Shown here: positions 1 through 64,000 of the stretch, one piece after another | Position numbering within the stretch: position 1 is the stretch's first letter | How the letters are laid out: each line of letters starts with the position of its first letter | NCBI GenBank assembly: GCA_021739635.1 | Contig: JAIPBH010000012.1 | Location: forward strand, 1 to 64,000 | Source of the DNA: Flavobacteriaceae bacterium | Lineage (GTDB): Bacteria; Bacteroidota; Bacteroidia; Flavobacteriales; Flavobacteriaceae | Length of the DNA: 64,000 bases | Direction: 5' to 3' | Program-made: the position numbers and the translations under genes | The notes under the pieces: model-generated | Told to the model about the DNA's origin: nothing | What the model saw: only the letters and a program-made list of their open reading frames with translations | Databases searched by the model: none

Positions 1-777
1 ATCGTTAATCGTTGAATCGTTAATTATATTGTCACCCTGAGCGCAGTCGAAGGGCATTGTTAATTGTAAATCGTTAATCATTAATTGTACTGAACTTCCC
101 TGATTAGAGTTGACCGTTTTTAAACATTAATTTCATTGTTAATTGTAAATCATTAATCGTTAATCGTTAATCGTTGTTGGTTGATAGTAGTTAATTCTTA
201 ATTGTAGAATCGTTGAACTGTTTAATCGTTAATTATATTGTCACCCTGAGCGCAGTCGAAGGGCTTAAACACTCATCATTAGAGTTGACGCATTTTTAAA
301 AATCACACATCACACATCGTTAATCGTTGAATCGTTAATTATATTGTCACCCTGAGCGCAGTCGAATGGCATTGTTAATTGTACATCGTTAATCATTAAT
401 TGTACATCGTTAATCACACATTATTAATCCCTTTCAACTTTATAACTTATTAAAGGTTCACCCGTATTAAAGACATAGCAAAGCTTAATCAAACCAATGC
501 TTTATATATACAAAACATTACGTTTATTAACCCATTGGGTGTAATTGTATTTTAGCCATCATTTTGTGTGAATTGTCTCATTGAGCTTGTCGAAATGCAA
601 TTAAAAAACGATTTTAAGGTCTTCGACAGGCTCAGCCTGACAACAGGTCATAAAATTGACAGTCAAAAATTTTGTAATAAATTAAATTTCACTAATTACA
701 CCCAAAGGGTAAGTTTATTAGTTTGTTTATAAAGTATATTTAAGGAACTTCCTTATTTTTGTTGAAATTATATTTAA
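1..777. repeat. Gene-free, repeat-rich intergenic region
   Basis: No credible coding region is visible. The first 420 bases are built from recombined copies of short modules. CACCCTGAGCGCAGTCGAAG occurs near 33, 242 and 348. It is embedded in AT-rich filler made of variants of ATCGTTAATC and TTAATTGTA. Bases 2-90 and 318-406 are nearly identical copies of a unit of about 90 bp. A second module containing ATTAGAGTTGAC appears near 103 and 281. Bases 530-712 form a separate inverted-repeat element, listed on its own. The stretch 721-777 leads into the UDP-glucose dehydrogenase gene and holds a TATTTTTG -7-like box at 754-761 with no clear -33 partner. Confidence 0.8.
530..712. mobile_element. 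MITE-like inverted-repeat element with candidate 8-bp target duplication
   Basis: The left end ACCCATTGGGTGTAATT (530-546) is the reverse complement of 694-710 with one mismatch. The element is bracketed by the direct repeat GTTTATTA at 522-529 and 713-720, as expected for a target-site duplication. Inside, 573-593 and 622-642 form a second imperfect inverted repeat (about 17 of 21 positions) built from TTCGACAGGCTCAG-type sequence. There is no coding capacity. An alternative is a chance assembly of dispersed palindromes in AT-rich DNA. The name MITE-like is inference from structure only. Confidence 0.45.
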
Positions 778-2175
778 ATGACTATTAAAAACATTTGCTG
801 CATCGGCGCAGGCTACGTAGGAGGCCCCACCATGGCGGTGGTAGCACAAAAATGTCCACATATAAAAGTAACCATTGTAGATATTAATGCCTCAAGAATT
901 TCAGCCTGGAATGATGAAGACTTAAGTAAACTACCAGTCTTTGAACCAGGTTTAGACGAGATTGTTGGCGATGCCCGTGGGAGAAACTTGTTCTTCTCAA
1001 CAAACATTGAAAAAGCCATTGATGAGGCTGATATGATTTTTATTTCGGTCAATACACCTACCAAAACCTACGGTAAAGGCAAAGGTATGGCTGCCGATTT
1101 AAAGTATATAGAATTGTGTGCCCGCCAAATTGCCAAGGTTTCTAAAAGAGATAAAATTGTGGTTGAAAAATCTACACTACCTGTTAGAACAGCATCGGCC
1201 ATAAAAAACATTTTAAACCATACAGGGAATGGAGTTAAATTTCAAATTTTATCAAACCCAGAATTTTTAGCCGAAGGCACTGCCGTTGAAGACTTATTAT
1301 CACCAGATCGTGTGTTAATTGGAGGCGATACTACAGAAGCAGGTCAAAAAGCCATTCAAGCCTTGGTGGATGTATACGCCAATTGGGTACCAAAAGAACG
1401 TATATTAACAACCAATATATGGTCTTCCGAGTTGTCTAAGTTAACCGCCAATGCGTTTTTAGCCCAACGGGTCTCTTCTATCAACGCCATGTCTGAGCTT
1501 TGTGAAAAATCAGGAGCCGATGTGGGTGAGGTTGCCAAAGCCATAGGAATGGATAGTAGAATTGGAAACAAATTTTTAAAAGCTTCCGTTGGTTTTGGAG
1601 GCTCTTGTTTTCAAAAAGACATCCTAAATTTAGTATATATTGCTAAAACCTATGGGTTAAATGAGGTGGCTGATTATTGGGAACAAGTTATTTTAATGAA
1701 CGAACACCAAAAGAACCGGTTTTCTGATAATATTGTAAGTACGTTGTATAATACCGTTTCTGGGAAAAAAATTACTTTTTTGGGTTGGGCATTCAAAAAA
1801 GACACCAATGACACCCGTGAATCTGCGGCCATAAAAGTGGCAGATAATTTGTTGAGTGAACAAGCCAATATTGTTGTATATGATCCTAAGGTCATTGAGG
1901 AGAGAATTTATGCAGATTTGGATTATTTAAACACAAGAAGTGAAAATGAAAACAAATCATTATTAAAAGTTCAAAAGGATCCTTATCAAGCTAGCAAAGA
2001 CTCACATGCTATCGCTGTTTTAACAGAATGGGATGAGTTTAAAACCTACGATTGGCAAAAAATATATGACCATATGAATAAACCTGCTTTTGTTTTTGAT
2101 GGTCGAGGCATTTTAGATATCAAATCTTTAGAAAAAATTGGGTTTATATGTTATAAAATAGGCAGTGCTTCATAA
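778..2175 (+). CDS. ugd: UDP-glucose 6-dehydrogenase, animal-like subgroup
   Basis: Oxidises UDP-glucose to UDP-glucuronate with two NAD+, in the cytoplasm, for polysaccharide synthesis. The 465-residue protein has an N-terminal Rossmann fold (GAGYVGG at residues 10-16), the motif [10 protein letters not shown], the conserved [10 protein letters not shown] segment and the catalytic cysteine in [10 protein letters not shown] (about Cys277). The wording of these motifs matches the animal UGDH type more closely than the shorter E. coli Ugd type; that comparison is from memory of the family. The next gene is a UDP-glucuronate decarboxylase, so the product likely feeds UDP-xylose synthesis. A TATTTTTG -7-like box lies at 754-761. 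The start ATG at 778 gives the expected N-terminus. Confidence 0.95.
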
Positions 2176-2322
2176 TGTCATTCAGAGCATCCAAGTCATT
2201 CAGAGCGTAGAGAAAAGGGTTTTATCAAAGAAACAATAAAAAATGTTTGACCAAATGAAGATAGCATTTTAAAGTTATTCCATTAAATTTGTTTTGTCAA
2301 GAACATTTAAATCATAAACCTA
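2176..2322. repeat. Short direct repeats in the ugd-uxs gap
   Basis: GTCATTCAGAGC occurs twice, at 2177-2188 and 2195-2206, the second continuing as GTAGAGAAA. This resembles a family of dispersed intergenic repeats common in Flavobacteriaceae. No coding sequence or clear terminator is seen in the 147-bp gap. Confidence 0.5.
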
Positions 2323-3309
2323 TTGAAGAAAGTTCTCATTACCGGCGCTGCAGGATTTTTAGGATCACATTTATGTGACCGATTTATTAAGGAAGGCTAC
2401 TATGTGATTGGAATGGATAACTTTATCACTGGTGATAAAAAGAACATAAGCCACTTATCCAATCATCCAAATTTTGAATTTATTGAACATGATGTGACTG
2501 AGTTTGTGAGAATTAATGGGAAACTTGATTATATCTTGCATTTTGCATCACCCGCAAGTCCTATTGATTATTTGAAAATACCCATACAAACACTAAAAGT
2601 AGGTTCTTTAGGAACTCATAACTTATTAGGATTAGCAAAAGCTAAAAAAGCTAGAATACTAATTGCTTCTACATCTGAAGTTTATGGGGATCCTTTGGTG
2701 CACCCACAAACAGAAGATTATTATGGTAATGTAAACACCATTGGACCACGAGGTGTTTATGACGAAGCCAAAAGATTTCAAGAATCTATAACCATGGCGT
2801 ATCATAGATTTCATGGATTGGAAACGCGAATTGTTCGTATTTTTAACACCTATGGCCCTAGAATGCGGTTGAATGACGGGCGAGTTATTCCTGCTTTTAT
2901 GGGGCAAGCATTAAGAGGAGAAGATTTAACTATATTTGGCAACGGCTCTCAAACACGATCTTTTTGTTATATTGATGATCAAGTGGAAGGCATATATAGA
3001 TTGTTGTTAAGTGATTATGTATATCCTGTAAATATTGGAAATCCTCATGAAATTACCATTAAGCAGTTTGCAGAAGAAATAATCAAGTTAACAGGAACTG
3101 ATCAAAAAATAATTTATAAAGAGCTCCCCAAAGATGATCCTTTACAGAGGCAGCCTGACATTTCGTTAGCCAAAAAATTATTAAATTGGCAACCTAAGAT
3201 TGAAAGAGAAGAAGGTATGAGGATGACTTATAAATATTTTAAAACGCTTTCATCGGAGGAACTATCTAAAAGCGAACACAAAGATTTTAAAAACCATATA
3301 AAAAAATAA
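2323..3309 (+). CDS. UDP-glucuronate decarboxylase (UDP-xylose synthase)
   Basis: Converts UDP-glucuronate to UDP-xylose by oxidation, decarboxylation and reduction with bound NAD+. This 328-residue extended SDR protein starts with the Rossmann motif GAAGFLG (residues 8-14). It carries the active-site pair Tyr146 and Lys150 in YDEAK, the TSEVYGDP segment and the [10 protein letters not shown] signature of the UXS family. The start is TTG at 2323, because no in-frame ATG lies before the first glycine motif. It lies 147 bp after ugd and 1 bp before the sugar-phosphate transferase gene, so the last two are probably co-transcribed. A dTDP-glucose dehydratase is unlikely, since the whole length matches UXS-type sequences. 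Confidence 0.93.
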
Positions 3310-3310
3310 A

Positions 3311-4666
3311 TTGAACTCATTCAAACAAGGCAGATATTCTAAGTATTTAAAACCATTTTCTTATTTGGTTGATTTGGGTATTATAAATGGTTCCATTTTA
3401 TTGTTTGAAATAAACTTAACAAACATCTATTTATTTAGTTTATATATTTCTGTTTGTTGGGTTTTGATATCTTTTAGAAATAATTTTTACGAAGTACAGC
3501 GGTTTACAAAAATAGTGCATATTACAACACTTATTTTAGGCCAATTAGTGGTTTTCTCCTTGATTTTGTATGCGTTTATTGGGGTTTTTAAACAACCAAA
3601 TATAAGTAGATTAGCATTAGCCCAATATTTGCTTTTTGTTTCAGCAATTGTAACCTTTTTTAAGTTCTTAGTTTTTTATTTGTTAAATAAATACCGATCT
3701 GCTTTAGGAGGTAATTTAAGAAATGTCGTGGTTATTGGTGATACTGATAAAACAAAACAGCTCATAAACATTTTTAACAAAAGGGTGGAGTTTGGATATA
3801 AATTTAAAAAGCAATTCACAATAAAGGATGACAATTTTTCACTTCAAAAGTGTATTACTTATATAGTAGAAAATAAAATAGATGAAATTTATGCGTCTAT
3901 TGCAGAATTATCCAACAAACAAATAAATAAATTAATAGATTTTGCTGATAATAACCTTAAGGAATTAAAATTTATACCAGACAATAAAGATATTTACACA
4001 AAAAAACTGAAGTATGAGTATTATGATTATATCCCCATTATTTCGTTAAGAGACATTCCTTTAAAAGTTCCTTTTAATAAGTTCGCAAAACGTGTGTTCG
4101 ATATTTTAGTTTCTTCTGCCGTTATTATCTTTTTGTTATCATGGTTAACGCCATTATTAGCGATATTAATTAAGCTTGAAAGCAAAGGACCAGTTTTCTT
4201 TAAACAAACTAGAAACGGTTTTAATTATAAAGAGTTTGATTGTTATAAATTCAGATCGATGACACCAAATAACGAAGCTCATTTGTATCAGGTAACAAAA
4301 GGAGACAATAGAATCACTAAAATGGGTAAATTTATAAGAAAAACAAGTATTGATGAACTGCCTCAGTTTTTTAATGTGTTGTTTGGTGATATGTCTGTGG
4401 TTGGACCAAGACCACATATGGTGAGTCACACAAATATGTATGCTGAAAGTGTTGATAAATTCATGGTGAGGCATTTTGTAAAGCCCGGAATTACAGGGTT
4501 GGCTCAAGTAAGTGGCTTTAGAGGCGAGGTTGAAACGGACAAGGATATTATAAACAGAGTGAAATATGACATTTTTTATATTGAAAACTGGTCGCTTTTA
4601 TTAGATATAAAAATTGCAATTCAAACGTTTGTAAATGCTATTAAAGGTGATGAAAAAGCCTATTAA
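3311..4666 (+). CDS. Polyprenyl-phosphate sugar-1-phosphate transferase (WcaJ/WbaP type)
   Basis: Predicted to start a polysaccharide repeat unit by moving a sugar-1-phosphate from a UDP-sugar to undecaprenyl phosphate at the inner membrane. The N-terminal part of this 451-residue protein has about four hydrophobic segments and a CoA-binding-like middle region (VVVIGDTDKTKQLI). The C-terminal sugar transferase domain starts near residue 260 (KRVFDILVSS) with one membrane segment. It contains GPVFFKQTR, CYKFRSM, RKTSIDELPQFFNV, DMSVVGPRPH and KPGITGLAQVSG, all standard for the family. The start is TTG, 1 bp after the UXS stop. The sugar specificity cannot be read from the sequence. Confidence 0.92.
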   Translation: MNSFKQGRYSKYLKPFSYLVDLGIINGSILLFEINLTNIYLFSLYISVCWVLISFRNNFYEVQRFTKIVHITTLILGQLVVFSLILYAFIGVFKQPNISRLALAQYLLFVSAIVTFFKFLVFYLLNKYRSALGGNLRNVVVIGDTDKTKQLINIFNKRVEFGYKFKKQFTIKDDNFSLQKCITYIVENKIDEIYASIAELSNKQINKLIDFADNNLKELKFIPDNKDIYTKKLKYEYYDYIPIISLRDIPLKVPFNKFAKRVFDILVSSAVIIFLLSWLTPLLAILIKLESKGPVFFKQTRNGFNYKEFDCYKFRSMTPNNEAHLYQVTKGDNRITKMGKFIRKTSIDELPQFFNVLFGDMSVVGPRPHMVSHTNMYAESVDKFMVRHFVKPGITGLAQVSGFRGEVETDKDIINRVKYDIFYIENWSLLLDIKIAIQTFVNAIKGDEKAY

Positions 4667-5452
4667 ATGAAAACGTCTCACTTGGTTTCGGTAATAACAC
4701 CCATGTTTAATTCAGAAACATTTATTTCAGAAACCATCAATAGTGTTGTTAATCAAACGTATAAAAACTGGGAACTCATTTTAGTTGATGACTCTTCAAC
4801 AGACAAAACTTTACAAATAGTTCAACCATTTCTTAACAAATACCCTAATATTTCAATTATTAAAAACGAAAAAAATGTTGGTGCTGCTATTTCTAGAAAT
4901 CAAGCAATATTAAAAGCAAATGGAGACTATATAGCTTTTTTAGACGCTGATGATGTGTGGAAACCAGAGAAATTAGAAAAGCAAATCACGTTTATGAAAG
5001 ATAAAAATTGTGACGTAAGCTATTCAAGTTATCAATTAATTAATGAGCAAGGGAAACCTCTTAATAAAACAATACAAGCACTACCTGTTTTAACCTATCA
5101 GAAGCTTTTAAAAAGCAATTATATTGGCAATTTAACGGGAATATATAACACACAGGCATTAGGAAAAATAACCTCGCCTAATCTTCGTAAACGACAAGAT
5201 TGGTTATTATGGCTATCTGCACTAAAAAAGTCAGGAAAACCAGCAAAGGGGATTCCAAAATCGTTGGCTTATTATCGAGTTCGAAAAGATTCTATGTCTT
5301 CAAACAAATGGAATCTTTTAAAGCATAATTACTGGGTTTATAAAAAGGGTCTTGGGTTTTCAACCCTGAAAGCCATAATGTATTTAATGCGGTTTTTAAT
5401 CGAGCATTTTTTTGTAAAATCAAGACAAATAATTTCTACAAAAAACTCTTAA
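4667..5452 (+). CDS. Family 2 glycosyltransferase
   Basis: An inverting GT-A glycosyltransferase that probably adds a sugar to the lipid-linked repeat unit in the cytoplasm. The 261-residue protein has the family opening SVITPMFNSE, the nucleotide-binding DDSSTD (residues 41-46) and the metal-binding DADD (about residues 93-96). The C-terminal part contains RKRQDWLLWL and the YRVRKDSMS segment seen in many capsule transferases. Its ATG follows the previous stop codon with no gap, indicating one transcript with the sugar-phosphate transferase. The 3' end overlaps the convergent CapK-like gene by 17 bp. Donor and acceptor are unknown. Confidence 0.9.
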   Translation: MKTSHLVSVITPMFNSETFISETINSVVNQTYKNWELILVDDSSTDKTLQIVQPFLNKYPNISIIKNEKNVGAAISRNQAILKANGDYIAFLDADDVWKPEKLEKQITFMKDKNCDVSYSSYQLINEQGKPLNKTIQALPVLTYQKLLKSNYIGNLTGIYNTQALGKITSPNLRKRQDWLLWLSALKKSGKPAKGIPKSLAYYRVRKDSMSSNKWNLLKHNYWVYKKGLGFSTLKAIMYLMRFLIEHFFVKSRQIISTKNS

Positions 5453-6743
5453 ACTGTTTTAGTTTGCCGCTTTTTGAGCGTTCTAAATACTCCTGTTTTT
5501 CAAATAAAATAGTAAGCCCTTTTTCAAGATAAGTTTCCATTTCTAAAGTAATTCTTTTTATCTTTTCCAACGAAAGGTCTGTATTACTTACGTATTTAAT
5601 TTTAAAAATATCTTTTGCAAGTTGTTCAATAACAAATTCTTTGACGTTTCCATCATCTTCAATAATACTTTTTGTAATGTAGTAAAATGTAAGACCAGCA
5701 GCTTTTTTTCCGCTTGGAAGTTCTGCTATATCATTGGTTCTTCCAATAAGTTTTTCTAAAATGGGCTTTTTAAGGGTACTATCTTTTGAAAGCATTCCAA
5801 TATCACCTAAATCATAACGTATCAAAGGATGCGCTTTGTTATAAAGCGATGTTATAACAATTCGGCCTTCTTTTCCATAAGGCAACACAGCATTGTTTTC
5901 ATCAATAATTTCAACAAACAAATCATCGGTATTAATTTGCCATTCTTTGTTTGTGTTTGGAAAAGCAATTAAGCCCAACTCTGCAGCGCCATATTCGTTT
6001 ATTACAGAAACGCCAAATTGTGCTTCTAAAAGGATTTTGTCTGCTTCAAAAAGCATCTCAGATGTTACAAAGCAATACTGTAATGTTGGACAAATGGTTT
6101 TTAAAACAATTTGCTTTCTCTTTAAAAATTTAGCAAACTGAACAATAGAACTTGTGTAACCATTAATATAGTCAAAAGGCGTTTTTTCAAATTTGTTAAG
6201 GCATTTTTCTAAAGTTAAATCACTTAAATCAAATACAGAAAACCGATACCTATTACTAAATAAATCTTTAACACGTTCTTTATAATACCCTTTTTTATTT
6301 AGGGGAATTCCATAAAACCGCGCTTGTTTAGAAGTGTTAAAATCTATATGAAACCAACCAAATCTATCTTGAATCACGGCCCAAGTTAACGCGTGACAAA
6401 AGGTGTCCTTAGCAAAAATAAAGGGGTCGCCAGACGACCCCGATGTTTTATTTACATAGCTATTTTTTTCTGAAAATCCTTTAGAAAGCCTATGTTTTAA
6501 AGGCTGCTGTAAATGGCGCTTTGTCATAATTGGAATACTATTCCAATCATTTAAATGGGCATCTTTAGCAAATGATTTATAAAACGGATTGTGCTCTAAA
6601 TGATAGCTTACAATCTCTTGTTTTTTTTTGGAAACGTAAGTTTCAAAATCGATGCCTTCAATATTTTTAATAGATGATAATGCTTTTCGAGCCTCTTTAA
6701 TAGGAAATCCGTTAAGTTTTAAAGAAAGATCAAACAATTTCAA
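5436..6743 (-). CDS. CapK-like adenylate-forming enzyme (phenylacetate-CoA ligase family)
   Basis: A 435-residue member of the ANL superfamily branch that includes PaaK and the capsule protein CapK. Visible family motifs are the P-loop-like NKTSGSSGDP, the INEYGAAELG region that resembles the acid-binding A5 motif, and a RYDLGDIG motif. The true substrate is unknown. CapK-like proteins near polysaccharide genes are often thought to activate an acyl or amino acid used for decoration, which is inference here. It is convergent to the family 2 glycosyltransferase gene and overlaps its end, so it is not in that operon. Phenylacetate breakdown is unlikely because no paa genes of that pathway are nearby. 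Confidence 0.8.
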   Translation of the reverse strand: MKLFDLSLKLNGFPIKEARKALSSIKNIEGIDFETYVSKKKQEIVSYHLEHNPFYKSFAKDAHLNDWNSIPIMTKRHLQQPLKHRLSKGFSEKNSYVNKTSGSSGDPFIFAKDTFCHALTWAVIQDRFGWFHIDFNTSKQARFYGIPLNKKGYYKERVKDLFSNRYRFSVFDLSDLTLEKCLNKFEKTPFDYINGYTSSIVQFAKFLKRKQIVLKTICPTLQYCFVTSEMLFEADKILLEAQFGVSVINEYGAAELGLIAFPNTNKEWQINTDDLFVEIIDENNAVLPYGKEGRIVITSLYNKAHPLIRYDLGDIGMLSKDSTLKKPILEKLIGRTNDIAELPSGKKAAGLTFYYITKSIIEDDGNVKEFVIEQLAKDIFKIKYVSNTDLSLEKIKRITLEMETYLEKGLTILFEKQEYLERSKSGKLKQFKSFL

Positions 6744-6803
6744 AATAATTAGTATTTTTTGTAAAGTAAATAAAAATTATTCGTGAATTAGGGGCATTAA
6801 TTT

Positions 6804-6811
6804 TATTTTTG
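6804..6811 (+). promoter_or_regulatory. -7 promoter box for purD
   Basis: TATTTTTG matches the Bacteroidota TAnnTTTG -7 consensus, 24 bp before the purD ATG. The -33 element is not clear. The box covers the TTG at 6809, which argues against that upstream in-frame start. Confidence 0.4.
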
Positions 6812-6835
6812 CCATTCAAAAGAAAACAAAACACA

Positions 6836-8107
6836 ATGAATATCTTAATTCTTGGTTCTGGTGGAAGAGAACATACATTCGCTTGGAAAATTGCTCAAAG
6901 CCCATTATGTAAAAATTTATTTGTAGCTCCTGGAAATTCTGGAACTTCAGAGATTGCAACAAACGTTAATATTAGCGTAACTGATTTTCAGTCTATTAAA
7001 GAATTGGTGCTACAAAAACATATTGATATGGTGGTGGTTGGTCCAGAAGATCCTTTAGTGTTAGGTGTTCATGATTTCTTTTTGAATGATAAACATTTAA
7101 AACACGTATCAGTAATTGGGCCTCAAAAAAAAGCAGCACAATTAGAAGGCAGTAAAGAATTTGCCAAAGAATTTTTATTTCGTCATAACATTCCAACGGC
7201 AGCTTACGAGAGTTTTACTGCAGAAACGGTTAAAAAAGGCTATTTGTTTTTAGAAACCTTAAAACCACCTTACGTTTTAAAAGCGGACGGATTGGCTGCC
7301 GGTAAAGGTGTGGTAATTCTTAATGATTTAGAAGAAGCTAAAGCCGAATTAAAAAGTATGTTGGTAGATGCTAAGTTTGGCCAAGCAAGCACTAAAGTGG
7401 TTATTGAAGAGTTTTTAGATGGTATTGAATTAAGTTGTTTTGTATTAACTGATGGTAAAAACTATAAAATATTACCAACAGCTAAAGACTACAAACGCAT
7501 AGGTGAAGGAGATACTGGATTAAATACAGGCGGTATGGGAGCGGTTTCACCAGTGCCATTTGCTACTGATGAATTTTTAAATAAAATTGAAGAACGTATT
7601 GTAAAGCCAACCATTCAAGGCTTTAAAAAAGATAATCTGCCTTATGTTGGTTTTGTATTCATAGGATTGATTAAAGTTGGGAATGACCCCAAAGTGATTG
7701 AGTATAATGTGAGAATGGGCGACCCAGAAACCGAAGTCGTTTTGCCAAGACTTAAAAATGATTTTGTTGAAATACTTCAAGCCATGGCTCATGAAACCTT
7801 AGATAAAATCAATATTGAAATTGATGAGCGCGCCGCAACAACTATCATGCTTGTATCTGGTGGTTATCCTGAAGCTTATGAAAAAGGAAAAGAAATTATA
7901 GGAATTGAAGCTATAATTGATTCCATTCCATTTCATGCTGGAGCAGTTATTAAAGAAGGAAAAGTAGTAACCTCTGGCGGACGTGTTATGGCCATGACTT
8001 CTTATGGAAATACGTACCAAGAAGCCATAAAAAAATCTTATCAAAATATAGAAAAACTACATTTTGATAAGATGTATTATCGTAAAGATATTGGATTTGA
8101 TTTATAG
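6836..8107 (+). CDS. purD: Phosphoribosylamine--glycine ligase
   Basis: GAR synthetase, the second step of purine synthesis: phosphoribosylamine + glycine + ATP give glycinamide ribonucleotide. The 423-residue protein shows the N-terminal GSGGREH, then GPEDPL, the ATP-grasp segment LKADGLAAGKGV, NTGGMGAVSP and the metal-binding end of the grasp domain in EYNVRMGDPE. An in-frame TTG at 6809 would add nine residues but sits inside the -7 box. The ATG at 6836 gives the standard N-terminus MNILILGSGG. The 3' end overlaps the convergent small gene by 6 bp. No other purine gene is adjacent. Confidence 0.97.
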   Translation: MNILILGSGGREHTFAWKIAQSPLCKNLFVAPGNSGTSEIATNVNISVTDFQSIKELVLQKHIDMVVVGPEDPLVLGVHDFFLNDKHLKHVSVIGPQKKAAQLEGSKEFAKEFLFRHNIPTAAYESFTAETVKKGYLFLETLKPPYVLKADGLAAGKGVVILNDLEEAKAELKSMLVDAKFGQASTKVVIEEFLDGIELSCFVLTDGKNYKILPTAKDYKRIGEGDTGLNTGGMGAVSPVPFATDEFLNKIEERIVKPTIQGFKKDNLPYVGFVFIGLIKVGNDPKVIEYNVRMGDPETEVVLPRLKNDFVEILQAMAHETLDKINIEIDERAATTIMLVSGGYPEAYEKGKEIIGIEAIIDSIPFHAGAVIKEGKVVTSGGRVMAMTSYGNTYQEAIKKSYQNIEKLHFDKMYYRKDIGFDL

Positions 8108-8329
8108 ATAAGAGTGGGCAGAAATACTTTTGTTTTCTTCTTTATTATCATTAAATCCTTTTAATTGTAGCATCCAGTAAACCATTGCTACTAAACCAAT
8201 AACAAGGAATATCCATGACATAGCATTGGCTTTAAACCAGTCTTCCAATTCTAATGCTCTTAAAGCATCAAAAGGAGTAAAAAGAAAATTTACAAATAAA
8301 TCTTGTATTGCGTAAAAGAAATCTTTCAT
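8102..8329 (-). CDS. DUF6341-type small membrane protein
   Basis: A 75-residue protein with one strong membrane segment (WIFLVIGLVAMVYWMLQL, about residues 39-56) after an amphipathic N-terminal region with FFYAIQDLF and FDALRALE. The C-terminal tail is charged. I recognise it as a short conserved protein found next to purD and a DUF6427 gene in Flavobacteriaceae; the DUF6341 label is from memory. Function is unknown. It is transcribed divergently from the DUF6427 gene, 107 bp away. The conserved context suggests that the two are real genes, not that they share a role. Confidence 0.7.
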   Translation of the reverse strand: MKDFFYAIQDLFVNFLFTPFDALRALELEDWFKANAMSWIFLVIGLVAMVYWMLQLKGFNDNKEENKSISAHSYL

Positions 8330-8436
8330 AGTATTATGTTATTTTTTACTTGATTACGTATTTATGTAAATAAATATTTTAATCAAATCAGTGACAATGT
8401 TAGTATATTTACAGAGCAAAAATACAAAAAGAGTTA

Positions 8437-9360
8437 ATGATAACAAGTATTTTTAATAAATCAAAGCCAATAAATTTTGTCATTGTTTTTTTTATAATGC
8501 TCTTGGCTTTTTCTGTGGCCAATTTAAAGGCATTTATAGAATCAATATCTATCGTTTTGTTTTTTAAAAAAACAGCTACGTTTTTTATTTGCTATTTTAC
8601 TATTTTAATATTCAATTTTGTAGTTGTTAAAAACAGCTTATCTAAAAATAATCATTATCAAATTCTGCTATTTAGTTTGTTTTTTTTGATGTTTCCTGAA
8701 ACAACTGTTAATGCAGATATTCTCTTTGCCAATATTTTTATTTTAATGGGCTTAAGACGACTTTTAAGTTTAAGAACTCAAATAAAAATAAAAAAGAAAT
8801 TGTTTGACACAGCTGTTTGGTTTGCTGTAGCAACCTTTTTTTATTTTTGGGCTGTTTTATTTTTTGCTTTAATTTTCGTTACGTTGTTTTTATATACTGA
8901 CAACAGAGTTAAAAACTGGATTATTCCATTTGTGGGGTTTGCAACAGTTGTAGTAATTTCAATAAGTGCGTCAATAATTTTTTGTGATGATTTTTTTGAA
9001 ATAATAAACATGTCAACTACAATAAGTTATAATTACAGCAGTTATAATACACCTCAATATTTAATTGCAATTACCTTGTTATTGTCTTTTGGTGTTTGGT
9101 CCTCAATTTTTTATGTAAAATTGGTTCAGAAAAAAAAGAAAGCCTTTAAGCCTTCATTTAAAATTGTATTTGTAGCTGTAATAATAGCGTTTGTAACTGT
9201 TATTTTATCGCCACAAAAAAACAGAAGTGAATTTTTATTTTTGTTTGCCCCTTTATCAATTATAATGACAAATTATATTGAAAGCATAAAGGAAAAGTGG
9301 TTTAAAGAAGTATTTCTTTCAATATTGATTCTAGTGCCTTTAGTGTTATTAATGCTGTAA
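8437..9360 (+). CDS. DUF6427-type multi-pass membrane protein
   Basis: A 307-residue integral membrane protein with eight to nine hydrophobic helices spread over its whole length, short loops and a few conserved charged spots such as GLRRLLSLRTQIKIKKK. This layout resembles DUF6427, a Flavobacteriia family of unknown function; the name is from memory. The start ATG at 8437 follows a TATATTTA box near 8405-8415. The 3' end overlaps the convergent upp gene by 12 bp. It could be a membrane enzyme of envelope assembly, but nothing in the sequence fixes that. Confidence 0.7.
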   Translation: MITSIFNKSKPINFVIVFFIMLLAFSVANLKAFIESISIVLFFKKTATFFICYFTILIFNFVVVKNSLSKNNHYQILLFSLFFLMFPETTVNADILFANIFILMGLRRLLSLRTQIKIKKKLFDTAVWFAVATFFYFWAVLFFALIFVTLFLYTDNRVKNWIIPFVGFATVVVISISASIIFCDDFFEIINMSTTISYNYSSYNTPQYLIAITLLLSFGVWSSIFYVKLVQKKKKAFKPSFKIVFVAVIIAFVTVILSPQKNRSEFLFLFAPLSIIMTNYIESIKEKWFKEVFLSILILVPLVLLML

Positions 9361-10008
9361 TTTATCTCCGAAAGCCAAATCACCAGCATCTCCAAGACCA
9401 GGAACAATATACCCTTTATCATTTAAAGTTTCATCTATAGTTGCTATCCATAAATGAGTATCAACATCAAAATATTTTTCAACATAATCAACACCATCTT
9501 GTGCGCCAATAGTACTTACTAAATGTATTTCTTTAGGTTTTCCAAACGGCTTTAAAGCTTCAAAAGTTGTAATCATGGATTTTCCTGTTGCCAGCATAGG
9601 GTCAGCTAAAATCAAAATTTTGTTTTCAAGATTTGGGCAAGCTAAGTATTCAACAATAATCTCAAAGCCATCAGAGTTTTCTTTATGATGCCTATAAGCA
9701 GAAATAAAGGCATTTTCAGCAGTGTCAAAATAATTTAAAAGGCCATTGTGAAGAGGAATACCAGCTCTTAAAATAGAACATAACACAATATCGTCAGCTA
9801 TTAAGTGTGTCTTAGAAGTTCCTAAAGGGGTTTTAATTTCAGAAAGTTTATATGGTAAAACCTTACTCATTTCATACCCTAAAATTTCACCAATACGCTC
9901 AATATTTCTTCTAAAACGCATGCGGTCTTTTTGAATAGTGCTATCTCTAATTTCTGAAATAAACGTATTTAAAATGGAGTTTTGTTGTGATAAATTATGA
10001 ATATGCAT
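9349..10008 (-). CDS. upp: Uracil phosphoribosyltransferase
   Basis: Salvages uracil with PRPP to give UMP, in the cytoplasm. The 219-residue length fits the family. The PRPP-binding loop appears in modified form as ILADPMLATGKSM (about residues 132-144), the SILRAGIPL segment precedes it, and the C-terminal uracil-binding region GYIVPGLGDAGDLAFG is complete. The start ATG at 10008 gives MHIHNLSQQNS, usual in Bacteroidota. It overlaps the 3' end of the convergent membrane protein gene by 12 bp. Confidence 0.95.
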   Translation of the reverse strand: MHIHNLSQQNSILNTFISEIRDSTIQKDRMRFRRNIERIGEILGYEMSKVLPYKLSEIKTPLGTSKTHLIADDIVLCSILRAGIPLHNGLLNYFDTAENAFISAYRHHKENSDGFEIIVEYLACPNLENKILILADPMLATGKSMITTFEALKPFGKPKEIHLVSTIGAQDGVDYVEKYFDVDTHLWIATIDETLNDKGYIVPGLGDAGDLAFGDKLQH

Positions 10009-10080
10009 GCGTGACTATCTAAGTTTTGAGTAGTAAAGTTAATTAATTAGAAGTATATTTACACTTTAAATTTTTACATC

Positions 10081-10686
10081 ATGTTTACAACAAAAGCAAA
10101 TGCTATTTTTCAAGACGTTATTAACCAATATCACATTTTAAACACGGTAAGTCAACCCTTTAAAAACAAGTATAAAGAAAGTGATTTATTAGAACACTTA
10201 TTATACAGAAAGTGTTGGATTGACACGGTTCAATGGCATTATGAAGATATTATTAGAGACCCACAAATTGACCCAGTTGCAGCCTTAACTTTAAAAAGAC
10301 AAATAGATGCATCCAATCAAGACAGAACAGATATGGTTGAATATATTGACAGCTATTTTCTTAATAAATATAAAGATGTAACGGTAAAACCTCATGCAAC
10401 TATAAACACAGAAAGCCCAGCATGGGGAATTGATAGATTGTCAATTTTAGCCTTGAAAATATATCATATGAATGAAGAAGCTACACGCCAAGATGCTACT
10501 GAAGCGCATAGAAATGCCTGTCAAAAAAAATTAGACATATTACTTGAACAAAGAGTTGATTTATCAACAGCGATAGACACGTTGCTTAACGATATTGAAA
10601 AAGGAGACAAGTACATGAAAGTTTACAAGCAAATGAAAATGTATAATGATGATGAGTTAAATCCGGTACTTCGTTCTCAAAAGTAA
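10081..10686 (+). CDS. DUF4254 protein
   Basis: A 201-residue, mostly alpha-helical cytoplasmic protein without signal peptide. The sequence matches what I know of DUF4254: LLEHLLYRKCWIDTVQWHYED near the N-terminus, then the segment IDRLSILALKIYHM and a C-terminal QRVDLSTAIDTLL. In Bacteroidota, DUF4254 genes are usually found just before a family 9 glycosyltransferase gene. Here such a gene follows at 11594, with a MORN protein gene in between. A link to lipopolysaccharide core synthesis is therefore plausible but unproven. Confidence 0.8.
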   Translation: MFTTKANAIFQDVINQYHILNTVSQPFKNKYKESDLLEHLLYRKCWIDTVQWHYEDIIRDPQIDPVAALTLKRQIDASNQDRTDMVEYIDSYFLNKYKDVTVKPHATINTESPAWGIDRLSILALKIYHMNEEATRQDATEAHRNACQKKLDILLEQRVDLSTAIDTLLNDIEKGDKYMKVYKQMKMYNDDELNPVLRSQK

Positions 10687-10772
10687 TTGTAAAAAAAAAT
10701 TTTTATTTCATAAACACGAGATTCAAATACATTTATTAAATTTATAAATGCTATTAACTAACAGTGAATTTT

Positions 10773-11525
10773 ATGAAATCAATCCTTACTATTATCGTTT
10801 TTGTTTTAACCTATAACATTTACGCTCAAGAGCCTATTGCCAAAACACAAGTAATTAAAAAAGCTCCAGCGTTAAAATGTGTTTCTGGAGATTGTGTTGA
10901 TGGATGGGGCAAGTGGGAGTTTCCAAATGGCTACTATGAGGGTTTTTGGGTAAATGGGAAAAAAGAAGGCTATGGGTTATATAAATGGGATGAATTTGGT
11001 ATATACAGAGGCTTTTGGATAAACAATAATATGGAAGGATATGGCTCTTATGAGGATGAAAATGGAAAGATTCTTGCTGGAATGTATATTAACGGGAAAT
11101 TAAATGGTTATGGAGAAGAAAGTACAAAAGATAATATATACAAAAGAGGCATTTATAAAGATCATACTTTAGTAACACCATATGATTTTTTTATCAATGA
11201 AAATGAATCGGGTTGTACTGCTGGGAACTGTGTGGATAGTTATGGAAGATATGAATGGGATAATGGCGACATATTTACCGGGTTTTTTAAAAACTCAATA
11301 CCTTTTTTAGGAATTTATGATTTTTATGATGGAAATGTATATAATGGGATGTTTAATACTTCTGGGCAGTTTCATGGTCAAGGAAGATTTTTTTATGCCA
11401 ATAATGGGTATTATGCAGGAGATTTTGTAAATGGTAATTTTAATGGGAAAGGCTATTATCATGACGAAGACTATAACACAAAAATTGGCGTTTGGGAAAA
11501 CGGAAAACTTATAAAACAATTATAA
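10773..11525 (+). CDS. Secreted MORN-repeat protein
   Basis: A 250-residue exported protein with a Sec signal peptide (MKSILTIIVFVLTYNIYAQ). It has about seven MORN-type repeats of the form G-x-G-x-(Y/W)-x-(W/F)-x-(N/D)-G-x-(Y/F). The protein is an internal duplication: each half opens with a cysteine pair, CVSGDCVDGWG and CTAGNCVDSYG, suggesting a disulfide at the start of each repeat block. I prefer the ATG at 10773 over a GTG at 10764 because it gives a clean signal peptide. Function is unknown; MORN repeats often bind lipid or protein surfaces. No terminator is evident after it. Confidence 0.8.
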   Translation: MKSILTIIVFVLTYNIYAQEPIAKTQVIKKAPALKCVSGDCVDGWGKWEFPNGYYEGFWVNGKKEGYGLYKWDEFGIYRGFWINNNMEGYGSYEDENGKILAGMYINGKLNGYGEESTKDNIYKRGIYKDHTLVTPYDFFINENESGCTAGNCVDSYGRYEWDNGDIFTGFFKNSIPFLGIYDFYDGNVYNGMFNTSGQFHGQGRFFYANNGYYAGDFVNGNFNGKGYYHDEDYNTKIGVWENGKLIKQL

Positions 11526-11570
11526 TTTTATTGAGCATACGTAATGTATCATAATAACATGTCTATGTCA

Positions 11571-11590
11571 GGTCGAGCGCAGTCGAGACC
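11571..11590. repeat. REP-like palindromic repeat
   Basis: GGTCGAGCGCAGTCGAGACC is partly self-complementary and shares its GAGCGCAGTCGA core with the repeats at 33, 242 and 348. It sits between the MORN gene and the family 9 glycosyltransferase gene, ending 3 bp before the ATG at 11594, so it would lie in the mRNA leader. Confidence 0.6.
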
Positions 11591-11593
11591 TCA

Positions 11594-12688
11594 ATGGTAT
11601 TTATTAAGGATAATAACCTCTCAAAAACGCTAGAGGAGACAGTAATTTTAAATCATAAACACTTTTTTTTGACAAAAACACCAAAGCACATACTCGTTAT
11701 CCGGCTTTCAGCTATGGGAGATGTTGCTATGACTGTTCCTGTGTTGCGTGCCTTAATTGAGCAACATCCAAACGTAAAAATAACCGTTCTTACCAGAGCA
11801 TTTTTTAAACCATTTTTTAAAGGCGTCCCTCATGTTTCTGTGTTTGTTGCTGAGGTTAATGGCAAACACAAAGGTATTTTAGGGCTTTTAAAACTATCTA
11901 ATGAATTAAAGAATTTAGGTTTTGATGCCATTGCAGATTTACATAATGTATTGCGAAGCAATATTTTAAAGTCTTTTTTCTTCGGAATAAAAAAAATTAA
12001 AATTGATAAAGGAAGACATGACAAAAATGCGTTAATCTCAGGAGAAAAGTTTCATCAACTCAAAAAAACCCATCAACGGTATGCAGATGTGTTTGAACAG
12101 TTGGGATTTCCTATTGATTTATCTAATCCAAAATTCCCCCAAAAGGCTATACTAAGTGAGAAACTTAAAAGTTTAATTGGTGTTGAAAACATGAAAATTA
12201 TAGGTATTGCACCTTTTGCAGCTCATCAAAGTAAAATGTATCCATTAGATTTAATGAAACAAGTAATAGAATCGCTTTCAAAAGAATATAACATTCTGTT
12301 ATTTGGTGGTGGTTCAAAGGAAATAGATGTTTTAACTAATTTTGAGACTTCCTATAAAAATGTCATAAACATATCTGGAAAAGTTAGTTTTGATGAACAA
12401 TTAGATATCATTTCAAATCTAGATGTTATGCTTTCTATGGATTCTGGAAATGCTCACATAGCTGCCATGCTAGGTGTAAAAGTAATAACCATTTGGGGCG
12501 TTACACATCCATTTGCAGGCTTTGCACCATTTAATCAACCTGACGATTATGCGCTAGTATCCAATAGAAATCAATTTCCCAAAATTCCAACATCTGTTTA
12601 TGGAAACAAATATCCAGAAAGCTATAAAGAAGCTTCAAGAAGCATTTCCCCTGAAACGGTAATTAAAAAAATTAAATCTCTTCTCTAG
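11594..12688 (+). CDS. Family 9 glycosyltransferase (heptosyltransferase-like)
   Basis: A GT-B fold transferase of the lipopolysaccharide heptosyltransferase family, acting on the cytoplasmic face of the inner membrane. The core starts at HILVIRLSAMGDVAMTVPVL. Further family features are the HNVLRSN segment, IGIAPFAAH (the domain linker and start of the sugar-nucleotide domain), LFGGGSKE and the C-terminal SMDSGNAHIAAMLGV. The ATG at 11594 adds about 25 residues before the usual start; a TTG at 11669 would give a typical N-terminus and avoid the repeat just upstream. The protein is 364 residues from ATG. DUF4254 upstream is the expected companion. The sugar moved is not known. Confidence 0.85.
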   Translation: MVFIKDNNLSKTLEETVILNHKHFFLTKTPKHILVIRLSAMGDVAMTVPVLRALIEQHPNVKITVLTRAFFKPFFKGVPHVSVFVAEVNGKHKGILGLLKLSNELKNLGFDAIADLHNVLRSNILKSFFFGIKKIKIDKGRHDKNALISGEKFHQLKKTHQRYADVFEQLGFPIDLSNPKFPQKAILSEKLKSLIGVENMKIIGIAPFAAHQSKMYPLDLMKQVIESLSKEYNILLFGGGSKEIDVLTNFETSYKNVINISGKVSFDEQLDIISNLDVMLSMDSGNAHIAAMLGVKVITIWGVTHPFAGFAPFNQPDDYALVSNRNQFPKIPTSVYGNKYPESYKEASRSISPETVIKKIKSLL

Positions 12689-12709
12689 AGTCTATTATTT
12701 AAAATCTAA

Positions 12710-13768
12710 TTAAACATCATCATAATCCACAATAATGGTAGGTGTAGTTGGATGTGCTTGACAAGTTAAAATCAAGCCTTCGGCTATTTCTTTTTCGGTT
12801 AAAATATTGTTTTGTCTCATTGTGGCGTTACCTTCTTTAATGCGTGCCAAACAACTACTACAAATACCGCCTTGGCAAGAATAAGGCGCATCTAAATCTT
12901 CATCTAAAGCCGCTTCTAAAACGGTTTGTTTTTTAGACATTTCAAAAGTAGTTTCTTCACCATCAACAATGATAGTGATTTTTGTATTGCCACTTTCACT
13001 AACAGCTTCATCTGCTATTTCAGCAGGTTTTGCGGCTTTAAAAAGTTCAAAATGAATTCTGTTTTCTTCAACACCATGATCAGAAAGCACATGTTTAACG
13101 GTTTGAATCATAGCTTCAGGACCACACAGATAAAAGGCATCAATATCTATATGTTTGTATTTGTTCTTTACAATAAGATTTACAGTGCTTTTTTCAATTC
13201 TACCAAAAATGGCATCATCTTCTTGAGCTTGACTAAATACAAATTGAATGGAAAATCTATCTTTATATTGATGTTGTAATTCTAAAAGTTCATTTAAAAA
13301 CATGGTGTCTCCTGTTGTTTTATTTCCATAAACAAGAATAACTTTACTATGAATCTCTTCTTCTAAAGCACATTTTATAATACTTAAAACTGGCGTGATA
13401 CCACTTCCTGCAGCAAAAGCAGCTATATTTTTTGTTTTAGAGTCATTAGGTTCAAAAGTAAAACGCCCTTTTGGAGGTGCAACCTGCAAAATATCGCCAA
13501 CTTTTAGCTTGGAATTTGCATAGGCTGAAAACGTACCGTCTTTAACTTCTTTAACGGCAATTTTTAGCTCTTCACTTTTAGGCGACGAACATAAAGAATA
13601 ATCACGCCTTACTTCGTGACCATTAATAGTTGTTTTTAATGTGATATATTGTCCAGCCTTAAAGGAAAATGATTCTTTTAAATTGCTAGGCACATGAAAA
13701 CTCATGCTAATAGATTTGCTGGTTTCTCTAGTAATTTCTTGTATAGAAAGGGTATGAAATGAAGACAT
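12710..13768 (-). CDS. Ferredoxin--NADP reductase-like oxidoreductase, PaaE type
   Basis: A 352-residue flavin-dependent electron transfer protein. An FAD-binding domain (RRDYSLCSSP, GRFTF) is followed by an NAD(P)-binding domain (AAGSGITPVLSIIKCAL, YGNKTTGDTMFLNEL) and a plant-type [2Fe-2S] domain at the C-terminus. The latter has cysteines in YSCQGGICSSCLARI and a fourth in LTCQAHP. This is the PaaE/HmpX order. In Bacteroidota without a full paa cluster, the protein more likely serves another oxygenase or desaturase. No partner oxygenase lies nearby. The start is upstream of a hydrophobic-free N-terminus, so it is cytoplasmic. Confidence 0.88.
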   Translation of the reverse strand: MSSFHTLSIQEITRETSKSISMSFHVPSNLKESFSFKAGQYITLKTTINGHEVRRDYSLCSSPKSEELKIAVKEVKDGTFSAYANSKLKVGDILQVAPPKGRFTFEPNDSKTKNIAAFAAGSGITPVLSIIKCALEEEIHSKVILVYGNKTTGDTMFLNELLELQHQYKDRFSIQFVFSQAQEDDAIFGRIEKSTVNLIVKNKYKHIDIDAFYLCGPEAMIQTVKHVLSDHGVEENRIHFELFKAAKPAEIADEAVSESGNTKITIIVDGEETTFEMSKKQTVLEAALDEDLDAPYSCQGGICSSCLARIKEGNATMRQNNILTEKEIAEGLILTCQAHPTTPTIIVDYDDV

Positions 13769-13896
13769 GTGATATTTTTTTACAAAAATAGTAAAACTAG
13801 ATTAGTAAATTTTAACTTTGACTGTAACATTTAAGACAAAAGTCTTACTTATAGAAACGTAATTAAATATTTGCATTAACCATAAAAAAACAAATC

Positions 13897-14298
13897 ATGA
13901 AAAAAATCTTACTCGTATGCATGTTCATTGTAGCCATTACTACAAATGCTCAAGACTCATCAGACTTTAAAAACGAGACAATTGAATTTTTAAAACTTAC
14001 GGGAGCAGGAACTGCTTTTGAAAATGCCATTGCCCAAATAGGAGCTGGTGTTTCACAAGAAAATATGGAAGCATATACTAATGAAGCCAAAGGCACACTA
14101 GTTGGGCTTTATAGTAAAATGGCAGATCTTTATATGGAAGAATTTACTCAAGATGAAATAAAAGAGTTAGTAGCATTTTATAACACTGATTTAGGAAAAA
14201 AACTAGCCGAAAAACAATTAGCACTTACTCAAAAAGCCATGATGTTCGGTCAGTCTTGGGGCATGGAAGTGTCTGGCATTGCTCAAAAATACAATTAG
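13897..14298 (+). CDS. DUF2059 exported protein
   Basis: A 133-residue protein with a cleavable signal peptide ending in TNAQ and a DUF2059 helical domain. The domain core is KMADLYMEEFTQDEIKELVAFYNTDLGKKLAEKQ, quoted here only as its parts YMEEFTQDEI and FYNTDLGKK. Proteins of this family are periplasmic and of unknown function. It is a single-gene unit: a -7-like AATATTTG lies at 13868-13875 and a clear terminator follows at 14315. Confidence 0.85.
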   Translation: MKKILLVCMFIVAITTNAQDSSDFKNETIEFLKLTGAGTAFENAIAQIGAGVSQENMEAYTNEAKGTLVGLYSKMADLYMEEFTQDEIKELVAFYNTDLGKKLAEKQLALTQKAMMFGQSWGMEVSGIAQKYN

Positions 14299-14314
14299 TT
14301 AATTTTCATATATA

Positions 14315-14346
14315 AGGCAATCAATTTTGATTGCCTAATTTTTTAT
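14315..14346 (+). terminator. Rho-independent terminator
   Basis: AGGCAATCAA (14315-14324) pairs perfectly with TTGATTGCCT (14327-14336) and is followed by AATTTTTTATTTT. It ends the DUF2059 transcript. Confidence 0.85.
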
Positions 14347-14368
14347 TTTCAAACCCTAATTTAAAATT

Positions 14369-15841
14369 ATGATTAAACGTTTTTTAAGTTTAGAGTGGAA
14401 ACAGTTTACAAGAGCTTCCTATTTTCAAAAAGGAATTGCTATTAAAATACTCTTGTTTTTTGCAGCCATATATTTTGGTGGTGCAGCCATTTTTCTTGGT
14501 ATAGGCATGTTCTTTATCTTAAGAAAAGCTGTTCCAGAAATAGATCCTATAATAACCATGAACAACTTTTTAATTTATTGGTTTTTATTTGATTTAGTGA
14601 TTAGGTTTTTTATGCAGCAGTTACCTGTTATGAATATTAAACCACTCATGACCATACCAATAAAACGAGAAACGATTATTCATTATTTATTGGGCAAAAC
14701 AACCTTATCTTTTTTTAATTTCATACCACTTTTTATCTTTTTACCTTTTAGCATAGTGCTTTTGGCAGAAGGTTATCCTGTTATTAATGTGTTATGTTGG
14801 TTTATTTCAATTATGGTTTTAACGCTAACGGTAAATTTTATTAACTTTTTAATTAATAAAAACAACACGATTTTCTATATAATAATTAGTGTCTTGGCCT
14901 TATTTATTGGTTTAGAAATATACCAGATATTTAAAGTGTCTCAACCTATAGGTGTTGCTTTTAATACACTTTATAATCTACCATATTTAGTTATAATACC
15001 TATGGCTTTAATGTATGCGCTTTATAAAATCAATTTTAATGATATTAAAAAAGGGTTTTATTTAGACGGAACCATTTCTAAAAAAGCAGATAAAGTAAAC
15101 ACTATCGATTTATCATGGATGAATCGTTTTGGAAGTATCGCCGTTTTTCTTAAAAACGACGTGCGTTTAATTCTTCGCAATGCCAGACCAAAACAAGTAT
15201 TAATGATGTCGTTTTTATTTTTATTTTATGGATTAATATTTTACACGCAAGAAGTGTACCAGCAAATGCCAGCTTTTTTAGCCTTTGCATCTATGTTTGT
15301 TACTGGAGGCTTTTTAATGACCTTTGGGCAGTTAGTACCTTCATGGGATAGCGAATATTATAAACTCCTCATGAGTCAAAATATTCCATATAAAAAATAT
15401 TTAGAATCTAAATGGTATTTAATGGTTGTTGCTGTTGCCATTTCGTTTGTATTAAGTACACCTTATTTATATTTTGGATGGAAAATATTTGGAATGATTG
15501 CAGCTGGAGCCTTATTTAATATTGGTTTAAACTCATTCATCACCTTATTTGGAGGCGCGTTAAACAGAGTTCCTATTGAATTAAATGTTAAAGCAAAAGC
15601 TTTTAGTAATACCAATGGCTTTAATCCAACACAAATGCTTATTGCATTACCAAAATTAGGACTTCCTATGTTATTGTTTTATATACCATATAAGCTTGTA
15701 AATTTTGAAGTAGGACTTCTTGTTTTAGCCTTAAGCGGAGTTTTAGGTATTGTTTTTAGAAATTTCTTTTTAAATCAGATAGAAAAGCTCTATCAAAAAG
15801 GCAAGTATAAAACCATTGCAGCTTTTGCTGAAAATAAATGA
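14369..15841 (+). CDS. DUF5687 ABC-type membrane subunit
   Basis: A 490-residue integral membrane protein with about ten to twelve helices, lying 25 bp before an ABC ATPase gene. The N-terminal MIKRFLSLEWKQFTRASYFQ and the segment MTIPIKRETIIHYLLGK are typical of the DUF5687 permease family of Bacteroidota; the family name is from memory. With the ATPase it should form a type 2 ABC exporter of unknown substrate. The transcript probably covers these two genes only. Confidence 0.82.
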   Translation: MIKRFLSLEWKQFTRASYFQKGIAIKILLFFAAIYFGGAAIFLGIGMFFILRKAVPEIDPIITMNNFLIYWFLFDLVIRFFMQQLPVMNIKPLMTIPIKRETIIHYLLGKTTLSFFNFIPLFIFLPFSIVLLAEGYPVINVLCWFISIMVLTLTVNFINFLINKNNTIFYIIISVLALFIGLEIYQIFKVSQPIGVAFNTLYNLPYLVIIPMALMYALYKINFNDIKKGFYLDGTISKKADKVNTIDLSWMNRFGSIAVFLKNDVRLILRNARPKQVLMMSFLFLFYGLIFYTQEVYQQMPAFLAFASMFVTGGFLMTFGQLVPSWDSEYYKLLMSQNIPYKKYLESKWYLMVVAVAISFVLSTPYLYFGWKIFGMIAAGALFNIGLNSFITLFGGALNRVPIELNVKAKAFSNTNGFNPTQMLIALPKLGLPMLLFYIPYKLVNFEVGLLVLALSGVLGIVFRNFFLNQIEKLYQKGKYKTIAAFAENK

Positions 15842-15866
15842 ATCAATCATTAAACGTATTTAAGTT

Positions 15867-16562
15867 ATGATAACAACATCAAATCTTTCTAAAAAATATA
15901 AAACCAATTTAGTTTTAAACATTCAATCACTTGATATTCCAAAAGGCCAAAGTTTTGGTTTAGTAGGAAATAATGGTGCTGGAAAAACCACTTTTTTCAG
16001 TTTACTTTTAGATTTAATTCAGCCAACATCAGGATATATTAAAAACAACGAAATTCTTGTTCATGAAAGCGAAGAATGGAAACCTTTTACATCCTCATTT
16101 ATTGATGAAAGTTTTTTAATTGGGTATTTAACGGCTGAAGAATACTTCTATTTCATAGGCGAATTACGAAACCAAAACAAGGCAGATGTTGATGCATTAT
16201 TAGCACAGTTTGAAGATTTCTTTCACGGTGAAATTTTAAACCAGAAAAAATATTTACGCGATTTAAGTAAAGGAAACCAGAAAAAAGCAGGTATTGTTGC
16301 CGCTTTAATAGGCAATCCAGAAGTTATTGTTTTAGATGAACCGTTTGCTAATTTAGATCCAACAACACAAATTCGTTTAAAACAAATTATAAAAGACTTG
16401 GCCGAAACAAAAGGCGTCACAGTACTAATTTCTAGTCATGATTTAATGCATGTTACTGATGTTTGCGAGCGTATTGTAGTATTAGAAAAAGGAGAAATTA
16501 TTAAAGACCTTGCAACTAATGAAGCAACGTTAAAAGAACTTGAAGCATACTTTGCCAGTTAG
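15867..16562 (+). CDS. ABC transporter ATP-binding protein
   Basis: A 231-residue ATPase that should power the membrane protein encoded just upstream. Walker A is GNNGAGKTT (residues 33-41), the signature is DLSKGNQKKAGI in place of LSGGQ, Walker B is VIVLDEPFANLDP and the H-loop is ISSHDLMHV. The altered signature motif (LSKGNQKK) is common in the DrrA/CcmA-like exporter ATPases. The substrate cannot be read from the sequence. Confidence 0.93.
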   Translation: MITTSNLSKKYKTNLVLNIQSLDIPKGQSFGLVGNNGAGKTTFFSLLLDLIQPTSGYIKNNEILVHESEEWKPFTSSFIDESFLIGYLTAEEYFYFIGELRNQNKADVDALLAQFEDFFHGEILNQKKYLRDLSKGNQKKAGIVAALIGNPEVIVLDEPFANLDPTTQIRLKQIIKDLAETKGVTVLISSHDLMHVTDVCERIVVLEKGEIIKDLATNEATLKELEAYFAS

Positions 16563-16679
16563 CACTTTATCCAAAAGTCGTTTGGTTTTATAGGTTAATC
16601 AAAAAAGATGCTTATTTTTACCTTTTTACATAATATATGTAAGAGTTTATAGTTATTTATTAGACTAAAAAAACAGGTA

Positions 16680-19241
16680 TTGAAAACATCTTTCAAATTC
16701 ATACTAGTTGTAGTATTATCTTCAGTTTTTGTGACCAGTTGTTCACGAAAAAAAGACAGTTTTATCAACCGTAATTATCACGCAGTTACTGCAGAATATA
16801 ACGCGCTATACAATGGCTATGTAGCTTTAGAAGAAGGTAAAAAAACCCTAAATGATGCATACAGTGATAATTATTGGGATATTTTACCCATAGAACGTAT
16901 GCAGATTAGTGAAGAGATTATGCTTCCTGGTCAATCAAAAAATGAAAATTTTAACAGAGCAGAAGAAAAAGCGGTAAAAGCCATTCAAAAACATAGCATG
17001 AATCTTGAAGGGAAAGAAAAAAACCCTCAAATTGATGAAGCGTATTTGCTTTTAGGTAAAGCACGATATTTTGACCAACGTTTTGTACCTGCGTTAGAAG
17101 CCTTTAATTACATTCTTTATAAATATCCGGCAAGTGATAAAATTAATCAGGCTAAAATTTGGAGAGAAAAAACCAATATTCGTCTTGATAATGATGAACT
17201 CGCCATAAAAAACCTAAAACGCCTGTTAAAACTAGAAGAATTAAATAGTCAGGATTTAGCAGACGCCACATCCATGTTGGCTCAAGCTTATTTAAATACA
17301 AAATCTGTAGATAGCGCTATCACGCAATTAGAAATAGCTTCAAATAACACAAAAAGTAATGAAGAACGTGGCAGATATCGTTTTATACAAGGACAACTTT
17401 ATAACTCGTTAGGCAAAAAAGACAGTGCTAATATTGCTTTTGATAAGGTTATTGAACTCAACAGAAAAACACCTCGTATTTATTTAATTAGCGCGCAACT
17501 TGAAAAGATAAAAAATTTCGATTATGAACATGGCGATAAATTAGCGTGTTTAAAACTTTTAACAGATTTAGAAGAAGACAGAGAAAACAGACCATTTCTT
17601 GATAAAATATATCATCAAATAGGAGAATATCATCGAAATAATAAATCAGAGTATTTAGCAATTTCATATTATAATAAATCGCTTCGAACTACTTCAAGAG
17701 ACAAAGAACTAAAAGCCAGAAACTATCAAATTCTTGGTGATATTAGTTTTGATAATTCAATTTACAAAGAAGCTGGCGCTTATTATGATAGTACTATGAC
17801 TAATTTAGTGCTTAATTCAAAACCATATCGACTTATAAAACGCAAAAGAGACAATCTGGAAGATGTTATTTATTATGAAGGCATTGCTCAAGTTAATGAC
17901 AGCATTTTAAATTTGGTAAATTTACCAGAAGCCGATAGAATAGCATTTTTTGAGGGTTTAATTGAAAAGTTAAAAATTCAAGCAGCAGAAGACAAGAAAA
18001 AACAAGAAACAGCAACACAAAATACAGGTTTAGTTACAGTTAACAATACACTTGCAGGAGCTAATCCAAACATGCCAAGAGGCGGTATGCCTGGCCAAGC
18101 AAGCATGTTTTATTTTTACAATCCAACAACCGTTGCTTATGGTAAAAATGAATTTATTAAAATTTGGGGAAACAGAGCTTTAGAAGACGATTGGAGATGG
18201 TCTAGTAAAGGAAAATCAAATACTGCTGGAGTAGTTTCAAACAATGAAATATTTGCTGATGCAACTGCGGATGAATTGTACAATCCTGAATTTTATATTT
18301 CTAAAATTCCAACCGAAGAAAAAGAAATCGACAGCATATCAAATGAAAGAAATTATGCCTACTACCAATTAGGGTTGATTTACAAAGAAAAATTTAAAGA
18401 ATATGAATTGTCAAAAAGCAAGTTTGAAACCGTTCTTAAAAGTAATCCGGAAGAAAGGTTAATACTGCCTTCAAAATATAATTTATATAAAATTTATGAA
18501 CTTTTAGGGCAAACTGATGAAGCTTCAATTGCAAAAAACGATATTATTTCAAACTTTCCAGAGTCTAGATATGCAACTATTTTAAATAATCCAGAATTAG
18601 CTGCTTTAAAAGACGAAAATAGTCCTGAAAGTATTTATGAAAACATCTATCAGCAGCATGAAAATCAAGAATATGCTGAGGTAATATCAAAATGTGAAAC
18701 CTATATTAATGTCTTTGACGGTGAACCAATTGTTTCTAAGTTAGAACTTTTAAAGGCAACTGCTACAGGACGTTTGTTTGGTTTTGAACCATATAGTAAA
18801 GCTGTTAATTATGTAGCAATAACTTATGCCAATACTCCTGAAGGGCAACAAGCTCAACAAATAGAAACGAACATGTTGCCAAAGGTTCAAAGCAAAGAAT
18901 TTGTTTTAGATAGTGTTTCTAATCATTACAAAGTTGTTTTTCAATTTGATAAAACCGAAATGTCTCAAATCAAAACGTTCCAAGATACTTTAAATAAGGT
19001 TTTAAAAACCATCAAATATTATGATTTAACATCATCACTTGATGTGTATAATCCAGACACAACGTTTGTTATGGTTCATGGACTAAAAAACAAAGTAGTT
19101 GCCAAAACATTTGATCAACTATTAGCTAAAGAAGATAAAAAGAAAATTAATAAATCCTATTTTGTAATATCCTCAGCTAATTACCAAATTATTCAAATTC
19201 ATAAGAATTTAGAAGCTTTTTTAAGTACAGATAATAACTAA
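16680..19241 (+). CDS. porW: Type IX secretion/gliding lipoprotein, PorW/SprE-like
   Basis: An 853-residue periplasm-facing lipoprotein needed in related species for type IX secretion and gliding. The signal peptide ends in a lipobox, VTSC, with Cys21. The conserved family opening NYHAVTAEYNALYNGY follows, then a long array of TPR-like helices (for example residues 120-370 and 560-700). The start is TTG at 16680; no ATG fits. It heads a stretch leading into bactofilin and the ATP synthase genes, although spacing (11 bp to bactofilin) shows only that the first two are co-transcribed. The name SprE is the Flavobacterium equivalent. Length and opening fit the family well. Confidence 0.87.
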   Translation: MKTSFKFILVVVLSSVFVTSCSRKKDSFINRNYHAVTAEYNALYNGYVALEEGKKTLNDAYSDNYWDILPIERMQISEEIMLPGQSKNENFNRAEEKAVKAIQKHSMNLEGKEKNPQIDEAYLLLGKARYFDQRFVPALEAFNYILYKYPASDKINQAKIWREKTNIRLDNDELAIKNLKRLLKLEELNSQDLADATSMLAQAYLNTKSVDSAITQLEIASNNTKSNEERGRYRFIQGQLYNSLGKKDSANIAFDKVIELNRKTPRIYLISAQLEKIKNFDYEHGDKLACLKLLTDLEEDRENRPFLDKIYHQIGEYHRNNKSEYLAISYYNKSLRTTSRDKELKARNYQILGDISFDNSIYKEAGAYYDSTMTNLVLNSKPYRLIKRKRDNLEDVIYYEGIAQVNDSILNLVNLPEADRIAFFEGLIEKLKIQAAEDKKKQETATQNTGLVTVNNTLAGANPNMPRGGMPGQASMFYFYNPTTVAYGKNEFIKIWGNRALEDDWRWSSKGKSNTAGVVSNNEIFADATADELYNPEFYISKIPTEEKEIDSISNERNYAYYQLGLIYKEKFKEYELSKSKFETVLKSNPEERLILPSKYNLYKIYELLGQTDEASIAKNDIISNFPESRYATILNNPELAALKDENSPESIYENIYQQHENQEYAEVISKCETYINVFDGEPIVSKLELLKATATGRLFGFEPYSKAVNYVAITYANTPEGQQAQQIETNMLPKVQSKEFVLDSVSNHYKVVFQFDKTEMSQIKTFQDTLNKVLKTIKYYDLTSSLDVYNPDTTFVMVHGLKNKVVAKTFDQLLAKEDKKKINKSYFVISSANYQIIQIHKNLEAFLSTDNN

Positions 19242-19252
19242 TTAATAGCATT

Positions 19253-19675
19253 ATGTTTTTAGATAATAAAAAATCAAAACACATGGAAGAAATTACATCG
19301 AGTCAAAATATTGTTGCCCAAGGCACCAAAATCAACGGTGATTTTAATAGTGAAGGCGATTTTAGAATAGATGGAGAAATAGAAGGAAATATAAAAACTA
19401 CAGGTAAAGTAGTGGTTGGTAAATCTGGTTTTATAAAAGGAACGCTGCAAGGTACCGATGCTCATTTTGAAGGAAAGCTTTCAGGGAAATTAAGTTTGTC
19501 GGGCATGCTAACTTTAAAATCAACAGCGCATATAGACGGAGAAGTTGTAGTTGGAAAACTAGCTGTAGAACCTGGCGCTACCTTTAATGTAACTTGTATT
19601 ATGAAAGGAACCGTTAAAGAAATGAATAAAGGTGGACAACAAAGAGAGCAACAAGAAACCGGGAAAACAGCTTAA
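19253..19675 (+). CDS. Bactofilin
   Basis: A 140-residue cytoskeletal polymer-forming protein (DUF583) made almost wholly of a right-handed beta helix. The repeating short strands with glycines are visible in GTKINGDFNSEGDFRIDGEI and the following rungs, and end near residue 115. The short N-terminal tail includes a basic stretch (NKKSKHMEE). Bactofilins often guide envelope growth or anchor other proteins at the membrane. It follows the PorW-like gene by 11 bp, and its 3' end overlaps the start of atpZ by 44 bp, so all three are probably on one transcript. Confidence 0.9.
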   Translation: MFLDNKKSKHMEEITSSQNIVAQGTKINGDFNSEGDFRIDGEIEGNIKTTGKVVVGKSGFIKGTLQGTDAHFEGKLSGKLSLSGMLTLKSTAHIDGEVVVGKLAVEPGATFNVTCIMKGTVKEMNKGGQQREQQETGKTA

Positions 19676-19865
19676 AAATGTTGCCGCTCTTTCTGGAATT
19701 GCCATACAAATGGGTGCAACTATTTATCTGTTTGTACTTTTTGGAAAGTGGTTAGACACAAAATATAATGGTGGTGAAAAACTATTTATCATTATTATGA
19801 CGCTTCTTGGCGTGGCTATTTCATTGTATTTTGTTATTAAACAAGTAAACAGAATTAAATATTAA
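19632..19865 (+). CDS. atpZ: AtpZ/AtpI-type ATP synthase accessory protein
   Basis: A 77-residue protein with two membrane helices (about residues 18-38 and 50-70) and a polar N-terminus. The first helix contains the family motif GIAIQMGATIYLFVLFGKWLD, which I cite by its parts IAIQMGATIY and FGKWLD. AtpZ acts with AtpI in assembly of the F0 c-ring and magnesium handling in other bacteria. The start is GTG at 19632 inside the bactofilin gene; no later start keeps the first helix and the basic N-terminus. It overlaps the next gene by one base (TAATG). Confidence 0.82.
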   Translation: MDNKESNKKPGKQLKNVAALSGIAIQMGATIYLFVLFGKWLDTKYNGGEKLFIIIMTLLGVAISLYFVIKQVNRIKY

Positions 19866-20251
19866 TGAACAACCCATTTTTAAGTTTTACCATCAAGGCA
19901 ATTCTTCTTCTGGCAATAGTTTTTTCTATTCACATTGTAGTTTTAAAGGTAATTAATCAACCTTTATTTGAAAATAAAATAGGTCTATCCTATATAATTA
20001 ATCTTGCATTAATCATTATCGTTTTTGGGGTTCTTTATATCTTCAAAAACAAGTACAAAAGCCAATTAGGATTTTTGTTTTTAGCAGGAAGTTTTTTAAA
20101 ATTTACCGTTTTTTTCATAGTGTTTTACCCGTTTTTTAAGGAAGACAATCACATTTCAAAACTAGAATTCGCGGCTTTTTTTATACCTTATGTTTTTGGG
20201 CTAATTTTAGAAACTTTTAGCCTTAGCAAATGGTTAAATAATTTAGAATAA
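19865..20251 (+). CDS. Four-TM protein at the atpI position (DUF6168-like)
   Basis: A 128-residue membrane protein with four helices, at about residues 6-27, 38-59, 67-91 and 100-122, joined by short charged loops. Length and topology equal those of AtpI, but I see no clear sequence match. It is conserved in Flavobacteriia at this site as DUF6168 (name from memory). The ATG shares one base with the atpZ stop, so translation is coupled. The likely role is the AtpI partner of AtpZ in building the c-ring; this is inference from position and topology. Confidence 0.72.
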   Translation: MNNPFLSFTIKAILLLAIVFSIHIVVLKVINQPLFENKIGLSYIINLALIIIVFGVLYIFKNKYKSQLGFLFLAGSFLKFTVFFIVFYPFFKEDNHISKLEFAAFFIPYVFGLILETFSLSKWLNNLE

Positions 20252-20303
20252 TTTGCACGTAAATAATGTTAAACTTAAGTATTGAAATAAAAGACAAAAT
20301 TAT

Positions 20304-20333
20304 TTTTGTTTTTGAGATAAAAACATACCTTTG
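20304..20333 (+). promoter_or_regulatory. Promoter of the atpBEFHAG operon
   Basis: The -7 box TACCTTTG (20326-20333) is a perfect match to the Bacteroidota consensus. A TTTTG -33-like element lies at 20304-20308, spacer 17 bp, slightly shorter than usual. Transcription should start near 20338, some 30 bases before atpB. The upstream accessory genes therefore have their own, earlier promoter. Confidence 0.65.
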
Positions 20334-20367
20334 CAGCGATTTTTAAGCCACTATTATTTAGAGTGAT

Positions 20368-21474
20368 ATGCGTAGAATAATATCTTTAAAACCAATTAAA
20401 TTATTACTGTTTTTATTAACCTTTATGTCTTACGGACAAGAAGGTCATTCAGATACACACAGTACTGAAGAACCTAAAGTTGATAAAAAGACAGAAATAA
20501 AGGAATATATTCAACACCATTTACAAGATTCTTATGATTTCAATTTGCTGTCATATACTTCTGAATCTGGTGAACAAAAACATGTAGGATTTCCGTTATT
20601 GGTAATTTTATGGGATAATGGGTTGAAGATGTTTTCTTCATCAAAATTTCATCATGGTGAAGAAGTTGCCGAAGTAAATGGGAATTTCTATAAGGTTTAT
20701 CACAATAAAATCTATAAAGTTGAAGGTTTAGAAGGCGATATTGTATTAGATGAACATCATCATGCCACCAATGAAAAACCTTTAGATTTTTCAATTACAA
20801 AAAACGTGTCTTTAATTTTTATGGTGTTTGCTATTTTGTTTTTTATGTTTAGTAAAATGGCAAAAGCATATAAAACCAACAATGGCATGCCAAAAGGAAT
20901 GGGTCGTTTCTTAGAACCCATTGTTTTATATGTTAGAGATGAAATTGCAATTCCAAACATTGGTGAAAAACATTACAAAAGATTTATGAGTTATTTGCTA
21001 ACCGTATTTTTCTTTGTATGGATTGTAAACTTATTTGGCTTAACGCCTATTGGAATGAACCTTACAAACAACATTGCGGTTACATTTTGTTTGGCTATCA
21101 TAACCTATTTAATTACTACATTTTCAGGAAATAAAAATTATTGGAAACACATCTTCTGGATGCCAGGAGTTCCTGTTCCAATGAAAATAATACTAGCTCC
21201 AATAGAATTGTTAGGCACTTTTATTAAGCCATTCGCTTTAATGATTCGTTTATATGCCAATATTACAGCAGGACACGTAGTGTTAATGAGTATTATAGGG
21301 ATGATGTTTGTGTTTCACAATTGGTTGGGCAGTTCATTATCATTTTTATTAGCGTTTGTTTTAGGTATTTTAGAGCTGTTAGTAGCAGCGTTACAAGCGT
21401 ATATTTTTACAGTGCTTTCAGCATTATACTTTGGTATGGCAGTTGAAGAACATCATCATGATGAAGCACATTAA
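20368..21474 (+). CDS. atpB: F0 ATP synthase subunit a with periplasmic extension
   Basis: The proton channel subunit of F0 in the inner membrane. The conserved arginine lies in the KPFALMIRLYANITAGHV region of the penultimate helices (about residue 295). At 368 residues it is about 100 longer than the E. coli subunit. The extra part is N-terminal: a signal peptide-like stretch ending in SYGQ, then a polar, histidine-rich segment (HHLQDSYD, FHHGEE, DEHHHATN) before the first core helix near residue 145. The C-terminus is also histidine-rich (EEHHHDEAH). This longer form is usual in Bacteroidota. It opens the operon atpB-E-F-H-A-G. Confidence 0.95.
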   Translation: MRRIISLKPIKLLLFLLTFMSYGQEGHSDTHSTEEPKVDKKTEIKEYIQHHLQDSYDFNLLSYTSESGEQKHVGFPLLVILWDNGLKMFSSSKFHHGEEVAEVNGNFYKVYHNKIYKVEGLEGDIVLDEHHHATNEKPLDFSITKNVSLIFMVFAILFFMFSKMAKAYKTNNGMPKGMGRFLEPIVLYVRDEIAIPNIGEKHYKRFMSYLLTVFFFVWIVNLFGLTPIGMNLTNNIAVTFCLAIITYLITTFSGNKNYWKHIFWMPGVPVPMKIILAPIELLGTFIKPFALMIRLYANITAGHVVLMSIIGMMFVFHNWLGSSLSFLLAFVLGILELLVAALQAYIFTVLSALYFGMAVEEHHHDEAH

Positions 21475-21490
21475 TAAATTGAATGTTTAA

Positions 21491-21703
<213 letters not shown>

Positions 21704-21713
21704 CAAAAACTTT

Positions 21714-21755
21714 AAAGAACAGTTATAACGGTTGGTTATAGCTGTTCTTTTTTAA
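21714..21755 (+). terminator. Terminator-like hairpin between atpE and atpF
   Basis: AAAGAACAGTTATAAC (21714-21729) pairs with GTTATAGCTGTTCTTT (21735-21750) over 16 bp with a single G-T wobble and a 5-base loop, followed by more T residues (TTTAATT). The structure looks like a partial terminator or a 3' stabilising hairpin within the operon. Confidence 0.75.
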
Positions 21756-21787
21756 TTAAACAGAAGTTATTTAGAAATATAAATATT

Positions 21788-22288
21788 ATGGAAAAGTTAC
21801 TTGAAGAATTTTCATTAGGATTGTTTTTTTGGCAAGCAGTACTTTTTATTGCACTTGTTTTATTGCTTAAAAAATTTGCTTGGAAACCCATTTTAAATTC
21901 AGTTAACGATAGAGAAGAAGGTATTAAAAATGCATTAGATGCTGCTGAAAAAGCAAAATTAGAGATGCAAAACCTTCAAGCAGACAACCAAAAATTGTTA
22001 AAAGAAGCCAGAGCAGAACGTGAAGCGATGTTAAAAGAAGCACGCGACATGAAAAACAAAATGATTGAAGATGCTAAAGACGAAGCTAAATCTGCTGCAG
22101 GAAAATTAATTGAACAAGCTCAAGCAGCTATTGAAACCGAAAAGAAAGCAGCGATTGCTGAATTAAAGTCTCAAGTGGCAAGTTTATCAATTGAGATTGC
22201 AGAAAAAGTAGTACGTGAAGAATTATCAAACAAAGACAAACAAGTAAAATTAGTTGAGTCTATGTTAGGTGAAGCAAAATTAAACTAA
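21788..22288 (+). CDS. atpF: F0 ATP synthase subunit b
   Basis: The stator stalk subunit. The 166-residue protein has one N-terminal membrane helix (residues 9-28, LFFWQAVLFIALVLLLKKF region) and then a long, highly charged coiled coil to the C-terminus, ending in VKLVESMLGEAKLN. It is the normal size. It follows atpE after the 84-bp gap containing the hairpin and precedes atpH by 6 bp. Confidence 0.95.
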   Translation: MEKLLEEFSLGLFFWQAVLFIALVLLLKKFAWKPILNSVNDREEGIKNALDAAEKAKLEMQNLQADNQKLLKEARAEREAMLKEARDMKNKMIEDAKDEAKSAAGKLIEQAQAAIETEKKAAIAELKSQVASLSIEIAEKVVREELSNKDKQVKLVESMLGEAKLN

Positions 22289-22294
22289 CTATAC

Positions 22295-22831
22295 ATGGCA
22301 GGAGCAAGAGCAGCAATACGTTACGCAAAGGCAGTTTTAAGTTTGGCAACGGAAAAAAATAAATCTGAAGCCGTAAATAATGACATGAAGTTAATGGCCA
22401 ATACCATTGCAGAAAATATGGATTTAGGCAATATGCTTAATAATGCTGTAATTAAATCTGAAACAAAAAAAGCAATCTTATTAGCTGTTTTTCCAAATCT
22501 TAATGAAATAAGCGCCAATTTGTTTGATGTTTTAATTTCTAATAAAAGAGTTAACATTTTAAATGATATAGCTATACAATACAGCATACTATTTGATGTT
22601 CTTAATGGGAAACAGGTTGCAAAAGTTACTACAGCAATTCCAATGACTAAAGAGTTGGAAGCAAAAGTGCTAGCTAAAGTAAAAGAGCTTACAAATAAAG
22701 AAGTAGCGCTTGAAAATATAGTAGATGAAACTATTTTAGGAGGTTTTATCCTTAGAGTTGGAGATAAACAATACAATGCAAGTATCTCTAACAAACTAAA
22801 CAAATTAAAAAGAGAATTTACATTAAACTAA
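22295..22831 (+). CDS. atpH: F1 ATP synthase subunit delta
   Basis: The delta (OSCP-type) subunit, linking subunit b to the top of F1. The 178-residue protein begins [18 protein letters not shown] and has the family segment [18 protein letters not shown] near residues 139-156. It sits between atpF (6 bp) and atpA (7 bp), as expected. The long open frame on the opposite strand here is a shadow of this gene. Confidence 0.94.
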
Positions 22832-22838
22832 ATATAAG

Positions 22839-24419
22839 ATGGCAGAAGTAAAACCAGCTGAAGTATCAGCAATCTTAAAACAACAACTTGCTGGATTTGA
22901 TGCATCAGCATCATTAGACGAAGTAGGAACAGTATTAACTGTTGGTGATGGGATAGTACGTGCTTATGGGCTTTCAAATGTTCAATATGGAGAACTCGTT
23001 GAATTTGAAGGCGGATTAGAAGGTATTGTACTTAACCTTGAAGAAGATAACGTTGGTATTGTATTATTAGGAGCTTCAGTAGGAGTTAAAGAAGGATCTA
23101 CAGTAAAACGTACAGGTAGAATTGCTTCTATTAATGTTGGAGAAGGCATAGTAGGACGCGTTGTAAACACATTAGGAACACCAATCGATGGTAAAGGACC
23201 TATTTCTGGTAAAACTTATGAAATGCCTTTAGAGCGTAAAGCTCCTGGAGTTATTTTTCGTGAACCAGTAACAGAGCCTTTACAAACAGGTATCAAATCT
23301 ATTGACGCGATGATTCCTGTAGGTCGCGGACAACGTGAGTTGGTTATTGGTGACCGTCAAACTGGTAAAACAACCGTTTGTATTGATACCATCTTAAATC
23401 AAAAAGAATTTTATGATGCTGGCAACCCTGTTTATTGTATATATGTAGCGATTGGGCAAAAAGCATCTACAGTGGCAAACATTGCAAAAACTTTAGAAGA
23501 CAGAGGCGCATTAGCCTATACTACTATTGTAGCTGCAAATGCATCCGATCCTGCTCCAATGCAGGTATATGCACCAATGGCTGGAGCTGCCATTGGAGAA
23601 TATTTTAGAGATTCTGGTCGTCCAGCATTAATCATCTATGATGATTTATCTAAACAAGCTGTTGCTTATCGTGAGGTGTCTTTATTATTACGTCGTCCAC
23701 CAGGACGTGAGGCGTATCCTGGAGACGTTTTCTACTTACACTCTCGTTTATTAGAGCGTTCTGCAAAAGTTATCAATGATGATGCCATTGCCAAAAACAT
23801 GAACGATTTACCAGAGTCATTAAAACCAATAGTTAAAGGTGGTGGATCATTAACAGCATTGCCTATTATTGAAACGCAAGCAGGAGACGTTTCGGCATAT
23901 ATTCCAACAAACGTAATTTCTATTACAGACGGACAAATTTTCTTAGATGGAGATTTATTTAACTCTGGTGTTCGTCCAGCAATCAACGTAGGTATTTCGG
24001 TATCACGTGTTGGTGGTAATGCTCAGATAAAATCCATGAAAAAAGTAGCTGGTACTTTAAAATTAGACCAAGCACAATACCGTGAATTAGAAGCGTTTGC
24101 TAAGTTTGGGTCTGATTTAGATGCTGTAACTTTAAACGTAATTGAAAAAGGAAAACGTAACGTTGAGATTTTAAAGCAAGCACAAAATGATCCTTTTAAA
24201 GTTGAAGATCAAATTGCCATTATTTTTGCAGGATCTAAAAACTTATTAAGAGATGTACCTGTTGAAAAAGTTAAAGAATTTGAAAGAGATTATTTAGAAT
24301 TCTTAAGAGCTAAGCACGCAAATGTATTGGCCGATTTAAAAGCAGGAAAATTAACCGATGAAGTTACAGATACATTAACAGCTGTAGCCAAAGATTTATC
24401 AGGGAAATATCGTCAATAA
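22839..24419 (+). CDS. atpA: F1 ATP synthase subunit alpha
   Basis: The non-catalytic nucleotide-binding subunit of F1. The 526-residue protein has an N-terminal beta barrel, the P-loop GDRQTGKTT (residues 171-179), the alpha signature [13 protein letters not shown] and the conserved [19 protein letters not shown]-type stretch (here [19 protein letters not shown]). It is complete and normal. The next operon gene, atpG, starts only 449 bp later because of an inserted segment. Confidence 0.97.
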
Positions 24420-24496
24420 AGTTATGAGTTCGGAGTTATGAGTTCAGAGTGGTAGCCTTCTTCAAACTCATAACTCCAGACTTATAACTCATAACT
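24420..24496. repeat. Inverted repeat of GTTATGAGTT units 5' of the inserted gene
   Basis: AGTTATGAGTT (24420-24430) pairs with AACTCATAACT (24486-24496), and GGAGTTATGAGTT (24432-24444) pairs with AACTCATAACTCC (24465-24477). The RNA would form a long hairpin directly after the atpA stop codon. The right arm is also repeated downstream of the pseudogene. Confidence 0.8.
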
Positions 24497-24862
24497 AGAA
24501 GAAATGGGTTTAAGCGAAAGTCCTATAAGAATCAAGAGTTTCGAGTTTGCCTGTGATATAGTTAAATATTGTGATGAATTAAAATCACAAAAAGATTTTG
24601 AGTTAGCCTCTCAATTATTAAGAAGCTGAACTAGTATTGGAGCTAATACTAGAGAAGCACTAAGAGGAGTTAGCACTAAAGATTTTAAAAATAAATTTGG
24701 TATTGCACTAAAAGAAGCAGATGAAACCATTTATTGGTTGGAAATTCTTGAAGCAACTGGAAGAGAAGTACCAAAAGAAATGAAGAATAAGTGTGAGGAG
24801 TTAATAAGAATTTTGGTAGCAATAATCAAAAATTCATAACTCAGCACTCATAACTCATAACT
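24480..24862. repeat. Direct repeats bracketing the inserted gene
   Basis: ACTTATAACTCATAACT (24480-24496) and ACTCATAACTCATAACT (24846-24862) agree in 16 of 17 bases and bracket the four-helix-bundle pseudogene. Further partial copies (ATAACTC) occur at 24836-24842. The arrangement suggests insertion or deletion by recombination at short repeats. Confidence 0.7.
24504..24839 (+). pseudogene. Four-helix-bundle (23S rRNA IVP-like) protein, nonsense mutation
   Basis: A 112-codon frame from ATG to TAA encodes a protein of the four-helix-bundle/23S rRNA intervening-sequence family. The parts FEFACDIVKYCDEL, FELASQLLRS, TSIGANTREALRG, FGIALKEADETIYWLEILEA and CEELIRILVAIIK are all recognisable. 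Codon 42 (24627-24629) is TGA where the family has glycine in the motif RSGTSIGAN. A single G-to-T change (GGA to TGA) explains it. The rest is intact, so decay is recent, or the stop could be a sequencing error. It lies between atpA and atpG with repeat sequences on both sides. The function of the family outside rRNA is unclear. Confidence 0.85.
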
Positions 24863-24868
24863 TGAAAC

Positions 24869-25729
24869 ATGGCAAATTTAAAAGAAATACGTAACAGAAT
24901 AACATCGGTATCTTCAACGATGCAGATTACCAGCGCTATGAAAATGGTGTCTGCTGCAAAGTTAAAGAAAGCACAAGATGCTATTACAGCTATGCGCCCT
25001 TATGCCGATAAGTTAACAGAACTATTACAAAGCTTAAGCGCTACTTTAGATGCAGATTCTGGAAGTAAGTTTTCAACTCAAAGAGGCATAAAAAATGTAT
25101 TAATTGTTCCAATAACCTCAAACAGAGGATTGTGCGGTGCTTTTAACTCTAACATTATTAAGCAAACACAAAGTTTAATTGATAATGAGTATGCTGGTAA
25201 AAAAGTATCTATTTTAGCTATTGGAAAGAAAGGGAATGATGCTTTTTCTAAGAAAAAAATAGTTGTTGGAAACCATAGTGCGCTTTTTGATGACTTAACG
25301 TTTGATAATGTTGCACAAGTTGCAGAAACGTTAATGGAAAAATTTGTTTCAGGCGAATTTGATAAAATAGACATTGTTTACAACAAGTTTAAAAATGCGG
25401 CAACGCAAGAAGTAATGACTGAACAGTTTTTACCAATTGTTCCAGTTGAAGGAAGCGTTAATAATAATGCAGATTATATTTTTGAGCCATCAAAAGTTGA
25501 AATTGTTGAGCAATTAATTCCTAAGTCATTAAAAACACAATTATACAAAGGCATTAGAGATTCTTTTGCTAGTGAACATGGAGCACGTATGACCGCCATG
25601 CATAAAGCTACTGATAATGCTACAGAGTTAAGAGATCAACTTAAATTGACTTACAACAAAGCACGTCAGGCTGCTATTACTAATGAAATCCTCGAAATTG
25701 TTGGTGGTGCAGAAGCGTTGAATAATTAG
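24869..25729 (+). CDS. atpG: F1 ATP synthase subunit gamma
   Basis: The central rotor shaft of F1. The 286-residue protein shows the N-terminal IRNRITSVSSTMQITSAMKM, the SNRGLCGAFN segment near residue 85 and the C-terminal signature EHGARMTAMHKATDNA with a final helix ending EIVGGAEALNN. It closes this operon; a strong terminator follows. Subunits beta and epsilon (atpD, atpC) are not in the window, as is usual in Bacteroidota where they form another transcription unit. Confidence 0.96.
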   Translation: MANLKEIRNRITSVSSTMQITSAMKMVSAAKLKKAQDAITAMRPYADKLTELLQSLSATLDADSGSKFSTQRGIKNVLIVPITSNRGLCGAFNSNIIKQTQSLIDNEYAGKKVSILAIGKKGNDAFSKKKIVVGNHSALFDDLTFDNVAQVAETLMEKFVSGEFDKIDIVYNKFKNAATQEVMTEQFLPIVPVEGSVNNNADYIFEPSKVEIVEQLIPKSLKTQLYKGIRDSFASEHGARMTAMHKATDNATELRDQLKLTYNKARQAAITNEILEIVGGAEALNN

Positions 25730-25768
25730 AAAATTAGTGCTGAATATATTTTAGCATTTAAAAAATTT

Positions 25769-25796
25769 AGCCTCACAATTTTGTGAGGCTTTTTTA
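25769..25796 (+). terminator. Rho-independent terminator after atpG
   Basis: AGCCTCACAA (25769-25778) pairs with TTGTGAGGCT (25781-25790) and is followed by TTTTTA. It ends the ATP synthase transcript. Confidence 0.9.
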
Positions 25797-25838
25797 TGGC
25801 ATCAATTTTGAAATACTATCTTTATTAATATTAAGAAA

Positions 25839-26354
25839 ATGGTTATGAGCTATTTAAAAAAGATTGGTTTTTTCCTCACATTGTTTTTTATAGTAATTGT
25901 TGTTTCACATTGCAGCAGTGCCCAGAAATTACAAACGTCATTGCCTTTAAAAATAGGAGATGTTTATTATCAAAATTGGATTTCAGGAGTTAATCAAGGT
26001 GGTTCTGGCACAAATATTTATATTCAAATTACTTCTAACACAAAACAAATTGAATTAGACAGTGTTTATTTTCAAGGTAAAGTAGCTAAGTTAGAAGTAA
26101 CAAATAAAATACTTGCTATTGGAAGGTTTAAATCAAATATCAATTCTAAAAAAGACATAGTCATGAGTAATGAACCATATGCGGAATATGGTAATAAAGT
26201 TCCAACATTAACTAAAAAAACACCATTTGATTTAAAAGAAAACCAGTGTATTATCAGTTATAAAGAAGGCAATAAAATCAAATATTTTATGATAGATAAT
26301 GTTAGAAAAAAAGAATTACTTCCCTATCCAAGCGCGCCAAATAATAAGGAATAA
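25839..26354 (+). CDS. Hypothetical lipoprotein
   Basis: A 171-residue predicted lipoprotein with lipobox VSHC (Cys25) followed by SSAQ. The mature part is beta-rich and polar, with DVYYQNWISGVNQGGSGTN near its start and a C-terminal LKENQCIISYKEGNKIKYF segment. I do not recognise a named family. An in-frame ATG six bases downstream (25845) is an equally possible start. It stands alone between the atpG terminator and the flippase gene, which begins 58 bp later. Confidence 0.75.
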   Translation: MVMSYLKKIGFFLTLFFIVIVVSHCSSAQKLQTSLPLKIGDVYYQNWISGVNQGGSGTNIYIQITSNTKQIELDSVYFQGKVAKLEVTNKILAIGRFKSNINSKKDIVMSNEPYAEYGNKVPTLTKKTPFDLKENQCIISYKEGNKIKYFMIDNVRKKELLPYPSAPNNKE

Positions 26355-26412
26355 TGTATTTTTGTTTTAGAATAGCTAAAAACGTATTTTTAACAGAATA
26401 AAATCTAACTTC

Positions 26413-27837
26413 TTGAGCGTTTTAAAAAAGTTTTTTAAAGACACGATTATTTATGGTTTAGCCACGGTTTTACCACGTTTAATGAACTTTATTTTAGTAC
26501 CGCTTCACACAGGAAAATTAGAAACATCTAGTTATTCAGACAACACCACTTTTTATGTATATGCAGCCTTTTTCAATGTTTTATTAACCTATGGCATGGA
26601 AACTTCTTTTTTTAGGTTTTTTAATAAATCTGAAGAAAAAAACAAGGTGTTTTCAACTACATTTATAGGTTTAGTAATTACCACTTTTTTGTTTTTAGCA
26701 TTAGTAATCATATTTAATCAGGAACTTTCAGGTTGGTTAAATATAGCTCCAAAATATTTTAATATACTTGTTGGGTTGTTGGTTCTAGACACACTTGTAG
26801 TAGCGCCTTTTGCTTATTTAAGAGCTACAGGAAGACCCATTAAGTTTGCGGCTATTAAAATAGCAAACATTGTAATTTATGTGTTACTTAATTATGTTTT
26901 CCTTTGGGCTATTCCAAAATTTAATATAGATTTTCCTGGATATGATAAATCAGATTTGGTACAATACATATTCATAGCCAATTTAGTAGCAAGTGTTATG
27001 ACTTTATTAATGCTAATTCCTTACTTTTTTAAAACTAAATTAGAGTTTAGTACACCTATTTTTAAACAGCTTTTAAACTATGGCTGGCCTATAATGGTTG
27101 CAGGTTTGGCATACGTAATAAATGAAAATTTTGATAAATGGATACTTCCTTATTTACTAGGAAAAGACATCAATGGTGCTTATAGTGGATGCTATAAAAT
27201 AGCCATGTTTATGACTATTTTTATTCAGGCTTTTCGGTTAGGAGCCGAGCCTTTTTTCTTTTCACATTCAAAAGAAATAAACGCAAAACAAACCTACGCT
27301 TTAATTATGAAGTACTTTGTTATTGTAGGGAGTTTTATGTTGGTTTTTATCATTTCGTATTTAGATATATTTAAAGAGTTATTGGTTAAAGATGAAAGTT
27401 ATTGGCAAGCCATTACAATAGTACCAATAGTGTTGCTAGCCAACTTATGTTTAGGTATTTATTTCAACTTAGCTATTTGGTATAAACTAACAGATAAAAC
27501 CATATATGGAATGTATTTATCAATAGTTGGAGCAATTATTACCATTGTCTTTAATCTTGTTATGATAGATAAAATAGGTTTTATAGCTTCGGCATGGGCA
27601 ACTTTGGCGGCTTACGGAATCATGATGGTTTTATCATATGTTATTGGGCAAAAATATTATACAGTTCCATATGATTTAAAAAAAATATTAGGCTATTTAG
27701 TACTAGCAATTATAGTATCTATTATAAGTTTAAATACAAATGCTAATTATTATATAAACACCTTTTTAGTTTTGTTATTTTTGGCATGTATTGTTTTGTT
27801 AGAAAAAAACGAATTAAAACAATTATTAAATAGATAA
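26413..27837 (+). CDS. Polysaccharide flippase, MATE/MVF-like (Wzx type)
   Basis: A 474-residue membrane protein with about fourteen helices. It resembles oligosaccharide flippases that turn lipid-linked glycans to the periplasmic side. Family features include [24 protein letters not shown] at the N-terminus (cited by its part [13 protein letters not shown]), KPIKFA-like loops and [14 protein letters not shown] in the middle. The start is TTG at 26413. It precedes dut by 1 bp. In Flavobacteriia this gene is conserved beside dut and an NDP-sugar synthase, which points to a housekeeping envelope glycan and not to the capsule locus. Confidence 0.85.
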
Positions 27838-27838
27838 C

Positions 27839-28273
27839 ATGCAAATTAAAATTATCAATAAGTCTTCACATGATTTACCAAACTATGAAACTATAGCTTC
27901 GGCTGGAATGGATTTAAGAGCTAATATTTCTGCATCTATAAATCTAAAACCTTTAGAACGAGCCATTGTAAAAACAGGCTTATTTATTGAGTTGCCCATT
28001 GGCTTTGAAGCACAAGTACGTCCAAGAAGCGGATTGGCTGCCAAAAAAGGAATTACAGTTCTAAATTCACCAGGAACGATTGATGCCGATTATAGAGGAG
28101 AAATAGGCGTAATTTTAGTCAATCTTTCCAATGAAGACTTTATAATTGAAAATGGCGAACGAATAGCACAATTAGTGATAGCAAAACACGAACGTGCCGA
28201 ATGGATTCATGTCAAAGAACTATCTGAAACCTCTCGTGGAGATGGTGGTTTTGGGAGCACAGGCACAAAGTAG
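27839..28273 (+). CDS. dut: dUTP diphosphatase
   Basis: Hydrolyses dUTP to dUMP and pyrophosphate, keeping uracil out of DNA and supplying dTMP synthesis. The 144-residue trimeric type shows its five motifs in order: [37 protein letters not shown] and the flexible C-terminal [10 protein letters not shown]. It begins one base after the flippase stop, so the two are co-transcribed. Confidence 0.97.
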
Positions 28274-28386
28274 AGGAAGAATTAAGATTAACGATTTTTG
28301 ATTTCAGAATTGAAATAGAACATATTAGTGTATTTGTGGTTAAAACAAATAAACAACTTAACGAATAAACGAATCAACTCAATAAG

Positions 28387-29406
28387 ATGAAAATAATAGT
28401 ACCAATGGCAGGACGAGGCTCTCGTTTAAGACCACATAGTTTAACAGTTCCAAAACCATTAATACCAGTTGCTGGACAGCCCATTGTTCACAGATTGGTT
28501 AAAGATATTGCTAAAGTTTTAAAACAACCTATTGAAGAAATAGCCTTTGTTTTAGGTGACCCTGCTTTTTTTGGCGATGAGGTAGTTGAGAGTTTACAAA
28601 AATTGGCAACTAATTTAGGAGCCAAAGCATCTATTTATCGTCAAGACCAACCTTTGGGCACAGGTCATGCCATTATGTGCGCCAAGCCATCTTTATCTGG
28701 GCCTGCAGTCATTGCTTATGCTGATACCTTGATTAGAGCGGAATTTGAGTTAGACCCTGCCGCAGATAGCGTTATTTGGACCAAACAAGTTGATAATCCC
28801 GAAGCTTATGGTGTAGTACAATTAAATGACCAACAAGAAATTGTTGAGTTGGTTGAAAAACCAAAAAATTTTGTGAGTGACCAAGCCGTAATAGGAATTT
28901 ATTATTTTAAAGATGTTGCTATATTAAAAGAAAAGCTGCAACAAATTTTAGATGAAAACGTTACGAATGGAGGTGAATACCAAATTAATGATGGTATAAA
29001 ACGCATGATGGCAGATGGTAAAATATTTAAAACGGGCACTGTTGATGAGTGGATGGATTGTGGTAATAAAGCAATAACTGTTGAAACCAATACCAGAATG
29101 TTAGGGTTTTTAAAAGCTGATGGCGATGAACAAATGATAGCTTCTTCTGTAAAAAATATCAATTCTAAAATTATTGAACCCTGTTTTATTGGCGAACATG
29201 TGGTGTTAAATAATACGACCATTGGACCCAATGTATCAGTAGGCAACAATTGTGTTATAGAAAATGCTACAATTAAAAACAGTCTTATTCAAACGCACAC
29301 AACTATTAAAAATGCTCATTTAGATGACGCTATGATTGGTAATTATGTATGGTATGATGGAAATTTTAAGGCAGTGAGTCTAGGTGATTATTCTATTTTG
29401 GAATAA
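28387..29406 (+). CDS. NDP-sugar synthase (sugar-1-phosphate nucleotidyltransferase)
   Basis: A 339-residue enzyme joining a sugar-1-phosphate with an NTP to give an NDP-sugar. The N-terminal nucleotidyltransferase domain has MAGRGSRLRPHSLTVPKPL and the metal-binding YADTLI. The C-terminal part from about residue 255 has hexapeptide-like repeats (IIEPCFIGEHVVLNNTTIGP), suggesting a left-handed helix. It resembles glucose-1-phosphate thymidylyl- or uridylyltransferases, but the sugar and base cannot be fixed from sequence. It follows dut by 113 bp and precedes the probable RNA. Confidence 0.87.
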   Translation: MKIIVPMAGRGSRLRPHSLTVPKPLIPVAGQPIVHRLVKDIAKVLKQPIEEIAFVLGDPAFFGDEVVESLQKLATNLGAKASIYRQDQPLGTGHAIMCAKPSLSGPAVIAYADTLIRAEFELDPAADSVIWTKQVDNPEAYGVVQLNDQQEIVELVEKPKNFVSDQAVIGIYYFKDVAILKEKLQQILDENVTNGGEYQINDGIKRMMADGKIFKTGTVDEWMDCGNKAITVETNTRMLGFLKADGDEQMIASSVKNINSKIIEPCFIGEHVVLNNTTIGPNVSVGNNCVIENATIKNSLIQTHTTIKNAHLDDAMIGNYVWYDGNFKAVSLGDYSILE

Positions 29407-29456
29407 TTCTGGAGTTTATGCTGAGTGAAGTAAAGACAGAAACTTCACAAAAATTC

Positions 29457-29547
29457 CGTTTGCGTTAGGGATTGCAGAGGAAAGCCCGCAGCGACCTTTT
29501 GGGAGCGAGGACTTGTAACGTAAAGCCCGACCCTTGGGTAACGCCAA
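29457..29547 (+). ncRNA. Candidate structured RNA, Flavo-1-like
   Basis: In this gene-free stretch GCGTTA (29462-29467) can pair with TAACGC (29539-29544) to close a domain. Inside, GCGACC TTTT GGGAGC (29490-29505) makes a hairpin with a tandem G-A mismatch. The segment GAAAGCCCG occurs twice (29480-29488 and 29521-29529, the second as TAAAGCCCG). GC content is far above the surrounding AT-rich DNA. The pattern matches a repeated intergenic element I remember from flavobacterial genomes and may be the Rfam Flavo-1 motif, but I cannot check. It lies in the leader of the TPR gene, which starts 14 bp later. Confidence 0.6.
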
Positions 29548-29560
29548 AAAAAATTAATTA

Positions 29561-30919
29561 ATGAAACATAAAATCTACATACTTCTTTTTTTCTTCGGAA
29601 TGATTTTTATTCCGCAAAACAATTATGCCCAGGTAGATTTTAATAAACCAAATGATGATTTAGGAGATTTAGAAGATAAATTTCAAGAATTGTTTTTTGA
29701 AGCGTTAAAACAAAAAGGCATTGAAAACTATGACCGTTCTGTACAAGCGCTTTTAAAATGCATGGAGATAGATAATTCTCAAGCGGTTTTATATTTTGAA
29801 TTAGGGAAAAATTATATTTTTCTTAAAAATTTTGGAGCTGCTGAAGATGCTTTAAAAACAGCTATTGATAAACAACCAAACAATAAATGGTATTTAGATG
29901 CTCTTTATGGTTTGTATGTGCAACAAAATGAGCAGGATAAAGCAATAAAAACATTAAAACAACTTGTAAGTTTTTATCCAGATTATAAAGAAGAGTTGGT
30001 TGCCTTATATATTTCAAATAAAAACTACAATGACGCCTTAAAATTATTGGATGAAATAGATAAACAATTAGGCATTTCGCCAGCAAGAGATTACATGCGT
30101 AATCAAATTTATGCAGCAACAGGACGCAAAAAAGACCAAATAAAAAATTTAGAAAAACGTGTTGATGATAACCCAGATAAAGAAGCTAATTATTTGGCTT
30201 TAATTTACAGATATAGTGAGAATAATGACAACGAAAAAGCTTTTGAAACAGCAAAAGAATTACTTAAAGTCAACCCTAAATCACAATTGGTTCACTTGGC
30301 GTTATATAAATTTTATTTAGATGCTAATGATGCTGAAAAAGCGATTGAATCCATGAAAATTGTCATTCAAAGTCCTCAAATAAAACCAGAATCAAAGCTT
30401 AAAGTGCTTTCAGATTTTGTGGCTTTTGTTGGAAAAAATCCTCAGTATGAACCAGCATTAGTAGAAGCAACTATCTTAGCAGGAGACACAAAAAATGTTC
30501 AATCTATTATTGAAATTGCTCAATATTATTTAACTCAAGGCGACAAATTAAAAGCGCTTCAATATTATGAAGAAGCCCAAACTATGGAAAGTAATAACTT
30601 TGCTGTTTTACGTAATACCTTGTTGTTATATATAGATTTAAAACAGTATGATTTGGCTATTGAAAAAAGTAATCAAGCCCTTGTCAAATATCCATCTCAA
30701 CCCATTATCTATTTAATTAATGGAGTTGCTTTAAACGAATTAAAAAAGGCAAAAGAAGCGGCCAATATTTTAGAAACTGGCCTAGATTATATTATTGATG
30801 ACACTAAAATGGAAGCCGATTTTTATAATCAATTAAGTATTGCTTATACCTTGTTGAATAATACATCTAAAGCAAAAATGTTTAGTGATAAGGCTAAACA
30901 ATTAGAAACCTCAAATTAG
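29561..30919 (+). CDS. TPR-repeat exported protein
   Basis: A 452-residue protein with a Sec signal peptide ending in NYAQ and about ten tetratricopeptide repeats covering residues 45-445, for example AVLYFELGKNYIFLKNFGAAEDAL-type units and LALYKFYLDANDAEKAIESM-type units (shortened: ELGKNYIFLKNFGAAEDA). It is probably periplasmic and serves as a protein-binding scaffold. It precedes a DUF4292 lipoprotein gene by 10 bp and an EnvC-like gene, and these three form an operon. The candidate RNA upstream may be part of its leader. Confidence 0.85.
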   Translation: MKHKIYILLFFFGMIFIPQNNYAQVDFNKPNDDLGDLEDKFQELFFEALKQKGIENYDRSVQALLKCMEIDNSQAVLYFELGKNYIFLKNFGAAEDALKTAIDKQPNNKWYLDALYGLYVQQNEQDKAIKTLKQLVSFYPDYKEELVALYISNKNYNDALKLLDEIDKQLGISPARDYMRNQIYAATGRKKDQIKNLEKRVDDNPDKEANYLALIYRYSENNDNEKAFETAKELLKVNPKSQLVHLALYKFYLDANDAEKAIESMKIVIQSPQIKPESKLKVLSDFVAFVGKNPQYEPALVEATILAGDTKNVQSIIEIAQYYLTQGDKLKALQYYEEAQTMESNNFAVLRNTLLLYIDLKQYDLAIEKSNQALVKYPSQPIIYLINGVALNELKKAKEAANILETGLDYIIDDTKMEADFYNQLSIAYTLLNNTSKAKMFSDKAKQLETSN

Positions 30920-30929
30920 CAAAACCTTT

Positions 30930-31706
30930 ATGCATATAAAGAATTCTTCAATAGTTTTCATAACATTCTTTACCATTTTTTTGGTTAGTTGTAAATCTTC
31001 TAAAACCTTAAACTCAGGTTCTAGCAATTTAAATTTATCAGCCAAACAGCTTATAAAAGAAAACACGCTAAAAACTGCGGTATTTAAAACCTTATCTGCT
31101 CGCGTAAAACTTGATATAACACAAGGCGAGAAAGAAAGTCATTATACCATTAATATGCGTTTAGAAAAAGACAAGCAAATATTATTAATGTCTTCACCAA
31201 TTACGGTTGTTAAGGCGCTAATAACCCCTGAAAAAGTTAGTTTTTACAATAAGTTAGATAACACGTATTTTGAAGGAGACTTTAAGTATTTAAGTGATTT
31301 ATTAGGAACAGAATTAAACTTTCATAAGGTTCAAAATTTATTATTAGGAGAAGCTTTGTATGGATTAAAAGACAATTTATATGATGTATCTGTTAACGAA
31401 AAGGACTATATACTTCAACCTAAAAAGCAAAATAATCTTTTTGAATTATTTTATTTAATAAGCCCATCTCATTTTAAAATATCATCACAACAAATATCAC
31501 AACCTAAAGAACAAAGACACCTTCAAATTGATTACAAATCTTATCAAGAAGTAAACAAACAAATTTTGCCAGAGCATATAAAAGTAATAGCGGTTGAAGC
31601 TACAGAAGAAATGATTTTAGAGATGGAATTTAAAGCACTATCTTTGAATGAAGATTTGCATTTTCCATTTAAAATTCCATCAGGACTTAAAGAAATTAAG
31701 CTTTAA
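30930..31706 (+). CDS. DUF4292 lipoprotein (LolA/LolB-like)
   Basis: A 258-residue lipoprotein with lipobox LVSC (Cys21). The mature domain matches DUF4292, whose fold is thought to be like LolA/LolB lipid-binding half-barrels. Features are FKTLSARVKLDI, MRLEKDKQILLMSSPI and PFKIPSGLKEIKL at the end. The family may carry lipid or lipoprotein in the periplasm, by analogy only. It overlaps the next gene by one base (TAATG), which couples translation. Confidence 0.82.
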   Translation: MHIKNSSIVFITFFTIFLVSCKSSKTLNSGSSNLNLSAKQLIKENTLKTAVFKTLSARVKLDITQGEKESHYTINMRLEKDKQILLMSSPITVVKALITPEKVSFYNKLDNTYFEGDFKYLSDLLGTELNFHKVQNLLLGEALYGLKDNLYDVSVNEKDYILQPKKQNNLFELFYLISPSHFKISSQQISQPKEQRHLQIDYKSYQEVNKQILPEHIKVIAVEATEEMILEMEFKALSLNEDLHFPFKIPSGLKEIKL

Positions 31707-32935
31707 TGAATAGTAAAAATTACATAGTTAAATTGGTATTGTGCTTGCTGTTTTTAGTTTGCACCCTTGGGTTTTCTCAAAATACAAAACAACAAGAACT
31801 TGAAGAACGCAGGCAAGAATTAAGGCAAGAAATTCAGAAAATTAATCAACTTCAACAAGAAAATAAATCTAAAGAAAAATCACAATTATCATTAATTGAA
31901 AACTACAACTATAAAATTAATGTGCTTAACAATTTAATTTCTGTTACCAATCAACAAGCTAACTTATTAACGAGAGAGATTAATACAAATCAAAAAAAAA
32001 TAACCAAACTTCGTGACGAGTTAAAAGCGCTTAAAGCGGATTATTCGGCCATGATTGTTAAGTCCTATAAAAGCAAAAACCAGCAAAGTAGAATTATGTT
32101 TTTACTGTCTTCAAACAATTTTAAACAAGCCTATAAGCGGTTACAATATATGAAGCAGTATTCTAATCATCAAAAACAGCAAGGACAAGAAATTAAGTTA
32201 AAAAGTGAAGAATTGCAAAGTATTAATGCCAGTTTATTAAAGCAAAAGGCAGAAAAGCAAAAGCTAGTTACAGAAAATAGAACTGTTCAAAAAACATTGG
32301 AAGATGAACGCAAACAGCATGAAATACTCATGGCTTCAATTAAGAAAAACATCAATGTTTATGCCGCACAAATAAGAGCTAAGCAACAAGAAGCAGAAAG
32401 AATTGATAGAGAAATAGAACGCATAATTAGAGAAGCCATTGTAAAGTCTAATAAAAAAGCAGGTAAACCAGCAACCACTTCAGGATTTTCGTTAACTGCT
32501 GAAGAGAAAGCGCTAGCGTCTAATTTTGTGTCTAATAAAGGAAAATTACCTTGGCCAGTTGAAAAAGGGTTTGTTACACTAAGATATGGCTCTCAACCAT
32601 CACCCATTGATAAATCACTTACTATTAAGAGTAATGGCGTGCGGATTGCTACAGAAAAAGGAGCAAAGGCACGAGCCGTTTTTAATGGAGAAGTAACCAG
32701 TATTATTGTGATAAAAAACTCGAATCCTATTGTCATGATTCGTCACGGAAATTATATTACAGCCTATAAAAACCTTTCTAAAGTTTATGTAAAAGAAGGC
32801 GATAAGGTAAGCACAAAACAAGACATTGGTGAGGTGTTTACAAATCCTTCTAATGGGGATACTATTTTAAACTTTGTAATTTATGATCAAAAAGTAAATA
32901 CCTTAAATCCCTCAGAATGGATTTATAAAATGTAA
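31706..32935 (+). CDS. EnvC-like murein hydrolase activator (degenerate M23)
   Basis: A 409-residue exported protein: signal peptide (ends FSQ), a long coiled coil from about residue 25 to 245, and a C-terminal LytM/M23 domain (about 275-409). The metal ligands of active M23 enzymes are missing. NGVRIATEKG replaces H-x3-D, the normally histidine-bearing Y-x-H-L is YKNL, and HFE-type is NFVIYD. So it should activate amidases for septal peptidoglycan splitting, like E. coli EnvC, and not cut itself. The ATG shares a base with the DUF4292 stop. It meets the thioesterase gene tail to tail with no spacer. Confidence 0.9.
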   Translation: MNSKNYIVKLVLCLLFLVCTLGFSQNTKQQELEERRQELRQEIQKINQLQQENKSKEKSQLSLIENYNYKINVLNNLISVTNQQANLLTREINTNQKKITKLRDELKALKADYSAMIVKSYKSKNQQSRIMFLLSSNNFKQAYKRLQYMKQYSNHQKQQGQEIKLKSEELQSINASLLKQKAEKQKLVTENRTVQKTLEDERKQHEILMASIKKNINVYAAQIRAKQQEAERIDREIERIIREAIVKSNKKAGKPATTSGFSLTAEEKALASNFVSNKGKLPWPVEKGFVTLRYGSQPSPIDKSLTIKSNGVRIATEKGAKARAVFNGEVTSIIVIKNSNPIVMIRHGNYITAYKNLSKVYVKEGDKVSTKQDIGEVFTNPSNGDTILNFVIYDQKVNTLNPSEWIYKM

Positions 32936-33445
32936 TTACATAAATAATGCTTTTAGCTCAGTAGCTTCACTTGGCTTTATTTTTCCAGCCAACAATAAGC
33001 TTAATTGTTTTCTGCGCAAGGCAGCATCATAACGATCTTTTTCAAGTTTTGTTTCTGGGGTTACTTCAGGAACAGCAATTGGTTTTCCAGTTTCATCAAC
33101 AGCTACAAACGTATAAATGGCTTCATTAGCCTTTGTTTTAGCGCCAGATTCTCTATCTTCTATCCACACATCAATAAACACTTCCATAGAGGTATTAAAA
33201 GCTCTAGAAACCTTAGCCTCAACAGTTACCACACTTCCTAATGGAACAGCTCTGTTAAATGCTACATGATTTACAGAAGCAGTAACAACAATACGTCTGG
33301 AATGTCTTCTTGCTGAAATACTAGCAGCTCTATCCATACGCGCTAATAGTTCTCCTCCAAACAAATTATTTAAAGGATTGGTTTCTCCAGGAAGAACCAT
33401 ATCGGTTAGAATTGTTTTTGATTGTTCAGGTGTTTTTGCTTCCAT
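32936..33445 (-). CDS. Acyl-CoA thioesterase (hotdog fold)
   Basis: Hydrolyses acyl-CoA esters in the cytoplasm. The 169-residue protein has the hotdog motif NPLNNLFGGELLARMDRAAS, with the helix carrying the catalytic residues, followed by HSRRIVVTASVNHVAFNRAVPLG. It belongs to the YciA/BACH group by these motifs. The chain length used is unknown. A perfect -7 box TACCTTTG on the minus strand (33468-33475) lies 23 bp before the start. Confidence 0.9.
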   Translation of the reverse strand: MEAKTPEQSKTILTDMVLPGETNPLNNLFGGELLARMDRAASISARRHSRRIVVTASVNHVAFNRAVPLGSVVTVEAKVSRAFNTSMEVFIDVWIEDRESGAKTKANEAIYTFVAVDETGKPIAVPEVTPETKLEKDRYDAALRRKQLSLLLAGKIKPSEATELKALFM

Positions 33446-33467
33446 CTTGTGTTTTATTAAGAAAGCA

Positions 33468-33475
33468 CAAAGGTA
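33468..33475 (-). promoter_or_regulatory. -7 promoter box of the thioesterase gene
   Basis: TACCTTTG read on the minus strand, a perfect TAnnTTTG match, 23 bp from the ATG at 33445. The -33 element is not clear. Confidence 0.5.
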
Positions 33476-33575
33476 GCTTGTTTTTAGAAATTAAAGATGA
33501 AAAAAGTAATAGGGCTTAATAAAACTTGGTTTCATTAAAAAGCGAAAATCAGAAAAAAATAAGACAGAACAATTT

Positions 33576-34934
33576 TTAATTTTCTACTTTAATAATAACC
33601 ATTCTTCCTTTATATGCTAAACTAGCACTTGATTGTAATTCTAGTTTAGCAGTATCTAGAGTATCAAATTTTTTATAATATATGAAATATTTATTGCTAA
33701 CAGAATCAAAGAAAAAACCAATGTCATTAATACCATTTGATTTTAAGTCATCAATAAACAGATCTCTCTTTGTAATATCTGCATATGCACCAAGAATTAA
33801 GTAAAAACCGCTGTCTATTGTTTTGATGTTTTTTATGATTTTTATAATATTTGGGCTTTCTGAAAAATCTAAATTACTTGTACTTTTTAATGGAGACTTT
33901 ACCGGATTTTTACTATCAGTTTCTGTTAAGTCTTTGGCTGTATTGGCTGTTTGGTTTTGAGCTTGAGATTTGTTAAAAGGGGTTGAGTCTGAATTTTTTT
34001 TCTCTGAATCAACTTTTAACCAAGCATCTTCATTGCTCGTTTTTCTAATATCACGTAATGCAATTAAGGCTTCTTCTGCGGTTTCATAGCTTCCATAAAC
34101 AACTTCATGTAAGCCATATTTATTGACTCCAATTTTACGAGCTTTAAACCCTTCAGATATTAATTCTTCAATCTTTTTCTCACAGTTTTCTTCCAATCTA
34201 AAAGCGCCTGCAACAATATAGTAATTTCCAGTTTGTTTGGTCACATTAAACGTGACGGCAGGAAGCGGGTTTTCAATAACAAAAGTAGCTTGTTGTATTT
34301 TATTGTCAAGTTGTTGAAATGCTTTTTCTTGAGCTAATTGATTATGCGTTTCAATTTGATTGACGTAATAGTTTGAAGCCACAAAACCGCCTAACGTTAA
34401 AGCAATTAAAGCAACTGCAGCATACCTAAAATAGGGAATTGATTTTCGTTTTTCAGGTGTGAAAGCAACAGGAATTTCCTTTTCAAAAGTTTTAGCTGTT
34501 TCTTTATAAACTTCTCGAGTTATGGTAGGCGATACAAATTGAGATAAACCAAAGGCATCTGTTAAATAATTATGGTTACATGATGGCTCAAATTGTATTT
34601 TACCTTCGTTATTAAAAATAATATCGCCAATATTATTAAATGTAAGTGTTTCGCCTTGTGTTAAAAGTGCTTTTAAAATTTTAACGCGCTTTTGAATTTT
34701 TTCATTAGCAACCTCAAAAGGAATTTTTTCAATATCAGCAATATAATGTGCTAATAAGCCATCGTTTTTTTGAATTTGCTCATTAAATGATATCGTTTTT
34801 TTAGGCGGATAAAACGCATGGGTTGATACGTTTATAGTTGCTGATGAGCGTTGAGTTAAAAACGCACCAAACTCAGGCACTGTAACACATTCGTATCTAT
34901 ATAGTAAATCGCTGATGTAGGTCTCTAATTGCAT
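33576..34934 (-). CDS. HU-CCDC81-like and SPOR domain membrane protein
   Basis: A 452-residue inner-membrane protein. Residues 1-130 match the prokaryotic HU/CCDC81-like domain (YISDLLYRYECVTVPEFGAF, FNNIGDIIF). A membrane helix follows at about 168-188 (YAAVALIALTLGGFVASNYY). Two SPOR-like repeats are visible in the periplasmic part: TGNYYIVAGAFRLEENCEKK (about 232-310) and SGFYLILGAYADITKRD (about 370-448). SPOR domains bind denuded septal peptidoglycan and the HU-like part may touch DNA or another partner, so it could join nucleoid and division site; that link is inference. Confidence 0.85.
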   Translation of the reverse strand: MQLETYISDLLYRYECVTVPEFGAFLTQRSSATINVSTHAFYPPKKTISFNEQIQKNDGLLAHYIADIEKIPFEVANEKIQKRVKILKALLTQGETLTFNNIGDIIFNNEGKIQFEPSCNHNYLTDAFGLSQFVSPTITREVYKETAKTFEKEIPVAFTPEKRKSIPYFRYAAVALIALTLGGFVASNYYVNQIETHNQLAQEKAFQQLDNKIQQATFVIENPLPAVTFNVTKQTGNYYIVAGAFRLEENCEKKIEELISEGFKARKIGVNKYGLHEVVYGSYETAEEALIALRDIRKTSNEDAWLKVDSEKKNSDSTPFNKSQAQNQTANTAKDLTETDSKNPVKSPLKSTSNLDFSESPNIIKIIKNIKTIDSGFYLILGAYADITKRDLFIDDLKSNGINDIGFFFDSVSNKYFIYYKKFDTLDTAKLELQSSASLAYKGRMVIIKVEN

Positions 34935-35038
34935 AGAAACAAAGTTAAAAAATTATGCTTTTAGATAACATTTTAAGAAAAGTATTTATTAACATCGCAA
35001 AAATTACGTACTTGTAGGCTTTAAATCAAAGTTTTAGA

Positions 35039-36142
35039 ATGACAGAAAACGACCTACTTCATATTCTAGCCTTGCTACATGTTACCAATGTAGGCGATGT
35101 TACCGCTAAAAAACTTATGTCGCATTGCGGATCTGCAGAAGCTGTATTTAAAGAAAAAAAGCATAAACTTTTAAAAATAGATGGTATTGGAAGCGTTACC
35201 ATTAATGATCTTTTTGAATCACATCATCTCAAAGCCGCTGAAAACGAACTTAAGTATATTAAAGACAATCATATTAAATACTTGTATTTTGAAAGCCAAG
35301 AGTATCCAGAGAAATTAAAACACTGTATTGATGGGCCTGTTTTATTGTTTCAATCTGGTAACATTCATTTAAAAAATCAACCTATTATTAGTATTGTTGG
35401 AACTAGACAAATAACCACGCAAGGAATAGCTTTTTGCGAAAAACTGGTTGAACAATTAACGGTCTATAATCCAGTAATTGTATCTGGTTTTGCTTACGGA
35501 ACAGACATTACAGCACATAAAGCGGCTTTAAAGAATAAGTTGCAAACCATAGGATGTTTAGCGCATGGGCTTAATCAAATTTATCCCAAAGTGCATAAAA
35601 AATATGTGGCTGATATGGAACAAAATGGTGGATTCTTCACCGATTTTTGGAGTAGTGATACCTTTGATAAAAACAATTTTTTAAAACGAAACCGGATTAT
35701 TGCAGGTTTGAGTGAAGCAACTATTGTAATTGAATCGGCCGAAAAAGGAGGAAGTTTGGTAACTGCCGATATTGCTAATTCGTATAATCGCGATGTATTT
35801 GCGGTTCCTGGAAGAACAACAGATTCGCAAAGTATTGGATGTAATAATTTAATTAAATATCAAAAGGCGATGATGCTTACCAATCCAATGGACGTTCCTT
35901 ATCTTTTAAATTGGCAATTAGAAGATGCCGTGAAGCCAAGCATTCAAAAACAATTATTTGTAGAACTAGATGACCAAGAAAAAATCATTTATAATTACCT
36001 TAAAGAAAATGAAAAACAACATCTTGATACTATAGCGTTAAGTTGCCAAATGCCTATTTTTAAAGTAGCAAGTGTGTTGTTGAATATGGAATTAAAAGGA
36101 GTTATTAGACCTTTACCAGGAAAATTATTTGAGCTTATTTAG
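35039..36142 (+). CDS. dprA: DNA-processing protein DprA
   Basis: Binds incoming single-stranded DNA and loads RecA during transformation. The 367-residue protein has an N-terminal helix-hairpin-helix region (KLLKIDGIGSVTINDLF), the Rossmann-like core with VGTRQITTQG, SGFAYGTDITAH, NRIIAGLSEATIVIESAEKGG and the PGRTTDSQSIGCNNLI motif. A winged-helix DML1-type domain closes it (residues 300-367). Its end overlaps a small minus-strand membrane protein gene by 18 bp. Presence of dprA suggests, but does not prove, natural competence. Confidence 0.95.
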   Translation: MTENDLLHILALLHVTNVGDVTAKKLMSHCGSAEAVFKEKKHKLLKIDGIGSVTINDLFESHHLKAAENELKYIKDNHIKYLYFESQEYPEKLKHCIDGPVLLFQSGNIHLKNQPIISIVGTRQITTQGIAFCEKLVEQLTVYNPVIVSGFAYGTDITAHKAALKNKLQTIGCLAHGLNQIYPKVHKKYVADMEQNGGFFTDFWSSDTFDKNNFLKRNRIIAGLSEATIVIESAEKGGSLVTADIANSYNRDVFAVPGRTTDSQSIGCNNLIKYQKAMMLTNPMDVPYLLNWQLEDAVKPSIQKQLFVELDDQEKIIYNYLKENEKQHLDTIALSCQMPIFKVASVLLNMELKGVIRPLPGKLFELI

Positions 36143-36301
36143 TTTTTTATATTCAAGCAAAAAGTTAATCATAATACCTATAATTATTACAACTCCAATG
36201 GCCACAATCCAAATGTTACCTTTATCAGATAGGCATTGTGATAAAATCATAAATCCTTGAGAAAGCGTCATTAAAATAGTAAACCAAATGAGTTTTTTCA
36301 T
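36125..36301 (-). CDS. 58-residue two-helix membrane protein downstream of trpS
   Basis: A small open frame of 58 residues, starting MKKLIWFTILMTLSQGFMIL and continuing with a second helix around WIVAIGVVIIIGIMINFLL (residues 31-49), then a basic tail YKKLNKLK. The ATG at 36301 lies 2 bp after the trpS stop, which implies co-transcription and coupled translation. The 3' end overlaps dprA by 18 bp on the other strand. The clean hydrophobic profile and spacing suggest a real gene. No function can be assigned. Confidence 0.65.
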   Translation of the reverse strand: MKKLIWFTILMTLSQGFMILSQCLSDKGNIWIVAIGVVIIIGIMINFLLEYKKLNKLK

Positions 36302-36303
36302 TC

Positions 36304-37272
36304 TTAATATCCAGTTTTTTCTCTGACTCTTTTTAAAACATCATTAGCCACTATTTTAGCCTTTTCTGCACCAATGGTTAAAGCCTCATCAATGTCACTT
36401 AAATGATTCATAAAATGGTTATAACGCTCACGTTGCACGGCAAATTTATCAACAATCAATTCAAATAAAGCTTGTTTAGCATGGCCATAACCATAGTTGC
36501 CTTGTTCGTAATGGGCTTTCATGGTTTCAATTTGAAAATCATTGGCCAATAAACTATAAATAGCAAAACAGTTACAAGTTTTCCAATCTTTCGGTTCTTC
36601 AAGTGGTGTGCTATCGGTTTCAATAGACATAATCTGTTTACGTAACTTCTTATCATCTAAAAAAATATTGATAGTATTGTCTCTACTTTTACTCATTTTT
36701 TCACCATCAGTTCCTGGAATTAACATGGTATTTTCCTGTACTTTTCCTTCTGGTAACACAAACGTTTCGCCCATTTTTGAGTGAAAACGTGAAGCCACAT
36801 CGCGTGTCATTTCTATGTGTTGTAATTGGTCTTTTCCAACGGGCACAATATTGGCGTCATACAATAAAATGTCGGCTGCCATAAGCATTGGGTATGTAAA
36901 TAAACCCGCATTTACATCTTCAAGTCTATCGGCTTTATCTTTAAAACTATGTGCTAAGGTTAATCGCTGATATGGGAAAAAGCAACTTAAATACCAAGAC
37001 AATTCTGTTACTTGAGGCACATCGCTCTGTCTGTAAAACACGGTTTTTTCTATATTTAAACCAAAGGCTAACCAAGTGGCAGCTGTAGAATAGGTGTTGT
37101 CTCTTAACTCTTTAGCATCTTTAATTTGAGTTAAAGTATGCAAATTTGCAATGAACAAAAACGAATCATTTTTGGGATCATTGGCCATTTCAATCGCTGG
37201 TATTATAGCACCTAAAATATTGCCCAAATGTGGTGTTCCTGTACTTTGTATGCCTGTAAGTATTCTTGCCAT
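36304..37272 (-). CDS. trpS: Tryptophan--tRNA ligase
   Basis: Charges tRNA-Trp. The 322-residue class I synthetase has the HIGH-type motif in TGTPHLGNILG (residues 12-22) and the KMSKS loop in GEKMSKSRDN (near residue 195). It is the normal bacterial size. The promoter and a small hairpin in the leader are listed separately. A small membrane protein gene follows 2 bp downstream. Confidence 0.97.
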   Translation of the reverse strand: MARILTGIQSTGTPHLGNILGAIIPAIEMANDPKNDSFLFIANLHTLTQIKDAKELRDNTYSTAATWLAFGLNIEKTVFYRQSDVPQVTELSWYLSCFFPYQRLTLAHSFKDKADRLEDVNAGLFTYPMLMAADILLYDANIVPVGKDQLQHIEMTRDVASRFHSKMGETFVLPEGKVQENTMLIPGTDGEKMSKSRDNTINIFLDDKKLRKQIMSIETDSTPLEEPKDWKTCNCFAIYSLLANDFQIETMKAHYEQGNYGYGHAKQALFELIVDKFAVQRERYNHFMNHLSDIDEALTIGAEKAKIVANDVLKRVREKTGY

Positions 37273-37277
37273 AATAT

Positions 37278-37295
37278 TACCTGCGAAAGCAGGTA
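37278..37295 (-). repeat. Palindromic hairpin in the trpS leader
   Basis: On the minus strand TACCTGC-TTTC-GCAGGTA folds into a perfect 7-bp stem with a TTTC loop, ending 5 bp before the trpS ATG. Its CCTGCGAAAGCAGG core resembles a dispersed flavobacterial palindrome. In the mRNA it could hide or expose the start region. Confidence 0.6.
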
Positions 37296-37322
37296 TCTTT
37301 TTTAAGAGTTAAACGAAAGAAG

Positions 37323-37353
37323 CAAAGGTAATTTTTTTAGTAGAATTGCTCAA
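37323..37353 (-). promoter_or_regulatory. Promoter of trpS
   Basis: On the minus strand, TTG (37353-37351), a 20-bp spacer and a perfect -7 TACCTTTG (37330-37323) fit the Bacteroidota consensus. Transcription would start near 37317, giving a leader of about 45 bases that contains the hairpin. Confidence 0.65.
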
Positions 37354-37377
37354 TACAAATGTGTATTTTTGGACAAC

Positions 37378-38115
37378 ATGAAGATTTTTAAATACATTTT
37401 TTGGGTTTTATACCGCATTTGGTTTTACATTCTTGTAGCACTGCCAATTATAATTATGTTTCCGTTGCTTATAATTTCTATTTTAAAGGAATCGTGGTAT
37501 CCTTACTTTTTTAAGTTAGCCAGAATTTGGTCCAAATTTATTTTGATTGGAATGGGTTTTAAAGTAAAAATTGAAATTCAGCAAACTCCAGAAAAAGATA
37601 AAAGCTATATGTTTATTGGCAACCATACATCCATGGCAGATATTATGCTTATGCTTGTTTCTGTAAAAAATCCATTTGTATTTGTTGGCAAAAAAGAACT
37701 AGCTAAAATTCCGCTTTTTGGATTTTTCTATAAACGCACTTGTATTTTGGTTGATAGGAGTTCAGCCAAAAGTAGACAAGCTGTTTTTTTAAGAGCGCAA
37801 CGACGATTAAAATCTGGATTAAGTATTTGTATTTTTCCAGAAGGAGGCGTGCCCGAAGAACATATTATGTTAGATGAGTTTAAAGATGGCGCTTTTAGAT
37901 TGGCAATTAACCATCATATCCCTATTGTGCCAATAACTTTTGGAGATAATAAAAAACGGTTTTCTTATACCTTTTTTAGTGGTGGACCAGGAAAAATGCG
38001 TGTAAAAATTCATGAGTTTTTAGACACAAAAACGTTGAGTATTAATGATACAAAAAGTTTAAACTCCAAAGCAAAGGAAATTATTTTAAACCAACTTATG
38101 GTTTATTCAAAATAA
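37378..38115 (+). CDS. plsC: 1-acylglycerol-3-phosphate acyltransferase
   Basis: Adds the second acyl chain to lysophosphatidic acid at the inner membrane to give phosphatidic acid. The 245-residue protein has an N-terminal membrane segment (residues 8-33), the catalytic HX4D motif in GNHTSMAD and the PlsC-type FPEGGVPEE in place of the more usual EGTR. The ATG at 37378 is preferred. The TTG at 37369 lies within a TATTTTTG -7-like box (37364-37371), so that transcript would be nearly leaderless. The promoter region overlaps the divergent trpS promoter. A terminator hairpin starts at the stop codon. Confidence 0.92.
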   Translation: MKIFKYIFWVLYRIWFYILVALPIIIMFPLLIISILKESWYPYFFKLARIWSKFILIGMGFKVKIEIQQTPEKDKSYMFIGNHTSMADIMLMLVSVKNPFVFVGKKELAKIPLFGFFYKRTCILVDRSSAKSRQAVFLRAQRRLKSGLSICIFPEGGVPEEHIMLDEFKDGAFRLAINHHIPIVPITFGDNKKRFSYTFFSGGPGKMRVKIHEFLDTKTLSINDTKSLNSKAKEIILNQLMVYSK

Positions 38116-38145
38116 AAACTGCTCTTGGGAGAGAGCAGTTTTCTT
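38115..38145 (+). terminator. Terminator after plsC
   Basis: AAAACTGCTCT (38115-38125) pairs perfectly with AGAGCAGTTTT (38132-38142). A second hairpin, GATATTTCT (38146-38154) with AGAAATATC (38168-38176), follows at once and may serve the convergent gene. Confidence 0.85.
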
Positions 38146-38193
38146 GATATTTCTCCAAGAGTTTTAAAGAAATATCGAGGCCTAACCAAAAAC

Positions 38194-39624
38194 CTAAAAT
38201 TTAAATCCAATTCCTGTATAAACACCTATAAAATAGGGTTTAAAATTGCCAGAAGTATTATTAAAAGTGTTGATTTGATATTTAAATAAAGGCTCTAAAT
38301 TCAAATCTAATTTTTTAGTTATTTTGTAATTTAATCCTAAACCTAAATTAGCGCTATAGCTTACTTTGTTTAAGTTTGTAGCTTCTCCAATTTTAGTTCG
38401 TTGTCCTTCAAATTCAGAAAATAATTCATTGCTGCTTAATATGAATGAACTAAAACCACCGATAACATTAAAACCAAATTTTTTATTGATGATAGCATAT
38501 TCAATTTCTAATGGAATTTCAATATATCCTAAAGATTGATTAATGGATGTATTAGACGTTTTTATGAAGGTTTCATTAGTTTCAACGCTTAAACTTTCAC
38601 CACTGATAAGAGAGATGTCTGTATCAATATTTCTTAAAGCACTAGCGTTTGATTGAATTCCAACGGACTCAAAAACAACTACATTATTGGTATTGTATCC
38701 TAAATTAACCTTGTTAATTCCAGAACGAATACTAAGTTTATTGTTGATAGCATAACTTGCGCTAACACCATAACTCATTGTAACTTCACCGTTTTTTGTA
38801 TTATCATTAAATTGAGCATCTAAAGAAGAACCCTTACCAAGACTATTAAAATACACAGGAGCAGCATTGGTAGCTAAACGCCATTTGTTTAAGTTCTTAT
38901 CTTCATCCTCTTTTTTTGTTTCAGCAATAGCATCTTCAATAGATATTTTATTGTTTTCTGTGGTTTTGTTTATCAAAGGGTTTTCTTCTTGTTTGCTGTT
39001 TTCTGCAATAACAGAGGTATTATTTTTTATTGCATTTTGGGTCTCATTTGTTTTATAGGTTTCTAAAAGGACTTCTGTGTTTTTTATGGAGCTTTTTTCG
39101 TTTGTTTTATTTGATGCAACATTGCCTTCATTAGTTATTGATTGCATTTCTGAAACCTGATTTTTAGTTGTAAAATTGTTCGTTTTGTTTTTTAAATTTG
39201 ATTTTTGAGATGAGTTATTTGAAATTATAGTAGTTTGATGACTTTTTGCTGGTTGACTGGTTATGCTGTTTTTAAGGTCTTCGGATTCATTACTTGAAAC
39301 TTTGTTAGTACCGCTATTTTCATTAAAATCATTAGCATTGTTGGGTTTCTCAGATTTTGTTGAAGATTCTTCTTTAGTGTTTGTAATTTGATTTGTAGGA
39401 ATTACTAAGTCTTCGTTGTTAAAATACAGTATTCCTATAGTTAAGAATGCTAATAGTAAAGCTGCTACGCCAGCATAACGCCACCAAATAGGAATGATTC
39501 GTCGTTTCTTTTTATTTTGATTGAGTTTAGTTTCAATGTTTTGCCAAACAGCATCACTTGGTGTGGCTTCAAAATCTTTAAAGCTTTCTTGAAACAACCT
39601 GTCAATATGTTTTTTTTCTTTCAT
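38194..39624 (-). CDS. Dual-membrane-spanning anti-sigma factor-like protein (Dma type)
   Basis: A 476-residue protein that seems to cross the whole envelope. Residues 1-45 form a small cytoplasmic helical region (HIDRLFQESFKDFEATPSDA). A membrane helix follows at about 49-67 (YAGVAALLLAFLTIGILYF), then about 175 residues of low-complexity Asn/Ser/Thr/Lys/Glu linker. Residues 246-476 resemble an outer membrane beta barrel, ending in GIGFKF with a terminal Phe as in BAM signals. It overlaps the ECF sigma gene by one base (TAATG). This architecture matches the dual-membrane-spanning anti-sigma factors described in Bacteroides thetaiotaomicron. The alternative is an unrelated barrel with an uncleaved anchor. 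Confidence 0.75.
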   Translation of the reverse strand: MKEKKHIDRLFQESFKDFEATPSDAVWQNIETKLNQNKKKRRIIPIWWRYAGVAALLLAFLTIGILYFNNEDLVIPTNQITNTKEESSTKSEKPNNANDFNENSGTNKVSSNESEDLKNSITSQPAKSHQTTIISNNSSQKSNLKNKTNNFTTKNQVSEMQSITNEGNVASNKTNEKSSIKNTEVLLETYKTNETQNAIKNNTSVIAENSKQEENPLINKTTENNKISIEDAIAETKKEDEDKNLNKWRLATNAAPVYFNSLGKGSSLDAQFNDNTKNGEVTMSYGVSASYAINNKLSIRSGINKVNLGYNTNNVVVFESVGIQSNASALRNIDTDISLISGESLSVETNETFIKTSNTSINQSLGYIEIPLEIEYAIINKKFGFNVIGGFSSFILSSNELFSEFEGQRTKIGEATNLNKVSYSANLGLGLNYKITKKLDLNLEPLFKYQINTFNNTSGNFKPYFIGVYTGIGFKF

Positions 39625-40175
39625 TATAACGATTGTAAACTTTTTGTTGTTTTATAGTTTTCAATGGTTTTCATCAATATCTGTCTAGCACGTGCTAGAT
39701 TAGATTTTGAAGTACCTATATTTATATCTAGCATGTTAGCTATGTCATTATGAGAATAACCATCAAGAACGTATAAGTTAAAAACAAGCCTATATCTGTC
39801 TGGCAACTCTTGTATTATTTGTAAAAGATAGTCTAAAGAAATAGACTCATCATCTATTTCTATTTCAACATCTTCTACAACATCTTCGCTAATAATTTCA
39901 AAAACTTTTTCTTGCCGGTAGCGTTGTAAAACGGTATTAACAGTAACTCGTTTTAGCCAACCTTCAAAAGAGCCTTTGTGTTTGTATTGTTCAATTTTTT
40001 TATAAATGGTCAAAAAAGCATCTTGCAAATTATCTTCTGCTTCTGTATAGTTTCTTGAATACTTTAAGCATATTGAAAATAGTTTACTCGAAAAGAGTTT
40101 ATACAATTCACTTTGCGCTTGAGTATCATTAATTTTACAATTTTCTATGAGTTGCTCCAAACTCAAATTAATCAC
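39624..40175 (-). CDS. ECF-type sigma-70 factor
   Basis: A 183-residue extracytoplasmic function sigma factor with region 2 (KYSRNYTEAEDNLQDAFLTI, core-binding and -10 recognition) and region 4 (LPDRYRLVFNLYVLDGYSHN plus DIANMLDINIGTSKSNLARA, a helix-turn-helix for the -35/-33 element). An acidic linker, EDVVEDVEIEIDDE, joins them. The stop overlaps the start of the next gene by one base, so the sigma factor and its predicted anti-sigma factor are made together. Its regulon is unknown. The gene lies 19 bp after a small lipoprotein gene on the same strand. Confidence 0.92.
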   Translation of the reverse strand: MINLSLEQLIENCKINDTQAQSELYKLFSSKLFSICLKYSRNYTEAEDNLQDAFLTIYKKIEQYKHKGSFEGWLKRVTVNTVLQRYRQEKVFEIISEDVVEDVEIEIDDESISLDYLLQIIQELPDRYRLVFNLYVLDGYSHNDIANMLDINIGTSKSNLARARQILMKTIENYKTTKSLQSL

Positions 40176-40194
40176 GTTTTAATTAAAAATTTAT

Positions 40195-40602
40195 TTAATC
40201 TATAACCGGTACTTCAATGGTTAAATATTGGTCAACATCATTATCATCAACACCTTGCCAGAATTTAAAAATGTAACTACCATTGCTTGTTACTATAAAA
40301 TTAAATGTTGCTTCTACTAATTCATCTGTAAGGTCTGTACAATTATTGTCAATATAATCATAATTTATAACTGCTACGGTACGCTCATTGTTGTTTTTTA
40401 AATAGTAAAATTCCCTAAAAGTGTGACAAGCAGAAGGTTTAAAATAGCTAACGGTAATAGGATATGTTTCTCCTAAAGTAAACGAATCCGGAATATCAAC
40501 ACTTTCTATTGGTAAAATTTCTAAATTATAATTAACAGAATTGTCATCCAGACTACATGCAAATAAAATTAGAAATAAACTTGATAAGAATAACTTTTTC
40601 AT
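40195..40602 (-). CDS. Small lipoprotein upstream of the sigma factor gene
   Basis: A 135-residue predicted lipoprotein with lipobox LFAC (Cys16). The mature part is beta-rich with two further cysteines in FKPSACHTFREF and DNNCTDLTD that could form a disulfide. No family is recognised. Only 19 bp separate it from the ECF sigma gene, so the three genes 40602-38194 are probably one operon. It might be a ligand or partner of the sensing barrel, which is speculation. Confidence 0.7.
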   Translation of the reverse strand: MKKLFLSSLFLILFACSLDDNSVNYNLEILPIESVDIPDSFTLGETYPITVSYFKPSACHTFREFYYLKNNNERTVAVINYDYIDNNCTDLTDELVEATFNFIVTSNGSYIFKFWQGVDDNDVDQYLTIEVPVID

Positions 40603-40671
40603 TGCAATATTGTTTAATTTGATTTTTTATACAATAGATGCTAAGAAGGTGAAAAGGTTGCGTATTTAAAT

Positions 40672-40697
40672 AAAAAAGCCCCAGTGATTTGGGACTT
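40672..40697 (-). terminator. Terminator after recA
   Basis: Read on the minus strand, AGTCCCA pairs with TGGGGCT (one G-T wobble) around a loop AATCAC and is followed by TTTTTTA. It ends 7 bases after the recA stop codon. Confidence 0.75.
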
Positions 40698-40703
40698 ATT
40701 TAA

Positions 40704-41708
40704 CTATTTTAAAGCTTTTAAAAGGGCTTTAATTTTATTTTCCAGTTCGTCTTGAAGTTCTGGATTATCTTGAATGAGCGCTTTAACAGCATCTCTACCT
40801 TGACCTAGTTTTGTCTCATCATAACTAAACCAAGACCCACTTTTTTTAATGATTTCATGTTCAACAGCAATATCTAAAATCTCTCCTACTTTTGAGATGC
40901 CTTCGCCATACATAATATCAAACTCTGCTGTTTTAAATGGTGGAGCTACTTTGTTTTTTACAACTTTAACTTTTGTTTTATTACCAGTTACATTCCCGTC
41001 AGTTTCTTTAATTTGTGTAGAACGTCTTATATCTAAACGAACGGACGCATAAAATTTTAAAGCATTCCCACCAGTAGTTGTTTCTGGGTTTCCAAACATG
41101 ACTCCAATTTTTTCACGCAATTGGTTAATAAAAATAACGGTACAATTTGTTTTGCTAATAGAAGCAGTTAATTTTCTTAAAGCCTGAGACATTAATCTAG
41201 CATGTAAACCCATTTTAGAGTCGCCCATTTCACCTTCAATTTCACTTTTTGGTGTTAAAGCAGCTACTGAGTCAATCACTACAATTTCTATGGCGCCAGA
41301 GCGTATTAAGTTATCTGTAATTTCAAGAGCTTGCTCGCCATTATCAGGTTGAGACATAATTAAATTATCAATATCAACGCCTAATTTTGCAGCATAAAAT
41401 CTATCAAAAGCATGTTCAGCATCAATAAAAGCAGCAATACCACCAGCTTTTTGAACTTCAGCAATAGCATGCAAAGTTAAGGTTGTTTTTCCTGATGATT
41501 CTGGTCCATAAATTTCAATAACTCTCCCACGTGGATAACCGCCAACACCTAATGCAATGTCTAAACCAAGAGAACCAGAAGGAATGGCTTCAACATCAAC
41601 AACTGCTTGATCGCTCATTTTCATTACGGTTCCTTTTCCGTAAGCTTTATCTAATTTATCTAATGTAAGTTTAAGTGCTTTTAATTTTGCTTCTTTTTCG
41701 CTGCTCAT
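40704..41708 (-). CDS. recA: Recombinase RecA
   Basis: DNA strand exchange and SOS co-protease. The 334-residue protein has Walker A in GPESSGKTT (near residue 72), the [12 protein letters not shown] Walker B region, and loop L2 with [22 protein letters not shown]-type sequence (core [16 protein letters not shown]). The start [26 protein letters not shown] is usual for Flavobacteriia. It is a single-gene unit ended by its own terminator. No LexA box can be judged here. Confidence 0.98.
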
Positions 41709-41880
41709 TTCTAATTTTATTTTCTAAGTAATTGATGCTAAAATAATACATCTTTTGTCACAATACAATTTTATCACGCAACCTTTTTATACATTATGCA
41801 TCTTAATTAAAAAATGGGAAATTTTTTGCTGTGAAAAAGAACCAATTTCTATTTAAAAATTAGTACTAACTCAAACAACG

Positions 41881-41916
41881 AAAAAGCACTTTATGTAATG
41901 TAAAGTGCTTTTTTTA
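41881..41916 (+). terminator. Orphan terminator hairpin between recA and trhO
   Basis: AAAAAGCACTTTA (41881-41893) pairs perfectly with TAAAGTGCTTTTT (41901-41913) around the loop TGTAATG, with a run of T after it and A before it, so it could act on both strands. It lies between two divergently read genes, where no annotated transcript ends. Confidence 0.7.
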
Positions 41917-41923
41917 TGAGATA

Positions 41924-41955
41924 TTGCTAAAGGTTTTTAAAAAAATGTACCTTTG
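41924..41955 (+). promoter_or_regulatory. Promoter of the trhO-trhP-ferredoxin operon
   Basis: TTG (41924-41926), a 21-bp spacer and the perfect -7 TACCTTTG (41948-41955) match the Bacteroidota promoter. Transcription should begin near 41960, giving a leader of about 35 bases to the ATG at 41996. Confidence 0.7.
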
Positions 41956-41995
41956 CACCTTTAAATATTCTTTAACCTTAAAACATTCGTATAGC

Positions 41996-43069
41996 ATGCA
42001 ACTGTACAATAAATTAAGCGCAAAAGAAAGAGCAGAATTAATCGATCAGGCAGGAAAAAATCGATTAACACTTTCTTTTTATCAATATGCCAAAATTGGC
42101 AATCCTCAAGTTTTTAGAGATCACTTGTTTATTACTTGGAACGCCTTAGATGTTCTTGGTAGAATTTATGTAGCTCATGAAGGTATTAATGGCCAGTTAT
42201 CACTTCCAGCAGACAGATTTAATGAATTTAAAGAACACCTTGATAGTATTTCTTTTTTGCAAGGTATTCGGTTAAATATAGCTATTGAACAAGACAACAA
42301 ATCATTTTTAAAACTAAAAGTAAAAGTACGTGACAAAATTGTTGCTGATGGGTTAAATGATGATACGTTTGATGTAACCAATAAAGGGATTCATTTAGCT
42401 GCTGAACAATTCAATCAAATTATTGAAGATGAAAACACGATTTTGGTTGACATGCGAAATCATTACGAAAGCGAGATAGGCCATTTTAAAAATGCTGTTA
42501 CGCCAGATGTAGATACGTTTAGAGACTCATTAGATATTATTGAAGAAGACTTAAAAGACCATAAAGAAGATAAAAACTTGGTGATGTATTGTACTGGAGG
42601 TATTCGTTGTGAAAAAGCCAGCGCCTATTTTAAACATAAAGGGTTTAAAAACGTCTTTCAATTAGAAGGTGGCATTATTGAATACACTAGACAAGTAAAA
42701 GAGAAAAATTTAGAAAACAAATTTATAGGGCAAAATTTTGTTTTTGATGATAGAAGAGCAGAACGTATAAGTGATGATATTATAGCTAACTGCCATCAAT
42801 GTGGAGAACCTTTTGATGTGCATACCAATTGCGCTAATGACGCCTGCCATTTATTATTTATTCAGTGTGATGCTTGTAAAATAGAAATGAATAATTGCTG
42901 CTCAACAACTTGCAAAGACATTCATGCCTTGCCTTATGAAGAACAAAAAGCCTTAAGAAAAGGGCAAGGTAACAGCAATGATATTTTCAAAAAAGGACGC
43001 GCTGAGCATTTGTCCTATAAAAAGGATTTGAGAAATATTTTTGAGATTTTAAAGAAAAAGGAAGCTTAA
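41996..43069 (+). CDS. trhO: tRNA uridine-34 hydroxylase (rhodanese-like TrhO)
   Basis: Uses oxygen to make 5-hydroxyuridine at wobble position 34 of tRNA. The 357-residue protein has an N-terminal ferredoxin-like domain with HEGINGQLSLP, then a rhodanese domain with the catalytic cysteine in VMYCTGGIRCEKASAYF, then a cysteine-rich C-terminal part (NCHQCGEPF, CHLLFIQCDACK, NNCCSTTC). Upstream in-frame starts (TTG at 41924 and ATG at 41945) lie in the promoter, so ATG 41996 is chosen (MQLYNKLSAKERAEL). The next gene, 10 bp on, is the oxygen-independent counterpart trhP. Confidence 0.92.
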   Translation: MQLYNKLSAKERAELIDQAGKNRLTLSFYQYAKIGNPQVFRDHLFITWNALDVLGRIYVAHEGINGQLSLPADRFNEFKEHLDSISFLQGIRLNIAIEQDNKSFLKLKVKVRDKIVADGLNDDTFDVTNKGIHLAAEQFNQIIEDENTILVDMRNHYESEIGHFKNAVTPDVDTFRDSLDIIEEDLKDHKEDKNLVMYCTGGIRCEKASAYFKHKGFKNVFQLEGGIIEYTRQVKEKNLENKFIGQNFVFDDRRAERISDDIIANCHQCGEPFDVHTNCANDACHLLFIQCDACKIEMNNCCSTTCKDIHALPYEEQKALRKGQGNSNDIFKKGRAEHLSYKKDLRNIFEILKKKEA

Positions 43070-43079
43070 AACTTTTATC

Positions 43080-44324
43080 ATGCAGAAAATTGAATTAATG
43101 GCGCCTGCCGGAAATTTTGAATCGTTACAAGCCGCTTTAGACAATGGAGCCGATTCTGTGTATTTTGGTGTGGAGCAACTAAATATGCGCGCAAGAGCAT
43201 CTATAAATTTTACTTTGGATGATTTACCGGAAATTTCAAAGCGTTGTCAAGCAAAAAAGGTTAGAACTTATTTAACGCTTAATACAATCATTTATGACCA
43301 CGATTTGTCTATTGTAAAGACTCTAATCAATAAAGCTAAAGAATCAGGAATTACAGCCGTTATTGCCATGGATCAAGCGGTTATTATGGCGGCTAGAGAA
43401 GTTGGTATGGAGGTACATATTTCAACCCAAATAAACATCACCAATATAGAAACAGTTAAGTTTTATGCCTTGTTTGCTGACACTATGGTTTTGAGTAGAG
43501 AACTCAGTTTAAGACAAGTAAAAAAGATTACAGAGCAAATTGAAAAAAACCAAATTAAAGGTCCTTCAGGGAAACTAATTGAGATTGAAATTTTTGGTCA
43601 TGGCGCTTTGTGTATGGCAGTTTCAGGGAAGTGTTATATGAGTTTGCATTCGTATAATTCCTCGGCAAACCGCGGTGCTTGTAAACAAAATTGCAGAAAA
43701 AAATATACGGTGATTGAACAAGAAACAGGGTTTGAAATGGAGATTGATAATGAATATATCATGTCTCCCAAGGACTTATGTACTATTGATATTTTAGATC
43801 AGGTGGCTGATGCAGGCATTAAGGTTTTAAAAATAGAAGGAAGAGGAAGAGCACCTGAATATGTTGCAAAAGTTATTTCATGTTACCGAGCAGCCATTGA
43901 TAGTTTAGAAACAGGAACCTACGAAAAAGGAAAAGTAATTGATTGGATGTTAGAACTTGAAAAGGTATACAATCGTGGTTTTTGGAATGGCTATTATTTA
44001 GGTCAAAAACTTGGTGAATGGAGTGTAGGTTCGGGTTCTCACGCTACTCAAAAGAAAGTTTATATTGGAAAAGGAACACACTTTTTTCCAAAACCACAAA
44101 TAGGCGAATTTAAAATTGAAGCTTATGATATTTCAATAGGAGACACCATTTTAATTACTGGGCCAACAACTGGAGCTAAAGAAGTTGAGGTTAATGATAT
44201 GATGGTAAACGACAAAAAGTTAGCTAAAGGTTCTAAAGGAGATTTGGTTACCATTCCATTAGGTTTTAGAATTAGGCCTTCTGATAAATTGTACAAAATT
44301 GTAGAAAATAAAGTGGAAGCTTAA
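43080..44324 (+). CDS. trhP: tRNA 5-hydroxyuridine synthesis protein, peptidase U32 family (TrhP)
   Basis: In E. coli TrhP (YegQ) makes tRNA 5-hydroxyuridine with prephenate and an iron-sulfur cluster, without oxygen. This 414-residue protein starts MQKIELMAPAGNFESLQAAL and carries the U32 signature FGHGALCMAVSGKCYMS. More cysteines follow in RGACKQNCRKKY and SPKDLCTID, forming a likely cluster site. The older label protease is probably wrong for this subgroup. It lies 10 bp after trhO and overlaps the ferredoxin gene by one base. A collagenase or RlhA-type 23S rRNA role cannot be fully excluded on sequence, but the neighbour trhO supports TrhP. Confidence 0.85.
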   Translation: MQKIELMAPAGNFESLQAALDNGADSVYFGVEQLNMRARASINFTLDDLPEISKRCQAKKVRTYLTLNTIIYDHDLSIVKTLINKAKESGITAVIAMDQAVIMAAREVGMEVHISTQINITNIETVKFYALFADTMVLSRELSLRQVKKITEQIEKNQIKGPSGKLIEIEIFGHGALCMAVSGKCYMSLHSYNSSANRGACKQNCRKKYTVIEQETGFEMEIDNEYIMSPKDLCTIDILDQVADAGIKVLKIEGRGRAPEYVAKVISCYRAAIDSLETGTYEKGKVIDWMLELEKVYNRGFWNGYYLGQKLGEWSVGSGSHATQKKVYIGKGTHFFPKPQIGEFKIEAYDISIGDTILITGPTTGAKEVEVNDMMVNDKKLAKGSKGDLVTIPLGFRIRPSDKLYKIVENKVEA

Positions 44325-44554
44325 TGGTTGTTATCACATTACAACGTAACAAATGTATAGGATGCAACTACTGTGTGGAGTTGGCACCCAAACAATTTCA
44401 AATGTCAAAAAAAGACGGGAAATCGGTTTTATTGCATGCCAATGATAAAAAAGGGTTTTTTACCTTAAAATCTAACGAAGACATTATTTTTGAGGATTGT
44501 GAAAATGCTTCAAAAGCATGTCCTGTAAAAATAATTAGTGTTAAATTAATTTAG
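44324..44554 (+). CDS. Small single-cluster ferredoxin
   Basis: A 76-residue ferredoxin with one set of cluster ligands: the N-terminal CIGCNYC and a distal CP (ACPVKI), binding one [4Fe-4S] or [3Fe-4S] cluster. The start ATG shares one base with the trhP stop (TAATG), so it is made with TrhP. It is probably the electron donor for, or helps to assemble, the TrhP cluster. It lies at the end of the three-gene operon. Confidence 0.88.
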   Translation: MVVITLQRNKCIGCNYCVELAPKQFQMSKKDGKSVLLHANDKKGFFTLKSNEDIIFEDCENASKACPVKIISVKLI

Positions 44555-44706
44555 AATTCAAAACAATTAAATTCATTTTTAACGTTTATAATCATAATTA
44601 AACTTCTATTTTAAAGTAAGCATAATAATCTTATCTTTACCTTTTAAAATAATTATAAACCTTCATTCGTAATAATTTTTATTAACGAATTCAACATATA
44701 AAAAAT

Positions 44707-45879
44707 ATGGCTTGTAACAGTTGCTCAACTGATGATGGCAGTCCGCCAAAAGGATGTAAAAATAACGGCACTTGTGGCACCGATAGTTGTAATAAACTAA
44801 CGGTTTTTGATTGGCTTGCAAATATGTCGCTTCCTAACGGAGAAAAACCTTTTGATTGGGTTGAGGTTCGTTTTAAAAACGGCAGAAAACACTACTATAA
44901 AAACACTGAAAATTTAACTTTAAGTATTGGTGATGTTGTAGCTACACAAGCGCAATCTGGTCATGATATTGGAATGGTTACTCTTACCGGTGAATTGGTC
45001 CGCGTTCAAATGAAACGTAAAAACTTTTCCCAAGAAAGTGAAGAAATTTTAAAAATTTACAGAAAAGCTAGCCAAAAAGATATAGATATTTGGTCTGATG
45101 CCAGAGATAAGGAAGAGCCAATGAAGGTAAAGGCTCGTCAATTTGCTATCGACTTAAAGCTAGCCATGAAAATTTCTGACATTGAATTTCAAGGCGATGC
45201 AAGCAAAGCCACTTTTTATTATACAGCCGAAGATAGAGTAGATTTTAGAGAGCTCATTAAACTTTTTGCAAAAGAGTTTAGAACTCGTATTGAAATGAAA
45301 CAAGTTGGGTTTCGTCAAGAAGCATCAAGACTTGGTGGTATTGGTTCGTGCGGAAGAGAATTATGTTGCTCAACATGGTTAACAGATTTTCGTTCAGTAA
45401 GTACTTCAGCGGCAAGATATCAGCAACTGTCACTAAATCCTCAAAAATTAGCCGGACAATGTGGGAAATTAAAATGCTGTTTAAATTATGAGTTAGACAC
45501 GTATTTAGATGCGTTAAAAGATTTCCCTAAAACAGAAATTAAACTTCTAACAGAAAAAGGAACAGCAGTTTGCCAAAAAACCGATATTTTCAAAGGGCAC
45601 ATGTGGTATGCTTATGAAGGCGAATGGATGAACTGGCATAAAATAACTACTGACCAAGCCAATGAAATTATTAGTCTTAATAAAAAAAATCAAAAGGTTG
45701 CTAGTTTAGAAGAATACGCTTCAGAGTTGATGGAAGATACTAAAACTGAATTTGAAAACGTTGTTGGTCAAGATAGTTTAACACGCTTTGATAGTCCAAA
45801 ACCCAATAATAAACGTAAAAACAAGAGAAACAATAAAAATAAAAGAAAACCTCAAAACACTAAAAATGATGCGAAATAG
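44707..45879 (+). CDS. ricT: PSP1-domain protein RicT (YaaT-like), cysteine-rich
   Basis: A 390-residue PSP1-family protein. The N-terminus carries an unusual cysteine cluster (MACNSCSTDDG, CKNNGTC, DSC). The PSP1 domain follows from about residue 60 (GDVVATQAQSGHDIGMVTLTG). The C-terminal half has the conserved GIGSCGRELCCSTWL and GQCGKLKCCLNYE motifs. In Bacillus, RicT acts with RicA and RicF in a cluster-bearing complex that helps RNase Y mature mRNAs; no ricA or ricF is seen here. The basic tail (NKRKNKRNNKNKRKPQ) may bind RNA. It overlaps gldH by 14 bp. Confidence 0.85.
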   Translation: MACNSCSTDDGSPPKGCKNNGTCGTDSCNKLTVFDWLANMSLPNGEKPFDWVEVRFKNGRKHYYKNTENLTLSIGDVVATQAQSGHDIGMVTLTGELVRVQMKRKNFSQESEEILKIYRKASQKDIDIWSDARDKEEPMKVKARQFAIDLKLAMKISDIEFQGDASKATFYYTAEDRVDFRELIKLFAKEFRTRIEMKQVGFRQEASRLGGIGSCGRELCCSTWLTDFRSVSTSAARYQQLSLNPQKLAGQCGKLKCCLNYELDTYLDALKDFPKTEIKLLTEKGTAVCQKTDIFKGHMWYAYEGEWMNWHKITTDQANEIISLNKKNQKVASLEEYASELMEDTKTEFENVVGQDSLTRFDSPKPNNKRKNKRNNKNKRKPQNTKNDAK

Positions 45880-46360
45880 TGTATTGTTATTTGTTTTAGC
45901 CTTTTCTTTTATTGTGGTGTCTTGTGATTCTAAGCGAGTTTATGACCAATATAAATCTGTTCCAGATGAATGGAATAAAGACTCTATAATTTCGTTTAAA
46001 ATAAATCCACCAGACTCAACAAAGGCCTATAATTTATTTGTGAATTTAAGAAACACCAATAATTACAAGTACAGCAACATATTTTTAATTGTTGAAATGG
46101 TTTTTCCTCACGGTAAAACCATCAAAGACACTTTGGAATATAGAATGGCTGACCCAAGTGGTAAATTATTAGGCACAGGCCTAATGGATATTAAAGAAAA
46201 CAAGCTTTGGTATAAAGAAGAAGTTGTGTTTAAAGAGGCAGGAGAATACAAGGTAAATATTCAGCAGGCCATGAGAGAAAACGGGAAAGTAAACGGAGTT
46301 GTTTCTTTAGAAGGTATTACAGATATTGGTTTTAGAATAGAAAATCCAACGAGCAATTAA
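45866..46360 (+). CDS. gldH: Gliding motility lipoprotein GldH
   Basis: A lipoprotein required for gliding in Flavobacterium. From ATG 45866 it has 164 residues with lipobox VVSC (Cys20). Family features are FVNLRNTNNYKYSNIFLIVE, the FPHGK segment and SLEGITDIGFRIE near the end. A longer open frame reaching back to 45788 lacks a signal peptide, so ATG 45866 or 45869 is preferred. It overlaps ricT by 14 bp and precedes the PBP1A gene by 8 bp. The grouping ricT-gldH-mrcA is common in the family. Confidence 0.9.
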   Translation: MMRNSVLLFVLAFSFIVVSCDSKRVYDQYKSVPDEWNKDSIISFKINPPDSTKAYNLFVNLRNTNNYKYSNIFLIVEMVFPHGKTIKDTLEYRMADPSGKLLGTGLMDIKENKLWYKEEVVFKEAGEYKVNIQQAMRENGKVNGVVSLEGITDIGFRIENPTSN

Positions 46361-46368
46361 TTTTAAGT

Positions 46369-48702
46369 ATGGCAAAAGCAAAAAAAACAGAAAACACTCA
46401 AGGGTTTGATACATATGTGCGTTGGTTTTGGATGTTGTTTTCAGCAGGAATTCTATTTGTAATTCTAGTTTTTTCATTAGCATCATGGGGCGTTTTTGGA
46501 GAACTTCCAGATCATACACAATTAGAAAACACTGATACAAATCTAGCAACAGAAATCATCTCTTCTGATGGGAAAACATTAGGAAAATTTTATTTAAATG
46601 ATAATAGAACGCCAATAGGTTTTGATGAATTACCAAAACATTTGGTGGATGCTTTAATTGCTACTGAAGATGCTAGATATTATGAACATTCTGGTATAGA
46701 TTTAAGAGGTACTTTACGAGCTATTTTTAAATTAGGTCAAGGTGGTGGAGCAAGTACCATTTCACAACAATTAGCAAAGCAATTATTTCATGGAGAAGGT
46801 TCTAAAAACACGTTAGGAAGATTAACCCAAAAAATAAAAGAGTGGATTATTGCTATCCGTTTAGAGCGTCAATATACCAAAGAAGAAATCATAGCTCAAT
46901 ATTTTAATATTTATGATTTTGGGAATAATGCCGATGGTATTAGAAGTGCATCCAGAATTTATTTTGGGAAAGAACCTAAAGATTTAGATATAAAAGAATC
47001 TGCTATGTTGGTTGGGATGTTTAAAAATTCGTCTCTTTATAATCCTAGACCAAACAAAAATCCTACTGGAGTCAAAAACAGGCGCAATGTTGTATTAGCT
47101 CAAATGGAAAAATATGATTATATAACAGAACAGGTAAAAGATTCACTTCAAAAAACAGAATTAGATTTAAATTACAATCCAGAATCACATCGAGAAGGCA
47201 TTGCCACTTATTTTAGAACGTATTTAGATGGGTTTATGAAAGATTGGATAAAAAACAATCCAAAGCCAGACGGAACAAAATGGAGTTTATACAATGATGG
47301 CTTAAAAGTATATACAACCATTGATTCCAGAATGCAACAATATGCAGAAGATGCTGTACAACAGCATATGCCTAGGTTGCAATCAGAGTTTTTTAATCAA
47401 AATACACCTAGTAGAAATCCTACGGCTCCTTTTTTAGAGCTTGATCAAAGTGAGATTGACGCGTTGATGAATCGTTCTATGAAACAGTCTGAGCGTTGGA
47501 GAAAAATGAAATATGATTTAGGAAAGTCTGATGCCGAAATAAAAGCATCTTTCTACAAACCAACTCAAATGAGTATTTTCTCTTGGAAAGGAGAAATTGA
47601 TACCATCATGAAGCCAATAGATTCAATGCGTTATTATAAATCTTTTTTACATACGGGCTTAATGTCAATGGATCCACAAACAGGCCATGTTAAAGCTTGG
47701 GTAGGTGGGATTAATTACAGACATTTTCAGTATGACCATGTAAAAACGGGTAAGCGTCAAGTAGGTTCAACATTTAAACCTTTTGTGTATTCAGCGGCTA
47801 TTGATCAGTTACATTTATCTCCATGCGATATGCTTCCAAGGTCACAAATAACCATTGAAGCAGGTAAATATGGAAATCCTGAATCATGGTCGCCAAAGAA
47901 TTCTGATGGTGATTATGGAGGCTTTATGACTTTAAAAGATGCCTTAGCAAATTCTGTTAATACTATTACAGCAAGAGTTATGGACAAAGTAGGACCACAA
48001 CCAGTTGTAGATTTAGTTAAGAAATTAGGGGTTGAATCAGAAGTACTTGCTGTCCCATCAATAGCCTTAGGAACAGCAGATTTAAGCGTTTACGAAATGG
48101 TAGGAGCTTATGCAACTTTTGCAAATAAAGGTGTTTATACAAAACCAGTAATGGTCACTACTATAGTAGATAAAAACGACACTGTTTTATACCAATTTAC
48201 CCCAGAAACCAGAGATGTTTTAAGTGAAGAAACTGCTTATGTAACGGTTAAGCTTATGGAAGGAGTTACCCAATCTGGTTCAGGTGCAAGATTACGAACA
48301 TCAGGAGCAGAAGCATATAGGGCCGATTATAGAGAGGTAATAACTGGTTATCCGTATCAGTTTACAAATCCAATTGCAGGAAAAACTGGTACAACTCAAA
48401 ACCAAAGTGATGGTTGGTTTATGGGAATGGTACCTAATTTGGTAACTGGTGTATGGGTTGGTGCAGAAGATAGAGCAGCTCATTTTAGAACCATTACATA
48501 TGGACAAGGAGCTGCTATGGCATTACCAATGTGGGGCATTTATATGAAAAGTTGTTATGCTGATAAGGACTTAAATGTTTCTTTGGCTGATTTTGATGTT
48601 CCTGTTGATCTTTCTATAAATGTAGATTGCACTAATGCTTCTGCAGAAAATGCTGATGGAACTAAGGTTAAGGATGACGTTCCAGATGACTTAGACTTTT
48701 AA
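46369..48702 (+). CDS. mrcA: Penicillin-binding protein 1A-type
   Basis: A bifunctional peptidoglycan glycosyltransferase/transpeptidase, anchored by one helix (residues 22-44). The GT51 domain shows EDARYYEHSGID, STISQQLAKQLF and the YLG-type region. The transpeptidase domain has the SxxK serine in GSTFKPF, SVN in ANSVNTI and KTG in GKTGTTQ. The 777-residue length and arrangement are typical of Bacteroidota PBP1A. It lies 8 bp after gldH, probably same transcript, and has its own terminator. Confidence 0.95.
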   Translation: MAKAKKTENTQGFDTYVRWFWMLFSAGILFVILVFSLASWGVFGELPDHTQLENTDTNLATEIISSDGKTLGKFYLNDNRTPIGFDELPKHLVDALIATEDARYYEHSGIDLRGTLRAIFKLGQGGGASTISQQLAKQLFHGEGSKNTLGRLTQKIKEWIIAIRLERQYTKEEIIAQYFNIYDFGNNADGIRSASRIYFGKEPKDLDIKESAMLVGMFKNSSLYNPRPNKNPTGVKNRRNVVLAQMEKYDYITEQVKDSLQKTELDLNYNPESHREGIATYFRTYLDGFMKDWIKNNPKPDGTKWSLYNDGLKVYTTIDSRMQQYAEDAVQQHMPRLQSEFFNQNTPSRNPTAPFLELDQSEIDALMNRSMKQSERWRKMKYDLGKSDAEIKASFYKPTQMSIFSWKGEIDTIMKPIDSMRYYKSFLHTGLMSMDPQTGHVKAWVGGINYRHFQYDHVKTGKRQVGSTFKPFVYSAAIDQLHLSPCDMLPRSQITIEAGKYGNPESWSPKNSDGDYGGFMTLKDALANSVNTITARVMDKVGPQPVVDLVKKLGVESEVLAVPSIALGTADLSVYEMVGAYATFANKGVYTKPVMVTTIVDKNDTVLYQFTPETRDVLSEETAYVTVKLMEGVTQSGSGARLRTSGAEAYRADYREVITGYPYQFTNPIAGKTGTTQNQSDGWFMGMVPNLVTGVWVGAEDRAAHFRTITYGQGAAMALPMWGIYMKSCYADKDLNVSLADFDVPVDLSINVDCTNASAENADGTKVKDDVPDDLDF

Positions 48703-48710
48703 AAATCAAG

Positions 48711-48738
48711 AGCCATTCTTTTTAGAATGGCTTTTTTA
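48711..48738 (+). terminator. Terminator after mrcA
   Basis: AGCCATTCT (48711-48719) pairs with AGAATGGCT (48724-48732), followed by TTTTT. It covers an upstream in-frame ATG at 48727 of the next gene, which is therefore not its start. Confidence 0.85.
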
Positions 48739-48771
48739 TTTTGTATTTTTAAAACAACAAAACTAAACATA

Positions 48772-49473
48772 ATGATTAATAAGAAAGTAGCAAACGTTCA
48801 TGTAGCACTTCAAGGCATTTCAAATAATATGACTTTAATGATTGGAGGCTTTGGGTTAAGCGGTATTCCAGAAAATGCTATTGCTAAATTGGTAAAACTT
48901 GGTGTTTCAGAATTAACATGTATTTCAAATAATGCAGGCGTTGATGATTTTGGTTTAGGACTTTTACTTCAAAACAAACAAATCAAGAAAATGATATCAT
49001 CTTATGTTGGTGAGAATGATGAATTTGAGCGTCAAATGCTTTCAGGTGAATTAGAGGTAGAATTAATACCTCAAGGCACTTTAGCAGAACGCTGTAGAGC
49101 AGCTCAAGCGGGTTTTCCAGCTATATATACACCAGCGGGTTTTGGAACAGAAGTAGCCATTGGAAAAGAAACTAGAGAGTTTGATGGGAAAATGTATGTT
49201 TTGGAGCATGCTTTTAAAGCAGACTTTTCCTTTGTAAAAGCATGGAAAGGAGATGAAGCAGGAAACTTAATTTTTAAAGGAACTGCAAGAAATTTTAATC
49301 CAAACATGTGCGGCGCAGCAACTATAACGGTTGCTGAGGTTGAAGAGTTATTACCAGTAGGAAGTTTAGACCCAAATCAAATTCACATTCCAGGAATATT
49401 TGTGCAGCGCATTTTTCAAGGTGAAGTTTATGAGAAACGAATTGAACAAAGAACCGTTAGACAAAAAGTATAA
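48772..49473 (+). CDS. scoA: 3-oxoacid CoA-transferase subunit A
   Basis: Subunit A of succinyl-CoA:3-ketoacid CoA-transferase, activating acetoacetate with succinyl-CoA. The 233-residue protein shows the [15 protein letters not shown] motif near residue 23, then EFGLG-type and [16 protein letters not shown] segments. ATG 48772 is chosen because the in-frame ATG at 48727 lies in the mrcA terminator. A TATTTTTA box lies at 48744-48751. Subunit B follows 2 bp later. Confidence 0.93.
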
Positions 49474-49475
49474 GT

Positions 49476-50129
49476 ATGTTAGATAAAATAGGTATTGCTA
49501 AACGTATTGCAAAAGAGGTAAAAGATGGGTATTATGTAAATCTAGGAATTGGTATTCCAACTTTGGTAGCCAATTTTGTAAGAGATGATATTGAAGTTGA
49601 ATTTCAAAGTGAGAATGGAGTTTTAGGAATGGGACCATTTCCTTTTGATGGAGAAGAAGATGCAGATATTATTAATGCAGGAAAGCAAACAATTACAACC
49701 TTACCAGGAGCTAGTTTTTTTGATTCAGCTATGAGTTTTTCTATGATTAGAGGGAAGCATGTTGACCTTACTATTTTAGGAGCTATGGAAGTGTCTGAAA
49801 ATGGAGATATTGCCAATTGGAAAATTCCTGGTCATATGGTAAAAGGTATGGGTGGCGCTATGGATTTGGTAGCAAGTGCTGAGAATATTATTGTAGCTAT
49901 GATGCATACCAATAAAGCTGGAGAGTCTAAATTACTTAAAAGATGCTCTCTTCCATTAACAGGTGTAGGCTGTGTCAAAAAAATTGTTTCTAATTTGGCT
50001 GTTATAGAAGTTACAGATATAGGGTTTAAACTTTTAGAACGAGCACCAGGTGTATCTGTTGAGGAGATTGTAATAGCTACAGAAGGGACTTTAATTGTTG
50101 AAGGAGATATCCCAGAAATGATACTTTAA
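49476..50129 (+). CDS. scoB: 3-oxoacid CoA-transferase subunit B
   Basis: Subunit B carrying the catalytic glutamate in QSENGVLGMGPFP (about residue 49). The 217-residue protein also has the NLGIGIPT motif near the start and a LGAMEVSENGDIANW segment. It is complete and 2 bp from scoA. Together they use ketone bodies or short-chain 3-oxo acids for energy. No terminator is obvious; the gene-poor stretch 50130-50750 follows. Confidence 0.95.
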   Translation: MLDKIGIAKRIAKEVKDGYYVNLGIGIPTLVANFVRDDIEVEFQSENGVLGMGPFPFDGEEDADIINAGKQTITTLPGASFFDSAMSFSMIRGKHVDLTILGAMEVSENGDIANWKIPGHMVKGMGGAMDLVASAENIIVAMMHTNKAGESKLLKRCSLPLTGVGCVKKIVSNLAVIEVTDIGFKLLERAPGVSVEEIVIATEGTLIVEGDIPEMIL

Positions 50130-50750
50130 ACACATAAAAAGTAAGAAAAATAATCCGTTAATTAGATTTAATTGCATTTCATCGATTTTTAACAGTTTTT
50201 TGACGAAATAATAAATTTTTTTACTACTTTTATAATCCCCAAATAAACCAAATTATAATAAAACAGATTCCCAAATCTACCATAAACTAACAACTTATGA
50301 ATTTTGCAACAAAACTACCAGAACAACCTACAAATATTGATAGTAAATTTAAAGAAACTCTCCGTGAGAATTTACGTTTTTTAAAAAGTTTAATGTATCT
50401 AACAAAAAAAGTGTTTATGCTATAAACCTTTAAAAAGCATGTATGATCAGTTAATTTTTTTCAACGAAACTTACTTTCATTTGCTCTCTAATTTATATTC
50501 AATAATTACAGATGTTATAAGATTATCGAGTTTATCTTTTATAAAAAGAGGCCATAAATTTTTTCTATTTTAGATTGGGTTTTTATACCAGAAATTACTA
50601 ATCAAATATCTTCACAAATTTTAATTACGGATTTACCGTAATTGTTAATAACATATTTATAAAGCTCATATTTTTTTTTAGTTATTTAAATAAAAGAAGT
50701 TATTTTTAGAATCAATTTTGCTATTAACTAACTTAAAATCAATAACTATT
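50130..50750. other. Gene-poor AT-rich stretch with two tiny open frames
   Basis: No gene of normal size is visible. A 42-codon frame on the plus strand (50297-50425, MNFATKLPEQPTNID...) has a tail resembling the first helix of XRE repressors (FKETLRENLRFLK) and may be a decayed regulator. A 44-codon frame (50439-50573) matches nothing I know. The rest is AT-rich. Both frames could be chance. Confidence 0.5.
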
Positions 50751-53700
50751 ATGAAGAAAAATTTCCTTCCATTTCTTTTTTGTTTATTTACTTTATTCTC
50801 TTTCTCACAAAACAATTCTTTATGGGAAAAAGTGACAACAATTACCAATAACTCTAAAGTTAAAACAAGTAATAAAACAATAAAAAACCCACAGGTTTAT
50901 TCTCTAAACATAGAAAGTTTAATAGATGAACTAAGTAAAGCACCAAACCGCAGTAGTAAATCAAGAAAATCTAGCGTAGTAATCTCTTTTCCAGCATCTG
51001 ATGGAGTTTTTAAAAATTATAGAATAATTGAAGCCTCAAATTTTGATACTGAGTTGCAAGCAAAGTACCCTAATATTAGGTCATATGCAGGTCAAGGAAT
51101 TGAAGACCCATCAGAGGTTATTAGATTTAGTGTTTCTCCACAAGGTTTACAAAGTATGACTTTGTCAACAAATCAAAAAGCTACTTTTATTGAGCCATAC
51201 ACAGAAGACGCATTGTATTATACAGTTTTTGACAGATCTCAAAAAAAGGATACAGATGATGGTTTTGTTTGTGAAGTAACCAATGAGATGAATAAAACCT
51301 TGAATAAAGGAGCATCAACGATGAAAAATGCAGATGATTCTATTCTTAGAACCTATAGATTGGCAATGTCTGCAACAGGAGAATACACCGCGTACCACGG
51401 AGGAACTAAGGCTGCAGCTTTAGCAGCAATGAATGCAACAATGACTAGAGTAAATGGTGTATTTGAAAATGATTTTAATGTGACTATGGTTTTAATTGCT
51501 AATACAGATGCTGTCATTTATACAAATTCAAGTACAGACCCCTATGGCAGTACAACAACAAATTATAACAGTCAATTACAATCTACTTTAACAAGTGTTA
51601 TTGGTGAAGCAAATTATGATATTGGGCATTTAGTTGCAAATCTTCAAAATAATGGTAACGCAGGTTGTATAGGATGCGTATGTACTAATGGACAAAAGGG
51701 TAGTGGATGGACTTCATACAGCACACCATCAGGAGTTAATTTTGATATTGATTATGTGGCTCATGAAATGGGACATCAATTTGGTGCTAACCACACTTGG
51801 ACATTTAATGGCAATGAAGGGTCAGGAGCTCAAATGGAACCAGGAAGCGGCTCAACTATTATGGGTTATGCAGGAATTACAGGAGCAACCTATGATGTAC
51901 AACCACATAGTGATGCTTATTTTCACGCAAAATCTATTCAGCAAGTTACAGATTATGTAAAAAGCACAAGTTGTCAAACAGATACTAATACAGGTAATGC
52001 TGTTCCAACCGTAAATGCAGGAACTGATTTTACAATTCCAAAAGGAACACCCTTTGTTTTAACAGGAATAGGTTTAGACGCTAACCCTGGAGATGTTCTA
52101 ACTTTTTGTTGGGAACAATTTGACCAAAACAATGCAGTCACAAAATTACCTAGTACAACAGCAACTGCAGGTGTTGCTTTTAGAAGTTATTTGCCAACCA
52201 CAGATAATAAACGGTATTTTCCTAATTTGTCTGTAGTTAAAACGGGCGCGACATCATGGACTTGGGAAGCTGTACCAAATGTTGCAAGAACTTTAAATTT
52301 CCGTTTAACGGTAAGGGATAACAGAGCTGGAGGAGCAGCAAATAATAGTGATGATATGATTGTATCAGTTAATGGTACAGCTGGGCCATTTGTTGTTAAC
52401 TCACCAAATACTAATATTGTATGGAATGTTGGAACAACTCAAAGCGTTACATGGGCAGTTGCTGGTACAACAGCAAATGGAGTGAATGCTGCAAATGTTG
52501 ATATTTTCTTATCAACCGATGGAGGAGAAACCTATCCTATTGCATTAGCAACAGGTGTTCCTAACAACGGTTCTGCAGATATTTTAGTTCCTAATAATGT
52601 TGGAACCCAGAATCGAATCATGGTGAAAGGTTCAAATCACATTTTCTTTGATATTTCTAATACAAATTTTTCTATAGAAGGTCAGGTAGTTTGTAATGCA
52701 ACCGTTCCAACAGGATTGTCAGCTTCTAATATTAGTACAAACTCTGCAAACATTTCTTGGGGAGCAGTTCCAGGAGCATCATATGATTTGCAATATAGAC
52801 AAGTTGGAGCAGGTTCTTGGACTACTGTTGCAGTTAATGGTATTTCTCAAGCATTATCTGGATTAAGTCCTTTAACTCAATATGAGGCTCAAGTAAGAAG
52901 TAAATGTCCAGATAATGCCACATCAATTTATAGTAGTTCTATTAACTTTACAACGAGCGATGTCCAATTAAATTATTGTTCTTCTGCAAGTACCAACGTT
53001 AACGATGAGTATATTGGTCGTGTTCAATTAAACACTATTAATAATGCTTCTGGAGCTCAGTTTTATAGCGATTTTACAGCAGTTTCTACTACATTAACCA
53101 AAGAGTCACAATATACTATTTCTATAACACCAACTTGGACTGGTACTGTATATAACGAAGGATATTCGGTTTGGATTGATTACAACAGAGATGGCGATTT
53201 TGCTGATGCAGGGGAACAAATATTTTCAAAAATTGCTTCAAAAACAACACCAGTAACAGGCACATTTACTATTCCTACATCAGCAGTAGAAAGTTCAACA
53301 AGAATGCGTGTTTCCATGAAGTATAATGGCGTTCCAACCTCTTGTGAAACCTTTACTTATGGTGAAGTTGAAGATTACACCGTTATTATTGAAGGTTCAG
53401 GTCCAGATACAGTAGCTCCAATAATTACTTTAAATGGAGCATCAACAGTTAATTTAAATTTAGGTGACACTTACACAGAACTTGGTGCAATGGCCACAGA
53501 TGATGTCGACGGCAATTTAACATCAAGTATCATTATTGGTGGAGATGTGGTTAATTCCAATATTGCCGGTACTTATCTTGTAACTTATAACGTTAGTGAC
53601 ACTGCAGGTAATGCAGCAACACAAGTAACAAGAACTATAAATGTAATTCCAGACACAACAGCGCCACTTATAACCTTAAATGGAGCAAGCACTATAAACT

Positions 53701-55160
53701 TAAATATAGGTGGAACTTATACGGAACTTGGTGCAACGGCTACAGATAATGTTGACGGGGATTTAACATCAAGTATTATTATTGGTGGAGATACTGTAAA
53801 TACTAGTATTGCAGGCACATATTTAGTAACATATAATGTTAGTGATGCTGCAGGCAATGCCGCTACAGAAATTGTAAGAACCGTTATTGTGGCTGCAGAT
53901 ACCATAGCCCCAATAATTAGTTTAAACGGTACATCAACCATTAATTTAACTATTGGCGATACGTATAACGAGCAAGGCGCTACCGCTTCTGATAATGTTG
54001 ATGGCGATTTAACATCAAGTATTATTATTGGTGGTGATACTGTAAACACGAATGTTCCTGGAACTTATTTAGTAAGCTATAACGTAAGTGATTCTTCAGG
54101 AAATGCTGCAAACCAAGTGATAAGAACAGTTATTGTTGCACCAGATACTATTGTACCAATTATCACATTAAACGGCTCTTCAGTTATTGATTTAACAGTA
54201 GGTAACACGTATACCGAACTTGGAGCTATAGCTATTGATAATGTAGATGGTAATTTAACTTCAAGTATTATTATTGCTGGAGATGTTGTTAATGCCAATA
54301 TAGAAGGAACGTATGTAGTAACTTATAATGTTAGTGATAATGCAGGTAATGCAGCTACACAAGTTATAAGAACCGTTAATATCAATCCCGTTATAAGTAA
54401 TGTATTATTAAATCAGGGATATTTTGAAACTGGTTGGGATGGATGGCAAGATGGTGGAAGTGATTGCGCTCGTTATGCAGGATCTCGCTCTTATGAAGGG
54501 ACTTATTCTATTTATATTAGAGATAATTCAGGTACAGTTTCAGCTATGACTTCTCCAGCATTTAATTTAACAACATTTGCTCAGGTAGAAGTTAGCTTTT
54601 ATTTTTATGCAAATAGTATGGAAGTAGGAGAAGATTTTTGGTTGCGTTACTATAATGGTTCTACTTGGAGTACAGTTGCATCGTATGCTAGAGGGACAAA
54701 CTTTAACAATAACACATTTTATACAGCTACTGTAACATTAGATGCTGCTCAATATAGCTTTGCCACAAATTCGCAATTCCGTTTCCAGTGTGATGCAAGT
54801 GCTAATGATGATTTAGTTTATATCGATCAAGTTACCATAACAGGAATTTCAGGAATAGCAAAAGGTAATAATAATAACCTAATTGCTTTGGGGCCTTTTG
54901 ATAGACCAGATTTAAATGATCAAGAATCTATGGATGAAGACTTTAAAGTGTATCCAAATCCAACAAAAGATATTTTAAATGTTAAGGTGTTTGGAATAGA
55001 GTCAGCTAATTTCAGAATAGTGAATGTATTAGGACAAATCGTAAAATCAGGAAAAATAACTAATAAAAAAATAGATATATCAGCGCTTCAAAGTGGGATG
55101 TATATTATTGAAGTTAATGATGGAGAAGAAGTATTAACAAAAAGGTTTGTTAAAGAATAA
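50751..55160 (+). CDS. Secreted reprolysin-type metallopeptidase with T9SS sorting domain
   Basis: A 1469-residue exported zinc protease. A signal peptide (ends FSQ) and propeptide are followed by the metal site HEMGHQFGANH (residues 338-348), a PKD-like segment (about 415-545), a fibronectin type III domain (about 650-738), a GEVED domain (about 742-880), four DUF5011/HYR-like repeats (about 884-1215), a jelly-roll-like domain (about 1220-1365) and a type IX sorting domain with YPNPTKDILNVK and GMYIIEV near the end. ATG 50751 gives a good signal peptide; the longer TTG start at 50718 does not. It should be moved across the outer membrane by the type IX system. The substrate is unknown. Confidence 0.92.
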   Translation: MKKNFLPFLFCLFTLFSFSQNNSLWEKVTTITNNSKVKTSNKTIKNPQVYSLNIESLIDELSKAPNRSSKSRKSSVVISFPASDGVFKNYRIIEASNFDTELQAKYPNIRSYAGQGIEDPSEVIRFSVSPQGLQSMTLSTNQKATFIEPYTEDALYYTVFDRSQKKDTDDGFVCEVTNEMNKTLNKGASTMKNADDSILRTYRLAMSATGEYTAYHGGTKAAALAAMNATMTRVNGVFENDFNVTMVLIANTDAVIYTNSSTDPYGSTTTNYNSQLQSTLTSVIGEANYDIGHLVANLQNNGNAGCIGCVCTNGQKGSGWTSYSTPSGVNFDIDYVAHEMGHQFGANHTWTFNGNEGSGAQMEPGSGSTIMGYAGITGATYDVQPHSDAYFHAKSIQQVTDYVKSTSCQTDTNTGNAVPTVNAGTDFTIPKGTPFVLTGIGLDANPGDVLTFCWEQFDQNNAVTKLPSTTATAGVAFRSYLPTTDNKRYFPNLSVVKTGATSWTWEAVPNVARTLNFRLTVRDNRAGGAANNSDDMIVSVNGTAGPFVVNSPNTNIVWNVGTTQSVTWAVAGTTANGVNAANVDIFLSTDGGETYPIALATGVPNNGSADILVPNNVGTQNRIMVKGSNHIFFDISNTNFSIEGQVVCNATVPTGLSASNISTNSANISWGAVPGASYDLQYRQVGAGSWTTVAVNGISQALSGLSPLTQYEAQVRSKCPDNATSIYSSSINFTTSDVQLNYCSSASTNVNDEYIGRVQLNTINNASGAQFYSDFTAVSTTLTKESQYTISITPTWTGTVYNEGYSVWIDYNRDGDFADAGEQIFSKIASKTTPVTGTFTIPTSAVESSTRMRVSMKYNGVPTSCETFTYGEVEDYTVIIEGSGPDTVAPIITLNGASTVNLNLGDTYTELGAMATDDVDGNLTSSIIIGGDVVNSNIAGTYLVTYNVSDTAGNAATQVTRTINVIPDTTAPLITLNGASTINLNIGGTYTELGATATDNVDGDLTSSIIIGGDTVNTSIAGTYLVTYNVSDAAGNAATEIVRTVIVAADTIAPIISLNGTSTINLTIGDTYNEQGATASDNVDGDLTSSIIIGGDTVNTNVPGTYLVSYNVSDSSGNAANQVIRTVIVAPDTIVPIITLNGSSVIDLTVGNTYTELGAIAIDNVDGNLTSSIIIAGDVVNANIEGTYVVTYNVSDNAGNAATQVIRTVNINPVISNVLLNQGYFETGWDGWQDGGSDCARYAGSRSYEGTYSIYIRDNSGTVSAMTSPAFNLTTFAQVEVSFYFYANSMEVGEDFWLRYYNGSTWSTVASYARGTNFNNNTFYTATVTLDAAQYSFATNSQFRFQCDASANDDLVYIDQVTITGISGIAKGNNNNLIALGPFDRPDLNDQESMDEDFKVYPNPTKDILNVKVFGIESANFRIVNVLGQIVKSGKITNKKIDISALQSGMYIIEVNDGEEVLTKRFVKE
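53405..54390 (+). repeat. Four tandem DUF5011-like domain repeats within the peptidase gene
   Basis: Four units of about 240-246 bp encode copies of D-T-x-x-P-I-I-x-L-N-G, with DNVDG(N/D)LTSSIII and TYLVTYNVSD in each. The second and third copies are close at DNA level around 53754-53833 and 54003-54060. Confidence 0.85.
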
Positions 55161-55182
55161 ATAAAATTTTTTACAATAATTT

Positions 55183-55215
55183 AAAAAGTCCAGATGTAAT
55201 GTCTGGACTTTTTTA
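55183..55215 (+). terminator. Terminator after the metallopeptidase gene
   Basis: AAAAAGTCCAGA (55183-55194) pairs perfectly with TCTGGACTTTTT (55202-55213) around TGTAATG. The stem is symmetrical in A and T runs and may also end the convergent transcript. Confidence 0.9.
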
Positions 55216-55926
55216 TATATAAATAATGTCACCTGTTGTTAAAAGAGTGTCACCTCTTAAACGTAAAAATATTTGAGCGACTGCAATCGTGTCTTTTTGG
55301 CAATAGGTTATAATTCGGTCTATTCCATTTTCTTCATAATATACTCGATACACTTCGCTGCCATCTATATCATCTTTTGGTGATGGGATGCCTAAAACGT
55401 TGGTTAATAATTTTAAAGAAGTATAGGTTTTATAATCACCAAATTTCCATAATTCTAAAGTATCTAAATGAGGAACTTCCCAGGGTTTCTTTCCAAAAAG
55501 ATTGAGTTTATATGGTAATTCAATATTGTTTATAATCATTCGACGAGCTATATAAGGAAAGTCAAATTCTTTACCATTATGAGCACAAAGTAAATGTTTA
55601 CTTTCACTAAAATGTGAAATAAGTAGGTTTTTAAAATCTTTTAAAATTTTAATTTCATCACCATAAAATGAGGTAACTCTAAAGTTTCTAATGTCTCCTC
55701 TAAAAGTAAAATACCCAACGGAAATACATATTATTTTTCCAAATTCTGCCCAAATTCCAGCTCTTTCATAAAACGCTTCAGGACTTTCATCTTCTTTTCT
55801 TTGATATTGAGATTTGTGTTCCCATAAAGCTTGTTTGGTTTCATTTAAATCAGAAAAATACTGTGCTTCTGGAACAGTTTCAATATCCAAAAACAATATA
55901 TTTTCAAGATTTAGTTTTGTGATCAT
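55213..55926 (-). CDS. 3'-5' exonuclease, DEDD family (PolB-exonuclease-like)
   Basis: A 237-residue nuclease of the DnaQ-like superfamily. The first acidic pair is in FLDIETVPE (residues 12-20), the second motif in LCAHNGKEFDFPYIARRM and the third near YCQKDTIAVAQIFLRL with the final Asp. It is a stand-alone exonuclease of unknown cellular role. It overlaps the upstream serine hydrolase gene by 4 bp (ATGA), so the two are translationally coupled, which says nothing about a shared function. Confidence 0.85.
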   Translation of the reverse strand: MITKLNLENILFLDIETVPEAQYFSDLNETKQALWEHKSQYQRKEDESPEAFYERAGIWAEFGKIICISVGYFTFRGDIRNFRVTSFYGDEIKILKDFKNLLISHFSESKHLLCAHNGKEFDFPYIARRMIINNIELPYKLNLFGKKPWEVPHLDTLELWKFGDYKTYTSLKLLTNVLGIPSPKDDIDGSEVYRVYYEENGIDRIITYCQKDTIAVAQIFLRLRGDTLLTTGDIIYI

Positions 55927-57074
55927 TTTTCTAACATTTTATAAGCTTCATCAATATATGTAGTAATATCTTGAGTGAATGAGGCTACTTCAACATTTGA
56001 GCCTTTAGAATGCCCTAATCTAACAATAATGACATTGTCATTAGGTTCTACAATAACATATTGACCAAGGTGACCACGCATCATAAAAAAATCTTTTCCA
56101 TTTTGATGTTTTAACCACCAACCATAACCATATTCTGGGCTTTCTTTAAAACGAGGTATTACAGATTTTGCTACAAATGCAGAATCTAAAATTTGTTTAC
56201 CATTCCATTTTCCATGGTCTTTAAAAAGTTTACCGTAACGAGCAAAATCCTTTGCATTACTTGCAATACAGCAATAAGCTTTTACCAAATCATTTTCTTT
56301 ACTATCTACTTGCCATAAAGTTTCGTTTTCACATCCTAATGGTTTCCAAAAGCTTTCTTCCAAGTACTTATACATTTTTTTACCTGTAGCTTTTTCAATA
56401 ACCATAGCTAACATTTGTGTATCGCCACTTGCATATTTATATACCTTTCCAGGATCATCAACCACTTTTAGTCCTAAAATTACTTTTGCCAAATCATCAT
56501 CAAAATAAGCTCGTGTTGTAATGGATAATGGCGAATAGTAGGCTTCATCCCAATTGGTTCCTGAACACATGCTAGATAAATCTCCAACGGTCATTTTTGC
56601 TGCTAAGCCATTACTAAACGTTGGTAGAAAATCGCTAACAAGTTGGTCTAAATTTTTAATATATCCTTCTTGAATAGCTTTTCCCAAAAGACCAGACACA
56701 TAACTTTTTGCCATTGAGAAAGAATTACTTTTTGAGTTTTCACCAAATCCGTCATAATAGTTTTCAAACCAAATACTATCATTTTTTATAATAACATAGG
56801 CAATTGTTCCGTTTGTTTTATTTATTTGGGTAAGAGCTTCAGTTTCTTTAATTGTATTATAATCTTTGTGATTTGGCCATGGCTGTGGAGTTCCATTTGC
56901 TACGGATTCATTATCAAATTTTTTATAATCTTCTAAATAAGCAGTTGAGTGTCCTGTAAGATAAATAGTTCTAACCGCTTTTAATAAATAATCAGTATCA
57001 GTAACATAAAGGGCAATAATTAATACGCCTAAAAAGATTACAACCCATTTAAGGATTTTTTTAAGGAATTTCAT
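55923..57074 (-). CDS. Serine hydrolase, beta-lactamase family
   Basis: A 383-residue exported or membrane-anchored enzyme of the class C beta-lactamase/esterase family. The N-terminal hydrophobic stretch (VVIFLGVLIIALYV) may be an anchor. The nucleophile motif is SMAK in NSFSMAKSYVSG, the tyrosine is in KYASGD (YxS in place of YxN), and a C-terminal RGHLGQ stands for the HxG motif. The substrate may be an ester, peptide or cell wall stem; resistance is not implied. It lies 76 bp after ogt in the same operon. Confidence 0.85.
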   Translation of the reverse strand: MKFLKKILKWVVIFLGVLIIALYVTDTDYLLKAVRTIYLTGHSTAYLEDYKKFDNESVANGTPQPWPNHKDYNTIKETEALTQINKTNGTIAYVIIKNDSIWFENYYDGFGENSKSNSFSMAKSYVSGLLGKAIQEGYIKNLDQLVSDFLPTFSNGLAAKMTVGDLSSMCSGTNWDEAYYSPLSITTRAYFDDDLAKVILGLKVVDDPGKVYKYASGDTQMLAMVIEKATGKKMYKYLEESFWKPLGCENETLWQVDSKENDLVKAYCCIASNAKDFARYGKLFKDHGKWNGKQILDSAFVAKSVIPRFKESPEYGYGWWLKHQNGKDFFMMRGHLGQYVIVEPNDNVIIVRLGHSKGSNVEVASFTQDITTYIDEAYKMLEK

Positions 57075-57150
57075 GAGAATGAGTTTAGTTTAAATAAATA
57101 TAGGAAATTTTTTATGTATTTTAACTTTTGTTCGATTGTAAATATAAAAA

Positions 57151-57624
57151 CTAAAACAACAATGTTTGTTTGTGTGGACTTTCATGCTCTAGCAACCATT
57201 TTTTGCGGTGTAATCCTCCAGCATAACCAGTTAAACTACCATCACTTCCAATAACTCTGTGACAAGGAATAATGATCCAAATAGGATTCTTTCCATTAGC
57301 ATTTGCAACTGCTCTGATGGCTTTTACATCACCTAATTGTTTAGATAACTCTAAATATGATATAGTTTTCCCGCATGGAATTTGTTCAAGCAGTTTCCAA
57401 ACTTTTTTCTGAAAGGAAGTACCTTCTGGATTTAATTTTAAATCGAAGTTTGTTCTGTTGCCTTCAAAATATTCTTTTAGCTGAATCACAGAGTCTTCAA
57501 GCTCTGAAGGAATAATATCTGTTGTTCTTTCTTCAGAGTTAAGCACAGTTATTGATACTATACCTTCGTTATCGCCAACAATTTTGGTATAACCTAAAGG
57601 GGAGTTGATGATGCAAGTTTCCAT
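57151..57624 (-). CDS. ogt: Methylated-DNA--protein-cysteine methyltransferase
   Basis: Repairs O6-methylguanine by moving the methyl to its own cysteine. The 157-residue protein contains the active site IPCHRVIG (Cys near residue 121) and the ISYLELSKQLGDVKAIRAVANANGKN helix-turn-helix region (core ELSKQLGDVKAIRAV). It starts directly after the CNNM gene stop with no spacer, so the two are co-transcribed. Confidence 0.95.
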   Translation of the reverse strand: METCIINSPLGYTKIVGDNEGIVSITVLNSEERTTDIIPSELEDSVIQLKEYFEGNRTNFDLKLNPEGTSFQKKVWKLLEQIPCGKTISYLELSKQLGDVKAIRAVANANGKNPIWIIIPCHRVIGSDGSLTGYAGGLHRKKWLLEHESPHKQTLLF

Positions 57625-58710
57625 TTAGTTTCCAGGAGTATCGTTTTCTAAAATACCTAGTTTTTTTGCGCGTGCTTCCCAGTTTTTTCTAGCTAAAAGT
57701 TGAAGATCAGATACGTTATCACTTTCGTCCATAATTTCTAATCCTAAAAGCGTTTCAATAACATCTTCCATAGTAACTATGCCACTTACAGAGCCATATT
57801 CATCAACGACTAACGCCATATGATTTCTGCTTTCAATCAGTTTTTCAAAAAGACTTGGAATAGGTAAATCTCTGTTTACAATGATTATATTTCGTTTTAA
57901 TTCTGATAGTTTTTTCTTGTTATTATCAAGCGCCATTTCCTTAAAAATATCATCTTTAAAAACGAGTCCTTTTATATTATCTTCGGTATTCACAAAAACG
58001 GGAATTCTTGAAAAGCGAAGATTTAGGTTTTTTTTAAAAAATTCTTCAACTGTTGTAGATTCATTTTCAATTTTCATTACTGATCTCGGCGTCATGACAT
58101 CTTTTGCTTTCACCTCTTTAAAGGTTAAAAGATTTTTAATCATTTTACGTTCACTTTCTAAAAACACGCCTTCTTTGTGGGCCATATCTGTCATAACCAT
58201 AAAACTTTCACGACTTAAAATACTGCCGTGTCTTTTGCCTCCAATAAGTTTAGTGGTTAATTGTAATAGCCACAAAATACCCGAATATTTTAATGGAAAA
58301 ATTAAAACTGTTAATGCTTTCGATGTAAAATTGGCGAGCGATTTCCAATAAGTTGCCCCAATGGTTTTTGGAATAATTTCAGAGGCTACTAAAATTAAAA
58401 ACGTCATTATTGCAGAGACAAGACCAACAGTATTAATACCAAAAAACTCCAGTTTATAAGGTAGTTTTTCTGCCTCTATACCTACCATCATAGCTCCTAA
58501 AGTGTGAGCTATGGTGTTTAAGGTTAAAATAGCAATTAAGGGTTTATCTATATCTTTTTTTAAGGCTTCTAAGTTTAAAGCGTAGTCTTTATTTTCCACC
58601 TTTTTCATATTTATAAAAGTAGGTGTAATACTGAGCAATACCGCTTCAAGAATAGAGCATAAAAAGGAAAAGAATATTGAAATGGTTGCCCAAAAAATTA
58701 ATACACTCAT
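57625..58710 (-). CDS. CNNM-domain transporter with CBS pair
   Basis: A 361-residue membrane protein of the CNNM/CorC-like (DUF21) family, linked to magnesium or cobalt transport. The DUF21 domain with about four helices covers residues 1-170. A CBS pair follows at about 200-325 (VMTPRSVMKIENE and HMALVVDEYGSVSGIVTMED). The C-terminal CorC/HlyC domain found in many relatives is missing, which is normal for this shorter type. It opens the minus-strand operon with ogt, the serine hydrolase and the exonuclease. Confidence 0.88.
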   Translation of the reverse strand: MSVLIFWATISIFFSFLCSILEAVLLSITPTFINMKKVENKDYALNLEALKKDIDKPLIAILTLNTIAHTLGAMMVGIEAEKLPYKLEFFGINTVGLVSAIMTFLILVASEIIPKTIGATYWKSLANFTSKALTVLIFPLKYSGILWLLQLTTKLIGGKRHGSILSRESFMVMTDMAHKEGVFLESERKMIKNLLTFKEVKAKDVMTPRSVMKIENESTTVEEFFKKNLNLRFSRIPVFVNTEDNIKGLVFKDDIFKEMALDNNKKKLSELKRNIIIVNRDLPIPSLFEKLIESRNHMALVVDEYGSVSGIVTMEDVIETLLGLEIMDESDNVSDLQLLARKNWEARAKKLGILENDTPGN

Positions 58711-58782
58711 TAACGATGAATTTAATTGTGAATTTACAAAATTAATTTCATAACAGTATTTGAAAATTGGACATGAAAAGCC

Positions 58783-60066
58783 TTAATCTTTTTGTGACGA
58801 CATGTAAAATACTTGTTGCAAAGCTGGGCGAATATTTAAACTATATAAGTTTCTATTGATTCTTGAAGGATATACACGATTTGACAAGAAGATAAAGACC
58901 AATTCGTTTTCTGGGTCTGCCCAAACAAAAGTACCTGTAAAACCTGAGTGGCCAAAACTTGAGGCACTTACTTCAGGAGCAGGATACGCTTCTTTTAAGG
59001 CTAATGTATCGTTTCCAATTAAGGGTTTATCAAAACCTAAACCACGGCGATTATCATTCTCAGGATATTGAATTCTGGTAAATTCATTTACAGTGGAAGG
59101 TTTTAAAAACTGGTTTCCGTTATAAAAACCTTTTTGAAGTAACATTTGCATGTATGTGGCTAAGTCTAAAGCAGAGCCAAATAGGCCTGCATTCCCTGAA
59201 ACACCGCCTAAAAGCGCTGCATTTTCATCGTGAACCCAACCTTTGGTAAGTGTTTTTCTAAAGATAGAATCATATTCTGTTGGAACAATAGCATTTTTAA
59301 ATGATTTTAATGATGGAAGATAACCAAGAGTTTTACAACCCAAAGATGTATAAAAATTATTTTGAAGATATATAATATAGTCTTCTCCAGTAATGTTTTC
59401 AATAAGTTGAGGATAAATTAATGATGCTAATCCTGAATAATTATATACCTTTTTATCACTTACTTTTGAACGCTTTATTTCTCGAAATACCTTTCTTTTA
59501 AATCTATTTTTTACATAGATATGTTCATATGCTAGACTGGAATAGTTTTTACTCGGATTATTATGAATAAATCGTTTTTTAGTTTTTCCGTTTTTTAAAA
59601 CATCACTTAAAAAAACAATGTATGGCTGTAAACCAGACTGATGCGCTAATAACTCACGAAGGGTGATATCTTTCTTGTCTTTTTTATGTCTCCAAGATTT
59701 CCAGTAGGTAGAAAATGGCACATCAAGATTTAATTTCCCTTCTTCATAAAGTTTCATTAAAGCAGGCAAAGGACCAACTATTTTGGTTACAGAGGCAAGA
59801 TCATAAATATCATCTAAACCAACTTTTTGTATGCTATCAAACGTATGGAAACCATAGGATTGATGGAAAATAATTTTGTTCTGTTTAGCTACTAACAATT
59901 GTGCTCCAGGGAATGCTTTTTGTGTGATTCCCAGTGTCATTATAGAATCTACTTTTTTTTGAATATATTCAGAATTTAAACCAACAGATTCAGGTGTGTC
60001 ATATTGTAACTGAGCCTGAGTTAACTGAGAACATAAAAACAAACAAACAAGAAGATTTCTAAACAT
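58783..60066 (-). CDS. Serine hydrolase, class C beta-lactamase-like, exported
   Basis: A 427-residue enzyme with a signal peptide (ends LTQAQ). The nucleophile motif SVTK lies in DLASVTKIVG, the tyrosine motif in YNYSGLASL, and the HxG-like HSGFTGTF near the C-terminus. This is the penicillin-binding/esterase-like type common in Bacteroidota, probably periplasmic, with unknown substrate. It is 20 bp downstream of hemB on the same strand, so it may be read through from the heme genes. Confidence 0.87.
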   Translation of the reverse strand: MFRNLLVCLFLCSQLTQAQLQYDTPESVGLNSEYIQKKVDSIMTLGITQKAFPGAQLLVAKQNKIIFHQSYGFHTFDSIQKVGLDDIYDLASVTKIVGPLPALMKLYEEGKLNLDVPFSTYWKSWRHKKDKKDITLRELLAHQSGLQPYIVFLSDVLKNGKTKKRFIHNNPSKNYSSLAYEHIYVKNRFKRKVFREIKRSKVSDKKVYNYSGLASLIYPQLIENITGEDYIIYLQNNFYTSLGCKTLGYLPSLKSFKNAIVPTEYDSIFRKTLTKGWVHDENAALLGGVSGNAGLFGSALDLATYMQMLLQKGFYNGNQFLKPSTVNEFTRIQYPENDNRRGLGFDKPLIGNDTLALKEAYPAPEVSASSFGHSGFTGTFVWADPENELVFIFLSNRVYPSRINRNLYSLNIRPALQQVFYMSSQKD

Positions 60067-60086
60067 GCTATAAATATTATATAAAA

Positions 60087-61076
60087 CTAAGAAATCAATT
60101 TCACAACATCCTTAGCAAAGTATGAAGCAATAATATTTGCACCAGCACGCTTGATAGCGGTTACTTGTTCCATCATCACGGCGTCATGGTTTAGCCAGCC
60201 TTTTTCGGCGGCGGCTTTAATCATGGCATATTCGCCAGAAACTTGATAGACAGCCACGGGGACATCTACAGCATCCCGAATTTCCCTAACAATATCCAAA
60301 TAGCATAAGCCCGGTTTTACCATGACAATGTCTGCTCCTTCGTCAATATCCATTTCTGTTTCCTTAATGGCTTCAATTCTATTTGCATAATCCATTTGAT
60401 AGGTTTTTTTGTCCTTTGGAATATCAACCATATCAACAGGAGCAGAATCTAACGCATCTCTAAAAGGCCCATAAAAAGCTGAAGCGTATTTAGCTGAGTA
60501 ACTCATAATACCTGTATTGATAAATCCTTCATCTTCTAAGGCTTCTCTAATGGTTAAAATACGACCATCCATCATATCACTTGGCGCCACAAAATCGGCA
60601 CCCGCTTGAGCGTGTGACACACTCATATTCGCAAGAAATTCAGAAGTTTCATCATTTAAAACCATACCGTTCTGTACAATACCGTCATGACCGTAACAGG
60701 AATATGGGTCTAAAGCCACATCTGTCATAACCAACATATCTGGACACACATTTTTGACAGTCTTAATGGCGCGTTGCATTAATCCGTTGGGATTTAAAGC
60801 TTCTTTTCCTTGATTATCTTTTAAATTATCAGGAACTTTTACAAATAGTAAAACAGATTTTAAACCCAATTTCCAAAGGTCTTTAACTTCCTTTTCTAAT
60901 AAGTCTAAACTGTAACGGAAGTAATTTGGCATTGAAGGAATTTCATCTTTCACACCTTTTCCTTCAACCACAAAAAGTGGCACTAAAAAATCATTTGGAG
61001 TGATGATGGTTTCTCTAACTAATGAACGAATTGCTTCATTGGCTCTTAGACGTCTATTTCTTCTTAATGGATACAT
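60087..61076 (-). CDS. hemB: Delta-aminolevulinic acid dehydratase
   Basis: Joins two 5-aminolevulinates to porphobilinogen in heme synthesis. The 329-residue protein shows DVALDPYSCYGHDGIV, SAKYASAFYGPFRDALDSAP with the first Schiff-base lysine region, and MVKPGLCYLDIV with the second lysine. The metal region has one cysteine in place of the three-cysteine zinc site (DPYSCYGHDG), so magnesium or another metal is likely used. It follows hemF by 65 bp on the same strand. Confidence 0.96.
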   Translation of the reverse strand: MYPLRRNRRLRANEAIRSLVRETIITPNDFLVPLFVVEGKGVKDEIPSMPNYFRYSLDLLEKEVKDLWKLGLKSVLLFVKVPDNLKDNQGKEALNPNGLMQRAIKTVKNVCPDMLVMTDVALDPYSCYGHDGIVQNGMVLNDETSEFLANMSVSHAQAGADFVAPSDMMDGRILTIREALEDEGFINTGIMSYSAKYASAFYGPFRDALDSAPVDMVDIPKDKKTYQMDYANRIEAIKETEMDIDEGADIVMVKPGLCYLDIVREIRDAVDVPVAVYQVSGEYAMIKAAAEKGWLNHDAVMMEQVTAIKRAGANIIASYFAKDVVKLIS

Positions 61077-61141
61077 TGTTTTATTTTATGATGTTAAAAA
61101 TACAAAGTAAAAAGTTTTTAAAACCTTACTTATATCATAAT

Positions 61142-62044
61142 TTAAACCCAATCTTTAGGATTTTTTAATAGGTTCAAAAGTTTTTCTTCTTCGCTATCTT
61201 TATCTGGATGATGGTCATAAACCCACTGAACGTGTGGTGGCAAACTCATTAAAATGCTTTCAATGCGTCCGTTAGTTTTTAAACCAAACAACGTGCCTTT
61301 ATCATGAACCAGATTAAATTCTACATAACGTCCACGACGAATTTCCTGCCAAGTACGTTGAGTTTCTGTATGAGGTAGATTTTTTCGTTTTTCAACAATA
61401 GGAACATAAGCTTCTAGAAAACTGTTACCAACTTCAGTCACGAAGTTATACCAATTTTCCATTGTCATAGCTTCAGTGGCTTTACAATAATCAAAAAATA
61501 AACCACCAATACCACGAGCTTCATTTCTATGGGTATTCCAAAAATAAGTATCACACTTTTTTTTAAAATCACTATAAAAATCAGGATTATGTTTATCGCA
61601 GGCTGTTTTGCAGGTTTTATGAAAATGAATGGCGTCATCTTCAAACAAATAGTATGGGGTTAAATCTTGTCCGCCGCCAAACCAGCTATCAACTAAATTT
61701 CCTTCTTGATCATACATTTCAAAATAACGCCAATTGGCATGAACCGTTGGAACCATTGGATTTTTTGGATGCAACACTAAACTTAATCCACAGGCAAAAA
61801 AATTAGCGTCTTTTACACCAAAATATTGCTGCATGGTTTCTGGTAATTTTCCGTTAACTCCAGAAATATTAACGCCACCTTTTTCAAATACGTCCCCATT
61901 TTCAATAACTCGTGTTCTTCCACCGCCACCTTCAGGTCGTTCCCAAAGGTCTTCTTTAAAAGAAGCTTTTCCATCAATGGCTTCAAGTTTTGAAGTAATG
62001 GTATCTTGTAACTTTTGTATGTATTGATAAAATTTATTTTTCAT
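61142..62044 (-). CDS. hemF: Oxygen-dependent coproporphyrinogen-III oxidase
   Basis: Converts coproporphyrinogen III to protoporphyrinogen IX using oxygen, so the host is aerobic or tolerant of air. The 300-residue protein has FACGLSLVLHPKNPMVPTVH, WFGGGQDLTPYY, RGIGGLFFDY and the C-terminal RRGRYVEFNLVHDKGT motif. It overlaps the upstream acetyltransferase gene by 11 bp and lies 65 bp before hemB. Confidence 0.97.
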   Translation of the reverse strand: MKNKFYQYIQKLQDTITSKLEAIDGKASFKEDLWERPEGGGGRTRVIENGDVFEKGGVNISGVNGKLPETMQQYFGVKDANFFACGLSLVLHPKNPMVPTVHANWRYFEMYDQEGNLVDSWFGGGQDLTPYYLFEDDAIHFHKTCKTACDKHNPDFYSDFKKKCDTYFWNTHRNEARGIGGLFFDYCKATEAMTMENWYNFVTEVGNSFLEAYVPIVEKRKNLPHTETQRTWQEIRRGRYVEFNLVHDKGTLFGLKTNGRIESILMSLPPHVQWVYDHHPDKDSEEEKLLNLLKNPKDWV

Positions 62045-62573
62045 AAGTTAACTCGTATAATTCCATGTCTATGGGCTGTTGACCAACTGGGGTGAATTCT
62101 TTTTTCAATGTTTTTTGCCAAACAAAATTACTTTTTTCAGCCACTTTTATGCTTGCTAAATTTGTTTTATGTGAAATAATTTGAAGTTTTTTAAGTTGTA
62201 ATTTTTGAAAACAATATTTAGAAGTGGCTTGAATAGCAAGAGTCATCCATCCTTTGTTTTCAAACTTTTTTCCTATACAATAGGCAAATTCACCACTTTT
62301 TTTATCCCAATTTATGGTTTTTAAAATAATTAGTCCTGCAATACTTTTTGAGGATGTATCTTTAATTGTAAAGGTGTATTCTAATTTAGAAGACATTAAT
62401 TCATGTTGTCTTGTAATATATGTTTTTGTACTTTCTAATGTTCTGTTTTCTGAAAGAGTTTTAGGTAAGTAAAGTTTAAAGCGTTCAGTATTTGATACCA
62501 ATAATTTATTAAGATTAAGGGCATCATCATGTTTTAATGACTCTATGTAAAATGTATTCGAACTGTAAATCAT
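62034..62573 (-). CDS. GNAT acetyltransferase (RimJ/RimL-like)
   Basis: A 179-residue acetyltransferase with the GNAT layout: an N-terminal strand-helix (LKHDDALNLNKLLVSNTERF), KSIAGLIILKTINWDKK in the middle, the acetyl-CoA region around GKKFENKGWMTLAIQATSKY and a C-terminal SHKTNLASIKVAEKSNFVWQ (the usual N-x-x-S-x-x-x-x-E). The substrate is unknown. It lies inside the heme gene row, overlapping hemF, but nothing links it to heme. Confidence 0.87.
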   Translation of the reverse strand: MIYSSNTFYIESLKHDDALNLNKLLVSNTERFKLYLPKTLSENRTLESTKTYITRQHELMSSKLEYTFTIKDTSSKSIAGLIILKTINWDKKSGEFAYCIGKKFENKGWMTLAIQATSKYCFQKLQLKKLQIISHKTNLASIKVAEKSNFVWQKTLKKEFTPVGQQPIDMELYELTYEK

Positions 62574-62654
62574 TCAATATCAGGTTGGCAAAACTGGCAC
62601 TGAAAGTAAGAAAAATATTAAAATTAACCTATTGTTATACTGAAACTTAGATAA

Positions 62655-63677
62655 TTATTTATATTCTTTTACAGCATCAATAAAAGCTCTGGCATTTTCT
62701 ATAGGAACATTTGGTAAAATACCATGACCTAAGTTTACAATGTACTTGTCTTTACCAAACTCTTTTATCATTTGATGAACCATTTTCTTGATGTCTGATG
62801 GTGGTGATAATAAACGTGCGGGATCAAAATTACCTTGAAGCGTCATGTTTCCTCCTGTTAAGTAACGCGCATTTTTAGGTGAACAAGTCCAATCAACACC
62901 TAAAGCAGACGCATTTGATTTTGCCATATCACCTAAGGCAAACCAACATCCTTTAGCAAATGCAATTACAGGAGCATCATCTTTTAAAGCTTCAATAATT
63001 TGATTGATATATTGCCATGAAAATTCTTGATAATCTACAGGCGATAACATGCCTCCCCAAGAGTCAAATATTTGTACAGCATCAACTCCAGCTTCCACTT
63101 TTGCTTTCAGATAAGCAATAGTAGTATCCGTAATTTTTTGTAATAATTGATGAGCAGCAACAGGATTAGTAAAACAAAATTCTTTTGCTTTATCATAAGT
63201 TTTACTTCCTTGACCTTGAACTACATAGCATAAAATTGTCCATGGCGAACCTGCAAAACCAATTAAAGGAACTTCATCATTCAAAAGCTCTTTGGTTGCT
63301 TTTATGGCTTGCATCACATAATCTAATTCCACATGAACATCTGGAACAATAACATTATCAACTCCTTTTTGATCGCGAACTGGATTTGGAAGATAAGGAC
63401 CAAAATTTGGCTTCATTTCTACCTCAATATTCATAGCTTGTGGAATGACTAAAATATCACTAAAAAGGATAGCGGCATCCATTCCAAATCTGCGAATAGG
63501 TTGTATTGTGATTTCACTTGCAAGTTCAGGAGTTCTACATCTTGTGAAGAAATCATATTTATCGCGAAGTGTTATGAATTCTGGTAAATATCTTCCTGCC
63601 TGACGCATCATCCAAACTGGTGGACGTTGTACAGTTTCTCCTTTTAAAGCTCTTAAAAATAAATCGTTTTTTATCAT
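62655..63677 (-). CDS. hemE: Uroporphyrinogen decarboxylase
   Basis: Removes four acetate carboxyls from uroporphyrinogen III. The 340-residue protein shows [17 protein letters not shown] near residue 20, [41 protein letters not shown] and [11 protein letters not shown] near the end. The start ATG at 63677 directly follows a run of heptamer repeats (63680-63714). It is the next gene after the partial hemD on the minus strand. Confidence 0.97.
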
Positions 63678-63679
63678 TG

Positions 63680-63714
63680 TTGTTAGTTGTTAGTTGTTAG
63701 TTGTTAGTTGTTTG
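63680..63714 (-). repeat. Heptamer tandem repeat before hemE
   Basis: TTGTTAG is repeated four times exactly (63680-63707), with a fifth imperfect copy (63708-63714). On the hemE strand this is CTAACAA repeated up to 2 bases from the ATG, where the ribosome binds. A related CTAACAACC lies near 63747. Confidence 0.85.
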
Positions 63715-63765
63715 AGGTTTTAATATGGTGTATACCAATAACCAAAAACTAACAACCAAAAACCA

Positions 63766-64000
63766 TTATACATAATAGTCATTTACTAATTCAATAACAC
63801 TTTCAACGGTTGGTACTTTTGCTATGCGCACCTCTTTAAAGTGTTTTTTTGCCTCTTCGGCCGTTGTATCGCCTATACAAAAGGCGACTTTTTTGGCTTT
63901 ATTTTGCAAGATATAACTTTGAACTGTTGATGGACTGTAAAACATAATGCCTTCTGTAGATTCATCAACGTTTAATGATGAATACACCGTTTGATAAGCT
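63766..64000 (-). CDS. hemD: Uroporphyrinogen-III synthase, C-terminal part (cut by window edge)
   Basis: Only the last 77 or so codons are inside the window. The frame stays open to base 64000 and upstream residues (AYQTVYSSLNVDE) fit the family, so a GTG at 63987 is not the true start. Conserved C-terminal features are GIMFYSPSTVQSYI, VAFCIGDTTAEEAKKHF and KVPTVESVIELV, as in HemD. It closes the ring of hydroxymethylbilane to give uroporphyrinogen III, the substrate of the next gene, hemE. The gene order hemD-hemE-hemF-hemB supports the call. Confidence 0.85.
   Translation of the reverse strand, partial: AYQTVYSSLNVDESTEGIMFYSPSTVQSYILQNKAKKVAFCIGDTTAEEAKKHFKEVRIAKVPTVESVIELVNDYYV

Follow-up and report, generated by a model that had tools for sequence, protein, structure and literature searches.

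What kind of signaling system is encoded by the operon of a lipoprotein, an ECF sigma factor and an anti-sigma factor that lies beside recA in the 64,000-nucleotide stretch of Flavobacteriaceae DNA analyzed here (the window), and which genes would it control? The original prediction held that a single anti-sigma chain could read the outer membrane directly and that the lipoprotein may be a ligand or sensor part of it. We arrive at a reading to which we give a probability of about 0.75: the locus would encode a Flavobacteriaceae dual-membrane anti-sigma system that drives its own operon together with a lipoprotein-rich regulon through a defined promoter motif. The genes and coordinates proposed originally were all borne out by an ORF check (Table 1); the promoter, the regulon and a short transcript across recA are additions to that proposal.

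Table 1. Features of the locus, with positions in the window.
Feature	Positions	Strand	Basis or remark
Three-gene operon, lipoprotein / ECF sigma / anti-sigma	38194-40602	-	ORFs as in the original prediction
Lipoprotein gene, SPII, 135 aa	40195..40602	-	All-beta fold; Cys59/Cys88 conserved
ECF sigma gene, 183 aa, GTG start	39624..40175	-	1 bp overlap with anti-sigma start
Anti-sigma gene, 476 aa	38194-39624	-	ORF call
Anti-sigma residues 1-45, a pair of short helices presumed to form the cytoplasmic domain that binds sigma	39490..39624	-	AlphaFold; function inferred
Anti-sigma residues 46-69, predicted inner-membrane helix	39418..39489	-	AlphaFold
Anti-sigma residues 70-246, predicted disordered periplasmic linker	38887..39417	-	AlphaFold and composition
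Anti-sigma residues 247-476, predicted outer-membrane beta-barrel, eight strands (own count)	38197..38886	-	AlphaFold, Foldseek, hhalign
ECF-type promoter ACGCAACC-N15-CATCT	40636..40663	-	33 bp upstream of lipoprotein ATG; immediately follows the terminator-like hairpin of recA
Second copy of ECF-type promoter, other side of recA, facing trhO	41776..41803	+	Motif
Predicted short sigma-dependent transcript, candidate sRNA	41804..41915	+	Motif to terminator
Intrinsic terminator of short transcript, upstream of trhO	41882..41915	+	Compensatory changes, 23 sequences

Anti-sigma matches at E<=1e-3 occur in 61 of 99 genomes, counting the window's own genome and including some weak matches, and the gene order lipoprotein-sigma-anti-sigma is retained in 79 of the 80 closest named loci; because of this we do not regard the system as a chance arrangement. 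The sigma and anti-sigma genes are adjacent in all 80 of these loci, overlapping or abutting in 65 and never more than 3 bp apart, in keeping with the coupling that had been proposed for them. The sigma factor itself is matched by Pfam Sigma70_r2 and r4_2 (E 1.2e-14 each), and among the best 25 of 101 NCBIfam matches only the general sigma70-ECF superfamily lies above its cut-off.

How would one protein connect this sigma factor with the outer membrane? In the predicted structure of the anti-sigma (AlphaFold, 59 homologues), helices at residues 7-16 and 24-34 are followed by a helix of transmembrane length at 46-69, and the N-terminal domain has an invariant Trp27 and nearly invariant Phe11, Pro22, Ile30 and Leu34. 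The linker that had been estimated at about 175 disordered residues is 177 residues long, rich in N, S, E, T and K, and modeled with low confidence across most of residues 75-222. From residue 248 the model forms a barrel of eight long strands (again our own count), most blocks of which reach pLDDT 94-98, the loop at 321-360 being weaker. The best Foldseek matches for this barrel include the 8-strand barrels OmpA, NspA and OmpW, and the best Pfam match to the C-terminus, OMP_b-brl, scores 22.5 bits, under its cut-off of 28.7. Structure prediction of the barrel, one of the checks originally proposed, thus returns it with confidence, and the trans-envelope reading gains from the fact that short N-terminal domain, transmembrane helix, linker and barrel are all predicted in one chain. 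The same architecture belongs to Dma1/Das1 and Dma2/Das2 of Bacteroides thetaiotaomicron, which the available text describes as pairs of a dual-membrane anti-sigma and an ECF sigma factor (PMC13088901). The proposed kinship with these is further supported by homology of the barrel: hhalign against four NigD-neighboring anti-sigmas, presumably from Bacteroidales, gives a probability of 98.5 (E 1.8e-15) over barrel columns only, in a comparison set made up of anti-sigmas beside a NigD and an ECF gene. Judged by its model, the anti-sigma is a Dma/Reo-type dual-membrane anti-sigma of a Flavobacteriaceae branch, and since it has this architecture, the kind of protein is already known. By analogy with the published Bacteroidales homologues, it is plausible that the barrel reads the state of the outer membrane.

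Which promoters would the sigma factor use? At the position of the promoter upstream of the operon, all 80 of the closest named loci carry NCGCAACC-N15-YATCT with a spacer of 15, the first base being A in 75 and G in 5. As in ECF-type promoters, we find a -35 element with AAC, a fixed spacer (14 at a few loci), a distinct -10 element and a place upstream of the sigma's own operon. Among the sigma loci L031-L090 (n=60), 48 have the motif, 47 with spacer 15 and one with spacer 14; it is absent at L061, at L074 and throughout L081-L090, the ten most distant loci, and because the loci without it include these ten, we take the motif to belong to this branch. Distant paralogous loci yielded no motif, nor was a convincing site seen near the more distant homologues L220-L234, and in one class-level relative (G257; L340, L235) a spacer-16 variant stands upstream of an ECF gene. 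Across 60 genomes, ACGCAACC-N15-YATCT occurs at 123 sites versus 7 for the reversed pattern. Spacers 13-17 together give 142 sites versus 30 reversed; the four spacings other than 15, which account for 19 sites in total, thus stand at chance level. Spacer 14 is found at L078, at the same-family loci L215 and L217, and at outputs such as L116 and L354. A site is present in 32 of the 33 same-family genomes that have the anti-sigma and in none of the 4 that do not, the sole exception (G036) carrying a one-base variant of the motif; genome G062, with an anti-sigma match at 1.5e-29, has two spacer-16 sites and no spacer-15 site. Because the motif precedes the sigma's own operon and co-occurs with the anti-sigma, we infer that this sigma factor recognizes ACGCAACC-N15-YATCT.

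The first ORF downstream was examined at 64 of the 123 sites, the remainder lying at recA or the sigma locus except for at least 8 that fell outside the sample. At the sites away from recA, 29 of 51 first ORFs are lipoproteins, whereas the remaining ORFs of these stretches include 17 lipoproteins among 224 (lipoprotein calls by one fixed script; Fisher p 4e-14); the script did not score the other 22 as lipoproteins. Two of these 22, at L147 and L152, have the appearance of cytoplasmic dTDP-sugar reductases; as gene names, SusC, SusD, RmlD-like and TrhO are here read from sequence by eye. The outputs differ strongly from genome to genome, and families among them recur between genomes, one in 8. 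A membrane microprotein of about 28 aa follows the motif at 13 sites, one of them with spacer 14, and the two spacer-14 matches in the window's own genome lie upstream of this microprotein (L116) and upstream of nothing (L111). At one site (L163, 591) no whole gene follows, and no microprotein either. In a forward test from protein to motif, a relaxed motif was found upstream of 10 of 15 homologues of a 131-aa lipoprotein, of which only 3 are independent because the other 7 were already known through the motif.

The lipoprotein at the head of the operon belongs to no family that we could name. A Pfam search with 42 members did not assign it to a family, no NigD model being among the best 25 of 27 families at E<=1, and a PDB sequence search with its profile gave one match (E 0.98), to a signal peptide. 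All of 42 homologues have Cys59 and the Cys16 of the lipobox, and 90% or more have Cys88, so that the disulfide suggested originally has a conserved candidate in the Cys59/Cys88 pair. Membership in NigD, which in Bacteroidales holds the slot beside the sigma gene, was considered and rejected: the genomic place is the same, but hhalign against 8 NigD sequences aligns 28 signal-peptide columns only. The top VIA row for its fold is 3k0y (Z 6.3), which matches the NigD of L325 at E 2.4e-30, followed by 3nqi, another Bacteroides lipoprotein (Z 5.9); with unrelated rows up to 5.7, this is a weak fold match. NigD was detected in none of the 148 genomes searched at phylum level and in 8 of the 295 at class level, and inspection by eye of the NigD loci revealed no copy of the promoter upstream of NigD or ECF genes. 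The lipoprotein would be like NigD in role without belonging to its family. Its standalone paralogues were also dropped as candidate regulon members, the motif being missing upstream of paralogues elsewhere (L091-L096, L098, L101) and of other-family homologues (L102-L106), and for this reason the lipoprotein family is not tied to this sigma factor.

On the other side of recA, the second promoter copy lies on the trhO-facing strand in 72 of the 80 closest named loci. In the shuffled control for the terminator behind it, pairs changed on both sides number 5 versus 3.5 in shuffles, a value that 52 of 500 reach, and the other measures lie above nearly all shuffles. Besides the terminator, no structure is predicted within the transcript (23 short versions), and Rfam on 40500-42100 gave three matches, each under its gathering score. 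Many relatives have a 28-30-aa peptide frame inside the transcript. Longer versions contain, by eye, an inverted repeat CTAACTCG..CGAGTTAG. We treat the transcript as a candidate small RNA or peptide gene.

Is the operon's lipoprotein a part of the signal or a product of it? It stands behind what seems to be the promoter of the sigma gene, 7 of 44 recA-linked loci that have sigma and anti-sigma lack it or carry a broken copy (6 of the 7 keep the promoter before sigma), and its slot in Bacteroidales is that of NigD, a regulon output; for these reasons it is more probably an auto-induced output than the ligand or sensor that had been envisaged. An outer-membrane sensor or ligand on the barrel or tether, one that sets off or holds back the release of sigma according to its folding, cargo or disulfide state, would suit a gene that immediately precedes sigma in 79 of the 80 loci, still linked where the stretch lacks recA (L064, L078), even downstream of the anti-sigma in L079, and would suit the conserved Cys pair. 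We consider it quite unlikely, however: those 7 loci retain sigma and anti-sigma, other, unrelated lipoproteins lie behind the same promoter, and there are lipoprotein paralogues near which no sigma of this type was found. A doubtful alternative, overlapping the output reading, is an induced feedback regulator that re-binds the barrel for shut-off, for which CpxP and RseB would be analogues; a common operon and promoter with sigma and anti-sigma and well-conserved positions argue for it, and dispensability in 7 of 44 loci against. The locus extends Dma/Das, as was originally suggested, but more through a novel family of lipoproteins and a regulon that can be read from the genome than through an added sensor part.

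The promoter copy across recA could also simply drive trhO, whose product we take to be the same protein as YceA, with the short RNA merely a leader or attenuator. The motif does point at trhO, 120 bp ahead of the first listed TTG start, and an SM6 promoter, another ECF-type, is listed for YceA in Flavobacterium psychrophilum in the available part of PMC9723704. Yet a terminator with compensatory changes separates the motif from trhO, and 49 of 65 sequences with a called terminator have, by raw count, a housekeeping-like TANNTTTG within 110 nt past it, so that this explanation is possible if somewhat improbable. As for the anti-sigma, it might be an ordinary cytoplasm/inner-membrane protein whose barrel-like C-terminal domain is periplasmic or a relic of fusion; given that most conserved positions fall in the barrel, that no other part of the model is predicted with such confidence, and that homologous proteins are described, in the available texts, as spanning both membranes, we find this highly improbable.

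How might the dual-membrane system work? In the resting state, the anti-sigma would hold the ECF sigma at the inner membrane with its N-terminal domain, and the far end of the same chain would sit as a barrel in the outer membrane on its disordered tether, both as in the published homologues. Disturbance of the barrel, or its failure to assemble, would release the sigma factor, which would then recognize the motif and, judging from where the motif lies, turn on its own operon, in which the 135-aa lipoprotein comes first, along with lineage-variable small lipoproteins and other envelope proteins, and both the microprotein and the short terminated transcript beside recA. The main role of the lipoprotein would be that of a surface product induced by the system itself, occupying the position of NigD in Bacteroidales, with feedback on the barrel possible. 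We would put even odds on the larger picture of an entire Flavobacteriaceae outer-membrane stress response made of a cytoplasm-to-outer-membrane chain, a near-invariant promoter, interchangeable surface lipoproteins, a conserved inner-membrane microprotein of about 28 aa and a small RNA back-to-back with recA, taken jointly with the idea that this RNA descends from, or doubles as, a 30-aa peptide gene. Because the promoter is near-invariant, the regulon can be read in dozens of flavobacterial genomes, and which genes respond becomes a direct reporter question; the microprotein and the recA-linked transcript would be two small candidates for feedback. Dual-membrane anti-sigmas are recent and, in the available accounts, described from gut Bacteroidales, and within those accounts we found no described regulon for such a Flavobacteriaceae response. 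The promoter also suggests that these systems have surface lipoproteins as their common output in two orders, even though the lipoproteins are unrelated to one another.

If true, this would make the system the equivalent of proteobacterial sigma-E and its sRNA arm. E. coli sigma-E/RseA is an outer-membrane stress system with protein outputs and the sRNAs MicA and RybB; the likeness lies in these protein outputs and, if confirmed here, the small-RNA arm, and the difference in RseA, which has no domain in the outer membrane and is regulated through proteolysis and RseB. Nearer in lineage, the SM6 promoters of F. psychrophilum likewise form an ECF-type class in Flavobacteriaceae, with genes that include YceA, a regulatory RNA and an ECF/anti-sigma pair, but in the available text their -10 box is CGT and their genes include T9SS parts, whereas the motif of the present system has YATCT at -10 and mostly lipoprotein genes behind it (PMC9723704). 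The ECF motif in the accessible part of a B. thetaiotaomicron regulon paper also differs from ours (PMC12596196). EcfO/Reo of Bacteroides fragilis and Phocaeicola vulgatus likewise combine an ECF sigma with an anti-sigma through all envelope compartments; a nigD locus tag adjoins ecfO, surface lipoproteins are among the outputs, envelope-damaging toxins induce the system, and the available portion of its description has no such motif, microprotein or recA-linked transcript (PMC9308784, PMC13114119). A further difference is that the 135-aa lipoprotein shows no sequence relationship to the NigD proteins in our comparison. For Dma/Das, the available description yielded neither a promoter motif nor a flavobacterial regulon; Dma1/Das1 act via nigD1, and the third gene that the Dma2 operon likewise has is a different one (BT_1557, DUF4943). 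What Dma1/Das1 and Dma2/Das2 have in common with the present locus, as far as that account goes, is the sigma-binding end, the transmembrane helix, the disordered tether, the C-terminal barrel and the paired ECF gene (PMC13088901).

The three genes lie at 38194-40602 on the minus strand, where the original prediction put them, and the sigma factor carries ECF regions 2 and 4. The anti-sigma chain had been proposed to end in an outer-membrane-type barrel, and a structure model built with 59 homologues bears this out: two short N-terminal helices precede a helix of transmembrane length (residues 46-69), a stretch of mostly low model confidence (75-222) and, from residue 248, a predicted barrel with eight long strands by our count. 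Barrel pLDDT is mostly 94-98 by block (the loop at 321-360 is weaker), and the best solved folds found by Foldseek include the eight-stranded OmpA, NspA and OmpW as well as larger barrels. Trp27 of the N-terminal domain is invariant, as are a proline and five glycines of the barrel. The lipoprotein is modelled as all-beta (pLDDT 91); across 42 homologues the lipobox Cys16 and Cys59 are invariant and Cys88 nearly so, and Pfam yields, beside the lipoprotein attachment site, just weak hits at chance level and no family of known function. For this system we infer sigma binding, membrane location, signal and transcription.

The system is present once in its own genome. Anti-sigma matches at E<=1e-3, some of them weak, occur in 61 of 99 genomes (own genome counted). 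Named relatives at 56-61% identity include Yeosuana aromativorans and Y. marina. Most family loci keep the order recA - lipoprotein - sigma - anti-sigma - plsC - trpS, and the lipoprotein gene is found in 37 of the 44 loci carrying recA, sigma and anti-sigma (it is missing from L037, L053, L057, L059, L061 and L072, with a remnant in L076). The trio is intact even in two stretches without recA (L064, L078); in L079 the anti-sigma comes first and the lipoprotein after. One same-family genome has two tandem ECF/anti-sigma pairs of this type (L343), and in two distant versions (L089, L090) the putative anti-sigma beside an ECF gene is much longer, at 748 and 771 aa. At L107 and L074 several small, mostly lipoprotein-like genes cluster beside a sigma/anti-sigma pair, which at L107 is flanked on both sides by homologues of the operon lipoprotein.

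Upstream of the lipoprotein genes we find an ECF-type promoter, ACGCAACC followed by 15 bases and C/TATCT, in 46 of 62 cases (window counted). The 16 genes without it are those of L107, L074 and L079, paralogues at other sites (L091-L096, L098, L101) and copies in another family (L102-L106), the last lying upstream of a roughly 900-aa ORF, with a 178-aa ORF between in four of five. All of the best 80 of 243 relatives, a set partly overlapping the genomes behind the other counts, have the promoter with a 15-base spacer; its first base is A in 75 of them and G in 5. It also precedes sigma in 48 of 60 sigma loci (L031-L090), including six of the seven recA-linked loci that lack the lipoprotein; it is missing at L061, at L074 and throughout L081-L090, the ten distant loci, so we take the promoter to go with this branch.

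Features of the window and motif sites of its own genome
Feature	Position	Strand	Remark
Lipoprotein gene	40195-40602	-	135 aa
ECF sigma gene	39624-40175	-	
Anti-sigma gene	38194-39624	-	476 aa
Operon promoter	40636-40663	-	directly past recA terminator-like hairpin, 33 bp to ATG
Second motif copy	41776-41803	+	between divergent recA and trhO, faces trhO
Predicted terminated short transcript	41776-41915 (with promoter)	+	candidate sRNA or micro-ORF
Motif site, 143-aa lipoprotein			own genome
Motif site, 131-aa Cys-rich lipoprotein			own genome
Microprotein (L116)	C10:208766	-	own genome, spacer 14

The exact pattern occurs at 123 sites in 60 genomes against 7 for a reversed control (sums over the table of genomes). 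Over spacers 13-17 together the counts are 142 and 30, so that the 19 sites at the four other spacings are at chance level, although genuine spacer-14 sites nonetheless exist (L078, L116, L215, L217, L354). Among the 37 same-family genomes, 32 of the 33 with the anti-sigma carry a site, the remaining one (G036) has a one-base variant, and none of the four without the anti-sigma carries a site. Of 23 genomes outside the family only G061 has a site; G062 has an anti-sigma match and no site, as do G063, G069 and G072, whose matches are weak.

What lies behind the motif was surveyed at the 64 of 123 sites fetched away from recA. An ORF of at least 60 codons begins within 300 bp at 51 of them, and within 70 bp at 49 of these. 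A fixed script scores 29 of the 51 first ORFs as lipoproteins, while among the 224 other ORFs of the fetched stretches it finds 17 (p 4e-14); many of the other 22 show a lipobox or signal peptide by eye, in a non-blind reading. Single-linkage BLAST clusters show families recurring behind the motif in 8, 5 and 4 different genomes. By eye, the motif is followed at a distance of 142-153 bp by SusC-like genes in L182 and L189, from two genomes, and at 25 bp by a SusD-like gene in L177, from another.

At 12 of the 13 sites lacking such an ORF the motif is followed by a 28-36-residue microprotein such as MNILIIIAVLIAVNILLLTFSVNKKTEP. The single-TM microproteins directly behind the motif (L116, L148, L151, L158, L178, L187, L193, L195, L200, L202, L203, L205, L206) comprise nine close to one another (28-29 aa) and four looser ones, several with a terminator-like stretch immediately 3'. 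Across eight 28-aa versions, 15 of the 27 codons vary at position 1, 6 at position 2 and 20 at position 3, as a coding frame would.

The copy beside recA appears on the trhO-facing strand in 72 of the best 80 relatives' loci. After it come a conserved block (GGGAAA..TTTTGCTATGAAA), in most cases a GACTAACTC, and a terminator. In 23 short versions 98.4% of terminator pairs are kept; cells changed on both sides number 21 against 5.9 in shuffles, and pairs with both-side change 5 against 3.5. A peptide frame of 28-30 residues follows the motif in 34 of 160 scanned loci (some places fetched twice); its DGG ending is no result because the search demanded it. The frame is gone in other loci, the window among them, while promoter, block and terminator persist, which favours a transcript that acts as RNA. 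A housekeeping-like TANNTTTG box follows the terminator in 49 of 65 sequences, a figure without chance control.

How does this compare with known systems? In the available portions of their sources, Dma1/2 of Bacteroides (PMC13088901) and EcfO/Reo (PMC9308784, PMC13114119) share the architecture described here. The nearest flavobacterial ECF promoter we found, SM6, has a CGT box, serves T9SS genes and looks unlike our motif, as far as the available part of PMC9723704 goes; a search for ECF21 with flavobacteria matched no paper, and the motif or a flavobacterial member may already be in print. In P. vulgatus the locus tags of nigD (M0N98_03762), ecfO (03761) and reo (03760) are consecutive, and the nigD genes are outputs, according to the portions available (PMC9308784, PMC13114119). 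NigD adjoins an ECF gene in five of nine NigD loci fetched from class-level relatives, on one strand as NigD-ECF-anti-sigma (L325, L328) or NigD-ECF (L332), or divergent from the pair (L327, L329). Four of these five have a barrel anti-sigma, with barrels homologous to that of the window's anti-sigma; eight NigD proteins show no homology to the window lipoprotein. The pairing of a surface lipoprotein with a sigma switch spanning both membranes thus recurs with unrelated lipoproteins. Mainly for this reason the window lipoprotein, originally proposed as ligand or sensor, is better read as an output of the sigma system. The operon first noticed is thus a real one, with a core of the known Dma/Reo type; what is new lies in its promoter, the predicted lipoprotein regulon and microprotein, and the short transcript next to recA, which can be tested directly.
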